From positions 932,591 through 996,590 of the forward strand of contig NC_091177.1 in the NCBI RefSeq assembly GCF_040958095.1: 64,000 nt of DNA, written 5' to 3'. The first letter of the stretch is position 1. Every line of letters begins with the position of its first letter. The notes beneath the pieces were generated by a model that was not told where the DNA came from, did no database searches, and worked only from the letters and a program-made list of their open reading frames with translations. Both the position numbers and the translations under genes were made by a program. Positions 1 to 64,000 of this stretch are shown here, piece after piece. Source of the stretch: Procambarus clarkii. Taxonomy: Eukaryota; Arthropoda; Malacostraca; Decapoda; Cambaridae.

Positions 1-74
1 TTTCGGAAGTTCCTCCACGCCCTTTTGTTCAGTTCCTGTTTGTTCGGTTTGGTTTGTGTGCATGTGTGTGTGTG

Positions 75-1375
75 TGTGTGTATAATTACCTAAGTGTAAT
101 TACCTAAGTGTAGTTACAGGATGAGAGCTACGCTCGTGGTGTCCCGTCTTCCCAGCACTCTTTGTCATGTAACACTTTGAAACTACTGACGGTCTTGGCC
201 TCCACCACCTTCTCACCTAACTTGTTCCAACCGTCTATCACTCTGTTTGCGAAAGTGAATGTTCTTATATTTCTTCAGCATCTGTGTTTAGCTAGTTTAA
301 ATCTATGACCTTTTGTTCTTGAAGTTCCAGGTCTCAGGAAATCTTCCCTGTCGATTTTATCAATTCCTGTTACTATTTTGTATGTAGTGATCATATCACC
401 TCTTTTTCTTGTCTTCTAGTTTTGGCATATTTAATGCCTCTAACCTCTCCTCGTAGCTCTTGCCCTTGAGTTCTGGGAGCCACTTAGTAGCATGTCTTTG
501 CACCTTTTCCAGTTTGTTGATGTGCTTCTTAAGATATGGGCACCACACAACCGCTGCATATTCTAGCTTTGGCCTAACAAAAGTCGTGAACAATTTCTTT
601 AATATATCGCCATCCATGTATTTAAAAGCAATTCTGAAGTTAGAAAGCGTGGCATAGGCTCCTCGCACAACGTTCTTTATGTGGTCCTCAGGTGATAGTT
701 TTCTATCTAGAACCACTCCTAGATCTCTTTATCAGAATTCTTTAAAGATTTCACACATTAATATATAGGTTGTGTGGGTTCTATGGTCTCCTATTCCACA
801 TTTCATAACATGGCATTTATTAACATTAAATTCCATTTGCCAAGTGGTGCTCCATATAATTATTTTGTCCAGGTCATCTTGAAGGGCATGACAATCATCT
901 AAGTTTCTTATCCTTCCTATTATCTTAGCATCATCAGCAAACATGTTCATATAATTTTGTATACCAACTGGTAGATCATTTATGTAGACATTAAACATCA
1001 CTGGTGCAAGAACTGAACCTTGTGGTACCCCACTTGTGACATTTCTCCAGTCCGATACATTGCCTCTGATCACTGCCCTCATTTTTCTATCAGTCAGGAA
1101 ATTTTTCATCCATGTTAGAAGCTTACCTGTCACCCTTCCAATATTTTCCAGTTTCCAGAACAACCTCTTATGTGGAACTCTGTCGAAAGCCTTTTTTAGG
1201 TCCAGATAGATGCAGTCAACCCAACCATCTCTTTCCTGTAAAATCTCTGTGGCTCGATCATAGAAACTGAGTAAATTCGATACACAGGATCTTCCAGATC
1301 GAAAACCATACTGTCTGTCTGATATAATATCATTTCTCTCCATGTGTTCTACCCATTTAATTTTGATTAGTGTGT
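75..1375 (-). mobile_element. CR1/L2-like non-LTR retrotransposon, 5'-truncated, broken RT
   Basis: Read on the minus strand, the stretch encodes the RT palm and thumb of a jockey/CR1/L2-type LINE. From about 1375 down to 732 the frame carries YGFRSGRSC, KKAFDRVPH, the GVPQGSVLAP motif and the catalytic FADDAKI. Two adjacent in-frame stops (about 726-731) interrupt it, then the same frame continues over 716-396 with the connection domain (YATLSNFRIAF, RPKLEYAAVVW, LEKVQRHATKWLPEL). Near 396-410 a one-base shift moves the rest (GDMITTYKI-like, then FANRVIDGWNKLGEKVVEA-like) into another frame. The 3' end at 85-116 is a short tandem repeat of ACCTAAGTGTAATT, as expected for a microsatellite-tailed LINE. 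The endonuclease half is missing, so it cannot move. The clade name is inferred from motif style only. Confidence 0.85.
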
Positions 1376-1530
1376 GTGTGTGTGTGTGAAAGAGAGAGGG
1401 AGAAACGTGTGTAAATCTAATAAAGACAATTTGGTCGGGAGTCAGTACATTAGACAACCGACGGTTAGAAAGGTGGGGTCCAAGAGCTAGCAGCACGATC
1501 CTGCAGGCCCAAGTAGTAAATAGTAAATAA
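1371..1530 (+). repeat. (GT)n junction plus CR1/L2-like 3' UTR fragment in plus orientation
   Basis: A (GT)n tract at about 1371-1389 joins the minus-strand RT relic to a plus-strand fragment at about 1420-1530. Its signature (ACATTAGACAACCG, GGTCCAAGAGCTAGCAG, AGTAGTAAATAG) recurs at 52030-52115 and, inverted, at 12690-12785, 27195-27330 and 27385-27500. It is read as a LINE 3' UTR end. The microsatellite appears to be the joining point of two oppositely oriented copies. Confidence 0.55.
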
Positions 1531-1879
1531 ACATGCTGAGGGTATCAGAAATAATAACAATACAAGTGTAATTAATTTCCCTTTACACAATTTTTGTCCA
1601 TTCGTCCATTAATTACTCCTGACGTGGTAATTGCTGTTGCTGTGTAATTGTATTGTGGCCAATGTCCCGTAAACAAGAAGTTAATCAATTCACATGTGCA
1701 TGCCAGAAAAAAGTTTATTGTTTGTTATTGTTGCCCATAACGTGACCTGTTTTTATGCTCTGTATATATCTTACTTTATTTGTTTCAACTCAATTTATCA
1801 TGCTTTATTTACTTATTTACTTTTATTATTTATTAAAATAATATATATTTTGTTAAATTACTGTTGTGTGTACTCATAC
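1531..1879. other. AT-rich stretch, nothing recognised
   Basis: AT-rich single-copy-looking DNA without a motif I can assign. A short open frame at 1694-1885 is hydrophobic low-complexity and has no support as a gene. Confidence 0.5.
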
Positions 1880-2215
1880 ACTTAACTACACTCACCTAAT
1901 TTCTTTTGGAGGAGGAGCGCTAGTTCTTGGTCTCTGGCTTTTCAGTTTTAGCACTGCTAAAACATCAGTGCTGTTTTAACACTGATGGCACTGCTTGTGA
2001 CTCACTGGATTTCTGTCATAGCTACATGTAAACCACTGTATGATCATAGCCTCTATTACCTCTTCTAGTTCATTCCATTTACTCTCTACTCTTACACGTA
2101 AGCAGATTCGTTTCAGCCCTATGGATCGTCTCAAGCTTCCATCACTAAGTCTGCGACCTCTCGTTCTGCTGGTGTGACTGTAAAACATTCCGTCTTTATC
2201 ACTTCACACGACTTC
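1880..2215 (-). mobile_element. CR1/L2-like LINE, C-terminal relic
   Basis: The minus-strand frame 2188-1976 reads TSRTRGRRLS ... LRVRVESKWNELEEVIEA ... FTCSYDR. This aligns by eye with the C-terminal end of the better preserved copy at 54740-54910 (TRGHRWKLS ... SVRVVDKWNALGSDVVEA ... FKCRYDR). Only the last hundred or so residues of ORF2 plus some 3' UTR remain. Confidence 0.7.
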
Positions 2216-2249
2216 AAATCTTGATATGAGAGAGCTCGAGAACATGTAT

Positions 2250-2375
2250 AACTTGAGAATGGACTTGAGAATGGTCCAGGACGGGACCGAAACGTCGTCG
2301 TCCCTTCACCTTCTAGAGTGTGGTCTGGTCAACATACTTCAGCCACGTTATTGTGACTCACCGTCTGCATGTATA
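2250..2375 (+). repeat. Dispersed repeat P, half of a palindromic family
   Basis: Contains ACTTGAGAATGGTCCAGGAC, GAAACGTCGTCGTCCCTTCA and TGGTCTGGTCAACATA. The same words occur at 21172-21240 (inverted, partial), 25405-25455 (partial) and 63645-63842, where two copies face each other. No coding potential is seen. Confidence 0.7.
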
Positions 2376-2379
2376 ACAG

Positions 2380-2460
2380 TCGACTGAAGTTAAAGGTGGG
2401 ACCAAAGAGTCGATGCTCAACCCCAGCATGTACGACAGTAAGTGAATACAACTAGTTGAG
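2380..2460 (+). repeat. CR1/L2-like 3' UTR end
   Basis: A diverged match to the 3' end of the LINE copy at 54930-54995: both carry GGGACCAAAGAG, CTCAACCCC and a terminal GTGARTACA-like word. No coding part is attached. Confidence 0.5.
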
Positions 2461-2844
2461 TGTTCGGGCAGCACCAAATAGAGTTTATAAACCTTCGGTG
2501 TCAGGGGTTACGTACGCTAAGTGTCGTTTCAGTTTTTTGTTTATATTTGGAAACTTCAGAGTGAAGTTAGGTTGAAACAAATGGTTTAAACTAAGCACTT
2601 TAGGATTAACCTTGAAATCAATATTATCAATTGAACATTACATCTAATTCATTATTCAAAAAGGGGAAAGGAACTATTAGGTGAAAGCGCTAAGCTATTA
2701 AAACTATATAGTACTTGGTAGGGATCAGGATATATATATAGTATAGGATGTGAACTAGTTTGTCCCCCCCCCCCCCTGCTTCTCTTCCCTGTCTCTTAGT
2801 AAGGTAAGAGAAGACGGAGGACAAACTGGGATTCAAGAGGAATC
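2461..2844. other. Unassigned stretch with one dispersed repeat
   Basis: About 2676-2745 shares GAAAGCGCYAAGCYATTA and ACTATATAGYACTTGG with 34494-34665, so it is a truncated copy of that repeat. The rest, including a run of C at 2764-2777, shows nothing I recognise. Confidence 0.5.
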
Positions 2845-2963
2845 GCCAACGGCCATACCACGTTGAGAACACCGCTTCTCGTCCGATCAGCGAAGTTAAG
2901 CAACGTTGGGTTTGGTTAGTACTTGGATGGGTGATCGCCTGGGAACACCAAATGCTGTTGGCA
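2845..2963 (+). rRNA. 5S rRNA-like sequence (head of a SINE)
   Basis: A 119-nt stretch has the length and internal order of a metazoan 5S gene: the 5' end GCCAACGGCCATACCA pairs with the 3' end TGTTGGC. The internal promoter words GAAGTTAAGCAAC (A-box region) and AGTACTTGGATGGGTGA (C-box region) are in place. Several positions differ from what I expect for arthropod 5S, and it runs straight into a SINE tail, so I read it as a 5S-derived SINE head and not a functional array gene. A TTTT four to eight bases downstream could still act as a Pol III stop. Confidence 0.85.
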
Positions 2964-3094
2964 ATAATGTTTTAAACGGTTCTTCGCGGCGGGGATCGTA
3001 TTCCAGGGACCTGCCCGAAACGCTACGCGTACTAGTGGCTGTACAAGAATGTAACAACTCTTGTATATATCTCAAAAAAAAAAAAAAAAAAAAA
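2845..3094 (+). mobile_element. 5S-headed SINE (SINE3 type) with tail shared with tRNA-headed SINEs
   Basis: The 5S-like head (2845-2963) is followed by about 100 nt beginning TTCTTCGCGGCGGGGATCG and ending TGTATATATCTCAAAA, then an A run to about 3094. The same tail is nearly identical in the tRNA-headed SINE at 18921-19173 (minus strand) and partly present at 19798-20024. The element would be transcribed by Pol III from the 5S internal promoter and mobilised by a LINE recognising the tail. No clear target-site duplication was found. Confidence 0.8.
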
Positions 3095-3715
3095 GAGAGA
3101 GATGAACTCCGGGAGGTCAAGAGTCATTTGTGAAAACCCAGTTGTTGTTGACCCAAGCACCTGTGCTGGTCATCACCTCTGATTATGAGACACCGTTTAA
3201 CTTGTGTGTAAGTTGTGGTGGACATCCGGTTACAGTACATGCAGATCACAACCCCGTAGATTGTCTGCACAAGATGAAACGTACGAACCAGACTTGCCAG
3301 ATGGGCCCTGCTGTTGCAGGAGGATATTCAACACATCCCAGGGAGGGAGAATGTGATAATTAATGCCCTATAGCGAGCTTAATCTGGAGCCGGAAAAAGT
3401 CTCAAAATATGGAGGCGGATCTATCATGATTATGGGTGGACATAGCCTAGGCTGCCTTCAGGTGAGAGTTGTTCCTGGACGTTCCCTTCATATTTGAGGA
3501 CATGCACACATTTGGGGTATGATAAGAGATGAATGTAGGCTGGTAAAATAAATTAGGTTGGCAAATATGAGATTCTTGAAAGTTAAGAAGGAAATATTGT
3601 GGAAGAGGTGGAGTCAGAAGGCGATGTACCTCCTGCTGGGCAAGGTGAGAATTCACAATGAGGTCTAGAGTGCTTGCAAAGTCTAGGATGTGTTAGGGAA
3701 GGCCTTAGAATAGCC
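3095..3715. other. Unassigned sequence
   Basis: No motif, repeat or convincing exon recognised. The short open frames here have no family signature. Confidence 0.4.
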
Positions 3716-3785
3716 TAAGCTACTCTATCCCTTTGAGATGTATTTCTTTCTTGTCTCAATAAACATACTTGAACTTGAACTTGTT
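3716..3785 (+). repeat. LINE-like 3' end with (TTGAAC)n tail
   Basis: AGCCTAAGCTACTCTAT, a CTCAATAAACATACTTG-like polyadenylation region and a terminal TTGAACTTGAACTTG. A second copy lies at 6712-6785. The hexamer tail resembles the (ATTTCA)n tail of the intact element ending at 49506, so this is read as the 3' tip of a non-LTR element. Confidence 0.6.
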
Positions 3786-3799
3786 AGTGAAGGCGGTGT

Positions 3800-3835
3800 G
3801 GACCAATCAGCGTCCTGCAAGATGGTGACGTCACG
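3800..3835 (+). promoter_or_regulatory. Promoter-like stretch: CCAAT box and perfect CRE
   Basis: GACCAATCAG (CCAAT box at 3803-3807) lies 18 bases before a perfect TGACGTCA at 3826-3833, the binding site of CREB/ATF factors. The candidate first exon starts 126 bases further on. The pairing is typical of a Pol II core-proximal region, but both words could be chance or part of an unrecognised repeat. Confidence 0.4.
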
Positions 3836-3959
3836 CCAAGAGGACTGACGGGTCGTGACTTGTGAGCTCATTTCATCTCCGTGTTCGAGAGCTAGCGGAT
3901 GTCCTGTCTCTGTTCCTGTTTCTTCCTGGACTTGTTCCAGGATTTAGAAACTTGTGAGA

Positions 3960-4061
3960 ATGCCTGAACTAAATATAGTTAACGCCGAGTCTTTCAGGAG
4001 GATTGTGAACCATAAGCTGCTCTCGTTGATAGCCGGATTCGCCGATATTGTGAAGATAATG
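3960..4061 (+). CDS. Candidate first coding exon, unrecognised
   Basis: ATG at 3960 opens 34 codons beginning MPELNIVNAESFRRIVN and ending ADIVKIM, followed at once by GTATGAG, a plausible splice donor. Unspliced, the frame ends at the next codon but one. It lies downstream of the CCAAT/CRE pair. I do not recognise the peptide. It could be the first exon of a host gene, part of an unknown transposon, or chance. No downstream exon was identified in the window. Confidence 0.3.
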
Positions 4062-4189
4062 GTATGAGGTACTTTGAGCTCTGTAATCACTTTATATACT
4101 CAGGAATATTGGAAGATATTCTTGTGCTGTACCGAGATTGTGCTAGTGGAGGCTAATAGATCAGCCTTACACTTCATATTCTCACCTGA

Positions 4190-4575
4190 TTTTTAGTCAG
4201 AGTATTTATTTTTGTATTGAGGCTGGTGTTTTCTCCCCCAGATTCCATGTATGACTACCCATCCTGTGAGATGGGAATGTTGGATTATCTTATAGCCAGT
4301 TGTTTAGTCAGAGTTGGTTTGTTTTTGTATTAAGGCAGGTATTTTCTCCCTTGATTCTCCCTTGAGGAAATTCTCGTAAGGTTTCAAAACATCATGAAAA
4401 CCATTATTTTAAAGTGTCCTCTCCTAACCTAACCGATTCAATGAATGACTAACCATCCTGTGAGATTGGAATATTAGATATAGCTAGTTTTTTATCTACA
4501 CTGTGTAATCTTTCATATAGAATAGGATAGCAACACATTGCTGTGCATACCTAAGCTTGTTAAATAAAATAAAAA
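4190..4575 (+). mobile_element. I-type LINE 3' UTR with internal duplication and a MITE insert
   Basis: ATGACTACCCATCCTGTGAG (about 4250) and ATGACTAACCATCCTGTGAG (about 4446) are two diverged tandem copies of the same UTR segment. The same word appears twice in the 3' UTR of the RNase H-bearing LINE at 15918-16268, so this is the same kind of 3' end. It closes with an A-rich tail near 4565. Between the two copies, 4368-4436 is a piece identical to the middle of the neighbouring MITE. Confidence 0.65.
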
Positions 4576-4619
4576 AAAGATGTGTTGAAGGCGTGTCACG
4601 TCGCGGCGACTGTGCAATC

Positions 4620-4970
4620 CGTCTTCTTACAAATTACGTAGCTTTTCGCTCGTATGCACAACGGCAAAAGTGACGGTATTTTAATTTTAACAAATTAAAT
4701 TAATTTTCCAATTAAAATGGAACCAAATCAGCAAGTTTTTGGTCCTCTGGTAGGTTAGGAGGACAGGAAATTCTCGTAAGGTTTCAAAACATCATGAAAA
4801 CCATTATTTTAAAGTGTCCTCTCCTAACCTAACCGAGTAAGCCAGAGGGCCCAAAACAGAAAACGGGACAGTGGGTCAATTTCGTGAGTCGCTTGCATTT
4901 TCACAAATTACGACCATTTTTGGCCTTAGTGCGCATACGAGCGAAAAATCACGTAATTTGTAAGAGGACG
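4620..4970. mobile_element. MITE-like element A with ~55-bp terminal inverted repeats
   Basis: The left end CGTCTTCTTACAAATTACGT and the inverted right end CGTCCTCTTACAAATTACGT match, and the match continues through the CGCTCGTATGCGCA-like segment. The interior holds CCTCTCCTAACCTAACCGAG. A diverged copy with the same ends and middle lies at 21931-22244. At about 350 bp with no coding capacity it fits a miniature inverted-repeat element. No clean target-site duplication was seen, so the superfamily is open. Confidence 0.75.
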
Positions 4971-5159
4971 AGAAGGTTGGATGTGAGATGGTGAAGACTC
5001 GTCCCTAGAAATAAACCTAGCTTACAGATATAAACAATTGGAGGTAAATTAACTTGTGGATAGAGGACACGGCAGAATTAGTGAAGACGAATCCGCTGAT
5101 CCATTGTTTATCACAATGCAATATGTCAAGTAAAATATGTGTTAGGGGCAAGTAACAAA

Positions 5160-5780
5160 ATCAGCAGACTAACAGACGTTGTCACAGCTCACATAAGACT
5201 TGGCTGCAGGTTCTCTGGCAGTTGGCCTTGTATCCAGATGAAGTAAAGTGCAAAGTGTGTGGACAAAGACAGGGACACACACTCGAGTATTATATCTTGG
5301 ACCGTAATAAAGTGGAACCATTTAGAGATAAATCTAAACTCACGTTGTATAAAATGAGAAACTATCTTATTACTAAGGATAAAATACCTGAAATCCTTGC
5401 ACTGTATCCATATTTCGCTTCCAGTAGATAAACGACATATGAGATTAAGAAGCAAGTAGTGTATTGTGAAGACTAATAATAACAAACAGCAGCTCCCTTA
5501 TGACTCTGTAATATCTCCATAACTCATACAATTATTTATTAGTTATAATCATTATACATTATTGTAGGACTTAAATGTAAATATATAGCCCCTTAAATAG
5601 AGCGTTCTCTGTAACTAGCTGACATTATAATTATAAGGTGTGAAGGATAGATGAAATTGTGTCATAATCTCCGTTGAGGTCTGATAAAGACCTTTTGTGC
5701 CCTCTGTAATGCTTTTTGCGCTACCGTTCACAATATGAGTATGGGGTGCACAATAAACTAGATCCAATCTGCTGATATCC
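5160..5780 (+). mobile_element. I-type LINE, C-terminal zinc motif and 3' UTR
   Basis: The frame 5222-5431 encodes the last 69 residues of an I-type ORF2: CKVCGQRQGHTLEYYILD is the same C-terminal CX2C...H motif as in the intact ORF2 (CKLCGMLRSHTLAHYILDC), here with the last Cys replaced. It ends at a natural stop. The 3' UTR to about 5765 (TAAGGTGTGAAGGATAGA, GTCTGATAAAGACCTTTTGT, GCACAATAAACTAG) is repeated at 62945-63145. 5'-truncated and dead. Confidence 0.75.
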
Positions 5781-5915
5781 CACATGCATGTAGTTGAGTG
5801 ATAAATGACCAAAATCTTAAGTAACCAATAGTCTAGACTACAGACGATATCAAGGAGTTAATTTTTGTGTATAATATTGGAAGGTGGATTGATTATTTCC
5901 AGATAGCTCAGATGA

Positions 5916-5917
<2 letters not shown>

Positions 5918-6001
<84 letters not shown>
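5918..6001. repeat. (TA)n microsatellite
   Basis: An uninterrupted TA tract of more than 80 bases. Confidence 0.97.
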
Positions 6002-6006
<5 letters not shown>

Positions 6007-6711
6007 CCAGTAAATCATACAAAATCATATTATGTATTATTGCTCCATGTCTTGACCATCTTGGGGTAGAGCTGGACACTAGGTGAATTACAAGATATTC
6101 GTGAGAGAGATACAGAGAGTGGAGGCATAAAAACAAATTGCAGAAAACCAAGGCCATCTGGAGTAGCCAACAACTGCTTGTATGATTTCATGACTACAGG
6201 CAGTAAGTAGGCAATTCCCACATCCTGATTTGGTATTTCCTGGAGTAGCCTACCCAGGCTACTGGGAGGGAGGTAGCTGCCTGCTTCTTGCAGGTGATGA
6301 GAGCGTTTCCTTTATTTTATTTTCCTTTTTAATATATGGCGAGAACTTTCACTGTTCCGGTCAGAAGGGCATAGTACATAGTACCATTACATTTGAAGGC
6401 TTTGTCCAGGATAGGAAGCCTCATCTACCTTACATTTGGGGGCTCGTTTGGGACAGTGAGAGCACCTTCAACTTTACAATACACACACTACGGGGGTGTT
6501 GTCCACGTCTGTCTCCCATCTGTCCATCTTGCTATCCATCTATCTATCCAACTCTCCATCCATCTATACATCCACCTATCCATCACTCTATTCATCTGTC
6601 CATCCATCTACCCACTTACCCATCCATATTCCCCCTCACCCGTCACCCAAGTTACCTTCCCCTCTCCCGTTTCTTCGGTAGCTTTCCGACAGTGGGGAGG
6701 GGGGGGGGGTA
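6002..6711. other. Unassigned sequence with an ATCC/ATCT-type repeat
   Basis: About 6515-6645 is a degenerate tetranucleotide repeat (CATCCATCTATC-like). It opens several frames rich in Pro, Ser, His and Thr that I treat as artefacts. A G run lies at about 6697-6709. Nothing else recognised. Confidence 0.6.
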
Positions 6712-6785
6712 GAAATAGCCTAAGCTACTCTATTCCTTTTCGATGTAATTCTTTCTTATCTCCATAAACATACTTGAACTTGCTT
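6712..6785 (+). repeat. LINE-like 3' end with TTGAAC tail
   Basis: Second copy of the 3716-3785 repeat: AGCCTAAGCTACTCTATTCC, an ATAAACATACTTGAACTTG end, and one tail unit. Confidence 0.6.
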
Positions 6786-8830
6786 TCCGACAGAGCCAGC
6801 CAGTGCAGAGAGGAAGATATATTTATAGCAGTAATAACCACTGTTGTAGGTGACGGACTAATTACAGTTGTCAGGTGCTTGTTATTCTCTAAAGTGGCCG
6901 TATGTGACGCACTCACTCCAGATCCATCGAGTCTCTTTCTAACAGTGTAATATTTAAGAAACGCGGTCACGCCCTGTAAACGACCAACAAGGAACATAAT
7001 CAGAATTAAACAAACGCTGGAGTCACAAAGTCTTTGAAACTCTTTTAAAAGAATTAAATTTAATCACTCCCGAAAGGGTAAAAAGAGGATTCAAAGATAG
7101 AGCTCCAGTATTGCCTAATAGCAGCTATATATCCGCCTTCGAGAAAACCATTAGTAATGATTATTATTAGTATTACAGTTACTGTTGTTATTAATGCTAT
7201 TGTATTTATTATCGTTAAAACTGGCTTGTCAGGCTCCCTCCACCGCCCTCTCGTCGAGGTGGGGGATTCAGGGGGCACATTTTTCAGAAGAATTTAAAAA
7301 CAGCAATATTGCCAAGGACAATTGCTCTCATCTCGTAAACACATGCAATTAGCACGCTTTATTGGCACGTTCAGGGCCGCTGGCACTGATCAAGAGCTCA
7401 GTTTAACATAAGCCGACCAAGCTACAGTGTGTGTACGATACACTAAACTGAGCAGAGTGATTGGCTGTACAAAGTAAGCAACAATAATTTGTGGTTTCAC
7501 AAATCAATTATTTTGTTCAGACAGGCTTGATGTGTTGAAGCTGACGTTTTAACATGGCTTTCTGGAAAATAGTGCACATTGCGATCACCGAGTTCCATCC
7601 ATAGCTCCTTACTGTTGCACATCACTTCCGTTCGTTTCTTCGGCATAGCAAAAATTTTACAAAAAAATTACAAATCACTTATTACTGGGATTCAAGTTAC
7701 CGCAAGTGAAACTATATGTTTGTCCGTTTTGTTTGGTTTATTTGATTGTGATTACAACAATAGAATTTATCTCAAAAATATAAAACGTATAAGTATAAAA
7801 TTTTATCACGTAATTAAACATACGAAATAAACATATGTCTTCTTATAATACATGTACTTTGGTCATGAGAGGTAGCCGATCATATAAGTAGCGTGTTAGA
7901 GGCTCTTCAATAATGTAGTACAGTACTCGCCCAGCAGCATACGTACCTTATTAACAACCCATCGTATATTCTGGTATATGAATAAGTAAACAGATGATAA
8001 ATAAGTAAGATTTGGACAAGTATGAAGCTGTGTTCATCCGGGTCCTTTACTCCTTGCTTTCGGGAGGGTGGGGGGGTGGGGGAGACAAGCACCGCAGCAT
8101 TGCCAATTCATTAAATTTAATCATAAATATATATCCGGAAATAATAATCATCTACTCTTTTTTTCAGTTTCACAATTTTGTTGACTCATTACCACATCAC
8201 TTGAATAATTACATAAACGTTTTTGGAGTAATATAATAAATTAATATTGGTATAAACGTTTTTCAAATCTGTTTAGGTTTTGCTTTGAAAGATATGGCAT
8301 CACTGTGCGGGACAGCTGACCATGTCAACACTCAACATGAGAAATTCAGTTGACTCTCAGAGGCGACGTGGTGCCGGGCACGTTTATCTGGCTTTATTAC
8401 GCCCCCTAAACTGAAAACACAGTCGTAGTGTGCAAAGAGTTTATTGCGGGGATTGTCGTCTGTTAGCAAATTATAAAAATGTATGGAATACTTGTATAAA
8501 GATTTCAAATATACAGAATTATTGCATGATCTTCAGAGCAAGTCAGAATTTTACAGCAAAGTTAAAGATCACTTTGTCCGTAAGCCAAGAAGAATTCCAT
8601 TGAACTGTGTATAAAATGGTAAGGTAAAATGATATTTTATATTACTGCTTCCTATGAGCCGAACAAGCCTGAATGGTTGCATGTATGCCTGGGGACCATT
8701 CAGGTTTGTTTGCATTTGTGTTCCTCACGTGTGCCCCAAAGAATGAGGTGATTTGATTAAACACTATGCCCAAGATTACCATCAGAGTGCCGGCGGGCTG
8801 ATGGGCTAATAGCCTCGGCTACCATCAGCT
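6786..8830. other. Unassigned AT-rich sequence
   Basis: Two kilobases without a recognisable gene, RNA or repeat. Small open frames at 7579-7830 and 8012-8236 have no family signature. Confidence 0.4.
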
Positions 8831-8930
8831 TTTGACCGGTCGTGATGGTCGAGTGGATTAGGTGCCCTGTACGCCAGATGCATAGTGCTCCTGGCAGTAT
8901 GGGTTCGAGTCACTTCTGGGGTGTGAGTTT

Positions 8931-8935
<5 letters not shown>
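8831..8935 (+). mobile_element. tRNA-headed SINE with (TA)n tail
   Basis: TGATGGTCGAGTGGATTAGG resembles a Pol III A box and GGGTTCGAGTC a B box, spaced as in a tRNA with a long variable arm. It ends TTCAGTTTATATATA and runs into a TA tract. A related B-box/tail fragment (GGGTTCAAGTCACTTTTAAG) occurs at 9572-9610. Confidence 0.6.
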
Positions 8936-9010
<75 letters not shown>

Positions 9011-9035
9011 ATTATATATAATATATATATATATA
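8936..9035. repeat. (TA)n microsatellite, left of a MITE
   Basis: A TA tract with a few TAT interruptions near 9000-9025, abutting the MITE at 9036. Confidence 0.95.
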
Positions 9036-9396
9036 TGTCGTACCTAGTAGCCAAAACGCACTTCTCACCCTAATATGCAAGGCCCGATTTGCCTAATAAG
9101 CCAAGTTTTCATGAATTAATTGCTTTTCGACTACCTAACCTAACTTTTTTGGCTACCTAACATAACCTATAAAGATAGGTTAGGTTAGGTAGGGTTTTAT
9201 AGGTTCGGTCATATATCTACGTTAATTTTAACTCCAATAAAAAAAATTGACCTCATACATAATGAAATGGGTAGCTTTATCATTTCATAAGAAAAAAAAA
9301 TAGAGAAAATATGTTAATTCAGGAAAACTTGGCTTATTAGGCAAATCGGGCCTTGCATAGTAGGCCGAGAAGTGCGTTCTGGCTACTAGGTACGAC

Positions 9397-9397
<1 letters not shown>
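9036..9397. mobile_element. MITE-like element B with ~75-bp terminal inverted repeats, inserted in (TA)n
   Basis: The left arm begins TGTCGTACCTAGTAGCC and ends near 9110 (AAGCCAAGTTTTC). The right arm from about 9323 is its inverted copy with only a few mismatches, ending GGCTACTAGGTACGACA. The interior carries telomere-like AGGTTAGGTTAGGTAGG and A/T-rich DNA. TA tracts flank both sides, consistent with TA-target insertion as in Tc1/mariner-type elements. No ORF. Partial relatives lie at 9680-9900 and 21510-21800. Confidence 0.8.

Positions 9398-9482
<85 letters not shown>
9398..9482. repeat. (TA)n microsatellite, right of the MITE
   Basis: A TA tract of about 85 bases, continuing the tract left of 9036. 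Confidence 0.95.
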
Positions 9483-9486
<4 letters not shown>

Positions 9487-9519
9487 AACAAGCTTAAATG
9501 GTCCCCCGAGCGCATATGC

Positions 9520-9608
9520 GACTGAAAACTCTACACCCCAGAAGTGACAGCCAGAAATGCTCCTGGCTGTCCCGGGTTCAAGTCACTTTTAAGGTGTGGA
9601 GTTTTCAG

Positions 9609-9610
<2 letters not shown>
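9520..9610. repeat. Inverted pair of SINE tails
   Basis: 9520-9548 and 9582-9610 are inverted copies of the SINE tail found at 8905-8930 (GTCACTTCTGGGGTGTGAG-like), with a B-box-like GGGTTCAAGTC beside the right arm. TA tracts lie on both sides. Confidence 0.65.
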
Positions 9611-9612
<2 letters not shown>

Positions 9613-9667
<55 letters not shown>

Positions 9668-9668
9668 G
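9613..9668. repeat. (TA)n/(GT)n microsatellite
   Basis: TA tract changing to GT repeats at about 9653. Confidence 0.9.
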
Positions 9669-9679
9669 TAAGGGTAGTT

Positions 9680-9900
9680 CCAATCAATATTATTATATTA
9701 AGAACTACTAAATTGCTGACTTAGGTTAGGCTAGGATATGACAGGTTAGGTTAGGTTTGATTAAAATTTTATAGTTTAACTCTAAAACAAATTCAAATCA
9801 TATATAATGTAATATAAAGCTTAATCATTCCATAAGAAAAACTGTGAAAATATAATATTTAAAGAAAATTCAGATATATTCGAAACATATCACATAGAAA
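9680..9900. mobile_element. MITE B internal relic
   Basis: GGTTAGGTTAGGTTTGATTA followed by a TAATGTAATATAAAGCTTAATC-like segment parallels the middle of the 21510-21800 copy. Terminal repeats are not preserved. Confidence 0.45.
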
Positions 9901-11560
9901 ATAATTCCAGCAATAAAACCTGAAACATACAATAATTTTCAAAAATAAATTTTCAGATTTCGGCGGCGAAAAAAAAAATACGGCCATATACCTGTACTCA
10001 AATATCTTCCGGTAAAACATGTAGATTTATGCATGGAGGCTGTGATGGGCGAGCTGTCAACACAGCAGGCAGGAGTGTTCCATCACTGTCGATTTCAGGA
10101 CAGAACACTTAATTGTCAATCTTCCACCTGCACGAGCCTACGGTAGGTACTGAGAGGACTTATCAGTAACGTATTTTATTTTCTATTTTAATTTCCAAAA
10201 TTGTATTTGATGGTGGTTGCTTGTCCTACCATAGGTTAAGCAGGAATTATTTTCCTTCTCAACTGACTAGAAAGTTTACCCCATAGAAGGTATCCAGTAA
10301 TATGGCCTATGTTCACTTTCGTGAGATTAACCTCCTCTTCAAGCCTCTCATAATTCAATCTCGTATACTCAAAAATAATCATAGCACAGGAGTAAGGCGC
10401 CACCTTACAGTTCTGGCTATATCCAAGAATGTGAAAATGAATTAAGGTGATAGTGAAAATTAAGACAAACGTGAAATTTAAGGGTAAATTTGAAACTGAA
10501 GAATGCGAAAGTTATGAAAAACAATGAAAGTGAATGCACACAGTTTTGGTAGTCATCATGTAACCCTTGAGACATTGAAAAGTCGTTAGATACGGAATCA
10601 ATAGTTTTCGGTGCGAGGGCCACGAAGGTATGCAAGACTCGGAAGGCGCGTCACCACAGAACAGTTTACCAGACTATTTAGCAAAGTGAGGTGGGTGTTG
10701 GAAAAGGTTCTCTGTACGTTCGGAAACGCCCCCTTCCTTCTGCCCTCAGTGCTTGCTCGACATCATACCATGACAGACCTGAGCGATAAGACAGCGACTC
10801 TCCGGCTACGTGCGAGGCTAAAACCCTGGACGAGCATCACGTCTGGTAGTGTTAATATGACGCGAGTGGCTCCTCGGCGCTGGAACAGGAGTTGAACTCA
10901 TTACACCAGCCGGCCCATTAAACCTATTGCCCGCAGTGCCCAGATGGCGTTCCTGTTGTAATCTAGCTGAGTGGCTCCTAGGGAAAAAATATTGACAAGA
11001 GCGAGTGAGCGATGTGGATATATTGCCTGGAATATAAGCTAGGAAGTTTGGCCGATGCCTTGCTGATGATCGGTCGTAAGTTGGTGCCTGCGCACGGAAA
11101 GAGACGCATTGGGAGAGAGTGAAAGAAAGGGAGAGGGAAAGCAAAAGCGAGAGAATGGAATAGCAAATACATTTAGGATTATCGATGTTTGATTTTAATT
11201 CAGTTGGTGCGTTGATGGGCCTGGGAGCTTCAAAGAGCTCGAGCGTCTGAAGCAGGCGGGAGCAAACACAACATCCTCGGGGTTCAGAGCCGAGCTGCAG
11301 GCGACTGAAGTCTCACTTGCGTATAACAGAGGATAGGGAATGTGAAGCGGGTGATATGTTGGTAAAGGAGGTGAGAGGGCGTGCTCCCAGTTATGTGAGG
11401 TTCCAGTGGGGGTTCAAAGGCTCAGAGTCTTTGAACCGATAATTGAGTCTTTAGATCTCCATGGGGTTGTTAAGAAACTCTACGGGGACCCTGGTACCTT
11501 AAAAATAAAAACAATTCACGTCTAGACGAGCATGGCTGATGGGTCTTTAACACCAATGTC
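9901..11560. other. Unassigned sequence
   Basis: No gene, RNA or repeat family recognised. The short frames around 10600-11170 have no domain signature. Confidence 0.4.
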
Positions 11561-11561
11561 G

Positions 11562-11795
11562 TTACCGACCAAGGGGCATGAAGCCATCAAGTACCGGCCA
11601 GGTGCATGAAGCCATCAAGTACCAGCCAGGTGCATGAAGCCATCAAGTACCGACCAAGGGGCATGAAGCCATCAAGTACCGGCCAGGGGCATGAAGCCAT
11701 CAAGTACCGGCCAGGTGCATGAAGCCATCAAGTACCAGCCAGGTGCATGAAGCCATCAAGTACCAGCCAGGTGCATGAAGCCATTATCATAAAGT
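11562..11795. repeat. Minisatellite, ~28-bp unit
   Basis: About eight tandem copies of a unit containing GGTGCATGAAGCCATCAAGT, differing by CAAGGGG versus CAGGTG and by one base in length. Confidence 0.93.
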
Positions 11796-12587
11796 ACTAC
11801 AAACCCATTAAAACTGTGCCCAAGCCGCTTTCATAATTTGTCCACCCTGTTTTTATCAACAACGGTACTTTCTAACAGTCTAATTAATTAGATGGTTATA
11901 ATTGAGTATTTTGTCATTTATATATTTTACAGTAACTCCTAATATAAACGGTATTTTCTCAAATATAAATTAATGTAAAAATTATTAAGTATTTCGTTAG
12001 GCCTATCTACCTCCAAAAATAATTGTGGATGGAATATTAAAAATATATTGTTGCATGCAAAAAGATATCTTTTGTATTATTGCTCTTGTAGAGGAAAAAA
12101 CAACATCAAACTTTATCTTAGACCTAGTATAGTACAATTATATATTGAATTAGTCCTAGGATTCCTTGTTTAGGCCTAGGACGGGTTAGGATATACATGT
12201 TAAGTTTAGACCCTGTTGTATACTAATAGTACAAAACGTGCAAATGTTCTTGGTGTTCACATTTTATACATTTCATCCACAGTAGCTGAAGGTACTATCA
12301 TTTTGGGAGGATGGGTTGGGGCGTTAGGGTAGGTTAGGCTCTCTCTCTTTCTCTCCCTTTTTCTCCAAGTGTTTACCAAACGTTTGTCAGTGTAATTGAG
12401 TTTATAAGTTTCCCATACTTGGGTGTTATTGTGCCACATTTCTGAAGCAAGGATGGGGTAGAGGAAGGCATGGGCAGGGAGTGTGATTTAGTGATAATCG
12501 TAGCGAAGAAAAATGAGATCAAACCATGGACTATGACTTCAATGGCTGAGTTTGTACACAATATTGATAGGACGCTCATACCATAAG
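11796..12587. other. Unassigned AT-rich sequence
   Basis: AT-rich, no recognised feature. Confidence 0.4.
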
Positions 12588-12665
12588 AACATAAGAATTT
12601 AGGAAACATTAGAGAGCCTATTAGCCCATACGAGGTAACTTCTCTTAACTTATCCACCCAAAGTC
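12588..12665 (+). repeat. Dispersed repeat (ACATAAGAA family)
   Basis: AGAACATAAGAATTTAGG, a GCCTATTAGCCCATACGAGG-like block and CTTATCCACCCAA are shared with 63915-64000, where the order is the same. The parent element is unknown; a LINE part is likely. Confidence 0.55.
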
Positions 12666-12689
12666 ATGCATATATTATTGTGTAAAATC

Positions 12690-12785
12690 GAGTTGTTAGC
12701 TCTTGGATCCCCCTTTTTCTAATCGTTGGTTGTTTAATGTACTGACTCACGACCAGTACATTATGTATTTTCTCTATCACACATC
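12690..12785 (-). repeat. CR1/L2-like 3' UTR fragment
   Basis: TTGTTAGCTCTTGGATCCCC and TTGTTTAATGTACTGACTC are the inverse of the 1420-1530 signature and match 27195-27330. Confidence 0.5.
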
Positions 12786-12821
12786 TGTGGATTAACCATT
12801 AAGCAATATTAGCAAGTGCTT

Positions 12822-13065
12822 ATGACACCAAGGGAAGGTGGGCACCACTTGGGTACCGGTACCATAGCTGTAGCGTAGGGTACCATGGGAAGGAAGGCAC
12901 CACTGGGTACTGGTACCATAGCTGCAGCTTAGGGCACAAAGGGAAGGTTGGACCAGGTACCGGTAACATAGCTGTAGTTTAGGGCACCAAGGGAAGCTAG
13001 GCATCACTGGGTACCGGTACTATAGCTGTAGCTTAGAGTACCAAGGGAAGGGGGCACTACAGAAT
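12822..13065. repeat. Minisatellite, ~60-bp unit, four copies
   Basis: Each unit contains GGGTACCGGTACCATAGCTG or a close variant, followed by TAGCGTAGGGTACCA and GGGAAGG. Copies are diverged and vary in length. Confidence 0.85.
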
Positions 13066-13174
13066 ACCGGTACTTAGCTGTGAACATCAAATTTTAAAAA
13101 ATCCAGATTCGTAGACGGAGCCTAGTGTCATATTCTGAGCTGAGGGCAAATCTGTATGGGTTATTATGATTTGC

Positions 13175-13440
13175 TAATTTAGTATACAACCCCATACCCA
13201 TCTCGTGGGCAGCAGAGAACTCCATAACCATCCTGTGGGCGGTAGTGGAAAAGGTTACAGAGGCACATAATGGGCTCAGTAACTGAACACCAAAATTATT
13301 TAGCTCAGCAAGTTACAATTTTTATAAGCACAATTGGTTCAAGAACTGGATCACAACAGTCCCTAAGCTAAGCAATATACATCTGTGGTCAGCCAGTTAC
13401 TTACAGGTTAGTTTACTAATCATGCACCCCATACCCCCTC
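13175..13440. repeat. Dispersed repeat (CACCCCATACCC family)
   Basis: ACCCCATACCCATC, TGTGGGCGGTAGTGG, GGTTACAGAGGCACA and AATGGGCTCAG are also present, in the same order, at 29460-29595. A second CACCCCATACCCC near 13422 starts another truncated copy. Confidence 0.6.
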
Positions 13441-13913
13441 CCCCCCCCATCCAGTTGGGGGCGCTGAAAAGTTTAATCAAGTAAACGTTGGGTATTTGGC
13501 TGATATTGCTGGTATTACATCATTTTGAATGAAATACACATTTCTTAAACATATTCAATTATCTATTAATTCCGAAATTGTTTCACATTTAAATTACATA
13601 GTGACGTTAGACATGTGAATAACTCTGCTGACAGAGTTTACATTTGGTCAGATTTACTTTAGCAGGTAATGCAAACTCTCAGAGGTTCCTGTAGCCGAAT
13701 ATAAGCCTAGAAATAATAAGGCCTCAGTTTGCTGGCCTTATTGGATGACCCATAAATCAATGGCATAGCTAGGTGGAGGGGGGAGTGAGAGGGTGCAATC
13801 GCTGTCCCCTGAGCACATTCTTCAAACGTGGGGCCTTTTTAAAGTTTGTTAACTCTTTTTAGTTCGCTTGTGAGATCAAGCTTAAACCGTACAAGTGTTT
13901 CATTCATTCAAAA
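13441..13913. other. Unassigned sequence
   Basis: No recognised feature apart from a short C run at 13439-13448. Confidence 0.4.
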
Positions 13914-14013
13914 ACATGTCCGAAGAGATAATAAGCACCAGCAACGTGGCAAAATTCAAGTCTCGAGAAACTATCAACAATGTACTTAAATTCCACAGCC
14001 CGTCCGGTAGAGG
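13914..14013 (+). CDS. Candidate coding exon, unrecognised
   Basis: ATG at 13914 in the context AAAACATGTCC opens a frame starting MSEEIISTSNVAKFKSRE and ending HSPSGRG at AGAGGTAAGG, a good splice-donor match at about 14012-14016. Read through, the frame stops within about 50 bases. I do not recognise it. It may be a transposon-encoded exon or chance. Confidence 0.25.
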
Positions 14014-14084
14014 TAAGGTTGTTTGCCTCGGGTCGACCATTATAACCATTGTATATATTTAATGCACGATAACAGGATGCTTAC

Positions 14085-14150
14085 GGGCTCACCATAGCCC
14101 GTGCTACATGGACACTTCGTTCTGAGTAGCTAAATCTAAAACAACAACAA
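14085..14150 (+). repeat. Dispersed repeat H (GGGCTCACCATAGCCC hairpin family)
   Basis: ACGGGCTCACCATAGCCCGT folds on itself and is followed by TCTGAGTAGCTAAATCTAAA and ACAACAACAA. The family recurs at 20575-20670 (inverted), 24925-25145 and 25282-25352. Confidence 0.7.
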
Positions 14151-14600
14151 GAACAGGACGCGTCGAACTCATAACACCACCTCGACAGAGCCTGGTGTTA
14201 TGAACATAATACATATTGTATCACATGGAAAAAAAACTCTATTAGAAATAACAAATAAATCCATCGAAACTAACATTTAATAAAATAACAAAGTACTAAG
14301 GACTCGATGACAAGAGTAGAAAAAAACGACATTAGTGCAAATATGTTTTCCAATGTTTTAGCGAATTAAAATCTTGATTCGAGCGAACACACTTTCATTA
14401 CGATCAGAACCCCCGCAGCTAAATATTGGTGTCAGAATGATTACATTTATTGTTATCGTTTACTGTTCATCCCTTGATATACTGTGTGGTGCTGGCGCTT
14501 GTTGGGGGGGGGGGGGGGTGCGCAGGCGCATGAGTGGATAAAGTTCCTGGATGGGGTTCTGGGCGCTCTTCTACTCCTCAAGCCCTGATCGGGGCAAGGC
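14151..14600. other. Unassigned sequence
   Basis: A G run at about 14503-14518; otherwise nothing recognised. Confidence 0.4.
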
Positions 14601-16268
14601 TTGACTTGTGAGAGATTGGTCCGCTAGATTATTCTATATGATGTTTGTTAGATCTCTGATTGATTATCATGCCTTGCACCTAATTAACTTCCACTCCTCT
14701 GTGTTGAACAAACTTGAAGTAGTACAGAACGAAACCACGAGGATAATTCTTGGTGCCCCAAGATGCACAAGAATCATCAACATGAGGGAAGAAGTGAAGC
14801 TTCCAGCCATACTAGACAGAATCATGCAAGTCAACACGACCTTTTGCCTTAAAGTCATGAGAGATCCTATACAGTACCTACATCTCCTGCATTGCTCAGA
14901 GACAAATTATTTAGTGCTGTTAACGCCCTATTGACTGGTGCCGACATACCAACTCACTCCTTTTATGATAAATGTCTGAGCAAAAATGCCTACAATCTCA
15001 TCAAACTCAACATTCCTTTTAAGGAATCTACCTGTCTCTGATATTCCCCTTTATCTATACCCCACCGTTCAAGTATCATACACACCTGTCACCAAGAAAG
15101 GTAATGAGTCACCGGCTGTGTCTACACCGACGGCTCAGTCCAATCCTCTACTGGACGGACTGCAGCAGCATGTAGATTTTATTGAAATAATAATTGCACA
15201 AAGACTGTCAGTGTCAGGTTAAACAACTGGCTGACCTCCACACAAGCAGAACTAGCAGCATTACAACTAGCTACCAATACATTAAAAAGCATTGGAGGAG
15301 GAATGATATTTTGTAATTCAAAGTCTGCTCTTCAAGCAATCGAAAACTTCTTGAAGATCGACATCAAGAACCTCATACTCCCAATTATAAATGACCTAAT
15401 TGCTGCACAGAGTAAAGGGTTTCGAATCTCCTTTGTATGGATACCTTCACACATATATATAACTCATCATAATGAGACAGACACTGCAACCAAATTAGCG
15501 TGCAACAAAGATGTAGTTGAATTAGATCTAGGTATCCCCATCTCTACTGTCAAAACCATATTATTCCAAACACTCAGGTCTGACCGGTAAGAAATTACTG
15601 ACTCCCAACGACCTGAAAGCACCAGTATAAAAAGCTATGACTTGTTCAGATCTGAATCCTATGTTTATGGGCAGCACAAAACGTCCACTAGACTGTGCGA
15701 CACAGTGGTTGCCAGGATCAGGTTGGGTTACCGTTACCTGTGGCAGGTGGCTGCAGGTGACGGATCTCCCAATCCTGAGCACTCCAGTTGCAAACTCTGT
15801 GAGCAGGAACTACGGCATGATCTCCCGCACTACATCACTGAATGCCCAGTTATCAGACCATTCAGACCCATTGGCATGAGGAACCTGGAGCTTTGCAATT
15901 ACATTATTCACTTTTGAGTTGTTGAGGATATCCTCATATTGCACCCAAAATTTGCCAGTGCAGACTACTGAACATATGGCTCTGTATGACTGACCATCCT
16001 GCGAGATGGGGACTTTGAGTATCACTGCTACCTTATTCACAAATAAGGCAGATAATATTCTGCCTTATTCTTGTGTTGATGATATCCTCATAACGAACCC
16101 AGAGTCTGCCAGTGCAGACTAATCACATGCCTCTGTATGACTAACCATCCTGTGTGATGGGGATTTTTAGCATCACGTAGCTAGCTTTTTGACACACTGT
16201 ACTCCACTTCATATAGTCTAGGGTAGCTGCACTAGTGCAGATGTTCCTAAATGTGTTAATAAAAAAAA
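14601..16268 (+). mobile_element. I-type LINE, 3' half of ORF2 (RT thumb, RNase H, zinc motif) and 3' UTR, broken
   Basis: 14608-14934 encodes the region after the RT palm (MFVRSLIDYHAL, VVQNETTRIILGAPR), parallel to the same part of the intact ORF2. RNase H follows in several frames: VYTDGSVQ at about 15120, TQAELAALQLAT at about 15240, and FCNSKSALQAIE, where the usual catalytic Asp is Asn. IPSHIYITHHNETDTATKLA comes next. After an in-frame stop at 15588-15590 the frame resumes and gives RIRLGYRYLWQV and the zinc motif CKLCEQELRHDLPHYITEC. The 3' UTR (15918-16268) is internally duplicated and ends in an A run. Frameshifts, the stop and the D-to-N change make it inactive. Confidence 0.85.
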
Positions 16269-16429
16269 TGGTCCAACAGGCTATTGCCTGGAGCGGCCCG
16301 GGAATATGTTCTCTGTATTCCCTCTATTTCAGCAGTCACTCCCGCTCTTAAGGGGGAAGTGAGTATCGAACAGTATTCTAGATGGTAGAGCACAAGTGAT
16401 TTGAATAGTACAACAATTGTACAACTGAC

Positions 16430-16735
16430 AGCTGAGTGGAAAGGGCCTGACAGCTGAATGGACAGCGCTTCGAATTCGTAGTCCTGAGGTTCCGGGTTCG
16501 ATCCCCGGTTGAGGCGGAAACAAATGGGCAGTTTCTTTCACCCTGATGCCCCTGATTCCTAGCAGTAAATAGGTACCTGTGAGTTAGACAGCTACTATGG
16601 GCTGCTTCTTGGGAATGTGTAACATTCCCCAAGAATGGGGGCCTGGTCGAGGACCGGGCCTCGATTGGGTCCAAACATTCCTGGAAATGATTGGGCCGCG
16701 GGGACGCGGAGCCCCGAAACCATCTCAAGATAAGA
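16430..16735 (+). mobile_element. tRNA-headed SINE, subfamily 2
   Basis: The B box GGGTTCGATCCCC sits after a degenerate tRNA-like head, followed by GCGGAAACAAATGGGCAG, TTTCACCCTGATGCCCCTG and AGCAGTAAATAGGTACCTG. The tail GGCCTGGTCGAGGACCGGG is shared with the main SINE family. About 16736-16960 is a further diverged relative (GGGTTCTATTCCCTGCCGTG). Confidence 0.75.
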
Positions 16736-16960
16736 ATATTGTGATGGGTTTACAATACAGTTCCTAGTTTACAATCCACGGACCCGGGTTCTATTCCCTG
16801 CCGTGACAGAATTTCTTTCACCTTGATGCGTCTGTTCACTTAGAAATATAAAAGAACATGCCACCGGATTAAAAACCCGATGCCCTAAGCACAGCCCAAT
16901 ACAGTTGCCTCATCTGTTCTTCCATTGTTTACCTTGCAAGGTATTAAGACTCGGTAAGTG

Positions 16961-17471
16961 CTGAAGGTTGAAATAAGACATTAAAAAAAGAAAAAAGAAA
17001 AAAAAATACATTTTTTCAGGGGTCATTCACTCCCCTTCCCCCCCCCCTTACCCCCCCCACCATCCCCACGCCAGAACACACAACTATATTAACTCTAAAC
17101 CGTTTTCCTTATATTTATTTAACACTAACAAACACAAAACAATACAAGCCAATTACTTATTGGGAAACAGAAAAATGGAAATTTTCATCGTCGTTTTGTG
17201 CACTTTTAATAAAAGTGTTATATGTTTTAAACATGTAAATGAAACAATATACTGAAAACTATTTTTAATCGCCATTCAAAATATTTTAAGATAAAATAAG
17301 ATCTAATATTATCTCTACTGAAATTGTGATCTCGAGAGCATCCTTTTTCCTGTTGAAAATCTTCTTTCTTCAGAAAGAGGATTTTTTTCCAGAAATCGAT
17401 GTTGATGGACATTTTTTTAATAAATATTATAATCAATTTAATAATATTTAATATATATATAATATTTAATA

Positions 17472-17474
<3 letters not shown>
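16961..17474. other. Unassigned sequence
   Basis: A-rich and C-rich runs around 16980-17065, then AT-rich DNA; no feature recognised. Confidence 0.4.

Positions 17475-17530
<56 letters not shown>
17475..17530. repeat. (TA)n microsatellite
   Basis: TA tract of about 55 bases. Confidence 0.95.
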
Positions 17531-17534
<4 letters not shown>

Positions 17535-17684
17535 ATTATAATAAAGAAATATAATTGTACAAAGCAAAACATGTTTTGTTCCATTGCTTTCCAACATTGA
17601 AGAGATTCTGTATAACATTTCACCATACATGGATCGAAGAATACAAAGTACTTATTGTTACTTACTTATAACTTTCTTAAAGGA

Positions 17685-17842
17685 TTCCTGATCAATCAGG
17701 CTGTGACTCTTACGTCAGGCTGCGAGCAGCCGCGTCCAACAGCCTGGTTGATCAGTCCAGCAACGAGGAGGCCTGGTCGACGACTGGGCCGCGAGGTCGC
17801 TGAGCCCCGAAATCACCTCAAGGTAACCTCAAGGTAGGTTCT
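17685..17842 (+). repeat. LINE-like 3' end (donor of the SINE tail type)
   Basis: CAACAGCCTGGTTGATCAG is followed by GAGGCCTGGTCGACGACTGG and ends CACCTCAAGGTAACCTCAAG. Inverted copy at 29740-29930; short copy at 24465-24535. The last ~70 bases parallel the 3' tail of the main SINE family. Confidence 0.65.
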
Positions 17843-17859
17843 TTATTATTTAGAAAGTC

Positions 17860-18290
17860 TCCTGCTATTCATGTTAATGGCAAAGTCTTTGATCAAGTCT
17901 TCGCAAGCAATATGGCCTACCAAATCTGCCTCTTTATTTAGCAGAGACAGGGCACCCAACTCGTCGTGTGTTGGGCTTTTTAATATGCTTGAGCTGAAAC
18001 AATGAAGGCTCAGCTGCGCAATTTCTGACCATTAATATTACAAATATACACAAGGGCAATGTCTACATTTGGAAACGCGCACTCAAGTTTGTCTTCTGAA
18101 ATTCTTTGATTAAGTGCAACATGACTGAATCCTGCGTTGATAGATTTTATTACAATGAACGTAAGGCGCACAAATGAGTGAAGCTGCTGAAGCTTGGCAC
18201 AGAGATCATTGTCCAAGTCCTCTGGGTCAGCATCACTTAGCAGTTGAGAACACTTAAAGTACCTTTTAGTTTCAGTAGATGAAGGTACAT
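17860..18290 (-). pseudogene. hAT-family transposase relic, C-terminal dimerisation region
   Basis: On the minus strand the sequence reads DEDLDNDLCAKL-like text, then KLECAFPNVDIAL, then EPSLFQLKHIKKPN, and after a frameshift DELGALSLLNKEADLVGHI and EDLIKDFA. The order FPNVDIAL ... FxxLKxIKxPxR ... LxALSLLxxExDL ... LIxDFA is the hallmark of the hAT C-terminal dimerisation domain, also seen in host ZMYM1-like proteins derived from it. Frameshifts make it dead. No terminal repeats were found. Confidence 0.7.
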
Positions 18291-18316
18291 TATTTGGTAC
18301 ATCACGTGGAAAAGAT

Positions 18317-18910
18317 TATTATTATTATTAACATCTTTATTGACAAAATTTAATTACAATTTTGCCTAATCTGAGGATTTCAATTAAGTCTTATTAAAGT
18401 GAGGATAATGTTGGTATTCACTGTCACGCAGGACAGAGGGTCATACACAAGACAATAGGTCTAAACTGTAGGCTGAAGCACATATATATCACGGTTACAA
18501 TCCATGTTTTAATGTATGAATATGTAAAATCAACTTTCTATTGTGCACTGCCACACAAGGGCAGAGATGGGCTCATAAGAGTTGCAGCTTAAAAATAGTA
18601 TAATTAGAATTGTTCTTCATTCTTTAAAATGGACAAGCAAATTTTGGATAAATTGTTAGGATGTCGTCCAGTACATAAAGATTCAATGAAACAGTTACAC
18701 AGTTGGTGGTACAATAGGCCAGGAGGTCTAAAAAAATTTACGGTTTCACATTCAACAATATAGTGTTCTAGAAAATCTGTCTGCTAGTTTTTGTATTCTT
18801 CTCCTCTTCTCATATGGTTTCTAGTTTGTCAACAATTGTGTAAAAGGTGATGATACGAAATTTATCACCGTACATATCTACTTCTGATGCATCTCCGTCA
18901 GTGGGTACCT
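18317..18910 (-). mobile_element. I-type LINE, C-terminal zinc motif relic and 3' UTR with (AAT)n tail
   Basis: Minus strand: around 18780 FLEHYIVECETV retains the H...C half of the C-terminal zinc motif, followed by FFRPPGLLYHQLCN. The 3' UTR runs to 18317 and ends CAATAAAGATGTTAATAATA, an apparent AATAAA signal with an (AAT)n tail. The same UTR end occurs alone at 24245-24385 and 33823-33985. Confidence 0.7.
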
Positions 18911-18920
18911 TTTGAGAGAT

Positions 18921-19173
18921 TTTGAGATATATACAAGAGTTGTTACATTCTTGTAGAGCCACTAGTACGCGTAGCGTTTCGGGCAGGTCCCTGGAATACG
19001 ATCCCCGCCGCGAAGAATCGTTGTTACAACCAAGTACACATTTTACTGTTGAGTTAAACAGAGGCTACAGTTAAGGAATTGCGCCCAGTAAGTCCTCCCC
19101 GGCCAGGGTACGAACCCATGACAAAGCGCTCGCGGAACGCCAGGCGAGTGTCTTACCACTACACCACGGAGAC
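18921..19173 (-). mobile_element. tRNA-headed SINE sharing its tail with the 5S-headed SINE
   Basis: Read on minus: GTCTCCGTGGTGTAGTGGTA (A box) and GGGTTCGTACCC (B box) form a tRNA-like head of about 80 nt. A middle part contains CTCTGTTTAACTCAACAGTA. The tail from TTCTTCGCGGCGGGGATCG to TGTATATATCTCAAAA is almost identical to that at 2975-3075 behind the 5S head. Confidence 0.85.
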
Positions 19174-19335
19174 TGCGTGAAGCTTCTTTCAAATATAGTT
19201 GCGCTGCATTACAATTATCATCTGGTAGTATTTCCTTTGTAAGGAAGATCATGCCTCTCACAGCTACTTGACCACTATGACAAAATCACTTGAGGCATTA
19301 GAAGAAAAACATAATGCAGATTGAAATGGATTTGG

Positions 19336-19585
19336 GGAGCCGGTCGGCCGAGCGGACAGCACGCTGGACTTGTGATACTGTGGTCCTGGGTTCGATCCCA
19401 GGCGCCGGCGAGAAACAATGGGCAGAGTTTCTTTCCACCCTATGCCCCTGTTACCTAGCAGTAAAATAGGTACCTGGGTGTTAGTCAGCTGTCACGGGCT
19501 GCTTCCTGGGGGTGGAGGTCTGGTCGAGGACTGGGCCGCGGGGACACTAAAAAGCCCCGAAATCATCTCAAGATAACCTCAAGAT
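19336..19585 (+). mobile_element. Main tRNA-headed SINE, full length
   Basis: The head GAGCCGGTCGGCCGAGCGG, B box GGGTTCGATCCCAGG, body ACAATGGGCAGAGTTTCTTT and TAGCAGTAAAATAGGTACC, and tail TCATCTCAAGATAACCTCAA. The copies at 34064, 37263 and (minus) 28785 are the closest relatives. Pol III internal promoter boxes are intact by eye. Confidence 0.92.
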
Positions 19586-19797
19586 TGTAAGTACTTCATA
19601 CCTTTCAATCATCTCTTATAGTGCATAGTGTCATCTAATGCACAATAGAACTAATGAGTTAGCCAAAGCATGCGCTCCTAAACAGGAGACTTCATTATCA
19701 TCTTGGATTTCATTTGAGCATTTCGAGGGCTGTATATATTTAGAGAACTGCAACAAAATTGAGTAGAAATGAGATAAAGTGAAAAGAACACTTTCAT

Positions 19798-20024
19798 TTT
19801 TTTTTTAGATATGTACAAGAGTTCCTACATTCTTGTACAGCCACTAGTACGCGTAGCGTTTCGGGCAAGTCCTTAATCCTATGGTCCCCGGAATACCTAT
19901 TTTACTGTTGAGTTAAACAGAGGCTACAGTTAAGGATTGGCGCCCAGTAAATCCTCTCCGGCCAGGATACGAACCCATGACAAAGCGCTCGCAGAACGCC
20001 AGGTGAACGTCTTATCACGGAGAC
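19798..20024 (-). mobile_element. tRNA-headed SINE, rearranged copy of the 18921-19173 family
   Basis: Same head and body as 18921-19173 but with a gap in the A-box arm (CTTATCACGGAGAC) and a tail in which the CGGCGGGGATCG part is replaced by a shorter rearranged segment. The extreme 3' end is conserved. Confidence 0.75.
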
Positions 20025-20574
20025 CGGGGATCTATCATACTATAAGGCAGGAGGAGTCACATATTTATCTATGGCAGTAGCGTAGTCAGCCTTTAAAGTT
20101 AGGGAGGAGCGATCACAAAAAAAAGGAGCTACGATATATACTAAATAATTTAAAATTCATTATACATTTTAACTTTTTGTATTTAAAATCCAAACACAGG
20201 GAAGAAACAGTTTTCAAGGCAGTGCATAATTCTTATTTTGTATTTATAATAAACTTTATATTACTTGGATTTAATCTGAGTTGGATTACTTTATTATAAT
20301 CCAACTCAGTAGCCAACTATCTTTCAGTGGAGAGGAAAGCTAATCCAGACAACATATTCTCATCTATTGCAGAACGAAGGAATGGCCTTGTGTGTCTGAG
20401 TCGGCTAAAGGATCGACTTCGTCAACAGCAATACTAAGGTCAGAAACGTGTGGTACAATGTGGTCAGGTTAGGATAAATGGAACACATGTCTTTGTCGGT
20501 CATCAGTTTAATAACTTGTCCTCGGGCTAGGGTTATCCAGGGATTCCAGGCGACGGCTGAACCCAAAGTTATTG
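20025..20574. other. Unassigned sequence with one hairpin
   Basis: 20276-20309 is a perfect 13-bp inverted repeat (CTGAGTTGGATTA) with an 8-base loop. The rest shows nothing I can name. Confidence 0.45.
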
Positions 20575-20672
20575 TTGTTTAAGATTCAGCAACTCGGAAC
20601 AAAAAGTTCCAAGTTGCACGGGCTATGGTGAGCCCGTAGAAGACTTACCTGGCACAGGAGCGGGGCTGTAAC
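20575..20672 (-). repeat. Dispersed repeat H
   Basis: Inverse of the 24925-25145 repeat: ACGGGCTATGGTGAGCCCGT, then TTACCTGGCACAGGAGCGGG. Confidence 0.7.
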
Positions 20673-21171
20673 TTGAACCCAAAGATGCATTTACCAGTTT
20701 TATCGTATTGCGTATTGAAAGTTAGTTTGTTCTCAAGTATATGATACTATTTCATACTAGAATGTGCTGAATAGTTAGGCTTCATTTGGGTTAGATGATA
20801 AGGTTTTGTTGGTCGTTATTGGTATTTTTAGTACGTGAATGAAACGTTTATGTCGGTGTGACTCGAGCAGAAGACGTGAACAAAGCAGTGCTTGAGAAAA
20901 GCTCATGCATCAGTTGTGAGTTATGTGTAAAGTGGCTTTTTCAGTCATAAACGGGTTTGGTGGCTGGATTAACGAGCATTTTCTCCTTGTTGATAAGGAC
21001 CTAGCCTATCGTTTCGATGCTCATTTGTCGTGAAACTTTCTTCATTCATCTCCAGCCTGAACAGTATCTCCAGTATATTGTATTTTCAACCCATATATTC
21101 CTAAACCGACTTAACCAAAACACTGTACCTAACCTAACTACGTACAAACCCACAGTATACAATAATATTCA
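20673..21171. other. Unassigned sequence
   Basis: No feature recognised. Confidence 0.4.
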
Positions 21172-21240
21172 CGCGATGAGTCACAATAACCTGGCTAAAG
21201 TATGTTGACCAGACCACACACTAAAAGGTGAAGGGACGAT
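21172..21240 (-). repeat. Dispersed repeat P, partial
   Basis: GCGATGAGTCACAATAACC, TATGTTGACCAGACCACACA and GGTGAAGGGACGAT match one arm of the palindrome at 63645-63842. Confidence 0.7.
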
Positions 21241-21509
21241 AAATAATATTGTCGTATGTTTAAAACAATAATATTGTTTTATGTTTGAGAAAAACTTGAT
21301 TGTATGGAAATCACTTTGTCAGTTGTCTACTGTATAACTCAACTACTGACTTATTAAAATCCATGTCAGTATATAACTTATATCTTAGGCTGTGGGATTA
21401 GTTGCCTCAGACTATGCTATGCCAAGCTCCCGCTCAACCCAATCACGCATTTGTAATTTTTTGTAATTAGTTCATTTTGTCGTGGACATGGAGCCTGGAT
21501 ATGTATATA

Positions 21510-21800
21510 TGTCGTGCCTAATATCAAGAATCGCACTACTTGGCCTAATATGCAAGGTCCGATTTGCCTAACTGGCTGAATGATTTTCGTTATTTTTTCA
21601 TATATTTCTTTCCAGAGTGGAGCTTTTCTAACAATAATAATAAATTAGGAACATGAATGGCTGACTATGTTATATTAGGGTAGGTTAGGTTTGATCAAAT
21701 TTCTATGTTAATTTTGAATGAAAGTAAACAAAAAATGAAATTTGTTATGTAATGTACAAATGCTTAATTTGCTTAATTATATTGCATTTTAAAAGTAAAA
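21510..21800. mobile_element. MITE B, truncated copy
   Basis: Starts TGTCGTGCCTAATATCAAG after a TATATA context, keeps ATATGCAAGGTCCGATTTGCC and the TTAGGTTTGATCAAATTTC interior, but lacks the right inverted repeat. Confidence 0.65.
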
Positions 21801-21930
21801 GGGAAACAAAACTAATTTATATTGGTTTTGGGGCTATATCCATGTAGTTACCCATGCAATTACTTGCTATCCCACACTCTATTGCATGGGCCAGGATTAT
21901 AACTAGTCGGGATGGGGGGGGGGGGTGATC

Positions 21931-22244
21931 TGTCCTTTTACAAATTACGTCTGAATTTGCCCGTATGCCCGAAAATGGACGTAATTTGAAAATAAAAAAT
22001 AATTGAAAATAAATTTTAGATTTTTTTATTCCAAAACAGTGCAGGAAATTCTCCGAAGGTTTCAAAACGTCGTGAAAAACGTTAATTGAAAGTTTCCTCT
22101 CCTAACCTTACTGAGTAAGCCGGAGGACTCAAACAGAAAACGGGACAGTACATCACTTACGTGAGCCGATTTCATTTCAAATTACGTCCACTTTTGGCCA
22201 TAGCGCGCATACGAGCGGAAAGCGACGTTATTTTTAAGAGGACG
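21931..22244. mobile_element. MITE A, diverged copy
   Basis: The ends TGTCCTTTTACAAATTACGT and (inverted) CGTCCTCTTAAAAATAACGT, with the shared middle GAGTAAGCCGGAGGACTC and AACAGAAAACGGGACAGT, identify it as the 4620-4970 family. Confidence 0.75.
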
Positions 22245-22284
22245 GGTTGCATTATCATGATTGGGGGACGATACTTTGTCGTGA

Positions 22285-22910
22285 TGGCAGGATGAAAGCT
22301 GGTCACGATGGGGAATGGTAACTGGTCATAATGGGGAGTGGTAACTGGTCGTGATGAGGGATTGTAACTGGTCATAATGGGGAGTGGTAACTGGTCGTGA
22401 TGGGGAGTGGTAACTGGTCGTGATGAGGGATTGTAACGGGTCGTGATGGGGAATGGTAACTGGTCGTGATGGGGGATTGTAACTGGTCGTGATGGGGGAT
22501 TGTAACTGGTCGTGATGGGGAATGGTAACTGGTCATAATGGGGAGTGGTAACTGGTCGTGATGAGGGAGATTAACTGGTCGTGATGGGGAATGGTAACTG
22601 GTCGTGATGGGGAATGGAAACTGGTCATAATGTGGAGTGGTAACTGGTCGTGATGAGGGATTGTAACTGGTCGTGATGGGGAATGGAAACTGGTCGTGAT
22701 GGGGAATGGAAACTGGTCGTGATGGAGGATTGTAACTGGTCGTGATGGGGGATTGTAACTGGTCGTGATGGGGGATTGTAACTGGTCGTGATGGGGGATT
22801 GTAACTGGTCGTGATGGGGGATTGTAACTGGTCGTGATGGAGGATTGTAACTGGTCGTGATCGGGAGTGGTAACTGGTCGTAATGGAGGATTGTAACTGG
22901 TCGTGATGGG
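22285..22910. repeat. Minisatellite, 23-bp unit, ~27 copies
   Basis: Tandem GGTCGTGATGGGGAATGGTA plus ACT, with variants GGATTG, GAGTGG and TCATAA. It starts about 40 bases after the MITE A copy ends. Confidence 0.95.
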
Positions 22911-23849
22911 GCGACTTTCTCGTTTAGTCCCGGTTAACCTTCTAAACGTTAGCTACTTTACTAAGGAAGGAAAACAGTGTCTTGCTTAACGAGTTGCGGC
23001 GGGTCTGTGTATTTCTCGTTAACCTTTCCTTTTACTCTTTTGAAAATGAACACATAAAAAAAAAAATTGTCTCGTTAACGAAGGACATAAAAGATGGTCC
23101 GTGATAAAAGTCTGTGTTGACTCCACGACCAAAACTTTAGGGTAATGGCAACACTAGGCAGCTGCCCCCCTCCCCCTCCCCCTCCCCCTTCCTTCCTCTT
23201 CTCTATTCCCCCCTCCTCCTTTCCATCCCTCTCCCACCTATCCCCCCTACTCCCCCACCAATCCCCCTCATAATTCCTCCCCTCTCCCCCACCGCCCATC
23301 TCCCTCCGGCCGGCGGTGTGCGTACGATAATTTAGTGTATCGTGCCTGGCGGGTTAAAAGTTGTTGTACGCGGCGCATACGTTAGCGCGCGCGCTATGAT
23401 AATATAGTTTATCAGAGTTTACCGGTGAGCCATTTAATGAAATTATGATCGCCAGCTGCGAGTCTGGAGTTTCTTGCTTTCCATATATATTCTCTACAAA
23501 TTATTTAATGGAAGAGAAAACGAGGCAAGGCTCAATATTTATAACATTGTCTTAGACAAGCTGCTATAGTCTTGAAAAAAAAATTCGGAAAGAATGTTTA
23601 AGGATTATATATTTTTTTTATTAAATGCCAAATAATTTATCGTGTAGGTCATATTGTTTTTATGAGCAGAGTAATGGATATATGCGAGGTTACATATACA
23701 ATGTTACTGAAGGGAGATTCATTTTTATTTTTCCGATGTTACAAACCCTTTTTTTTTAAACCTATTTGTAAAAAAAAAATAGTAGCTTTTAGGGTTTTGT
23801 TCGGTACTTAGTACGTTCAGTGTTAAGTACTTAATACTCGGTACTTAAC
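22911..23849. other. Unassigned sequence; pyrimidine-rich 23160-23300
   Basis: A C/T-rich block at 23160-23300 opens a Gly/Glu-rich minus-strand frame that I treat as low complexity. 23370-23400 is GC-rich (GCGCGCGC). Confidence 0.45.
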
Positions 23850-24030
23850 ACTTAACTTGTTCAGTCCGCACGCAACCCAGTGAACCTGGGTTCGATTCCC
23901 GGGCAGGACGAGTAATGTGGACACGTTTTCTTACATTTAATGAAAGGCCAATCGTTGGCCTTTGTCCTGCGGGACCTCGGTAACACTTCCAGGCTTCCTG
24001 TTCCCGACAATGGGAACTAACAGGAGGTAA
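23850..24030 (+). mobile_element. SINE-like sequence with tRNA B box
   Basis: GGGTTCGATTCCCGGGCAGG is a good B box. The A-box part is degraded. The body contains a small hairpin, GGCCAATCGTTGGCC. Confidence 0.45.
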
Positions 24031-24244
24031 ACTACACATCAACAGGAGGTAAACTCTACACATCGTGGTATACATGTATACCGTTGAAGAAGAGGAGAGG
24101 AAGTTTGTTTACCTTACCTTCTTAGCCAAGGGCAAGGCTTTCTGCGAGGTCACCCAACCACCCACTAGCCAGACACGAAACTGACCGGACATTAAATTGA
24201 CAGACTTAAGGAACACAAAGGTTAAGTCTCCAGACACACAAACA
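24031..24244. other. Unassigned sequence
   Basis: Nothing recognised. Confidence 0.4.
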
Positions 24245-24385
24245 CTTATTATTATTAACATCTTTATTGACAAAATTAATTACAATTTTGCCTAATCTGA
24301 GGATTTTGATAGTCTTATTAAAGTGAGGATAATGCTGGTATTCACTGTCACGCAGGACAGAGGGTCATACACAAGACAAACACTG
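24245..24385 (-). repeat. I-type LINE 3' UTR end with (AAT)n tail
   Basis: Same 3' end as 18317-18480, 5'-truncated to about 140 bases. Confidence 0.75.
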
Positions 24386-24464
24386 CTCTCTTCTGGCATG
24401 TATGGGACTCTAAATCATCCTATTGATTGGTCTTCTTCTAAAATAGTATTTCCTGTCTCTACTA

Positions 24465-24535
24465 CGGAGGCCTGGTCGACGACCGGGCCGCGGGGACACT
24501 AAAGCCCCGGAAGCACCTCAAGGTAGCTCAAGGTA
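24465..24535 (+). repeat. LINE/SINE 3' tail fragment
   Basis: GGAGGCCTGGTCGACGACCG, GGCCGCGGGGACACTAAAG and CACCTCAAGGTAGCTCAAGG: the tail shared by the 17685-17842 repeat and the SINEs. Confidence 0.7.
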
Positions 24536-24924
24536 GGTAGCTCTACTCGTCACTGACGCCGTCTTGTTGACTCGGCCTGATACACAACCTTCCCAACACG
24601 AGCCTTAGTCCTGGCTTTGTTGATGTTAACCTTTCGCAGTACATACACAAATGCTCCAACCTTCTTAACAAACGTGACTTGACTTAAGGCTACACCCTCT
24701 TTTATTTTTCTTATCTTCCTCTTATTCTTACTTCATCCCATTCTTCATTCATTTTATTATTACAGTCGTCCCAGTCGTAGCTTTCATCCTATTCTTATCT
24801 TTCACCTTACTCTTAACTACTTTTTTTTACCTGCGCCTCACCTCACTCGTTTCTTATTTATTGGCCCATTCCTTCCTCCCCCCCCCCCACAGAGACGGCA
24901 CCACTCCCGTTCCAGGTAAGTCCA
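24536..24924. other. Unassigned, pyrimidine-rich
   Basis: No recognised feature. Confidence 0.4.
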
Positions 24925-25145
24925 CTACGGGCTCACCATAGCCCGTGCTACTTGCCCCGCTCCTGTGCCAGGTAAGTTACGGGCTCACCATAGCCCGTGC
25001 TACTTGCCCCGCTCCTGTGCCAGGTAAGTTACGGGCTCACCATAGCCCGTGCTACTTGCCCCGCTCCTGTGCCAGGTAAGTTACGGGCTCACCATAGCCC
25101 GTGCTACTTGGAACCTGTTCCGAGTAGCTGAATCTATAACAACAA
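24925..25145 (+). repeat. Dispersed repeat H with four tandem 52-bp units
   Basis: ACGGGCTCACCATAGCCCGT and GCTCCTGTGCCAGGTAAGTT are repeated four times. The last copy continues into the family end GTTCCGAGTAGCTGAATCTA and ACAACAACAACA. Other copies in the window carry one unit only. Confidence 0.9.
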
Positions 25146-25281
25146 CAACATCCCCCCCCCCTCCAGTGCACTGAAACAGAAGCGAAAAAGCAACAGAGAA
25201 AAAAGGAGGAATCCCCACCTCCATTTAAAAACTTTGACCCAAATATCACAGTAACAAGGTTATCACGAATAACCGAACTCA

Positions 25282-25460
25282 ATTACGGGCTCGCCATAGC
25301 CCGTGCTATATGGACATTTTGTTCCGAGTAGCTAAGTCTAAAACAACAACAACATCCTATATAGGATGAATAGCCCCCTTTACGGGCTATTCATGCCCGT
25401 GTGGTCTGGTCATCATATCTTCAGCCACGTTATTGTGACTCATCGTGTGCATAGCCACAC
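25282..25460 (+). repeat. Repeat H copy, two short palindromes and repeat P fragment
   Basis: 25282-25352 is repeat H. 25354-25367 (ATCCTATATAGGAT) is a perfect palindrome. 25366-25394 is a hairpin with 11-bp arms (ATGAATAGCCC). 25405-25455 is part of repeat P. Confidence 0.7.
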
Positions 25461-25759
25461 ACACACACGAGCCGAAGGAATGTAACTGAATGCCCCAAAA
25501 GAAGTTGTAGAAACCACCTCTGTCGACCACACCTTCAAGGCCAGAGTCGACAGAGAATTCGAACATCAGAATAGTTTAAATTATCACGCCACAAGACACC
25601 ACAAGGCGGGGTCCAAGAGCTAGACCTCACGGCCCCCGTAGACACTGATAAGTAAGCACGTCACAAGGCTAAGAGTCACTTATAATTGTTGGTCGATCAA
25701 ATGTTAAGAAAACTCCTCCAGCTCGCATGCAAGCAAAACCATGCACAAGTAAACACAGT

Positions 25760-26755
25760 CAAGAGCAGCATAGCACAGCATAGCACCGCAGAGCACAGCA
25801 TAACACCGCAGAGCACAGCATAGCACCACCAAACACAGCATAACACCGCAGAGCACAGCATAACACCGCAGAGCACAGCATAGCACCACCAAACACAGCA
25901 TAACACCGCAGAGCACAGCATAGCACCACCAAACACAGCATAGCACCGCAGAGCACAACACAGCACCACCAAACACAACATAGCACCACCAAACACAACA
26001 TAGCACCACCAAGCACAACACAGCACCACCAAGCACAACATAGCACCACCAAACACAACACAGCACCACCAAGCACAACATAGCACCACCAAACACAACA
26101 TAGCACCATCAAGCACAGCATAGCACCACCAAGCACAACACAGCACCACCAAACACAACATAGCACCACCAAACACAACATAGCACCACCAAGCACAACA
26201 CAGCACCACCAAACACAACATAGCACCACCAAACACAGCATAGCACCACCAAGCACAACATAGCACCACCAAGCACAACATAGCACCACCAAACACAACA
26301 TAGCACCACCAAACACAGCTTAGCACCACCAAGCACAACATAGCACCACCAAGCACAACATAGCACCACCAAGCACAACACAGCACCACCAAACACAACA
26401 TAGCACCACCAAACACAACATAGCACCACCAAGCACAACACAGCACCACCAAGCACAACATAGCACCACCAAGCACAGCTTAGCACCACCAAGCACAACA
26501 TAGCACCACCAAGCACAGCATAGCACAACCAAGCACAGCTTAGCACCACCAAGCACAACATAGCACCACCAAGCACAACACAGCACCACCAAACACAACA
26601 TAGCACCACCAAACACAACATAGCACCACCAAGCACAACACAGCACCACCAAGCACAACATAGCACCACCAAGCACAGCTTAGCACCACCAAGCACAACA
26701 TAGCACCACCAAGCACAGCATAGCACAACCAAGCACAGCTTAGCACCGCAGATCA
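25760..26755. repeat. Minisatellite, 20-bp unit, ~50 copies
   Basis: The unit is TAGCACCACCAAGCACAACA with variants. Left-end units carry GCAGAGCACAGCA. Because 20 is not a multiple of 3 and the unit lacks stops in several minus-strand frames, it produces overlapping Cys/Val/Leu-rich open frames up to 259 codons, which are not genes. Confidence 0.97.
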
Positions 26756-26842
26756 TAGCCAAGCACAACCAATGAGAGCAACTAATGATGCAACACAGAA
26801 CACACACGACTCCACAGTCTCTGGCGGGTCAAGATAATCTCA

Positions 26843-26946
26843 AAGCTACCAAAGCTACCAAAGCTACCAAAGCTACTAAAGCTACCAAAGCTACCAAAGC
26901 TACCAAAGCTACCAAAGCTACTAAAGCTACTAAAGCTACCAAAGGT
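26843..26946. repeat. Minisatellite, 9-bp unit
   Basis: About eleven copies of AAAGCTACC with occasional AAAGCTACT. Confidence 0.95.
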
Positions 26947-27069
26947 GAACAACAGCGGCATTGAGCCGTCACGTTATACTATAGGGAAGGAACATTTAGC
27001 TCAAGAAAATGTTGATAAATAGCGTGGCCGCTGACTGCAATCATTTTAATCTTCCCTTTGAAAGACCTT

Positions 27070-27190
27070 AGTGTGTGTGTGTGTGTGTGTTGGAGGAGCG
27101 GGGGAAGGGGGGGGGGGGGAGGGATTAAGGTGTGTGTGTGTGTTGGTGGAGCGGGGGGGAGGGAGGGGTTAAGGTGTGTGTGTGTGTGTT
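27070..27190. repeat. (GT)n and G-rich low-complexity DNA
   Basis: GT repeats alternate with G runs. Confidence 0.9.
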
Positions 27191-27194
27191 TACT

Positions 27195-27500
27195 CTTTGA
27201 ATTTGCTATTTGTGCCGTCAGGATCGATCTGTTAGCTCTTGGACCCCGACTTTCTAACCACCGGTTGTCTAATGTACTGTCTCTCGACCCATTTTTCCCT
27301 CTATCATATGTGCTACATATATATTTCTCTTTAATAAACACACACATATATCCAGGAAGCAGCCCGCTCGGCCACCAGGACCTGTGTGTGTGTGTGTATT
27401 TACTATTTGTGCCTGTGGAATCGAGCTATTAGCTCTTGGACGCCGCCTTTTTAGCCAATCTATTTTTCCTTTGTTATATCCACTACATATATTAATCTCT
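27195..27500 (-). repeat. Two CR1/L2-like 3' UTR fragments
   Basis: 27195-27330 (GATCTGTTAGCTCTTGGACC, GGTTGTCTAATGTACTG) and 27385-27500 (GAGCTATTAGCTCTTGGACG) are inverted copies of the 1420-1530 signature. They are separated by a short SINE body piece near 27355 and a GT tract. Confidence 0.55.
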
Positions 27501-27514
27501 AACACACGCACACA

Positions 27515-27695
27515 CCCACATTCCCAGGAAGCAGCCCGTAACAGCTGTCTAACTCCCAGGTACCTATTTATTGCTAGGTGAACAGGGGCACTAGGGTGAA
27601 AGAAACTGTCCATTTGTTTCCGCCTCGGCCGGGAATCGAACCCGGTCTCTTTGGGCTACGACCCCCGAACGCTGTCCACACATCCGCGAAGCCCC
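27515..27695 (-). mobile_element. tRNA-headed SINE, subfamily 2
   Basis: Minus strand: the B box GGGTTCGATTCCCGGCCGAG, then GCGGAAACAAATGGACAG and GCAATAAATAGGTACCTGG. Closest to 16430-16735. Confidence 0.8.
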
Positions 27696-27704
27696 CGTGT
27701 GTGT

Positions 27705-28300
27705 ATGTGAGAGTGTACTCGCCTAATTGTACTCACATATTTGTGTCTGCAGGATCGAGCTCTAGCTCTCGAAATCCCGCCTATTTAGCCGTCGGTTGTT
27801 TAAGCAATGGCTCCTGTCCTATTTCCCTATCATGTCTACTTTTAAAATTATGAATGGAGTTTGCTTCCACAACCTCCTCCTTGAGCTCATTCAATTTTGC
27901 CACTACTTACGATAAATGAAAACTTGTTAACGTCTTTATCTGAGTCACAAGCTTCCACCTATGCCCTCTTGTTCCATTGGCTTTATCGGGAATATTTTCT
28001 TAATTTCCACTCTGTCAATCTGCTTAAGTATTTTATATGTCTTTATTATGTCTCCCATCTCTATCATTTATTCTAGCGTCGTCAGGTCCAGTTGTTTCAG
28101 TCGCTTTTCATACCCTATTAATTTTGGGACGAGCCTCGTCGCAAACGTCTGACATTTTTCCAGTATCCTTATGTGTCTCTTTAGTTGGGGCTCCATGATG
28201 GGGCGGCATACTGAGACTGGTCTCACATAGGCAGTGTCAAGCCCTCTAAATACCTCCTTATTTAGGTTCCTTATTTAGGTTCTTTAATATTTGCTAGTGT
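27705..28300 (-). mobile_element. CR1/L2-like LINE, C-terminal and 3' UTR relic
   Basis: Minus-strand text in several frames corresponds to the end of the RT ORF: a KTYKILKQID-like segment, a YEKRLKQLDLT-like segment and a region that equals LEKCQTFATRLVPKL in related copies. The 3' UTR with the GGATCGAGCT/CTCGAAATCC signature lies at 27715-27850. Heavily decayed. Confidence 0.6.
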
Positions 28301-28481
28301 AGAGTATGCTGCTGATGTTATCCTACTTATATGTGCCTCTGAAGTTCCATTTATTTAGCTTCCATTTATATAGAACATTCTCATATATGTGTGGCTCATT
28401 TGTGTCTCATATTTCAATCTGTCACCTCATTCTTGCGCACTCTACTCTATACCATGATTGTATAGAGGGTCCCTTATAAGG

Positions 28482-28640
28482 GGTCTCGGTGGTACAGTTG
28501 GGTTTGTTCTCGTGTCGCAGTCGAGAATTTCGGGTTTGAATCCCGGGCGTGACAGAAATGGTTTAGGCACATGTCCTCTCACCTAATGCCTAACATTCTT
28601 CTAGCAGTAAATAGGTACCAAGAAGTTATCTTTTTTGTGG
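28482..28640 (+). mobile_element. tRNA-headed SINE, subfamily 3, truncated
   Basis: GGTCTCGGTGGTACAGTTGG (A-box region), GGGTTTGAATCCCGGGCGTG (B box), then AGCAGTAAATAGGTACC as in the other subfamilies. Confidence 0.65.
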
Positions 28641-28784
28641 GATTCCATCCTGGGGAAGGTCAGTGGTTCGATCTTGGGCAACCTCAATACAAACTTAACA
28701 TAATAAAATCACAGGAAGTTTGGAGGCTTTTCCTGAAGCCAGTCCAAGTGTTGACGTGTGACCGGCCAAGCACTCGAGTGAAGG

Positions 28785-29012
28785 GTTATCTTGAGATGAT
28801 TTCGGGGCTTTAGTGTCCCCGCAGCCCGGTCCTCGACCCACAGGAAGCAGCCCGTGACAGCTGACTAACACCCAGGTACCTATTTTACTGCTAGGTAACA
28901 GGGGCATAGGGTGAAAGAAACTCTGCCTATTGTTTCTCGCCGGCGCCTGGAATCGAACCCTGGACCACAGGATCACAAGTCCAGCGTGCTGTCCGCTCGG
29001 CCGACCGGCTCC
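28785..29012 (-). mobile_element. Main tRNA-headed SINE
   Basis: Full-length minus-strand copy from GGAGCCGGTCGGCCGAGCGG to TCATCTCAAGATAAC, with a small deletion in the GGCCTGG part of the tail. Confidence 0.92.
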
Positions 29013-29455
29013 AACCTAGGGTGACCTAGGGTGAGGTAGGTCAACACCGGACGCCCCGGCCAACTTTACATACACACAAGAAATAACACGAACGTGATTT
29101 TTTTCTGTGCGTTCTAAATGCTCCTTAGATTTTTCCTTAAATTCTCTTGTATATTGGTACCAATTTGGCCGTTTTCAAAATTTTTGGTAGGTTTCCCTTT
29201 CCTTGTAAAGAACTTTTATTTTTATTTGTTTAAAAGTAACAAATATATATGTACATATACAAGAAAAACAATGGAAATCCTTGCAATTACAAAGAACGTA
29301 ATAGACAAGTAGAACAACCAACATACACAATTATCACACGCCTAACAACTCTCAGAAATATGTAGGCGTAATAACACAACACAGAAGTAAAGCCACACAC
29401 CAAAGTATAGCAACATTGCAACACTAATACAAGTATTTGTTAAGTTTAGATTAGT
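29013..29455. other. Unassigned AT-rich sequence
   Basis: No feature recognised. Confidence 0.4.
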
Positions 29456-29459
29456 TCAT

Positions 29460-29595
29460 TTATTATGCACCCCATACCCATCGTGTGGGCGGTAGTGGCA
29501 AGGGTTACAGAGGCACACAATGGGCTCAGGGACTGAACCCCACAATTCATTTAGCTAAGCAAGTTACAATCTTGATGAGCTAGTTACAAAATTCA
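29460..29595. repeat. Dispersed repeat (CACCCCATACCC family)
   Basis: Second copy of the 13175-13340 repeat, with GGCGGTAGTGGCAAGGGTTA and CAATGGGCTCAGGGACTGAA. Confidence 0.65.
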
Positions 29596-29739
29596 TAATA
29601 TTTGTTAAGAAAACACTTTGTACAATTATGACAACAGAAAGGGCGGTCATCCTACACATTGTGAAGAACTGAATAATATAGCAAGAATTGTTATATACTA
29701 TATATATAGTATTGATATATACTATAAATAGCTTTTTGT

Positions 29740-29930
29740 GTGTATCACCTCCCCGGCTTGGCGCCGTCTTTGGGTAACTCCTTACGGGTACCTTAAGGTG
29801 CTTCCGGGGATTAGCGTCCCCGCGGCCCGGTCGTCGACCAGGCCTCCTGGTTGCTGAACTGGTCAACCAGGCTGTTGGACGCGGCTGCTCGGAGCCTGAC
29901 GTACGAATCACAGCCTGGTTCATCAGGTAA
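29740..29930 (-). repeat. LINE-like 3' end, inverted copy
   Basis: Minus strand: GATTCGTACGTCAGGCTCCG, CCTGGTTGACCAGTTCAGCA, GGAGGCCTGGTCGACGACCG and a CACCTTAAGGTACC end. Same family as 17685-17842. Confidence 0.65.
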
Positions 29931-30063
29931 CTACTTGGTAACTACTTAACTTTGTGTGTATCAATAATGAGATCTTGTTGTTTGTACCTGAACCTTTCAT
30001 CACATCCTGTAGTTGGTCTCTTGACTCTTCTGTTTATCACACATACTGTGGTCAGTCTGTCCT

Positions 30064-30073
30064 GTGTGTGTGT

Positions 30074-30160
<87 letters not shown>
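30064..30160. repeat. (GT)n microsatellite
   Basis: Nearly perfect GT tract of about 95 bases. Confidence 0.97.
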
Positions 30161-30162
<2 letters not shown>

Positions 30163-30179
30163 GTCTCCAGAAACCCTTA

Positions 30180-31070
30180 GATGGCATGTAAACTCAGATT
30201 CCAGCTGGAAATCATCTGGGGAAACTTTCCGTGAACACTTTGCATACTAATCATTACCCGGTCGTTTACAGACATCTTCCTCATCTGGCTATGAATCAGT
30301 TTAGGTCCTTGGCTCTGGCTGATATATCATTTTCATATTACAAAGGGCTCTCCAGACGGCAATAAATAATATCTTCTCTGGCCTACAAGCCTTGGTTGGG
30401 GGGGGGGAGGGTAGGCTGGGTAATGGTTGGTTGTGGGGAAATGGGTAGTGGGAGCTGGGTAATGGTTGTCAGGTTGCAGTAATGGTTGTTGGAGAGAAAG
30501 GATGCGGAAAGGAAGATGGCAGGTAGTGAAGGGACGAAGGGAAAGGGGTAGGGAAGCGTGAAGGGATAGTGAAGGGTGAAGGAGCGGGATATGTTACACT
30601 GGTGTGAGCGGAAGCGGAGAACAAAACAGACCAAACATTAATAACAAAATTCCCCGGGTCTCAAAAGTTAACAACATCTTTAACTCTGCCTCTGTAATCA
30701 CCGAGAATAAGAACATTTAGCATGCCAGTCGCGTTTTTTACCGCTGGGACTCGTTTTATAACATCACGACAAGGGGGGGTCAAACACAGGCCAGTGATCT
30801 GAGAAGTTTCAACACCCGCTGGCCACGACGCAACATCATATCCTTTCGGAATTAACACCTGGACACACATACAACACACACGTAACATCCTCACATCCGC
30901 TACAACCCATAACATTCCTCCCTCCCACACATTCCCCGCCTCGTGCAATATTGCAAACTCAACAAATCATGTCAGCATTCACTCTACTGCGTCTTTGTTA
31001 CTTCTCTTTCCAAATTTCAAAATGGAATAAAAATCAAGCAAATAATAAAAAAGGGAACTCATAGTCTCTT
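30180..31070. other. Unassigned sequence with one unrecognised minus-strand frame
   Basis: 30948-30661 (minus) is an open frame of 95 codons with mixed, non-repetitive composition (VLIPKGYDVASWPAGVETSQ, then LNVLILGDYRGRVKDVVNF). It has no motif I know and no strong start or splice evidence. The rest is low-complexity or unassigned. Confidence 0.3.
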
Positions 31071-31074
31071 GCTG

Positions 31075-32250
31075 GTGTCCACGAGGGCCTGCTGGTGTCC
31101 ACGAGGGCCTGCTGGAGTCCACGAGGGCCTGCTGGTGTCCACGAGGGAATGCTGGTGTCCACGAGGGCCTGCTGGTGTCCACGAGGGCCTGCTGGAGTCC
31201 ACGAGGGCCTGCTGGTGTCCACGAGGGCCTGCTGGTGTCCACGAGGGCCTGCTGGAGTCCACGAGGGCCTGCTGGTGTCCATGAGGGGCTGCTGGTGTCC
31301 ACGAGGGAATGCTGGAGTCCACGAGGGCCTGCTGGTGTCCATGAGGGGCTGCTGGTGTCCACGAGGGCCTGCTGGTGTCCATGAGGGGCTGCTGGTGTCC
31401 ACGAGGGCCTGCTGGAGTCCACGAGGGCCTGATGGTGTCCATGAGGGGCTGCTGGTGTCCACGAGGGCCTGCTGGTGTCCACGAGGGCCTGCTGGAGTCC
31501 ACGAGGGCCTGCTGGTGTCCATGAGGGGCTGCTGGTGTCCACGAGGGGCTGCTGGTGTCCACGAGGGCCTGCTGGTGTCCACGAGGGCCTGCTGGTGTCC
31601 ACGAGGGCCTGCTGGAGTCCACGAGGGCCTGCTGGTGTCCACGAGGGCCTGCTGGTGTCCACGAGGGCCTGCTGGTGTCCACGAGGGCCTGCTGGTGTCC
31701 ACCAGGGCCTGTTGGTGTCCACGAGGGCCTGCTGGTGTCCACCAGGGCCTGCTGGTGTCCACCAGGGCCTGCTGGTGTCCACCAGGGCCTGCTGGTGTCC
31801 ACTAGGGCCTGCTGGTGTCCACCAGGGCCTGCTGGTGTCCACGAGGGCCTGCTGGTGTCCACCAGGGCCTGCTGGTGTCCACCAGCGCCTGCTGGTGTCC
31901 ACCAGGGCCTGCTGGTGTCCACCAGGGCCTGCTGGTGTCCACCAGGGCCTGCTGGTGTCCACGAGGGCCTGCTGGTGTCCACCAGGGCCTGCTGGTGTCC
32001 ACGAGGGCCTGCTGGTGTCCACCAGGACCTGCTGGTGTCCACGAGGGCCTGCTGGTGTCCACCAGGGCCTGCTGGTGTCCACCAGGGCCTGCTGGTGTCC
32101 ACGAGGACCTGCTGGTGTCCACCAGGGCCTGCTGGTGTCCACCAGGGCCTGCTGGTGTCCACGAGGGCCTGCTGGTGTCCACCAGGGCCTGCTGGTGTCC
32201 ACCAGGGCCTGCTGGTGTCCACGAGGACCTGCTGGTGTCCACGAGGGCCT
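31075..32250. repeat. Minisatellite, 20-bp unit, ~59 copies, two variant halves
   Basis: The unit is ACGAGGGCCTGCTGGTGTCC. Variants GGAGTCC and ATGAGGGGCT are confined to about 31095-31620, and ACCAGGG to about 31700-32210. Stop-free in several frames on both strands, giving apparent Pro/Thr/Trp/His-rich or Cys/Arg-rich frames up to 407 codons that I do not count as genes. Confidence 0.97.
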
Positions 32251-32432
32251 GCTTGGCCAACTGCTACGCCGTTCTTCACCGCCTGTCGTGTTATTACGAG
32301 CTGGAAGCCAGCCGTTTAGCCTAAGATAGATCCGTGTTAAATTACAGCGTGTGGAAGCCTAGCGTCGACACCCGTTTTTCCTCCTTCTGAAAATAGGATT
32401 CATGTGAAAGTCGCTGTTATTATTATTATTAA

Positions 32433-32486
<54 letters not shown>

Positions 32487-32995
32487 GATTTGTGTGTGTG
32501 TGTAAGTGTTATTTGTTAAACATTTACAAAAGTTGTTAATAATGTGCATTTGTTTGTATATTTTTATCATTCAAGGATAAAAAAAGCGGTTGACTAAAAT
32601 GACTAAATTGTTCTTGTTGACTAAAAATCAGTGACACGTGCATTATTTAGAAGCATTCTTGAGTCTCATTTGTTTTGTGTTTGTCGTCTCAATGGGCACT
32701 TATAGGTACAGGTCCCTATATTCCTTGGCAGGTTGACCAGGTCGTTATCTCTAGACAATTTTGACATACGTCAAGACAATCACACGTGTAATTGAAGAGT
32801 AAACAAACGAAGACTCGGGATAAGTAAAAAGAAACATGACAAGAGGCGCGATATATCTCTTGTATATTGACATATATAAGAGAATCTATACTATAAGAGA
32901 AAATGTCGATCCGTTGGAATTTGGTTTATTTTCATGTGTCGATTTTTTTGGGGGTAAGACAAGCCCCAAGCATTAATATATTTATCTTCTAACAA
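32251..32995. other. Unassigned sequence with an (ATT)n tract
   Basis: (ATT)n at about 32417-32486. Otherwise nothing recognised. Confidence 0.6.
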
Positions 32996-32999
32996 AGTG

Positions 33000-33476
33000 G
33001 GCGCTGGTGTGGGTGTGTTGGCGCTGGTGTGGGTGCTGGTGTGGGCGTGTGGGTGTGTGGGTGCTGGTGTGGGTGTGTGGGTGCTGGTGTGGCTGTGTGG
33101 GTGCTGGTGTGGGTGTGTGGGTGCTGGTGTGGGCGTGTGGGTGCTGGTGTGGACGTGTGGGTGCTGGTGTGGGCGCTGGTGTGGGTGCTGGTGTGGGCGT
33201 GTGGGCGCTTGTGTGGGCGTGTGGGTGCTGGTGTGGCTGTGTGGGTGCTGGTGTGGGTGTGTGGGTGCTGGTGTGGGCGTGTGGGTGCTGGTGTGGACGT
33301 GTGGGTGCTGGTGTGGCTGTGTGGGTGCTGGTGTGGGTGTGTGGGTGCTGGTGTGGGTGTGTGGGTGTTGGTGTGGGCGTGTGGGCGCTGGTGTGGGCGT
33401 GTGGGTGCTGGTGTGGCTGTGTGGGTGCTGGTGTGGGTGTGTGGGTGCTGGTGTGGGCGTGTGGGTGCTGGTGTGC
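33000..33476. repeat. Minisatellite, 20-bp unit, ~24 copies
   Basis: The unit is GTGCTGGTGTGGGTGTGTGG with C/T and A variants at one position. Open frames rich in Val, Cys, Gly and Trp are artefacts. Confidence 0.95.
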
Positions 33477-33786
33477 GTTCAATAGTGAACTAAAGAAGAT
33501 GCATTGCTTCACGCAGTTCCTCATCTGTCACCCTCACTCTCTCTTCCCTTGGTCCCTCCTACGTCCTTATCCTCGCCTCTCCCTCTTCCTTGCGCCTTCC
33601 TTCCCTTTCTCTCATCCTCTTCGTTACGTTCGTCTCTTTGGCTCTTTTTGTTCGTGGTCTCTTCCGTCTAGTGGCCTCCTATTTTTCCATTCTTCCTGTT
33701 TCTCATTTATCACTGTTCCGTACCTCTTCCTGGCTCTGCCTTTTCCTTGCGTGATCCTTCTCCCTGTCTTCTACCTTCTTCCCTGG
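33477..33786. other. Pyrimidine-rich unassigned sequence
   Basis: C/T-rich plus strand; no feature recognised. Confidence 0.45.
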
Positions 33787-33820
33787 TTCGATTCCCGCAC
33801 AAGATTGTGCGGGAATCGAA
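33787..33820. repeat. Perfect palindrome built from a tRNA B box
   Basis: 16-bp arms TTCGATTCCCGCACAA around a two-base loop. With the preceding GG the left arm is a Pol III B box (GGTTCGATTCC). It abuts a LINE 3' end. Confidence 0.85.
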
Positions 33821-33822
33821 TT

Positions 33823-33985
33823 ATTATTATTAACATCTTTATTGACAAAAATTAATTACAATTTTGCCTAATTTGAGTGATTCAATTAGGTGTTATTAAA
33901 GTGAGGATAATGGTGGTATTCACTGCCACACAGGCCAGAGGGTCATACACAACACAATAGGTCAAAACTGTCGGCTGAAGCACAC
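33823..33985 (-). repeat. I-type LINE 3' UTR end with (AAT)n tail
   Basis: Third copy of the 18317-18480 3' end. Confidence 0.75.
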
Positions 33986-34063
33986 ACGAAGGTGACAGAT
34001 GAGAACGTCGGAGAATGTCGACCGATCTAACTTTTCATTATGGACATTCCTCTCATTCTCGCA

Positions 34064-34314
34064 GGGCCGGTCGGCCGAGCGGACAGCACGCTGGACTTGT
34101 CATCCTGTGGTCCTGGGTTCGATCCCAGGCTCCGGCGAGAAACAATGGGCAGAGTTTCTTTCACCCTATGCCCCTGTTACCTAGCAGTAAAATAGGTACC
34201 TGGGTGTTAGCCAGCTGTCACGGGCTGCTTCCTGGGGATGGAGGCCTGGTCGAGGACTGGGCCGCGGGGACACTAAAGCCCCGAAATCATCTTAAGATAA
34301 CCTCAAGATAACCT
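34064..34314 (+). mobile_element. Main tRNA-headed SINE, full length
   Basis: GGGCCGGTCGGCCGAGCGG head, B box GGGTTCGATCCCAGG, tail AAGATAACCTCAAGATAACC. The CTCCGGCG end of the head differs from the GCGCCGGCG of other copies. Confidence 0.92.
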
Positions 34315-34493
34315 CCTTCCATCTCCATCTTGGTAACTTTCTGGAACTAAATGGCCGGATTATTTTACTCTTGTTCATATTTACTTTCTCAGATGTCTAT
34401 AGACTACACTTTGAAATTTTTGAGAGGGAATTTCTCTCTCTCTCTCCGTCTATTTTTTGATGGGGTTAGGAAAGTTAATTGGGGGGGGGGGGG

Positions 34494-34665
34494 AATAATA
34501 ATAATGATATTTATAGGAGAAAGCGCCAAGCCATTACGACTATATAGCACTTGGAAGGGACCCGGATAAGGATTTGGGATGGAATAGGGGGAAGGAATAG
34601 TGCCCAACCACTTGGACGGTCGGGGATTGAACGCCGACCTGCATGAAACGAGACCTTCTTTTGTC
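34494..34665 (-). mobile_element. SINE-like dispersed repeat
   Basis: Contains GAGAAAGCGCCAAGCCATTA, ATATAGCACTTGGAAGGG and, inverted, a B-box-like GGCGTTCAATCCCCG. A related piece lies at 2676-2745 and a short one at 35150-35175. Confidence 0.5.
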
Positions 34666-34929
34666 TCTTGGTGGTGAGTGGGGGGGGGGTAAGACATTGT
34701 CTTCTGCGTGTCCTCGCTTTCTATCCTCACCCTTTTTTTTTTAATCCCTCCATAGTCTCCAAGTTTTCCTCCCACTTGTTTCTCCTTTCTGTTTATCATT
34801 CTGTGCTTCCTAAACCCCTATTTGTTTCTGTTTCCCCCCTGTCCACTCTCCTCTTTCTTGTGACGTTCCCAGTACACTGGTGAGTGACTCGGTCACCGAG
34901 TGTGTGTATGTGTTCTCTGTAATTCTTCT
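34666..34929. other. Pyrimidine-rich unassigned sequence
   Basis: No feature recognised. Confidence 0.4.
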
Positions 34930-34944
34930 GTTTTAGAAGGATCT

Positions 34945-35132
34945 CGTGTTGTGAAAGGTGGGGCCAGTGCCAGCAGTATTGTAGGCTGTGAAAGGTGGGG
35001 CCAGTGCCAGCAGTATTGTAGGCTGTGAAAGGTGGGGCCAGTGCCAGAAGTACTAAAGGCTGTGAAAGGTGGGGCCAGTGCCAGCAGTATTGACGGTTGT
35101 GAAAGGTGGGGCTCAGTCCCAGCAGCATTCAA
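34945..35132. repeat. Minisatellite, ~37-bp unit, five copies
   Basis: Unit TGTGAAAGGTGGGGCCAGTG followed by CCAGCAGTATTGTAGGC; the last copy is diverged. Confidence 0.93.
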
Positions 35133-35267
35133 GGCGGGAAGGGAATTATCATGGGGAAAGCGACAAGCCATTGCGCCAAGCACAAGGCGATTTAATATTT
35201 GGGAACATCGTCGTAGAATGTCTGGGATTTGTGGTTTTCATAATCCACACTATTATGTTCCTGGGTT

Positions 35268-35353
35268 GAACGTCAGACGTCGCTGACATCAGTGTCAGAC
35301 GTCGCTGACATCAGTGTCAGACGTCGCTGACATCAGTGTCAGACGTCGCTGAC
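35268..35353. repeat. Minisatellite, 22-bp unit, four copies, then (CA)n
   Basis: Unit CAGACGTCGCTGACATCAGT plus GT. The TGACATCAGTGTCA part is itself an inverted repeat. A (CA)n tract follows at 35354-35373. Confidence 0.93.
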
Positions 35354-35459
35354 ACACACACACACACACACACTACTTTACACATCGCTTCCGTCGTCTT
35401 GTATTCAGTTTATGTTCCGCGTTTGATCCACAGAGCTGTGCTTGATGGAGTTGGTAAAG

Positions 35460-36110
<651 letters not shown>

Positions 36111-36649
36111 CCCCCCGACCCAATATTACGAGACTGAGGTCTTGAGCACAATATTATGAGAGAGAATCCTGTCGGAGTGACTTGGGCGGCCCTAGTTACA
36201 CTAATCTACCACGTTTGCCGCCATTTTCTTTCTCGCTTTCCTCCCCTGTTCCTCGCTTTCCCGCGTTTTCCTTCACTCTTCCTCACTCTCTCTCTCCTTT
36301 GCTCGCCCCTCACTCTTCTTCGCCCTCTCTCATCTTTCGCTTTCCCTTCCTCTCTCTCTCTCGTTCTCCTTTGCTCTTCCTGGCTCTTTCGCTCTTTCTC
36401 ATGCTCTTCTTTCTCACTCTTCTGCAGCTTATCCTCCTCCTTGTTTCTCTCTAGTATTGCTGTCAGCTTCTCTCATGCTTCTTATTTCACTCTCAGAGTA
36501 TCTTGCACTCGCTCTGCCTCATTCATGCTTCCCCCCATGATCTCTTGCACTCTTGGTTCGTTTATCGTATCATTCACTGCGATTCACTCATTTTTTGCCA
36601 CCTTGATTCACTCGTGGCACCACTCTGAAGCCCTGTCCTCTGAAGCCCT
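36111..36649. other. Pyrimidine-rich unassigned sequence
   Basis: Ser/Leu/Phe-rich open frames follow base composition only. Confidence 0.45.
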
Positions 36650-36745
36650 GAAACTCTGCCCATTGTTTCTCGCCGGCGCCTGGGATCGAACCCAGGACCA
36701 CAAGATCACAAGTCCAGCGTGCTGTCTGCTCGGCCGACCGGCTCC
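36650..36745 (-). mobile_element. Main SINE, head only
   Basis: The tRNA-like head of the main SINE up to TTGTGATCTTGTGGTCC, B box and AACAATGGGCAGAGTTTC; the 3' two thirds are missing. Confidence 0.88.
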
Positions 36746-36849
36746 GGTCGGCGGAAAAACTTGAATTTCTTTTGAAATCTCACCAGAGATTTTCAAATCC
36801 ATTTAGTGAATGGATTTTAAGAATGTCAAAATTGAGGAAATCTTTGCTG

Positions 36850-37226
36850 TTAGGCTAGGTTAGGTTAGGTTAGGTTAGGTTAGGCTAGGTTAGGTTAGGT
36901 TAGGTTAGGTTAGGTTAGGTTAGGCTAGGCTAGGTTAGGTTAGGCTAGGTTAGGTTAGGTTAGGTTAGGTTAGGTTAGGTTAGGCTAGGTTAGGCTAGGC
37001 TAGGTTAGGCTAGGCTAGGTTAGGTTAGGTTAGGTTAGGTTAGGTTAGGCTAGGTTAGGCTAGGCTAGGTTAGGTTAGGTTAGGCTAGGTTAGGCTAGGC
37101 TAGGCTAGGTTAGGCTAGGCTAGGTTAGGTTAGGCTAGGCTAGGTTAGGTTAGGCTAGGCTAGGTTAGGTTAGGTTAGGTTAGGTTAGGCTAGGTTAGGT
37201 TAGGTTAGGTTAGGTTAGGTTAGGCT
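36850..37226 (+). repeat. Interstitial telomere-type array (TTAGG)n with CTAGG variants
   Basis: About 75 pentamers of TTAGG, with TTAGGCTAGG interspersed. TTAGG is the arthropod telomere repeat. The array is flanked by SINEs about 105 bp to the left and 37 bp to the right. Confidence 0.95.
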
Positions 37227-37262
37227 ATTTGTTGTACGGTTTTCCCTTTTCCAAAACTTTAG

Positions 37263-37512
37263 GGAGCCGGTCGGCCGAGCGGACAGCACACTGGACTTGT
37301 GATCCTGTGGTCCCGGGTTCGATCCCGGGCGCCGGGGAGAAACAATGGGCAGCGTTTCTTTCACCCTATGCCCCTGTTACCTAGCAGTAAAATAGGTGCC
37401 TGGGTGTTAGTCAGCTGTCACGGGCTGCTTCCTGGGGGTGGAGGCCTGGTCGAGGACCGGGCCGCGAGGACACTAAAAACCCCGAGATCATCTCAAGATA
37501 ACCTCAAGATAA
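37263..37512 (+). mobile_element. Main tRNA-headed SINE, full length
   Basis: Complete head, B box GGGTTCGATCCCGGG, body and AAGATAACCTCAAGATAAC tail. Confidence 0.92.
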
Positions 37513-37624
37513 CTTTCCAAGCAACGACAAAAGGTTTTGAGTGGTTTATACAACTTTGGGTGTATAATCACTCTGTATAATTATCGTTGCTCTCCCCTGC
37601 TGGCTGTGTAGTGGTTGAGGTGGT

Positions 37625-37770
37625 TATCTTATCTTGAGGTTATCTTGAGATGATTTCGGGGCTTTAGTGTCCCCGCGGCCCGGTCCTCGACCAGGCCTCC
37701 ACCCCCAGGAAGCAGCCCGTGACAGCTGACTAACTCCCAGGTACCTATTTACTGCTAGGTAACAGGGGCA
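37625..37770 (-). mobile_element. Main SINE, 3' half
   Basis: Minus strand: TAGCAGTAAATAGGTACC through GGCCTGGTCGAGGACCGGG to the AAGATAACCTCAAGATAAGA tail. It faces the copy at 37263-37512, so the two tails form an inverted pair. Confidence 0.88.
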
Positions 37771-37964
37771 TTCCTAGCAGTTACAACACCATCACAACAA
37801 CCTTTATAAAATATTTTAAACATTTATACGTGAAGTTTTATTTGTCTTTTATATATATATATTTTTCTACTTAGATGGGGGAACCCGGGGTTACCAGGGG
37901 TCGGGCTCCCCCATTCCCCCCCCCTTGTCTACCCCCTCTCTTTCCCGCTCTCCCTTCTTATCTT
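37771..37964. other. Unassigned sequence
   Basis: No feature recognised. Confidence 0.4.
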
Positions 37965-39145
<1,181 letters not shown>

Positions 39146-39257
39146 TTACTTGGGCGGAGTATGAGTATTTATGACTCGTATGTTCACTTCAGTAAGATTA
39201 TGCCCCCATGTGTTTAACAACTTCTTCTGCTCTGTTGAATCTGAATTGACATCTTAT

Positions 39258-40283
39258 TGGGGTTGTAACTGTGCACTGTGTTAGATAATGTTCCGGTGGT
39301 CTGTTGTGGTTGTAACTGTGCACTGTGTTAGATAATGTTCCGGTGGTCTGTTGTGGTTGTAACTCTGCACTGTGTTAGATAATGTTCCGGTGGTCTGTTG
39401 TGGTTGTAACTGTGCACTGTGTTAGATAATGTTCCGGTGGTCTGTTGTGGTTGTAACTGTGCACTGTGTTAGATAATGTTCCGGTGGTCTGTTGTGGTTG
39501 TAACTCTGCACTGTGTTAGATAATGTTCCGGTGGTCTGTTGTGGTTGTAACTCTGCACTGTGTTAGATAATGTTCCGGTGGTCTGTTGTGGTTGTAACTC
39601 TGCACTGTGTTAGATAATGTTCCGGTGGTCTGTTGTGGTTGTAACTCTGCACTGTGTTAGATAATGTTCCGGTGGTCTGTTGTGGTTGTAACTGTGCACT
39701 GTGTTAGATAATGTTCCGGTGGTCTGTTGTGGTTGTAACTGTGCACTGTGTTAGATAATGTTCCGGTGGTCTGTTGTGGTTGTAACTGTGCACTGTGTTA
39801 GATAATGTTCCGGTGGTCTGTTGTGGTTGTAACTCTGCACTGTGTTAGATAATGTTCCGGTGGTCTGTTGTGGTTGTAACTGTGCACTGTGTTAGATAAT
39901 GTTCCGGTGGTCTGTTGTGGTTGTAACTCTGCACTGTGTTAGATAATGTTCCGGTGGTCTGTTGTGGTTGTAACTGTGCACTGTGTTAGATATTGTTCCG
40001 GTGGTCTGTTGTGGTTGTAACTCTGCACTGTGTTAGATAATGTTCCGGTGGTCTGTTGTGGTTGTAACTCTGCACTGTGTTAGATAATGTTCCGGTGGTC
40101 TGTTGTGGTTGTAACTGTGCACTGTGTTAGATAATGTTCCGGTGGTCTGTTGTGGTTGTAACTGTGCACTGTGTTAGATAATGTTCCGGTGGTCTGTTGT
40201 GGTTGTAACTGTGCACTGTGTTAGATAATGTTCCGGTGGTCTGTTGTGGTTGTAACTGTGCACTGTGTTAGATAATGTTTCAG
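39258..40283. repeat. 47-bp satellite, ~22 copies, derived from LINE ORF2
   Basis: The unit contains GTTAGATAATGTTCCGGTGG and TTGTGGTTGTAACTGTGCAC with a G/C variant. On the minus strand the unit includes ACATTATCTAACACAGTGC, which in the adjoining LINE codes HYLTQC of the terminal zinc motif. The unit junction uses CAGACCAC, present twice 47 bases apart at the LINE edge. Confidence 0.93.
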
Positions 40284-40694
40284 TGGTCTGTCGGGCATTT
40301 CTCCACAGTGCTGACATTTCCTCTCATCTTCCGGAACCTGTAAGCCTATTTCCCATGCACATGGGTATCCAAGCCTGATGCGATGTAAGTGTACTTCTGT
40401 TGTTCTACTGCTCCCTTTCATCAAACTAAGTGGTTCGTAGCTGGTTGAATTCTTGTACCAACCCGCAGATCCTGATGTTGCAACTGCTGTGTTGTGGTCA
40501 CTGTACATCTTTTGCATTGCTGTTTCTAATTACTTTCTTAATCTGTGATAGACTCTGTGGTATGTAAATGTCTACATTTCTTCTTTTAGTTGCAAATTTT
40601 GCAGCTTCGTCTGCAATGTCATTTCCTATTATTCCCACATGACTTGGCATAAGGCATGACTTGGCATTTTGTGTTGAATGCCTTGTGTTGTGTT

Positions 40695-41035
40695 GAAAAT
40701 AGTTTAATTCTGGATGCCCCAGTAGTCTTACGTTGAGTGACCCAGTAGTTTTGTGTTGAGTGACCCAGTAGTTTTGTGTTGAGTGACCCAGTAGTTTTGT
40801 GTTGAGTGACCCAGTAGTTTTGTGTTGAGTGACCCAGTAGTTTTGTGTTGAGTGACCCAGTAGTTTTGTGTTGAGTGACCCAGTAGTTTTGTGTTGAGTG
40901 ATACAGTAGTTTTGTGTTGAGTGATACAGTAGTTTTGTGTTGAGTGATACAGTAGTTTTGTGTTGAGTGATACAGTAGTTTTGTGTTGAGTGATACAGTA
41001 GTTTTGTGTTGAGTGACCCAGTAGTTTTGTGTTAG
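40695..41035. repeat. Minisatellite, 23-bp unit, ~14 copies
   Basis: Unit GTTTTGTGTTGAGTGACCCA plus GTA; a run of five units has ATACA in place of ACCCA. It lies within the LINE relic. Confidence 0.95.
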
Positions 41036-41110
41036 CTGCCTCAGTGTTCGTGACGTGGTAAAGACCTGTGTTCCAGCAATATTTATAAGTTTTCTGGAAG
41101 AGGGGTCGCA

Positions 41111-41640
41111 AAATCGTGGCCCTTTGATGTAGACAATGTTCTTTAGTTGTGCCTATGACATCCCCTGAAGGTTCTGTGGGTCCATTCTACCCCTCCGGCA
41201 TCTCTCTATAGTAAGTTGTTACTCAATAGCTCTGGATTTATTATTTGAGTTTTCCATATATAGATTATGAGATGTTTATCATGTCTGTTCCAAAGAGAAT
41301 ATTTGCGAGTGTTTTTAACCTTCTCTCTACTTCTTCTTCTTCAGTATCATTCGAATTAATGTTACTCTCTCTCCATCCATCTTCTGTTCTGTATCTCACT
41401 CTCTCTTTCTCACCGTCTCGTCCTGTCTTCACCACTCTCCTCCTCCGCCTCCTCCTCCCCCGCCATCATGAATTCGCTCAGCGGTGTCACGGAGGTTTTA
41501 CGTTGGGCGGGAAGGCTTCCGACGGGGCCATGCCATCACCGCCTCTTTTGCCACTATTTATGTCCCGAGCGCGGAGTGAATACATCATTGCGTCCCTCGC
41601 TCTGGGCTCCTTCTGTCTCTTCCTTACTCTCTCTCTCTCG
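41111..41640. other. Unassigned, pyrimidine-rich towards the right
   Basis: An open frame starting at 41245 runs into the following array; its N-terminal part shows no known domain. Confidence 0.4.
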
Positions 41641-42031
41641 CCTCTTGGACCGTCGTGTGGGGTTGTTGGGCCTTCGTGTGGGGTTGTTGGGCCTTCGTGT
41701 GGGGTTGTTGACCCTTCGTGTGGGGTTATTGACCCTTCGTGTGGGGTTGTTGGGCCTTCGGGTGGGGTTGTTGGGCCTTCGGGTGGGGTTGTTGGGCCTT
41801 CGTGTGGGGTTGTTGGGCCTTCGGGTGGGGTTGTTGGGCCTTCGGGTGGGGTTGTTGGGCCTTCGTGTGGGGTTGTTGGGCCTTCGTGTGGGGTTGTTGG
41901 GCCTTCGTGTGGGGTTGTTGGGCCTTCGTGTGGGGTTGTTGGGCCTTCGTGTGAGGTTGTTGGGCCTGCGTGTGGGGTTGTTGGGCCTTCGTGTGGGGTT
42001 GTTGGGCCTACGTGTAACCCCACACGTAGGT
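41641..42031. repeat. Minisatellite, 21-bp unit, ~18 copies, ending in a hairpin
   Basis: Unit GGGCCTTCGTGTGGGGTTGT plus T. Because 21 is a multiple of 3, each frame keeps one peptide (GPSCGVV in one). The array ends with the inverted repeat CCTACGTGT/ACACGTAGG at 42007-42030. Confidence 0.93.
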
Positions 42032-42252
42032 TACAGGTATACCGCTGGAAGATATACCAGCCTTCCATCGGTATACCAGGCAGGGTGGAGGATATACCAG
42101 TTACTGTGAACATTGGCAGCTGTGGCCGGGATGATGATATATGTACATCATCCACTGTCACTTAGAAGTGGTCATGATGGTGAGTGACGGTGATCTCACC
42201 GGTGAATGATGGTGTTTAAAGGTTATGGATCTCTTGAAGCTCCTCCGCTTCC
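42032..42252. other. Unassigned sequence
   Basis: Three occurrences of GATATACCAG within 60 bases; nothing else. Confidence 0.4.
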
Positions 42253-42484
42253 GGACAGGAACCGAAATTGAAATTGAAATAAGTTTATTGAGGTAAAATA
42301 CACACAAAGGGATGAGGTAGCTCAAGCTATTCTCAGCCCGTTCAGTACATCGTGTTAATACATACATAGACACACATCACAAACAATAAACATATTACCA
42401 AACATTCTGAGAGATAAACATATTCATTTCCTCCTTCACAAGTAGTATGGTATCAGACGTACACATAAATACTTTTATGACCTA
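42253..42484 (-). mobile_element. 3' UTR-only copy of the intact I-type element, inverted
   Basis: Minus strand: CCTAGGTCATAAAAGTATTT, ACTACTTGTGAAGGAGGAAA, GAGCTACCTCATCCCTTTGT, then AATTTCAATTTCAATTTCGG. This is nearly identical to 49282-49503. A 5'-truncated insertion of the same family 1.5 kb away in opposite orientation. Confidence 0.9.
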
Positions 42485-42744
42485 GGTGACAGGAACCGAG
42501 GACGCAGCAGGCGTTTCCCCTCTGGATCGCCACACTGAGGCGCAGAAACAAGAAACTGGAAGCTCTTGGGTCTCTGGTGACGTCAATGAGCTTGGAGCCC
42601 AATTCCTTGAGAAATCCCAAGGCACTCTTGCCCCAGGGGCCATGCGTCTCAGACGCTATGGGAACAAAGGTGTATTGACCTTTCAGTCGCCTGTATTTGA
42701 GTGATTTTGCTGTTTCCCTGTGGTTGGCCGCCCCACCTGCTTGA

Positions 42745-43922
<1,178 letters not shown>

Positions 43923-43934
43923 AACGCTCACGTT
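43923..43934. repeat. Target-site duplication, left copy
   Basis: AACGCTCACGTT, repeated exactly at 49507-49518. Confidence 0.9.
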
Positions 43935-43968
43935 CAGTCTTACCTGGGACGCGGTCGGGTCAAGACCT
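43934..43968 (+). promoter_or_regulatory. Internal Pol II promoter of the LINE: initiator and DPE
   Basis: TCAGTC at 43934-43939 fits the arthropod initiator TCAKTY with A+1 at 43936. AGACCT at 43963-43968 occupies +28 to +33 exactly and fits the DPE consensus RGWYVT. No TATA box upstream. Jockey- and I-type elements of Drosophila are known to use such a downstream promoter so that full-length copies keep it. Confidence 0.75.
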
Positions 43969-44000
43969 CTGCTCCGCACCTTCCCCCTCCCCCTCCCCCC

Positions 44001-45584
44001 ATGCTGGGTACTGAGATGGAGACTCAGTCACCAGTAGAACTGGCTGCTTCCCACGGAGATATTAACATGGACTCTGAAAGCAGCCAGTCAGACGAGGAGG
44101 GCGTGTTTCAAGAAGTTCTGACAAGGAATAAGAAGAAACGCAGAAGACAGGATGCAAGGCGTAGTGTGGACAGTAATGGTACACTTAACGGAAACGATAA
44201 AAGAATGAAGAACGACGCCGAGACTGATGCAGACACACGGACGGAACGATGTCAGGAAGGTGAGGATCAGCGGAGATGGAGGCTTCTCTTCCCTGCCTCA
44301 TGCACGTTGGCCTATCATCAGAAGCTGCTGTGGACCGTCAAACTCGGAAGAGAACACCGCAAGTTCGAGCCCCTGCTGAAGGAAGGTGTAAACAGACCTT
44401 ACTTAACGGTAGGTTCTAGGGAGGCAGTGACGTTTCTTAGCCAGCAAGGATATGATGGAATTCTTATGGAAATACCGGAGGGGAACGAGAAGCTGACGAA
44501 GGTAATTATCTATAAATACCCTCAGATTCTGGACCCCGAGTTTATACTCGACGACCAACGATTTGTGTGGGCCAAGCGTCACCTTATTAAAGGTGAAGCT
44601 AGGAGTCAGGTGGTGGCTCTAGTGAGAGGTGACGTACCCGAAAAAGTGTTCATCACCGGGGCTGGCTACAGGCATGTAGCAAAGTATGTGGAAGAGCCCA
44701 TAATATGCCTGAAATGCTGCAGATGGGGGCATAAATCCTGGAGCTGTCAAAATGATCCACGATGTCGTTTCTGCGGAAAGTCTCACCTCTCTACTGTGTG
44801 TAGAAACAGACTGAATCTGGGTGAGAAAATAGTTCCCAGATGCTGCAACTGTGGAGGTGTTCACAATGCGAGCTCGGCTGTGTGTAGCAAGAGGCCGAGT
44901 ATGGCTGTTCTCCGGCCGGTGAATGTTACAGAGCAAGCAAGAGCTCTTACCCAGACACCGGGAGCACAGCAAAACAGTCTGCCCCAAACAGTGCCAGTGA
45001 ACCGGACGAATGCGTGGGTAAAGGAGTCACCTTTACTTAGGCAGGCTCCAGCAACAAGCAGCCACGCCACCACTCAGGACTCCGGCAGTGACAGTGTAAC
45101 GGTGAGTGAAGTGGCTACTGTGGCTCAGAGAGAGGGTCATAATAATATGGTCAAGGAAGTGTGGGCTGAACTTAAAAAAGTTGGTGAGTTCCTCCAAAAT
45201 CTGGGGCAGAGAATCGAGTCCATCGAGGCTAAATTAAACGTTCAGGAGGTCAAGGAAAATCACAAAACGGTGAAGGATAGTCAGGATATAGTGGTTGAGG
45301 ACAAAAATGAAATATTGAGTGATGAAATGAAGGAAAGTGAAGTGTGTGTGAATGATGGTAGTCGTAGTGAAAGGAAGAACCCTATAATTACACATAAAAT
45401 GAAGGAATCATTTGGGCCAACAATGGACATCTCAGGGCTGAAAAAATCTCTTGAGAATCGCAATGTCGCTTTTACTGGTGAACTTGGGAGGAGGTGGGAG
45501 ATGTTATACAAGGTATGGCTATCATTTAGTGAACTTATTGGGGATGACTTAGGCAATGAATTGATTAATAATGGATCACCCTAG
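44001..45584 (+). CDS. LINE ORF1, nucleic-acid-binding gag-like protein (527 aa)
   Basis: ORF1 proteins of I-type LINEs coat the element RNA and act as chaperones in the ribonucleoprotein. Here an acidic and lysine-rich N-terminus (KKKRRR at about residues 44-49, a possible nuclear signal) is followed by a folded region. Three zinc knuckles lie at about residues 236-295: CLKCCRWGHKSWSC (CX2CX4HX4C), CRFCGKSHLSTVC (CX2CX3HX4C) and CCNCGGVHNASSAVC (CX2CX3HX6C), the usual trio of this group. A Ser/Thr/Gln-rich linker follows, then a likely coiled coil around residues 375-400 (EVWAELKKVGEFLQNLGQRI). Start: the first ATG of the frame, 66 bases into the element. The stop codon lies 14 bases inside ORF2. 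Confidence 0.9.
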   Translation: MLGTEMETQSPVELAASHGDINMDSESSQSDEEGVFQEVLTRNKKKRRRQDARRSVDSNGTLNGNDKRMKNDAETDADTRTERCQEGEDQRRWRLLFPASCTLAYHQKLLWTVKLGREHRKFEPLLKEGVNRPYLTVGSREAVTFLSQQGYDGILMEIPEGNEKLTKVIIYKYPQILDPEFILDDQRFVWAKRHLIKGEARSQVVALVRGDVPEKVFITGAGYRHVAKYVEEPIICLKCCRWGHKSWSCQNDPRCRFCGKSHLSTVCRNRLNLGEKIVPRCCNCGGVHNASSAVCSKRPSMAVLRPVNVTEQARALTQTPGAQQNSLPQTVPVNRTNAWVKESPLLRQAPATSSHATTQDSGSDSVTVSEVATVAQREGHNNMVKEVWAELKKVGEFLQNLGQRIESIEAKLNVQEVKENHKTVKDSQDIVVEDKNEILSDEMKESEVCVNDGSRSERKNPIITHKMKESFGPTMDISGLKKSLENRNVAFTGELGRRWEMLYKVWLSFSELIGDDLGNELINNGSP

Positions 45585-48500
45585 ACTGAAAGTGTTGTCA
45601 TGGAATGTTAATGGTTTGAGAAACAGGGTTACAGATGTTCATTGTTATGTGATGGGAAATGATATTGATGTTGTAGCTCTCCAGGAGACAGGGGATAGGA
45701 ATGAAGGATTATTGAAATTAAATGGTTATAAAGGGTTTCACCTCTTCGCTGCAAATAACATCAGAGGCACGTCGATTTATGTTAAGAACTCCATACCAGC
45801 AGAGTTAGTAGAACCGCCATCAAAAACGCAAGGTATAGAGAGTGTCTGTGTTAAATTATCATTAAGGGAAGGGGAATTTATTGTAGTTAATTTGTATGTA
45901 TCCAGGAACTGCTTCGACGCTAACTATTTACCTGACTGCATTTATACTAATCCTTCACTGGTCATTGGGGACCTTAATGCTCGGCACACAAGCCTTGGGA
46001 CAGTGGGTAGTATTAATGCTAATGGGGTCAAGTGGTTACAGTTTCTACAAGATCATCCAGATACCTGTCTCTTGGGAAACAATGAACCAACTCACATCAG
46101 GGGAGGACGGCTTGACTATGCCTGCGTTTTAAACTCTCAGGGGATTATGGGGGAGGCTCGGGTTGTTCGGGAACTACTTAGTGACCACTTTGCCTTGAAC
46201 GTTGAATTACCACTGGGGAAAAAACAAGTCCACTTTCAAAGGAAAAGGCTAAATATTAAGAAAGATATGAAAAATTATTTTATTCAAAATATGGGAGATT
46301 GGTATCAACATTACACGCCGCTCTGCGTTGATAGTTTTTACGAGGACATGGTCGAGAACATAGAGAAATTAGTACAGAGGGAAAATAACGGGGGCAGGGG
46401 AAGCAAGACGCACGGACCTAAGAAATTTAAATATTCCAATGATCAGCAAGTCAAGGGATGGGAGAGAATGCTACGGGGTGCGCATAAAGCATGGTTAAAA
46501 AATGGAATGAGGGATGAAGAGAAAAATACAATGTTGGAAGTGGCTAGGGAATGCAGTCAGGTGAGGAAGGAGGCGCGGGACAGATACTGGCAAGACTTTG
46601 CTCAGGCCATTGGTAATACTAAGAACCTTAAAGACATATGGAGAGCAGTAAATAAAGTCAGGGGTTGTAAGACCAAATTCATTGCTCACTCAGATCCAGG
46701 GAAAGTTGCTAATGAGTTAGTAGATAAATGGGCAAGTGCTGCTGGTATGGAGTCCTTACCTGCAGACACGAGAGTCACCATTGAGTCATGGGAAAATATT
46801 AGAAATGGAGTAACTTTATGTGCCTTAAATACAAGATCTATAGCATGCACTGAGATAACCCACGATGAGCTACTGGATGCTATAAAAAGTGGCAGCTCCA
46901 CTGCTCCGGGAAAAGATGGAGTAACGTATGACATACTTAATTATTTAGCCGGTATGAAACCTAATCCCTTACTTGATTTGTTTAATATGAGTTATAGAGA
47001 GGGAAAGTTACCAAGAAAATGGAAAGAGGCTGTCATCATTCCTATCCCTAAGTCAAACGGAGGCTACAGACCTGTCTCCTTAATATCCTGCTTTTGTAAA
47101 ATGATGGAAAGGATTTTGTTAAATAGGCTACTCTACCTTGTAGGTGATAACATGTCCAATAATCTCTTTGGTTTTATCAAAGGCAAAAGTACTGCGGATT
47201 GTCTCTTAAAGTGTTTGTCTAATGTGGATGACAATTGTAGAGTTTTTGTTGATCTACAAGGAGCGTTTGATAAAGCCAATGGGGAAGTAATCTTATACGA
47301 ATTAGCCAATCTGGGAATAACAGGGAGATTGCTACACTGGATAAGGGATTACCTGCAAGGCAGAAAAGGTCAGGTGTATTACCAGGGATACATGTCTGAG
47401 GAACGGAGGTTTCAGTTAGGTACCCCACAAGGGGGAGTATTAAGTCCCACCTTATTCAATGTATTAATGAACAGATTAGCATCAGAGATGTATCCTCCAG
47501 GGGTCACGACGATCATATATGCTGATGACATTCTTATACAAGGCACTTCTGGGAACAAAATTCAAGATGCTCTTAACATACTTGGTACAACCTGTCACAA
47601 GTTAGGCTTAGTTATAAATGCAGATAAAACCAAATACGAGTATAGGAAACGAAGAAATATAACACTTACTCTAAATGGTGTGGAACTGAGCCGTGTACAG
47701 AAGTACAAGTATCTGGGCATGTATGTTGGATACACATGTGAGAGTAAAAATGCTGAAATAAATCATATCAGCACCTTATGTAAAGCCCGTCTGCATCCTC
47801 TAAAAGCACTGGCTTTTTCTGGTAAAGGTGTTGGGGTACCTATCTTGCGGATGTTATACATAAGCACTGTTCGCTCCCTGATAGACTACGCAGCACCCGT
47901 ATTGTCTTACACAGGCCAAGGCAGAATTCAAAAAATAGAGCTGATACAGAACGAGGCTATGAGGATTATTCTTGGATGTCAAAGAAATGCAATGATTGAA
48001 ATAATGAGAATGGAATTAAATTTACAGAGTGTGTGTGATAGAGTCCGTGACATTAACACTAGAGTATCTATTCGTTTCATGCGGAGAAAAGGAGGGGATA
48101 AGCTGTTTGAGAGCGTTCAGACCTGCTTGAGTGACGTACACACTTCCAGGAAACTGAGGGAGACACGCTATACGAGAGGATTAGCTCATGACCTCAGGGA
48201 ATACGACGTACTTGACTGCTGTAAACCCTCTCGAAAGTGTAATATGTCTGCTCCCTGGAAAGTACAGAAAATAGACGTCGAAATTGTACCCCTCAAGGTG
48301 AAAAAGATTCATCATGAACCGGGACAATTACGGTGTTTGTATGGAAGCATGATATCTCGGTTACCAAGAGGCAACAGTTTACATGTATATTGCGACGGGT
48401 CGGTGGCGGAGGATGGCAGGGCAGGGTGTGGTGTCCTAATAAGGGATTATACGGAGTTTGGGACTGTGGACAGGATAATTGAACTCCGGCTTAGTAATTA

Positions 48501-49230
48501 TATATCATCCACACAAGCTGAACTGCAGGCCATTCTGGCGTGTTTGGAGGAAGTACGTCATGACGACAAAAATGTTTTTGTATTTGTCGATAGCCGAGGA
48601 GCACTGGAGTCCTTAAACAGTCGAAACCCAGTCTTCATGTCTATAGTGGAGGACTGTAAGAGAAGAATAACTGAGATACAGCTGAAAGGTTATAGTGTGA
48701 AATTCATGTGGATTCCATCTCACGTTGGAATAGTGCTCAACGAGGTGGCGGATGACTTGGCCAAACGTGCCACATCAAAACCACAAGTTGACATTGAATG
48801 TGAATTCACAATGAGACAAATAAGAAGCAAAATCAGAAATATTCAGGCACAGGCGGGAGTGGAGAGGAGAGAGATAATGTATGAGAGTAGTCAAACCATG
48901 CAACACTACATGTATGTGAGTCAAAACACCCATTTCACTTATGGTAAAAGGAGAAATGCTTGGAGTGACTCTGTGTACATGCGGCTCAGGCTTGGGTACA
49001 AATATTACTGGGAATATGGGATAGATGTTCATGGTAATGACACGAAGTGTAAACTATGTGGTATGTTAAGGTCTCACACCCTTGCCCATTATATTCTTGA
49101 TTGTCCGTTGATTAGTGTATATAGAAACACTGAGATAAGGACTGTTCCTGAACAAATAGCCTGGATGTGTCACAACGGACAGGTTGATGATATTCTTGAG
49201 AGATATAAGAATTTTGCACCAAGATTGTAA
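45571..49230 (+). CDS. LINE ORF2: APE endonuclease, reverse transcriptase, RNase H (1219 aa)
   Basis: This protein nicks target DNA and reverse-transcribes the element RNA at the nick. Endonuclease at about 8-212: SWNVNG (11-15), QE39, GDLNARH (D134, N136), SDHF (D205, H206). RT at about 478-745: VFVDLQGAFD (D561), TPQGGVLSP (618 on), YADD (650-653). RNase H at about 938-1070: YCDGS (D942), QAELQAI (E984), VDSRGA (D1007), PSHVGI (H1051), ADDLAK (D1061), so all acidic residues are present. C-terminal zinc motif CKLCGMLRSHTLAHYILDC (1160-1178). ATG at 45571 overlaps the end of ORF1 in the +1 frame, suggesting stop-start reinitiation or frameshifting. No internal stop or frameshift is seen; it may be functional. 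Confidence 0.93.
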   Translation: MDHPRLKVLSWNVNGLRNRVTDVHCYVMGNDIDVVALQETGDRNEGLLKLNGYKGFHLFAANNIRGTSIYVKNSIPAELVEPPSKTQGIESVCVKLSLREGEFIVVNLYVSRNCFDANYLPDCIYTNPSLVIGDLNARHTSLGTVGSINANGVKWLQFLQDHPDTCLLGNNEPTHIRGGRLDYACVLNSQGIMGEARVVRELLSDHFALNVELPLGKKQVHFQRKRLNIKKDMKNYFIQNMGDWYQHYTPLCVDSFYEDMVENIEKLVQRENNGGRGSKTHGPKKFKYSNDQQVKGWERMLRGAHKAWLKNGMRDEEKNTMLEVARECSQVRKEARDRYWQDFAQAIGNTKNLKDIWRAVNKVRGCKTKFIAHSDPGKVANELVDKWASAAGMESLPADTRVTIESWENIRNGVTLCALNTRSIACTEITHDELLDAIKSGSSTAPGKDGVTYDILNYLAGMKPNPLLDLFNMSYREGKLPRKWKEAVIIPIPKSNGGYRPVSLISCFCKMMERILLNRLLYLVGDNMSNNLFGFIKGKSTADCLLKCLSNVDDNCRVFVDLQGAFDKANGEVILYELANLGITGRLLHWIRDYLQGRKGQVYYQGYMSEERRFQLGTPQGGVLSPTLFNVLMNRLASEMYPPGVTTIIYADDILIQGTSGNKIQDALNILGTTCHKLGLVINADKTKYEYRKRRNITLTLNGVELSRVQKYKYLGMYVGYTCESKNAEINHISTLCKARLHPLKALAFSGKGVGVPILRMLYISTVRSLIDYAAPVLSYTGQGRIQKIELIQNEAMRIILGCQRNAMIEIMRMELNLQSVCDRVRDINTRVSIRFMRRKGGDKLFESVQTCLSDVHTSRKLRETRYTRGLAHDLREYDVLDCCKPSRKCNMSAPWKVQKIDVEIVPLKVKKIHHEPGQLRCLYGSMISRLPRGNSLHVYCDGSVAEDGRAGCGVLIRDYTEFGTVDRIIELRLSNYISSTQAELQAILACLEEVRHDDKNVFVFVDSRGALESLNSRNPVFMSIVEDCKRRITEIQLKGYSVKFMWIPSHVGIVLNEVADDLAKRATSKPQVDIECEFTMRQIRSKIRNIQAQAGVERREIMYESSQTMQHYMYVSQNTHFTYGKRRNAWSDSVYMRLRLGYKYYWEYGIDVHGNDTKCKLCGMLRSHTLAHYILDCPLISVYRNTEIRTVPEQIAWMCHNGQVDDILERYKNFAPRL

Positions 49231-49506
49231 TATTTTGTTGAATTATCTGCAGGTGTCTTGCAATTTGTCTATACAGTATACCTAGGTCATAAAAGTATTT
49301 GTGTGTACGTCTGATAACATACTACTTGTGAAGGAGGAAATGTATATTTTTACCTCTCAAAATGTTTGGTAATGTGTTTATTTGTGATGTGTGTCTATGT
49401 ATATATTAACACGTTGTACTGAATGGGGTGAGAATAGCTTGAGCTACCTCATCCCTTTGTGTGTATTTTACCTCAATAAACTTATTTCAATTTCAATTTC
49501 AATTTC
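49231..49506 (+). other. LINE 3' UTR with hexamer tail
   Basis: Ends CTCAATAAACTTATTTC followed by (ATTTCA)n. AATAAA is 30-40 bases before the end. The tail, not poly(A), is the likely RT start template, as in I-type elements with short-repeat tails. Confidence 0.8.
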
Positions 49507-49518
49507 AACGCTCACGTT
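49507..49518. repeat. Target-site duplication, right copy
   Basis: AACGCTCACGTT, exact match to 43923-43934. Confidence 0.9.
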
Positions 49519-49664
49519 TTCTATGAGTGGTTAAGTTTGGTTCGGGCAGTAGTATAGTACATCATTTGTGTGACGTTGTGAGCAATGGAGAGGGCAGGCT
49601 GCTTAGGGAGTGGCGGCTCACTCTGGCATACAGTCATATCTGGAGTCTGTTAATACTGTTTCCA

Positions 49665-50895
49665 CCTGTTGACAACACCCACACTGACGGAGTGCTTCTT
49701 GACAACGCCCACACTGACGGAGTGCTTCCTGACAACGCCCACACTGACGGAGGGCTTCTTGACAACACCCACACTGACGGAGTGCTTCTTGACAACACCC
49801 ACACTGACGGAGTGCTTCTTGACAACACCCACACTGACGGAGTGCTTCTTGACAACGCCTACACTGACGGAGGGCTTCTTGACAACACCCACACTGACGG
49901 AGTGCTTCTTGACAACACCCACACTGACGGAGGGCTTCTTGACAACACCCACACTGACGGAGGGCTTCTTGACAACACCCACACTGACGGAGGGCTTCTT
50001 GACAACGCCCACACTGACGGAGTGCTTCTTGACAACACCCACACTGACGGAGTGCTTTTTGACAACACCCACACTGACGGAGTGCTTCTTGACAACACCC
50101 ACACTGACGGAGTGCTTCTTGACAACACCCACACTGACGGAGTGCTTCTTGACAACGCCCACACTGACGGAGGGCTTCTTGACAACACCCACACTGACGG
50201 AGTGCTTCTTGACAACACCCACACTGACGGAGTGCTTCTTGACAACGCCCACACTGACGGAGGGCTTCTTGACAACGCCCACACTGACGGAGTGCTTCTT
50301 GACAACACCCACACTGACGGAGTGCTTCTTGACAACACCCACACTGACGGAGTGCTTCTTGACAACACCCACACTGACGGAGTGCTTCTTGACAACACCC
50401 ACACTGACGGAGTGCTTCTTGACAACACCCACACTGACGGAGTGCTTCTTGACAACACCCACACTGACGGAGTGCTTCTTGACAACACCCACACTGACGG
50501 AGGGCTTCTTGACAACACCCACACTGACGGAGGGCTTCTTGACAACGTCCACACTGACGGAGGGCTTCTTGACAACGTCCACACTGACGGAGGGCTTCTT
50601 GACAACGCCCACACTGACGGAGGGCTTCTTGACAACGTCCACACTGACGGAGTGCTTCCTGACAACGTCCACACTGACGGAGTGCTTCCTGACAACGCCC
50701 AAACTGACGGAGTGCTTCCTGACAACGCCCACACTGACGGAGGGCTGCTTGACAACGCCCACACTGACGGAGGGCTGCTTGACAACGCCCACACTGACGG
50801 AGGGCTGCTTGACAACGCCCACACTGACGGAGGGCTGCTTGACAACGCCCACACTGACGGAGGGCTGCTTGACAACGCCCACACTGACGGAATGC
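49665..50895. repeat. Minisatellite, 30-bp unit, 41 copies
   Basis: Unit ACACTGACGGAGTGCTTCTT plus GACAACACCC. Variants GAGGGC and GACAACG are mixed; CTGCTTGACAACG is confined to the right end (50740-50880). As 30 is a multiple of 3, all stop-free frames persist for the whole array (DNTHTDGVLL in one), giving apparent frames up to 501 codons. Confidence 0.97.
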
Positions 50896-51299
50896 TTGTT
50901 GCACATACAAGCATGTTATCCTGTTTATGTGTGCCTCCGGTGTGAGTGTCGGAATTATATCCATTTCCAGATCCTTCTCTGTTTCTGGTTCCTATATCTG
51001 CGTTCCCCTTATGGTGTCGATCCCTTTTGGTCTCCTTCCTTTCCCATCTTCACTACCTTACACGTGTTGGAATTGATTTCCAGGAATCATTTGTTTCCCG
51101 CCAAACACACACACCGAAACTACGACGTTGCTACAACGTTCGAACAAGTTTTAACACCTCCTAACCAGTTATAACAACCAATATAACAAGTTGTAACAAC
51201 GTTCTAATACGTCATTAACACGTTAAGCCAAGATGTAACAACTTTATTACAAGTTGTAACAAGCGGAAAATAGAGACAGTTTCGGTTTGTGTTTCCAGG
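50896..51299. other. Unassigned sequence
   Basis: 51165-51260 has several GTTGTAACAA/GTTATAACAA-like words; no known family. Confidence 0.4.
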
Positions 51300-51705
51300 G
51301 TTGACATTCCTGAAGTTTGTCAAGGTCTTCCTGTAGCTTCCTGTAGTCCTCATCTTTTACACGTTCATCAGTTTTGTATCATCTCAGACACTGACATGTC
51401 TGAACTCACTCTCTCAAGAAGGTCGTTCACATAAATTAGGAACAGCAGCGGTCCCAGGACAGAGCCTTGTGGGACCCCAGTTCTTACATTCCTCCGGTTT
51501 GTAATCTCTCTGACTGTGACTCTTTGCTTTCTGTCTTTCAGATACTTTGTTACTCAGTTCGCTGTTTTCCCAGTTATCCTAGCCTGCGTCTCTGTCTTGT
51601 GTGTGTGTATTCACCTAGTTGTATTCACCTAGGTGTGCTTGCGGGGGTTGAGCTCTGCTTTTTCTGCCCGCCTCTCAACTGTCAATCAACTGTTTCTAAC
51701 TACTA
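51300..51705 (-). mobile_element. CR1/L2-like LINE: RT palm piece and separate 3' end
   Basis: Minus strand, about 51550-51330: DRKQRVTVREITNR, then RTGVPQGSVLGPLLF and LIYVNDL, and a VSDDTKL-like catalytic box in which FADD has become SDD. 51605-51690 is a 3' end of the family (AGCTCAACCCCCGCAAGCAC, ACTAGGTGAATACAC). The two pieces are not contiguous in any intact copy, so most of the thumb is deleted. Confidence 0.75.
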
Positions 51706-51738
51706 CTACTACTATTTTCTTCACATCACACACGCACA

Positions 51739-51911
51739 CCCCAGGAAGCAGCTCGTGACAGCTGACTAACTTCCAGGTACCTATTTACTACTAGGTAACA
51801 GGGGCATAGGGTGAAAGAAACTCTGCCCAATGTTTCTCGCTGGCTCCCGGGATCGAACCCGGGACCACAAGATCACATATCCAGCGTACTGTCCGCTCGG
51901 CCGACCGGCCC
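51739..51911 (-). mobile_element. Main SINE, 5' two thirds
   Basis: Minus strand: GGCCGGTCGGCCGAGCGG head, B box GGGTTCGATCCCGGG, AACATTGGGCAGAGTTTC body. The tail is missing. Confidence 0.88.
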
Positions 51912-52029
51912 CCTGTGTGTGCGCGTGCGTGCTTTGCGTGTACGTACGTGCGAGAAAGGTATAAATATATGCAGTAAAAATATGTAAAAAATAAGTAAAA
52001 ATATATGCAGGAAAATAGGTCTGGAGTGA

Positions 52030-53190
52030 GTAAATTAGACAACCGTGAGCTAGAAAGGCGGGGTCCAAGAGCTAACAGCTCGATCAGGCAGGAACATATA
52101 GTAAACACATACACACAAGACTAAAAAACGGTACAAGAATATGCAACAATTAAAGCCAGTTCCTGAGCTACGAAGACAGACTGAAGGAACTGACCCCTCG
52201 CTACACCGGAGGAAGGAAGAACTAGCTGGGCAGACATAACAACTGAGAGGTTCACAAAGGAGCAACAGAAACACTGTTCAAATTAAGGAACAGTAGAGCA
52301 ACAGAGCATAACTGGAAACAGATGCATCACAGACAAGGAAGAAATAACTTTTATCTTCCGTCTTTAGTGTTTTTTCTGCCCGAAACACTTTGCGTAATAG
52401 TGGCTTTAGGCATTGTATTTACTAGCTCTATCTATAAATCCATCAATGTTTGTATCACACCTTGTATGTATGTACTTTACCTGAATAAACATTTGAATCT
52501 AAATTTGAATTTGAACTTGTTCAGCCTTAATGTTGTAAATGAGCGAGACGGTCTAGACGAGGAAGTTGACGCCAGTTTGAGTCACAGTTTTATATGTAAA
52601 TATGTTAAGACAATAAATATGCTTAAGGTGAAACTCACTACATTGAACTACTGATGGTCGAAAGATGGGGGAGGGATGTTTAGAGTAGCTGCTCGAACCT
52701 GGGTCCACAACTTGGGGAGTACACCTGCATAAAGTTGGGACATGATAACGACGTATAAGATTTTAAGTGGGACCGACAAAGCAGGTAAACCAACGTTCAT
52801 AATGTAGAAGTGATGAACGAGGGAAGATATGGGAGGGAACAGAAGAACGGAAGGGAACAGAATGAGGGGAGGACACTATTGGAAACTGGAAACGCAAATG
52901 AGCCAGAGGGAGATAAGAAGGACTGACTTTAGCGTGAGGGGGAGTGAGCGAGAGGAATGCATTAGGTAAGGTGGATAGTGGAGACGAGCTCCATTATGGG
53001 TTTAAAAATACATAGTATAGTAGAGAGGAACTGTATCAAGACTATATGGTTCAAATGGGGGACCCATGAGCTGGAGCTCAGTCCCGCTAACACAACAAGA
53101 TGTGCACAAATGCTGGGTCCTAGAGCTGGAGCAGCCTATACCAGGTAAGAATAACCAGGAGAAAAGGTGAGGCAGAAGAGACATGATTAC
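52030..53190 (+). mobile_element. Decayed CR1/L2-like LINE pieces, plus strand
   Basis: 52030-52115 is a 3' UTR fragment. 52150-52330 encodes a thumb/C-terminal stretch (SYEDRLKELTP). 52430-52515 is a LINE-like 3' end with ATTTGAATTTGAACTTG tail. From 52520 (NVVNERDGLDEEVDASLSHSF) and 52735 (HDNDVQDF / DMITTYKIL-like) to about 53120, further C-terminal segments lie in changing frames. At least two copies are present, all dead. Confidence 0.55.
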
Positions 53191-53575
53191 GAAATAAATG
53201 ATACTGGTTCCAAATAATAAGAAAAAAAGGAAAACCCTCTCAAAAGAAACAGAGTTGTTGGAGGTGGTGCCGCGCGAGGTAATTACAAACCCGGCAGTTT
53301 AGTCTCCCAGATGTACCCGGGGTTCACCTCTTCACCTCACGTCCATCGCTCTGATTGACAAACTTCTGAAAACCTTTCGATGCGAATTATCAGCGATGAA
53401 ATTCCTTTTAGCAGTTCGTCCCCCCCAAAGACGGGTCGAGAAAAATTGCATTAGCGCTCTTTGATCCGTTTTGAGTTTCTGTCCTTAACGAAAATTTAAT
53501 TCATTGGAAAAGTTAAAGTCTGGGAATTATAAAGAAAAAAAATTATAGACACACGTGCACACTCACGCACATTCC
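53191..53575. other. Unassigned sequence
   Basis: Nothing recognised. Confidence 0.4.

Positions 53576-53671
<96 letters not shown>
53576..53671. repeat. (CA)n microsatellite
   Basis: CA tract of about 92 bases directly joined to LINE coding sequence. Confidence 0.97.
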
Positions 53672-53673
<2 letters not shown>

Positions 53674-54998
53674 AGGTGATGGAGAAGATTGTGAGAAAAA
53701 ACCTAGTAACACATCTGGAGAGAAGAGACTTCGTGACAACCCATCAACATGGGTTCAGGGAAGGTAAATCTTGCCTTACAGGATTGATAGAATTCTACGA
53801 TCAGGTGACAAAGATTAAACAAGAAAGAGAAGGGTGGGGGGACTGCATTTTTTTGGACTGTCGGAAAGCCTTTGACACAGTACCCCATAAAAGGTTGATG
53901 CATAAGCTGGAGAAACAGGCAGGAGTAACTGGTAGGGCGCTCCAGTGGATAAGGGAGTACCTAAACAATAGGAAGCAGAGAGTTACAGTGAGGGGTGAGA
54001 CCTCAGACTGGCGGGAAGTCACCAGTGGAGTCCCACAGGGCTCTGTACTTGGACCTATCCTGTTTCTGATATACGTAAATGATCTCCCAGAGGGTATAGA
54101 CTCATTCCTCTCAATGTTTGCTGACGACGCCAAAATTATGAGAAGGATTAAGACAGAGGAGGACAGCTTGAGGCTTCAAGAAGACCTGGACAAGCTGCAG
54201 GAATGGTCGAACAAATGGCTGTTAGAGTTTAACCCAAGCAAATGTAATGTAATGAAGATAGGGGTAGGAAGCAGGAGACCAGATACAAGGTATCACTTGG
54301 GAGATGAAATACTTCAAGAGTCAGAGAGAGAGAGAAAGACCTGGGGGTTGATATCACGCCAGACCTGTCCCCTGAAGCTCATATCAAGAGGATAACATCA
54401 GCAGCATATGCCAGGTTGGCTAACAGAAGAACGGCCTTTAGAAACTTGTGTAAGGAATCTTTCAGAACATTATATACCACATATGTCAGACCAATCCTGG
54501 AGTATGCGGCTCCAGCATGGAGTCCATATCTAGTCAAGCATAAGACTAAACTGGAAAAGGTTCAAAGGTTTGCACCAGACTAGTACCCGAGCTGAGAGGT
54601 ATGAGCTACGAGGAGAGACTACGGGAATTAAACCTCACTTCGTTGGAAGACAGAAGAGTTAGGGGGGACATGATCACCACATTCAAGATTCTCAAGGGAA
54701 TCGACAGGGTTGATAAAGACAGGCTGTTTAACACAAGGGGCACACGCACTAGGGGACACAGGTGGAAACTGAGTGCCCAAATGAGCTACAGAGATATTAG
54801 AAAGAACTTTTTTAGTGTCAGAGTGGTTGACAAATGGAATGCATTAGGAAGTGATGTGGTGGAGGCTGACTCCATACACAGTTTTAAGTGTAGATATGAT
54901 AGAGCCCAATAGGCTCAGGAACCTGTACACCTGTTGATTGACAGTTGAGAGGCGGGACCAAAGAGCCAGAACTCAACCCCCGCAAGCACAACTAGGTG
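53672..54998 (+). mobile_element. CR1/L2-like LINE, RT and 3' end, frame broken
   Basis: 53676-54395 encodes the RT core: HQHGFREGKSCLTGL, DCRKAFDTVPHKRLM, TSGVPQGSVLGPILF and FADDAKIMRRI. A shift in a GA-rich stretch at about 54325 moves the continuation (SPEAHIKRITSAAYARLAN, RPILEYAAPAWSPYLVKH) to another frame. A further break near 54570 precedes 54601-54912 (SYEERLRELNLTSLEDRR ... FSVRVVDKWNALGSDVV). The 3' UTR (TTGACAGTTGAGAGGCGGGA, CAACTAGGTGAGTAC) runs into (CA)n at 55000. It is the most complete copy of this family here, but lacks the endonuclease. Confidence 0.85.
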
Positions 54999-54999
54999 A

Positions 55000-55181
55000 G
55001 TACACACACACACACACACACACACACAGCTGATATACCCGAGCTGAGAGGTATGAGCTACGAGGAGAGACTACGGGAATTACGAGACTACACACACACA
55101 CACACACACACTACGTATGTGTGTGTGTGTACCTCACACTACGTATGAGGTATGAGCTACGAGGAGAGACTACGAGACTAT

Positions 55182-55222
<41 letters not shown>

Positions 55223-55241
55223 CACGCACACACACGCACAC

Positions 55242-55331
<90 letters not shown>

Positions 55332-55342
55332 ACACACACATC
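55000..55342. repeat. (CA)n tracts with duplicated LINE scraps
   Basis: CA tracts alternate with copies of ATGAGCTACGAGGAGAGACT, a 30-50 base piece of LINE coding sequence also at 54601. It occurs at about 55051 and 55150, the first preceded by the same GAGCTGAGAGGT context. Confidence 0.85.
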
Positions 55343-55860
55343 TCAATGTTTGCTGATGATGCAAAAATTATGAGGAGGATTAAGACAGGAAGATAGTGTG
55401 AGGCTACAAGATGACCTAGAAAAGCTGAAGGAATGGTCCAACAAATGGTTACGAAAGTTCAACCCAAGTAAATGTAAGATAATGAAACTAGGCGGAGAAA
55501 ATAGGAGGCCAGACACTGGATACCAAATGGGAGATGAAGTCCTTCGTGAAACGGACAGAGAAAGATCTAGGAGTTGATATCACGCCAAACCTGTCTCCTG
55601 AAGCCCACATCAAAAGAACAACATCAGCGGCGTATGCGAGGCTGGCTAATATCAGAACAGCCTTCAGGAACCTGTGTAAGGAATCTTTCAGAACCTTGTA
55701 TACCACATATGCAAGACCAATTCTGGAGTATGCGGCCCCAGCATGGAGCCCGTACCTTGTCAAGCACAAGGCGAAGCTGGAAAAAGTTCAGAGGTATGCT
55801 ACTAGGCTGGTCCCAGAACTAAGAGGCATGAGTTAGGAGAAAAGGCTGTGTGAAATGCAC
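55335..55860 (+). mobile_element. CR1/L2-like LINE fragment
   Basis: Starts directly at the end of the CA tract with SMFADDAKIMRRIKTG, then (after frame changes) 55534-55836: RTEKDLGVDITPNLSPEAH, RTAFRNLCKESFRTLYTTY, ILEYAAPAWSPYLVKHKAKL, ending at a stop after ELRGMS. The parental order is kept, but upstream and downstream parts are missing. Confidence 0.85.
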
Positions 55861-55945
55861 CTCACGTCGCCCTGATACAGTAATTGGGTGGTTGTCTCAG
55901 GTAAGACCAGGCAATACCAGCGTCCATACATGACTATGCTCTACT

Positions 55946-55957
55946 TTTTGAACTACG
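55946..55957. repeat. Target-site duplication of the second LINE, left copy
   Basis: TTTTGAACTACG, repeated at 62258-62269. The T run makes the exact edge uncertain by one or two bases. Confidence 0.75.
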
Positions 55958-56493
55958 GCCCCCTCCCCGCTCAGCTCGTTGTCGCCGTGTGGGGGCTTCG
56001 TGGGCGGCTGCTGGAGTGTGATGCTCCTTAGGACAGTCCTCTGTCCTTTTCTAGCCTTGTGCTCCTGCTGCCGTCCTCTCCAATTCTGCTGGGCACCTTT
56101 TCCTTTTCCTTCTGTTTCGTTTTTCTCCCCCCTCTTCTCCTATCTGCTTGCCGTTTCCTGCCGACCTTTTGCTCGTTCTGGTTCTTCCATGGACTTCTTC
56201 TATTTTGACGCCCGGGTGCTTGAGGAGGCATACTCATGCACCCGTAGAACTGCAGTACCCGACGTCGAGAGCGAGGGGAACCTTTTATTGTCAATCCCCA
56301 CTTCGTCACTGAACCCGATCTCGACGGACTGTCGGTTTCTTAAGGTGGCGTTTGTGGGGCGTATACTCACGACGCACCCCTAGGAGGCCCCGACAAGATC
56401 GGCGATAGCTTCTTGTTGGGTGTCCTGCCTCTAATTGTGGCTCCATGGTGGGTGTGGGGGCACATTCGTGAGTGAATTCTTAATTTCGTCAAG

Positions 56494-58421
56494 ATGATAA
56501 CCCCTGTTTCGGCTGCTTCTGGCTTACCTTTTCAGGCTCGTGGGGTGGGCGACCAAGCCCCCGAGTCGGTCCGTATTGGAAGACCGGGCTCTGTAGCCTC
56601 CGCTGCATTGGGCCCCGACCTTGCTCCTCCTTTGGCCTCTCTGACTCCTTCCCCTGGCTCCCCTCCCTCCTCTGTGGTTGGGTCGAGCCCCAAGCCCCCA
56701 GTGGTGACTACCTCGTCCCCTGGCGCGGCTCCTTCTCTAGTTGTAACTACTGCGCCTTTTAACCCCTCTCTCTCTGGGGGTTCTCACCGCCGTCCTCGTC
56801 ACGGCCGCCCTCGCTCGATTCCTTCCAGTTCTGCTACCTATCAAGCCTTGTTTGGTCCGCTTCGTGGACCAAATATTTTGATCTCCTCCCTCTTGATTCT
56901 GCGCCTCCTGACGATTTCTCCCTTCATCGACATCTCATTGATTCCGTGGATGCCTCCATTACTTTCAACCCCACTCGTCTCGGTACACGTGTCGTTGCTG
57001 CTCCTTCTCAGGATGCTGCTTCCCGCTTGGCTGCCTTATCCTGCCTTGGCGAGACCCCCGTTCGGGTCTCGAAGAACGCTCAATTGAATGCCAGTGTTGG
57101 CACTATTTTGCTCCCGCCCCATGTTGCAACCGGTGTTCGGGACCTGCGCGACTGCCACGACGATATTCGCCATATCCTCGCTGCCCAGGGCCATTCTATT
57201 CTCCAGGTGGACACGTTTACTCGTCCCCCTCGTGGTAGTCGCCGTCAACCCCTCCGGGTTGTGAAGATTACCTTTGATGGTAGGACCCTTCCACCCTCTG
57301 TCATTCTTGCTGGTGCCAGGTGCTCTGTCCAGGAGTACATTCCTTCTCCTCGGCTCTGCAACAAGTGCTGGAGGTTTGGGCATGGTGCCCTCCGCTGCTC
57401 CGGGACTGTCTCTCTCTGTCCTTTGTGTGGTGGCGAAGGTCACTCTAAGTCGGAGTGCACTTCTCCCCAGGCTCGTTGCCTCAACTGCGGTGAGGCCCAT
57501 CCTACCTTCTCCCGTGCGTGTGTCCATTACAAGCTTGAGGCGGCCGTCCTCAACCTGAAGCACCGGGAGCGTTTATCTTTTCCTGAGGCGAGGCGCCAGG
57601 TTCGCCGGCTCCCGCCTTATGCTAATATCTCTTATGCTCGCGTGTTGCGCTCTTCCTCTCCTCGTCCTTCCCGCCTTCCTCAGACTCACAACCGTTTCCG
57701 GGCCTTGGACCCTGATGCGCCCACTGCCCCCTCCTCTGTTCCTTTGGGTTCTCTCCCGAAGGATCCTCCTCCTGGTCCTCTGTCTGGGGTTCCCCTTCCT
57801 TCTACCCGGTCTGTCGTGTCTTCTGTGTCTTCTTCCTCGTCCCCCTCCGATCCTCCTTCCCATCCTCTTCCTCCGTCTATTGGCTCTCCCCACCGCCTGT
57901 CGGTGCGGGCGGATGTCCATCGCTCTCCTAACGGCCGTCGTGTGTGCTCTCGTTCGGCTTCTCCTGTTGAGACACTGGAATCCGTTGCCCGGTACGTAGT
58001 TGCTGGGACACCGGTCTCTTTAAGTCAGAAGCGTAAGCCTGGCTCCTCTCCTTCCTCTTCCCCGGCGGGTAAGAAGGCTTCGCTTTCTTCCTCAGCTCCT
58101 CCTTCTGGCTCTGTTGCTCCTTCCCCTCCCGTTTCAGTGCTTGCGCCCCCTGTTCCTGCTATGGAGGTTTCTTTGGCCCCTGCTTCCCTTTCGGTTGCTG
58201 CTCTTGCTGGGGTGCGCTCCCCTCTTTCTACTCCCCCTCCTCCTGCTGCTGTCCTTGACGGCTCCTCTCCGTTGTCTCCTCCTCTTCCTCCTCCTCCTCC
58301 AGACCCTGCCCGCCCACCTCTGCTCTGTTCTCCCGTTTCCTTCCCTCCGTCTTTGCTCAGTTTACCCATGCCCCCTAACCCTGACTTTGCTGACCCTGAT
58401 CCCGACCCTGATATTCTTTAA
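56494..58421 (+). pseudogene. LINE ORF1, gag-like, one frameshift (about 640 codons)
   Basis: ATG at 56494 opens a Pro/Ser/Ala-rich N-terminus to SATYQALFGP near 56855. A one-base loss at about 56855-56865 moves the continuation (WTKYFDLLPLDSAPPDDF, DASITFNPTRLGTRVV) into another frame, which is open to 58421. Three zinc knuckles at 57357-57522: CNKCWRFGHGALRC and CPLCGGEGHSKSEC (both CX2CX4HX4C) and CLNCGEAHPTFSRAC (CX2CX3HX6C). The C-terminal 250 residues are a Pro/Ser-rich low-complexity tail. Role: RNA-binding partner of ORF2. Whether the shift is real or an assembly error cannot be told here. Confidence 0.8.
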
Positions 58422-58449
58422 CGTGCTCTGTTGGTCTTTCGCCTTTGTT

Positions 58450-61400
58450 TCTTCCTTGTTCTCTGTTTTTGTTCTTTCTCTTCTCGTCGTTGTCCATTCT
58501 TCAATGGAACGTTCGAGGTTATTACGCCAATTTCCTCGAACTCCAACTTCTGATTTCGTGGTTTTCGCCCCTTTGTGTCTGTCTCCAGGAGCCAATGCTT
58601 GGTGCTCGTCCTGGTCGTTTTCGTGGCTATTCCTTTCTCTCCCCCCCCCCCAGCCATTGCTGGGGCTTCTAATTCTTCTGCTCTTTTGATTCGGGCTGAT
58701 GTTCCCTTTGTTCCTTTACTTTTTCCTTCGCCTCTCCATTGTTCTGCTGCTCGTATCTTTGTGGGGAAATGGTACACAGTTTGTTCCATTTATCTCCCCC
58801 CGAGTGTCCCGCTCTCTCTTCCTGATTTGAAACACCTCCTGGACTCCTTGCCGGAGCCTGTGCTCCTGCTGGGTGACTTCAATTGTCGTCATTCTCTTTG
58901 GGGTGACGTTCTGACGAATACCCGGGGTCGCCTCCTTGAGCCGTTTCTCCTCTCTTCTTCCCTGTCTCTTCTGAATTCTGGTGAGCCCACTCATTTGGAC
59001 TCTCGGACTCGCACCCTTTCTTGTCTTGATCTTTCTCTCTGCTCTTCTTCTCTTTACTTAGATTTCACGTGGCAGGTTCTTGATGACCTCCATGGAAGTG
59101 ATCATTTCCCCATCCTTGTTTCCTTTTTCTCTTTTCGCCCTTCCCTCTCTTTCCCTAGGTGGCAGTTTGCTAAGGCAGACTGGACCCTATTTACCCTCAG
59201 TGCTGCTCTCCCTGACCTCTCCCTTCTGCCTCTCTCTCGCGCTCTCCTCCTTTTTCATGACACTGTCTTCAACGCTGCCCTCCGCTCTATTCCTCGCTCT
59301 TCCTCTCGGGGTCCACGGAAGTGCGTTCCCTGGTGGAATGCGGACTGTGCTCGGGCTGTCCGCTGTAAGCGTGCAGCCTGGAAGAGGCACCGCCGTAGGC
59401 AGACGACTGATTCTTTTCTTTTCTTTCGGAAAGCGAGTGCGGTGGCCCGTAGGGCCATCCGTACGGCTAAACGTGAATGTTGGGCATCTTATGTCTCAAC
59501 AATTACGTCCGAGACCCCTCTGGCCCAGATCTGGAAGCGTATCCGCAAGATAGCGGGTAAGTTCGTTCCCGATGTTTCACCGGTCCTTCACCTCCATGAT
59601 ACTCTTGTGGCGGACCCGTTGCAGGTCGCTTCCGAACTGGGTTCCCATTTTTCTTCTGTTAGCTCTGGTCTTCATCTTCCCCAATCTTTCCTTCTTCGTA
59701 AACCTGTCCTTGAGTCTCGTCCTTTAGATTTCTGCACTCATCTTCAGCTTCCCTATAATGATCCCTTCTCTCTCTCTGAACTTCGTTCTGCCCTGGCCCT
59801 CTGCGGTTCTACGGCGGCGGGCTCCGATGGTATTCATTATGAGATGCTTCGCCATCTCCCTCCGAGCACGTCTCAGTATTTACTGAGTCTGTATAATCGG
59901 ATCTGGGAGTCGTCGTCAGTCCCTGAGGACTGGCTCGATGCCGTTGTCCTCCCTGTTCGCAAACCGGGGTCTCTGGGTACTTCCCCTAAGGACTTTCGCC
60001 CTATTGCTCTCACAAGTTGTGTCTGCAAACTCTTTGAACGTATGGTTAACGTTCGTCTGATGTGGTTCCTGGAACACCATCACCTCCTCTCCCCTTCTCA
60101 ATTTGGTTTCCGCAAGTGCCGCAGCACGACAGATGTCCTGGTGAACTTGGAGGTCTATATTCGTACTGCTTTTGCTGCGAAGACCTCCGTTGTTGCCGTC
60201 CTTTTTGACCTAGAAAAGGCTTACGACACCACTTGGCGTTATCATATCCTATCTCAACTTCATTCTTTTGGCCTTCGTGGTCATCTCCCTCTCTTTCTCC
60301 GCAGCTTCCTCTCTCGTCGTTCCTTTCGGGTGCGCCTTGGTACCGCTCTCTCTCCCTCTTTTCAGCAATATGAAGGTGTGCCCCAGGGTAGTGTTCTGAG
60401 CACTACTCTTTTTCTTGTTGCCCTCAATGGTCTTCTTTCCTCTCTTCCTTCTGGTGTCTTCTCCGCTCTCTATGTTGATGATCTTACCCTTTGTTGTCAG
60501 GGTGATGATTCGCCTCTCCTTCAACGCCGGCTTCAACTTGCAATTGCTGCCGTGTCGTCTTGGGCCACAGGTCATGGCTTCAAGTTCTCTACTTCTAAGA
60601 CTTGTGCCATGACTTTTACGCGGAAACGGGTTGTTCTTCGTCCCTCTTTGTCACTTTATGGTCATCCCCTTGAGTACAAAGATTCCGCGAAGCTTTTGGG
60701 GTTATTCCTTGACACTCGTTTGTCTTGGTCTCCCCATATCTCTTACCTCCGTGTTGAGTGCTCTAAGGCCCTTACCCTCCTTCGGGTCTTGTCCCATACT
60801 TCTTGGGGGGCAGATAGGCGCACTCTCCTTGCTTTACATTCCTCTCTCGTCCTGTCTAAGCTCGATTATGGTTGCCCTGCTTACTCGTCTGCTTCTCCTT
60901 CTACTCTTCGCCGTCTTGATGTTTTGCACCATACTGGGTTGCGCCTCAGTTCTGGTGCCTTTCGTTCGACTCCCATCCTTAGCTTGTATGTTGACACTGG
61001 CTTCCTGTCTCTCCAGGACCGCCGTGATCGCTACTGTCTTCGCTATCTTGCGCGGTCCTTGCAACATCCTTCCTCTCGCCTCTGTCGTGCTTTAACTTTT
61101 ACCCCTCCTGCGGTTCCTGTTCCTCTTCACCACCTCCCTCTTTCTGTCCGGTTATCTCGCCTACAGGATTCCCTCTCCGTTCGTATTTCTGATGTTTCTC
61201 CTCGTGTTGTTCCTTCTTTGCCCCCGTGGAGGGTCCCTCTTCCGCGGTTTTGTACTTCCTTGACCCGTATCACTAAAGCTTTTACCCCTCCTACGGTTCT
61301 AAAACGCCTTTTCCTCGAGCACTTTTCTTCTCACTCCCGCTCCGTTTCTGTCTTCACCGATGGGTCTAAGTCAGCGGACGGTGTTGGCTACTCTGTTGTT

Positions 61401-62171
61401 TTTCCTGATCACACTTATATGTGTCGCTTGCCTCCGGAGACTAGCATCTTTACAGCAGAACTTTATGCTATTCTCTATGCTCTTCGTCTCCTGCTTTCTC
61501 GTTGTCAGTCTTCCTTTGTGGTTGTTGTTGACTCTCGTAGTGCCCTCATGGCTCTCGGGTCCTTTAATCCGGTTCATCCAGTAGTTGTCGAGATCCAGCA
61601 TTGGCTGTTTCTCGTTCACAGTAAATTTAAGTCGGTTGAGTTTTGTTGGGTTCCCAGCCATATTGGTGTGTCTTTAAATGAGCGTGCGGATGCTGCCGCT
61701 AAGGAAGCTGTCCGCTCTTGTCCCATCTCTCGTAAAGGCATTCCGTATTCCGACTTTTACCCAGTTATCCATTCCTCAGTTCTTACCCGTTGGCAGGCTT
61801 CTTGGTTGTCTGTTACTGGTAACAAGCTACGTACTCTTAAATGTTGTGTTTCCTCGTGGCCGTCCTCCTTCCACTGTAACCGGCGGTGGGAAACAGCTCT
61901 GGCGAGGTTGCGTATTGGCCATACTCGCTTAACCCATGGTCACTTGATGGAGCGCCGCCCTGCTCCTTATTGTCCTAGTTGCATTGTCCCTCTTACGGTC
62001 GTGCATGTCCTTCTTGAATGTCCTGACTTCCAGGACGAGCGTGTGTCTTGCTTTCCGACCGCCCCTCGCGGTCACCTGTCCCTCGATAGAATTCTTGGTG
62101 ACTCTGATACTTTTGATATCGTTCGCCTTATGCGTTTTTGTTCTCGTATTGGCATCCTTGGTGATATTTAG
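58450..62171 (+). pseudogene. LINE ORF2: APE endonuclease, RT, RNase H; frameshift at C11
   Basis: The endonuclease start (SILQWNVRGYYANF, CLQEPMLGARPG) lies in the frame 58445-58672. After eleven C at 58641-58651 the rest is in the frame open from 58575 to 62171. Positions counted from 58575: GDFN (D101, N103), SDHF (D176, H177), RT with LFDLEKAYD (D545), EGVPQGSVLS, and YVDD (633-636). RNase H has FTDGS (D929), TAELYAI (E962), VDSRSA (D986), PSHIGVSLNERADAAA (D1039). The C-terminal zinc motif is CPSCIVPLTVVHVLLEC (1133-1149). One extra C is enough to explain the break, so the copy is either very young and dead or mis-sequenced in the homopolymer. Confidence 0.85.
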
Positions 62172-62257
62172 CGCCCTCTGATTATTTTGCGTATTTGATG
62201 GTGCTACATAGCCTTCCCGGTTTGGTGCCTTCTTTTGATAATTACTTACTTACTTAC

Positions 62258-62269
62258 TTTTGAACTACG
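62258..62269. repeat. Target-site duplication of the second LINE, right copy
   Basis: TTTTGAACTACG directly after the (TTAC)n tail. Confidence 0.75.
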
Positions 62270-62944
62270 ATAATCTGGTATGACATTATTAATGGAATTA
62301 TTATTATAGTTCATTATTTGTATTATGGTCATTTAAGCGGAACTGGCTTGGACGAAGGTATGGTAAACGGGGATTAGGAAGGTGTTAGGGCAGGCGGATA
62401 AATAGAATAAGGGATGGGTATAATATCGAGAACTGCCAGATTCACGAAGCAGTTACGCAAGTACTAACGAAAGTGTGCATCTTTCCTCAATCTTTGAGAG
62501 CTTTGCTTACATTTCTTAAAAAAATTACAAGCATGAAAACTTGCCAATCATCTGTTGTTATTGCTATAATCAGCCTCCTGGTGCTTCGGAGCTCATTAAC
62601 TGTTTAATAATTGTAAACAAAGCCGCCAGTGATTGAGAAAAGATGTCACAGGTTCGTAAGTGCTTGCGTAACTGCTTCGTGAATCTGGCCCCCCCTGACC
62701 CTTTTGGGGTTGTGCACTGGGTATTGTTGAAATAGTGTTGAATGTGATAGTGTGGTGAGTGGTGCCACATTATGTACCGTTTATCGGGGATTTTTGTTGG
62801 CCCTTGTGGCGCCTCTTAATTAGGAAAACCATTTGTTTTAGACCTTGTTTGGAAGACGCTGGCCGGTGGTTTGTCAGGTTAGTCGTTTATAATGTTGATT
62901 CTATGTTTTTGTTAGTGTGTGTCTCTTACCCCATGAGCTTCTTT
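62270..62944. other. Unassigned sequence with an inverted pair
   Basis: CCAGATTCACGAAGCAGTTA (about 62438) and its inverse TAACTGCTTCGTGAATCTGG (about 62669) flank 230 bases, so this is probably a small inverted-repeat element (about 62438-62690). Confidence 0.6.
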
Positions 62945-63145
62945 TTATGACTTACTGTAAATATGTAGCTCTTGTAATAGCACTTTCTCTGTAACCAGCT
63001 GACACTGTAACTATAAGGTGTGAAGGATAGAAGAAATTGTTTATGTAATAATCTAAGATGAGGTCTGATAAAGACCTTTTGTGCGCTCTGTAATGTTTTT
63101 GCGCTACCGCTCACAGGATGAGTATGGGGTGCACAATAAACTAGC
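62945..63145 (+). repeat. I-type LINE 3' UTR fragment
   Basis: TAAGGTGTGAAGGATAGA, GAGGTCTGATAAAGACCTTT and GGTGCACAATAAACTAG match the 3' UTR of the 5160-5780 element. 5'-truncated. Confidence 0.8.
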
Positions 63146-63644
63146 CGCCTTCGGCGGCAACAATCAATAGGGTCTGGAAGGTGGTAATATTCAGGGTTTA
63201 CAATTGTTTTTGTACAATTTTCAGGGTTATTAGGAAGTTCCTAATATTCTCTTCGTGGGTGATGGAGAGTTACTGATCTGTGGAGTTATCTTTTCTTAAT
63301 ATTTCTAACTTTGAGTTGTAGCGACACCTTAAGTGCTTGGAGCTCCTAGAATACTAATCTGTCATAAGAAATTATATAACGAAAAAATTATTAACTCTAT
63401 GGACTAGTTCCAGAATATTTCACATCTATTGACTTCATGAAGGTTTGGAGGCTGATTTCCCTTATTAAGGAGGGCCATTAGGGCCGACCCACGTCCTATG
63501 ACAGTACCCTTTCCACCACCAGTCACCCTGCAGAGTTTAATGAGGCTAGCCCAAAGTGTCTGGCCTTCAACTTTGAACAGGCAGACACCCTTTTTCATAG
63601 ATATAAATGTCTCTTACCGATTAGGGGTGTACATCTATATGCAG
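63146..63644. other. Unassigned sequence
   Basis: A small hairpin GCCGCCTTCGGCGGC at 63145-63159; nothing else recognised. Confidence 0.4.
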
Positions 63645-63842
63645 GCGATGAGTCACAATAACGTGACTGAAGAATGTTGACCAGACCACACACTAGAAGG
63701 TGAAGGGACGACGACGTTTCGATCCGTCCTGGACCATTCTCAAGTCGATTGTGAGAATGGTCACAATCGACTTGAGAATGGTCCAGGACAGATCGAAACG
63801 TCGTCGTCCCTTCACCTGCTAGTGTGTGGTTTGGTCAACATA
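63645..63842. repeat. Dispersed repeat P, palindromic double copy
   Basis: 63675-63840 is an inverted repeat with arms of about 78 bases (outer word TGTTGACCAGACCACACA, inner word CAAGTCGATTGTGA) around a six-base loop GAATGG, with a few mismatches. Confidence 0.92.
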
Positions 63843-63914
63843 AAATGACTTATTTACATCCCTAGCTGTTAAGATATATACACATATATAAACAAGATGA
63901 TAACACTGACGGGG

Positions 63915-64000
63915 AAGATTATAACATAAGAATGAAGGTAACTGCTGAGGGCCTATTGACCCATACGGGGCAGCTCCTATTTATATCCACCCAATCTCAT
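63915..64000 (+). repeat. Dispersed repeat (ACATAAGAA family), cut by window end
   Basis: TAACATAAGAATGAAGGTAA, GGCCTATTGACCCATACGGG and ATCCACCCAATC; the family at 12588-12665. Confidence 0.6.

Follow-up and report, generated by a model that had tools for sequence, protein, structure and literature searches.

The window, by which we mean the whole stretch of 64,000 nucleotides of Procambarus clarkii DNA analysed here, contains on its minus strand the 3' part of a LINE in which the end of ORF2 holds a tandem array with a 47-bp period. Listed in the direction of the LINE, the features of the locus are:

40718-41033, no strand assigned: a separate 23-bp tandem array, adjacent to the LINE fragment on its 5' side, that belongs to the host locus, not to the LINE
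40501-40649, minus strand: 5'-truncated LINE ORF2, C-terminal part of RNase H (PSHVGIIGNDIADEAAK...), from tblastn to the ORF2 of window LINE-A and from homology to genome copies
40260-40397, minus strand: C-terminal region of the LINE ORF2 with the CCHC-type motif CQHCGEMPDRPLKHYLTQC, the second half of which is unit 1 of the array
39257-40290, minus strand: 22-unit tandem array of the 47-bp unit, consensus CAGACCACCGGAACATTATCTAACACAGTGCACAGTTACAACCACAA
39085-39256, minus strand: 3' end of the LINE, with the remaining ORF2 tail (the codon of the last residue ends at 39201) and the 3'UTR
39004-39032, no strand assigned: a single diverged 23-bp unit beyond the 3' end of the LINE

TRF reports the array at 39257-40291, with period 47, 22.0 copies, 98% matches and a score of 1979, and the word CAGACCAC is found 22 times, spaced by exactly 47 bp throughout. 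The initial annotation, which had described about 22 copies of a 47-bp unit in the coding end of a LINE, is thus confirmed, although its interval, 39146-40330, takes in LINE flank on both sides of the array proper, 39257-40290. Unit 1 begins at 40290 on the minus strand and codes for RPLKHYLTQC, which includes the HYLTQC codons that had been attributed to the unit. Since these residues form the second half of the CCHC-type motif (placed by hand at about 40316-40260), the array begins within the zinc motif: it had been described as lying between the zinc motif and the C-terminal end, but the motif straddles the start of the array. Downstream of unit 22 the C-terminal frame of the LINE picks up again (39305-39201, ...PIRCQFRFNRAEEVVKHMGA*), with a stop just past 39201.

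The 22 units comprise 5 distinct sequences, with a mean pairwise identity of 0.981. Compared with the array consensus, unit 1 has C9T and G11A, unit 7 has T16A, unit 22 has A44C, and nine units have C33G.

Only the 3' part of the LINE is present in the window, from 40649, a position within RNase H where homology to other genome copies sets in, to a 3' terminus at about 39085. In most other copies the 3' end is ...GGAATATCCCTG(C), with CTG or CTGC before an A-rich tail, and the window copy has no such tail. The diverged 23-mer beyond this end has a local score of 33, against 29 for the best of 1000 mononucleotide shuffles and 22 for the next best match elsewhere in the window; from these sequences, the LINE probably inserted in or beside a 23-mer site.

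Judged by its domains, the carrier is a non-LTR retrotransposon (LINE) with predicted reverse transcriptase, RNase H and a C-terminal CCHC-type motif; the label "I-type" is that of the initial annotation. In genome copy L063, a single-unit reading frame of 648 amino acids matches the Pfam families RVT_1 (2e-19), RNase_H (6.6e-14, after the reverse transcriptase) and RVT_3; the truncated window copy is without the reverse transcriptase domain. Copies of the LINE have variable 5' starts, and A-rich tails before unlike flanks. As candidate target-site duplications, direct repeats of 7-16 bp with a shuffle fraction of at most 0.05 are found at 10 of 36 loci, where about 2 are expected by chance; two of the 10 loci go back to a single insertion that was duplicated, and at another the repeat is of low complexity. 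Most of the 36 loci show no convincing repeat, and in several rows the 5' flank, of only 5-10 bases, is too short to be informative.

The surroundings are rich in repeats. Sixteen minisatellite-type arrays with units of 8-54 bp, chosen by eye from the TRF output, make up 11.6% of the window: the 47-mer is one of many, set apart by its traceable source. The usual arthropod telomere repeat, (TTAGG)n, occurs at an internal site, 36849-37224, as about 75 copies of GTTAG. Two other LINEs, at 44001-49230 and 56946-62171, have open ORF2s of 1219 and 1198 amino acids, in which Pfam finds endonuclease, reverse transcriptase and RNase H; long ORFs lie upstream of these, and both LINEs are possibly intact.

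Single-unit and multi-unit copies

Other copies were sought in the window's own genome, 4.03 Gb in 2,308 contigs. The exact pattern of one unit with both its LINE edges has 938 matches, and the reversed control has none. Using the LINE upstream of the array as query, with 40 of 1,352 candidates scored, 30 loci were cut, one of which is the window; the remaining 29 have one unit in 25 cases, two in 3 cases, and 32 in one case (34 after extension). The LINE 3' end as query, with 40 of 1,365 candidates scored, yields 29 loci outside the window: 20 with one unit, four with two, one with three, one with seven and three with none. In these last three (L024, L027 and L028), the LINE begins after the position of the unit. 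Alignment of the unit to genomic LINE copies, which the initial annotation had proposed as a check, thus gives exactly one unit in most of them. As a side observation, six single-unit LINE ends lie about 5-10 kb apart on one strand at G000:C2:12018504-12048133, perhaps a tandem cluster of longer segments.

Multi-unit copies are also widespread. Two exact patterns that join the left edge of the LINE to a tandem junction have 90 + 100 = 190 matches, and one that joins a junction to the right edge has 287, with all controls at 0; both counts are lower bounds, being exact matches, and the patterns differ in length, so that the ratio of 190 to 938 is rough. A sample on contigs C1-C3, made of every cluster listed there for the commonest junction form (21 loci, L022 among them), has 2-13 units per locus, with a median of 3, units being counted as BLAST hits of the 47-bp unit. 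Longer arrays, which it had been suggested to look for, do occur: L003 has 22 units, L004 has 24, L007 and L008 have 26 each, L005 has 42, and extension of loci gives arrays of 34, 57, 86 and 208 units. The last, at C89:4605128-4614909, is the longest seen, with 9.8 kb and LINE on both sides. Another array, of about 3 kb at G000:C5:23810421-23813442, has exact junctions spaced by 94, 141 and 188 bp, which hints at a higher-order pattern.

The arrays stay with the LINE. In all 39 multi-unit loci examined, which include three duplicated pairs (L007/L008, L076/L078 and L086/L088), LINE sequence adjoins the array on at least one side, and in 38 of the 39 it does so on the 3' side; the sole exception is L079, whose array runs into non-LINE sequence at its 3' side. 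Part of these loci were found with queries containing LINE sequence, the C1-C3 sample by the junction alone, in its commonest form only. LINE is also present upstream of the array in 15 of the 21 C1-C3 loci, and the remainder begin at or inside unit 1. The initial annotation had named two outcomes that would have pointed to insertion of the array from elsewhere: LINE copies lacking the 47-bp sequence, or arrays standing without LINE flanks. Since the unit is present in LINE copies and the arrays are embedded in LINEs, neither outcome was found, and the unit stands as LINE coding sequence.

To call the 47-mer a satellite is generous. Its arrays are head-to-tail and homogenized, as those of a satellite; however, long arrays with a substantial share of the genome are not seen, the roughly 4,010 exact junctions amounting to at least some 0.19 Mb in a genome of 4.03 Gb and the C1-C3 median being 3 units, and none of the 39 loci has an array independent of the LINE. 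Most array-bearing copies have short arrays and a few have long ones, which is the pattern of expanding repeats of the Ogre type, discussed below.

Reading frame, polarity and junction

Because 47 is of the form 3n+2, and not a multiple of 3, a second unit shifts the reading frame. With one unit, the ORF ends in the tail CTVTNPLRFQLRFNRAEEVV...PPK*, 42 residues from the last Cys; by a strict word test, this FNRA tail is kept in 37 of 45 single-unit rows and is broken or slightly changed in the rest. Among 37 multi-unit rows, of which some are pieces of one array, 32 have instead the tail CTVTATTDHWNII* (...TTDHWNII*) or one that differs from it by at most two residues; of the other five, L077 stops earlier, and L021, L080, L085 and L090 differ. 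The usual effect of a second unit is thus an ORF that stops 12 residues after the last Cys of the zinc motif: the motif stays intact, the stop falls within unit 2, and any third or later unit is predicted to be untranslated. The spread of multi-unit copies suggests that the altered ORF2 tail is tolerated; alternatively, these copies would be mobilized in trans.

Which of the two states came first can be approached through the length of the tail. The same 42 residues separate the last Cys from the stop in three related LINE sequences of the window, although two of these are decayed: one is read across a stop, and the other has Arg where the Cys would be. Shuffled sequences have a stop at 41-43 codons in 1.3% of cases, and 7.0% of them stay open for at least 41 codons. 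The similarity of the tails themselves to those of the related LINEs is weak in ungapped comparison (z of 1.94, with 639 of 20,000 shuffles as high) and not significant with gaps. The length of the tail favours the single-unit state as original.

There is always the possibility that the family was ancestrally multi-unit and that single-unit copies are collapsed arrays, since collapse by unequal exchange would yield exactly the single-unit edges that are observed. Divergence of the LINE flanks offers it some comfort. Measured from the single-unit majority, the median is 1.8% over 29 single-unit copies and 2.4% over 13 multi-unit ones, and the window copy is itself at 2.4%. Of all 42, L005 is the most diverged, at 17.1%, and it is multi-unit, with 42 units. 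In a midpoint-rooted tree, L084, with 3 units, stands beside L005, and losses fit as well as gains. However, the single-unit form is the one whose stretch from Cys to stop matches the three related LINEs, and single-unit copies are the commoner (938 exact matches against 190-287): we regard this reversal of the order as improbable. The divergence of L005 does imply that tandem units may be older than most of the single-unit copies now present, and that the tandem state is probably not new. The initial annotation saw a satellite caught in the act of arising; it is better to say that arrays may have arisen repeatedly, and over some time.

The junctions between units tell more about the place of origin. 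At the 19 measured loci, every unit except the last closes with a form of NCCACAA, its final ACAA invariant, before CAGACC. The pattern GTTACAN7CAGACCAC, in which this heptamer is left open, has 4,010 matches, against 165 for its control; it mostly misses arrays whose units have GTTACC or GTTACT (such as L004, L005 and L007). The junction (A/G)CCACAA accounts for 2,849 of the 4,010, and its control has no match; other junctions among the matches listed, counted by eye, are one- or two-step variants, save three that are unrelated. A simple duplication of the standard single-unit sequence would have left AACCCAT or AACCCGA before CAGACC (CAGACCAC), and these junctions have no exact match in the genome. 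The common derived junction, (A/G)CCACAA before CAGACC, thus points to one founding event.

Assuming a single founding event, one may ask whether the multi-unit copies form one group. In a tree built from the LINE flanks of 42 rows, 13 of them multi-unit, the change of state requires 8 steps, against a mean of 11.2 when states are shuffled, and 10 of 500 shuffles are as low; the multi-unit copies are not united, in a tree where 2 of 39 inner branches are firm and which speaks neither for nor against a single origin.

The initial annotation had derived the array by simple slippage or unequal exchange from CAGACCAC occurring 47 bases apart at the edge of the LINE. These two occurrences are merely unit 1 followed by unit 2. 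The word occurs at most once in the unexpanded copies printed, and is thus an unlikely template for slippage.

Two other candidates were tried for the founding step and rejected. The trinucleotide CCC, found 47 bp apart in single-unit copies, would as a slippage template yield the junction AACCCGA, of which there is no exact match; RCCACAA as the right edge of a founder LINE variant, next to TAAGATT, has 1 match in the genome.

Could the array nevertheless have been built in place, by direct-repeat slippage, after insertion of a LINE with one unit at the window locus? The edges of units 1 and 22 still resemble those of the LINE, and the T9C variant of the array is private to it, being the consensus at none of the other loci among the 19 measured multi-unit ones. 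But its junction is the derived one found in arrays genome-wide, the junctions of a fresh duplication have no exact match, and CAGACCAC is single in the unexpanded copies printed, so that a birth at this locus is quite unlikely. The claim of a satellite born from a LINE gene thus keeps its source and loses its birthplace: given hundreds of dispersed copies with a common junction, the array arose from this LINE, but probably not at the window locus.

Dispersal and probable local growth of the arrays

The multi-unit copies bear marks of retrotransposition. The two-unit copies L014, L020-L022, L043 and L046 have unlike flanks after the A-rich tail, and unlike 5' truncations or flanks. In three copies, L021, L089 and L091, the element starts inside unit 1 and goes on into further units, which is what reverse transcription of a multi-unit RNA would produce. 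Of 20 multi-unit rows, direct repeats with a shuffle fraction of at most 0.05 are found in L007, L008 and L011, the last being of low complexity, so that they are convincing for a single multi-unit insertion, that of L007/L008. L007 and L008 are one insertion that was duplicated: they are 99.6% identical, with 26 units each, between direct repeats of 12 bp.

Duplicated loci also inform on what happens after insertion. L076 and L078 are about 97% identical, and share flanks and a truncated first unit, yet one has 7 units and the other 4: the length of the array changed after the locus was duplicated. In L007/L008 and in L086/L088, unit counts are unchanged. Within arrays of at least 6 measured units, mean pairwise identity is 0.93-0.996, and variants are specific to the array, such as T9C in the window, A40T in L005 and in L007/L008, and A40C in L004; odd units tend to be the first and the last. 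This pattern suggests unequal exchange or slippage.

From these observations, we propose the following history. A non-LTR retrotransposon would have carried one 47-bp segment at the end of ORF2, and in one source element this segment would have become a tandem pair, with the new junction. The second unit would shift the frame, exchanging one tail for the other while leaving the zinc motif intact, and, with the stop falling inside unit 2, extra units would escape translation. Elements with at least two units would then have been retrotransposed to hundreds of places, and at each site unequal exchange or slippage would lengthen, shorten and homogenize the array independently, up to the 208 units seen. 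The window copy would be a mid-length example, with 22 units, in a dead, 5'-truncated LINE. We are fairly confident in the outline of this history, from a duplication in one source LINE, through its spread by retrotransposition, to arrays that grow and shrink at each site. A stronger form, to which we give an even chance, is that one frameshifting duplication of 47 bp turned a LINE subfamily into a mobile seeder of satellites, each insertion bringing a seed of at least two units that grows independently.

Copy numbers of repeats are often wrong in assemblies, and part of the graded series could reflect repeats mis-collapsed or over-expanded; this is very unlikely, as unit variants are locus-specific, many arrays are short (2-13 units), and the 26-unit array is kept unit for unit at two places that are 99.6% alike. 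That a satellite already in existence was inserted into, or captured by, the LINE has next to no probability: arrays are common neighbours, at least 16 of them covering 11.6% of the window, but the unit belongs to the coding sequence of the LINE, where 938 exact copies have it once, and none of the 39 multi-unit loci lacks LINE on both sides.

Relation to known systems

Repeats borne by retrotransposons or related to LINE ORF2 are of a kind already known, and the value of the 47-mer lies in its graded series. In Lathyrus sativus, tandem repeats in the 3'UTR of Ogre, a Ty3/gypsy LTR retrotransposon, gave rise to satellites according to PMC7004042. The likeness, as far as that account goes, is that short arrays lie in a dispersed retrotransposon, that a minority is expanded, and that the stages coexist in one genome. 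The carrier here is instead a LINE with A-rich tail, reverse transcriptase and RNase H; its unit comes from the zinc-motif end of ORF2, and comes to lie after the stop only through its own frameshift. For the same comparison, the longest 47-mer array seen has 9.8 kb.

Closer in source are satellites related to LINE ORF2: PROsat in Phodopus and Pvc 20 in Phoca, both related to L1, and chicken HinfI, related to CR1 (PMC9659126; PROsat and HinfI also in PMC6947457). As described there, these are established satellites with partial similarity to LINEs, whereas the 47-mer has single-unit, two-unit and long states within recognizable LINEs. In Drosophila virilis, the foldback element Tetris supplied building blocks for an emerging satellite (PMC4079207), a likeness to the present case, except that Tetris is presented as a DNA transposon and not a LINE. 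Crayfish satellitomes are described as rich in minisatellites of less than 100 bp (PMC13130569), and in this the window resembles them; the main text of that report contains neither "47 bp" nor "47-bp". We noticed no report of the 47-mer in the literature searched, which is not proof of absence.

The beginnings of satellites are usually deduced from finished arrays. Here a single genome has every stage from the single copy and the two-unit state through short arrays to one of about 10 kb, in LINEs whose flank divergence can be measured, and over hundreds of replicate loci array length could be compared with insertion age, local recombination and position on the chromosome. The effect on the frame also offers a possible reason why an array within a coding region need not halt the spread of the element. 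If the LINE is indeed a mobile seeder, one genome would hold hundreds of parallel births of satellites, in 3' sequence where the array is neutral for coding.

The 47-mer is not the only internal tandem repeat of this LINE. A second one, with a unit of 31 bp and a variable number of units, lies near the 3' end of other copies (L023, L033, L035, L036, L043, L048, L050, L069, L075, L076, L078, L082, L092, L093 and L094), and is absent from the window copy.
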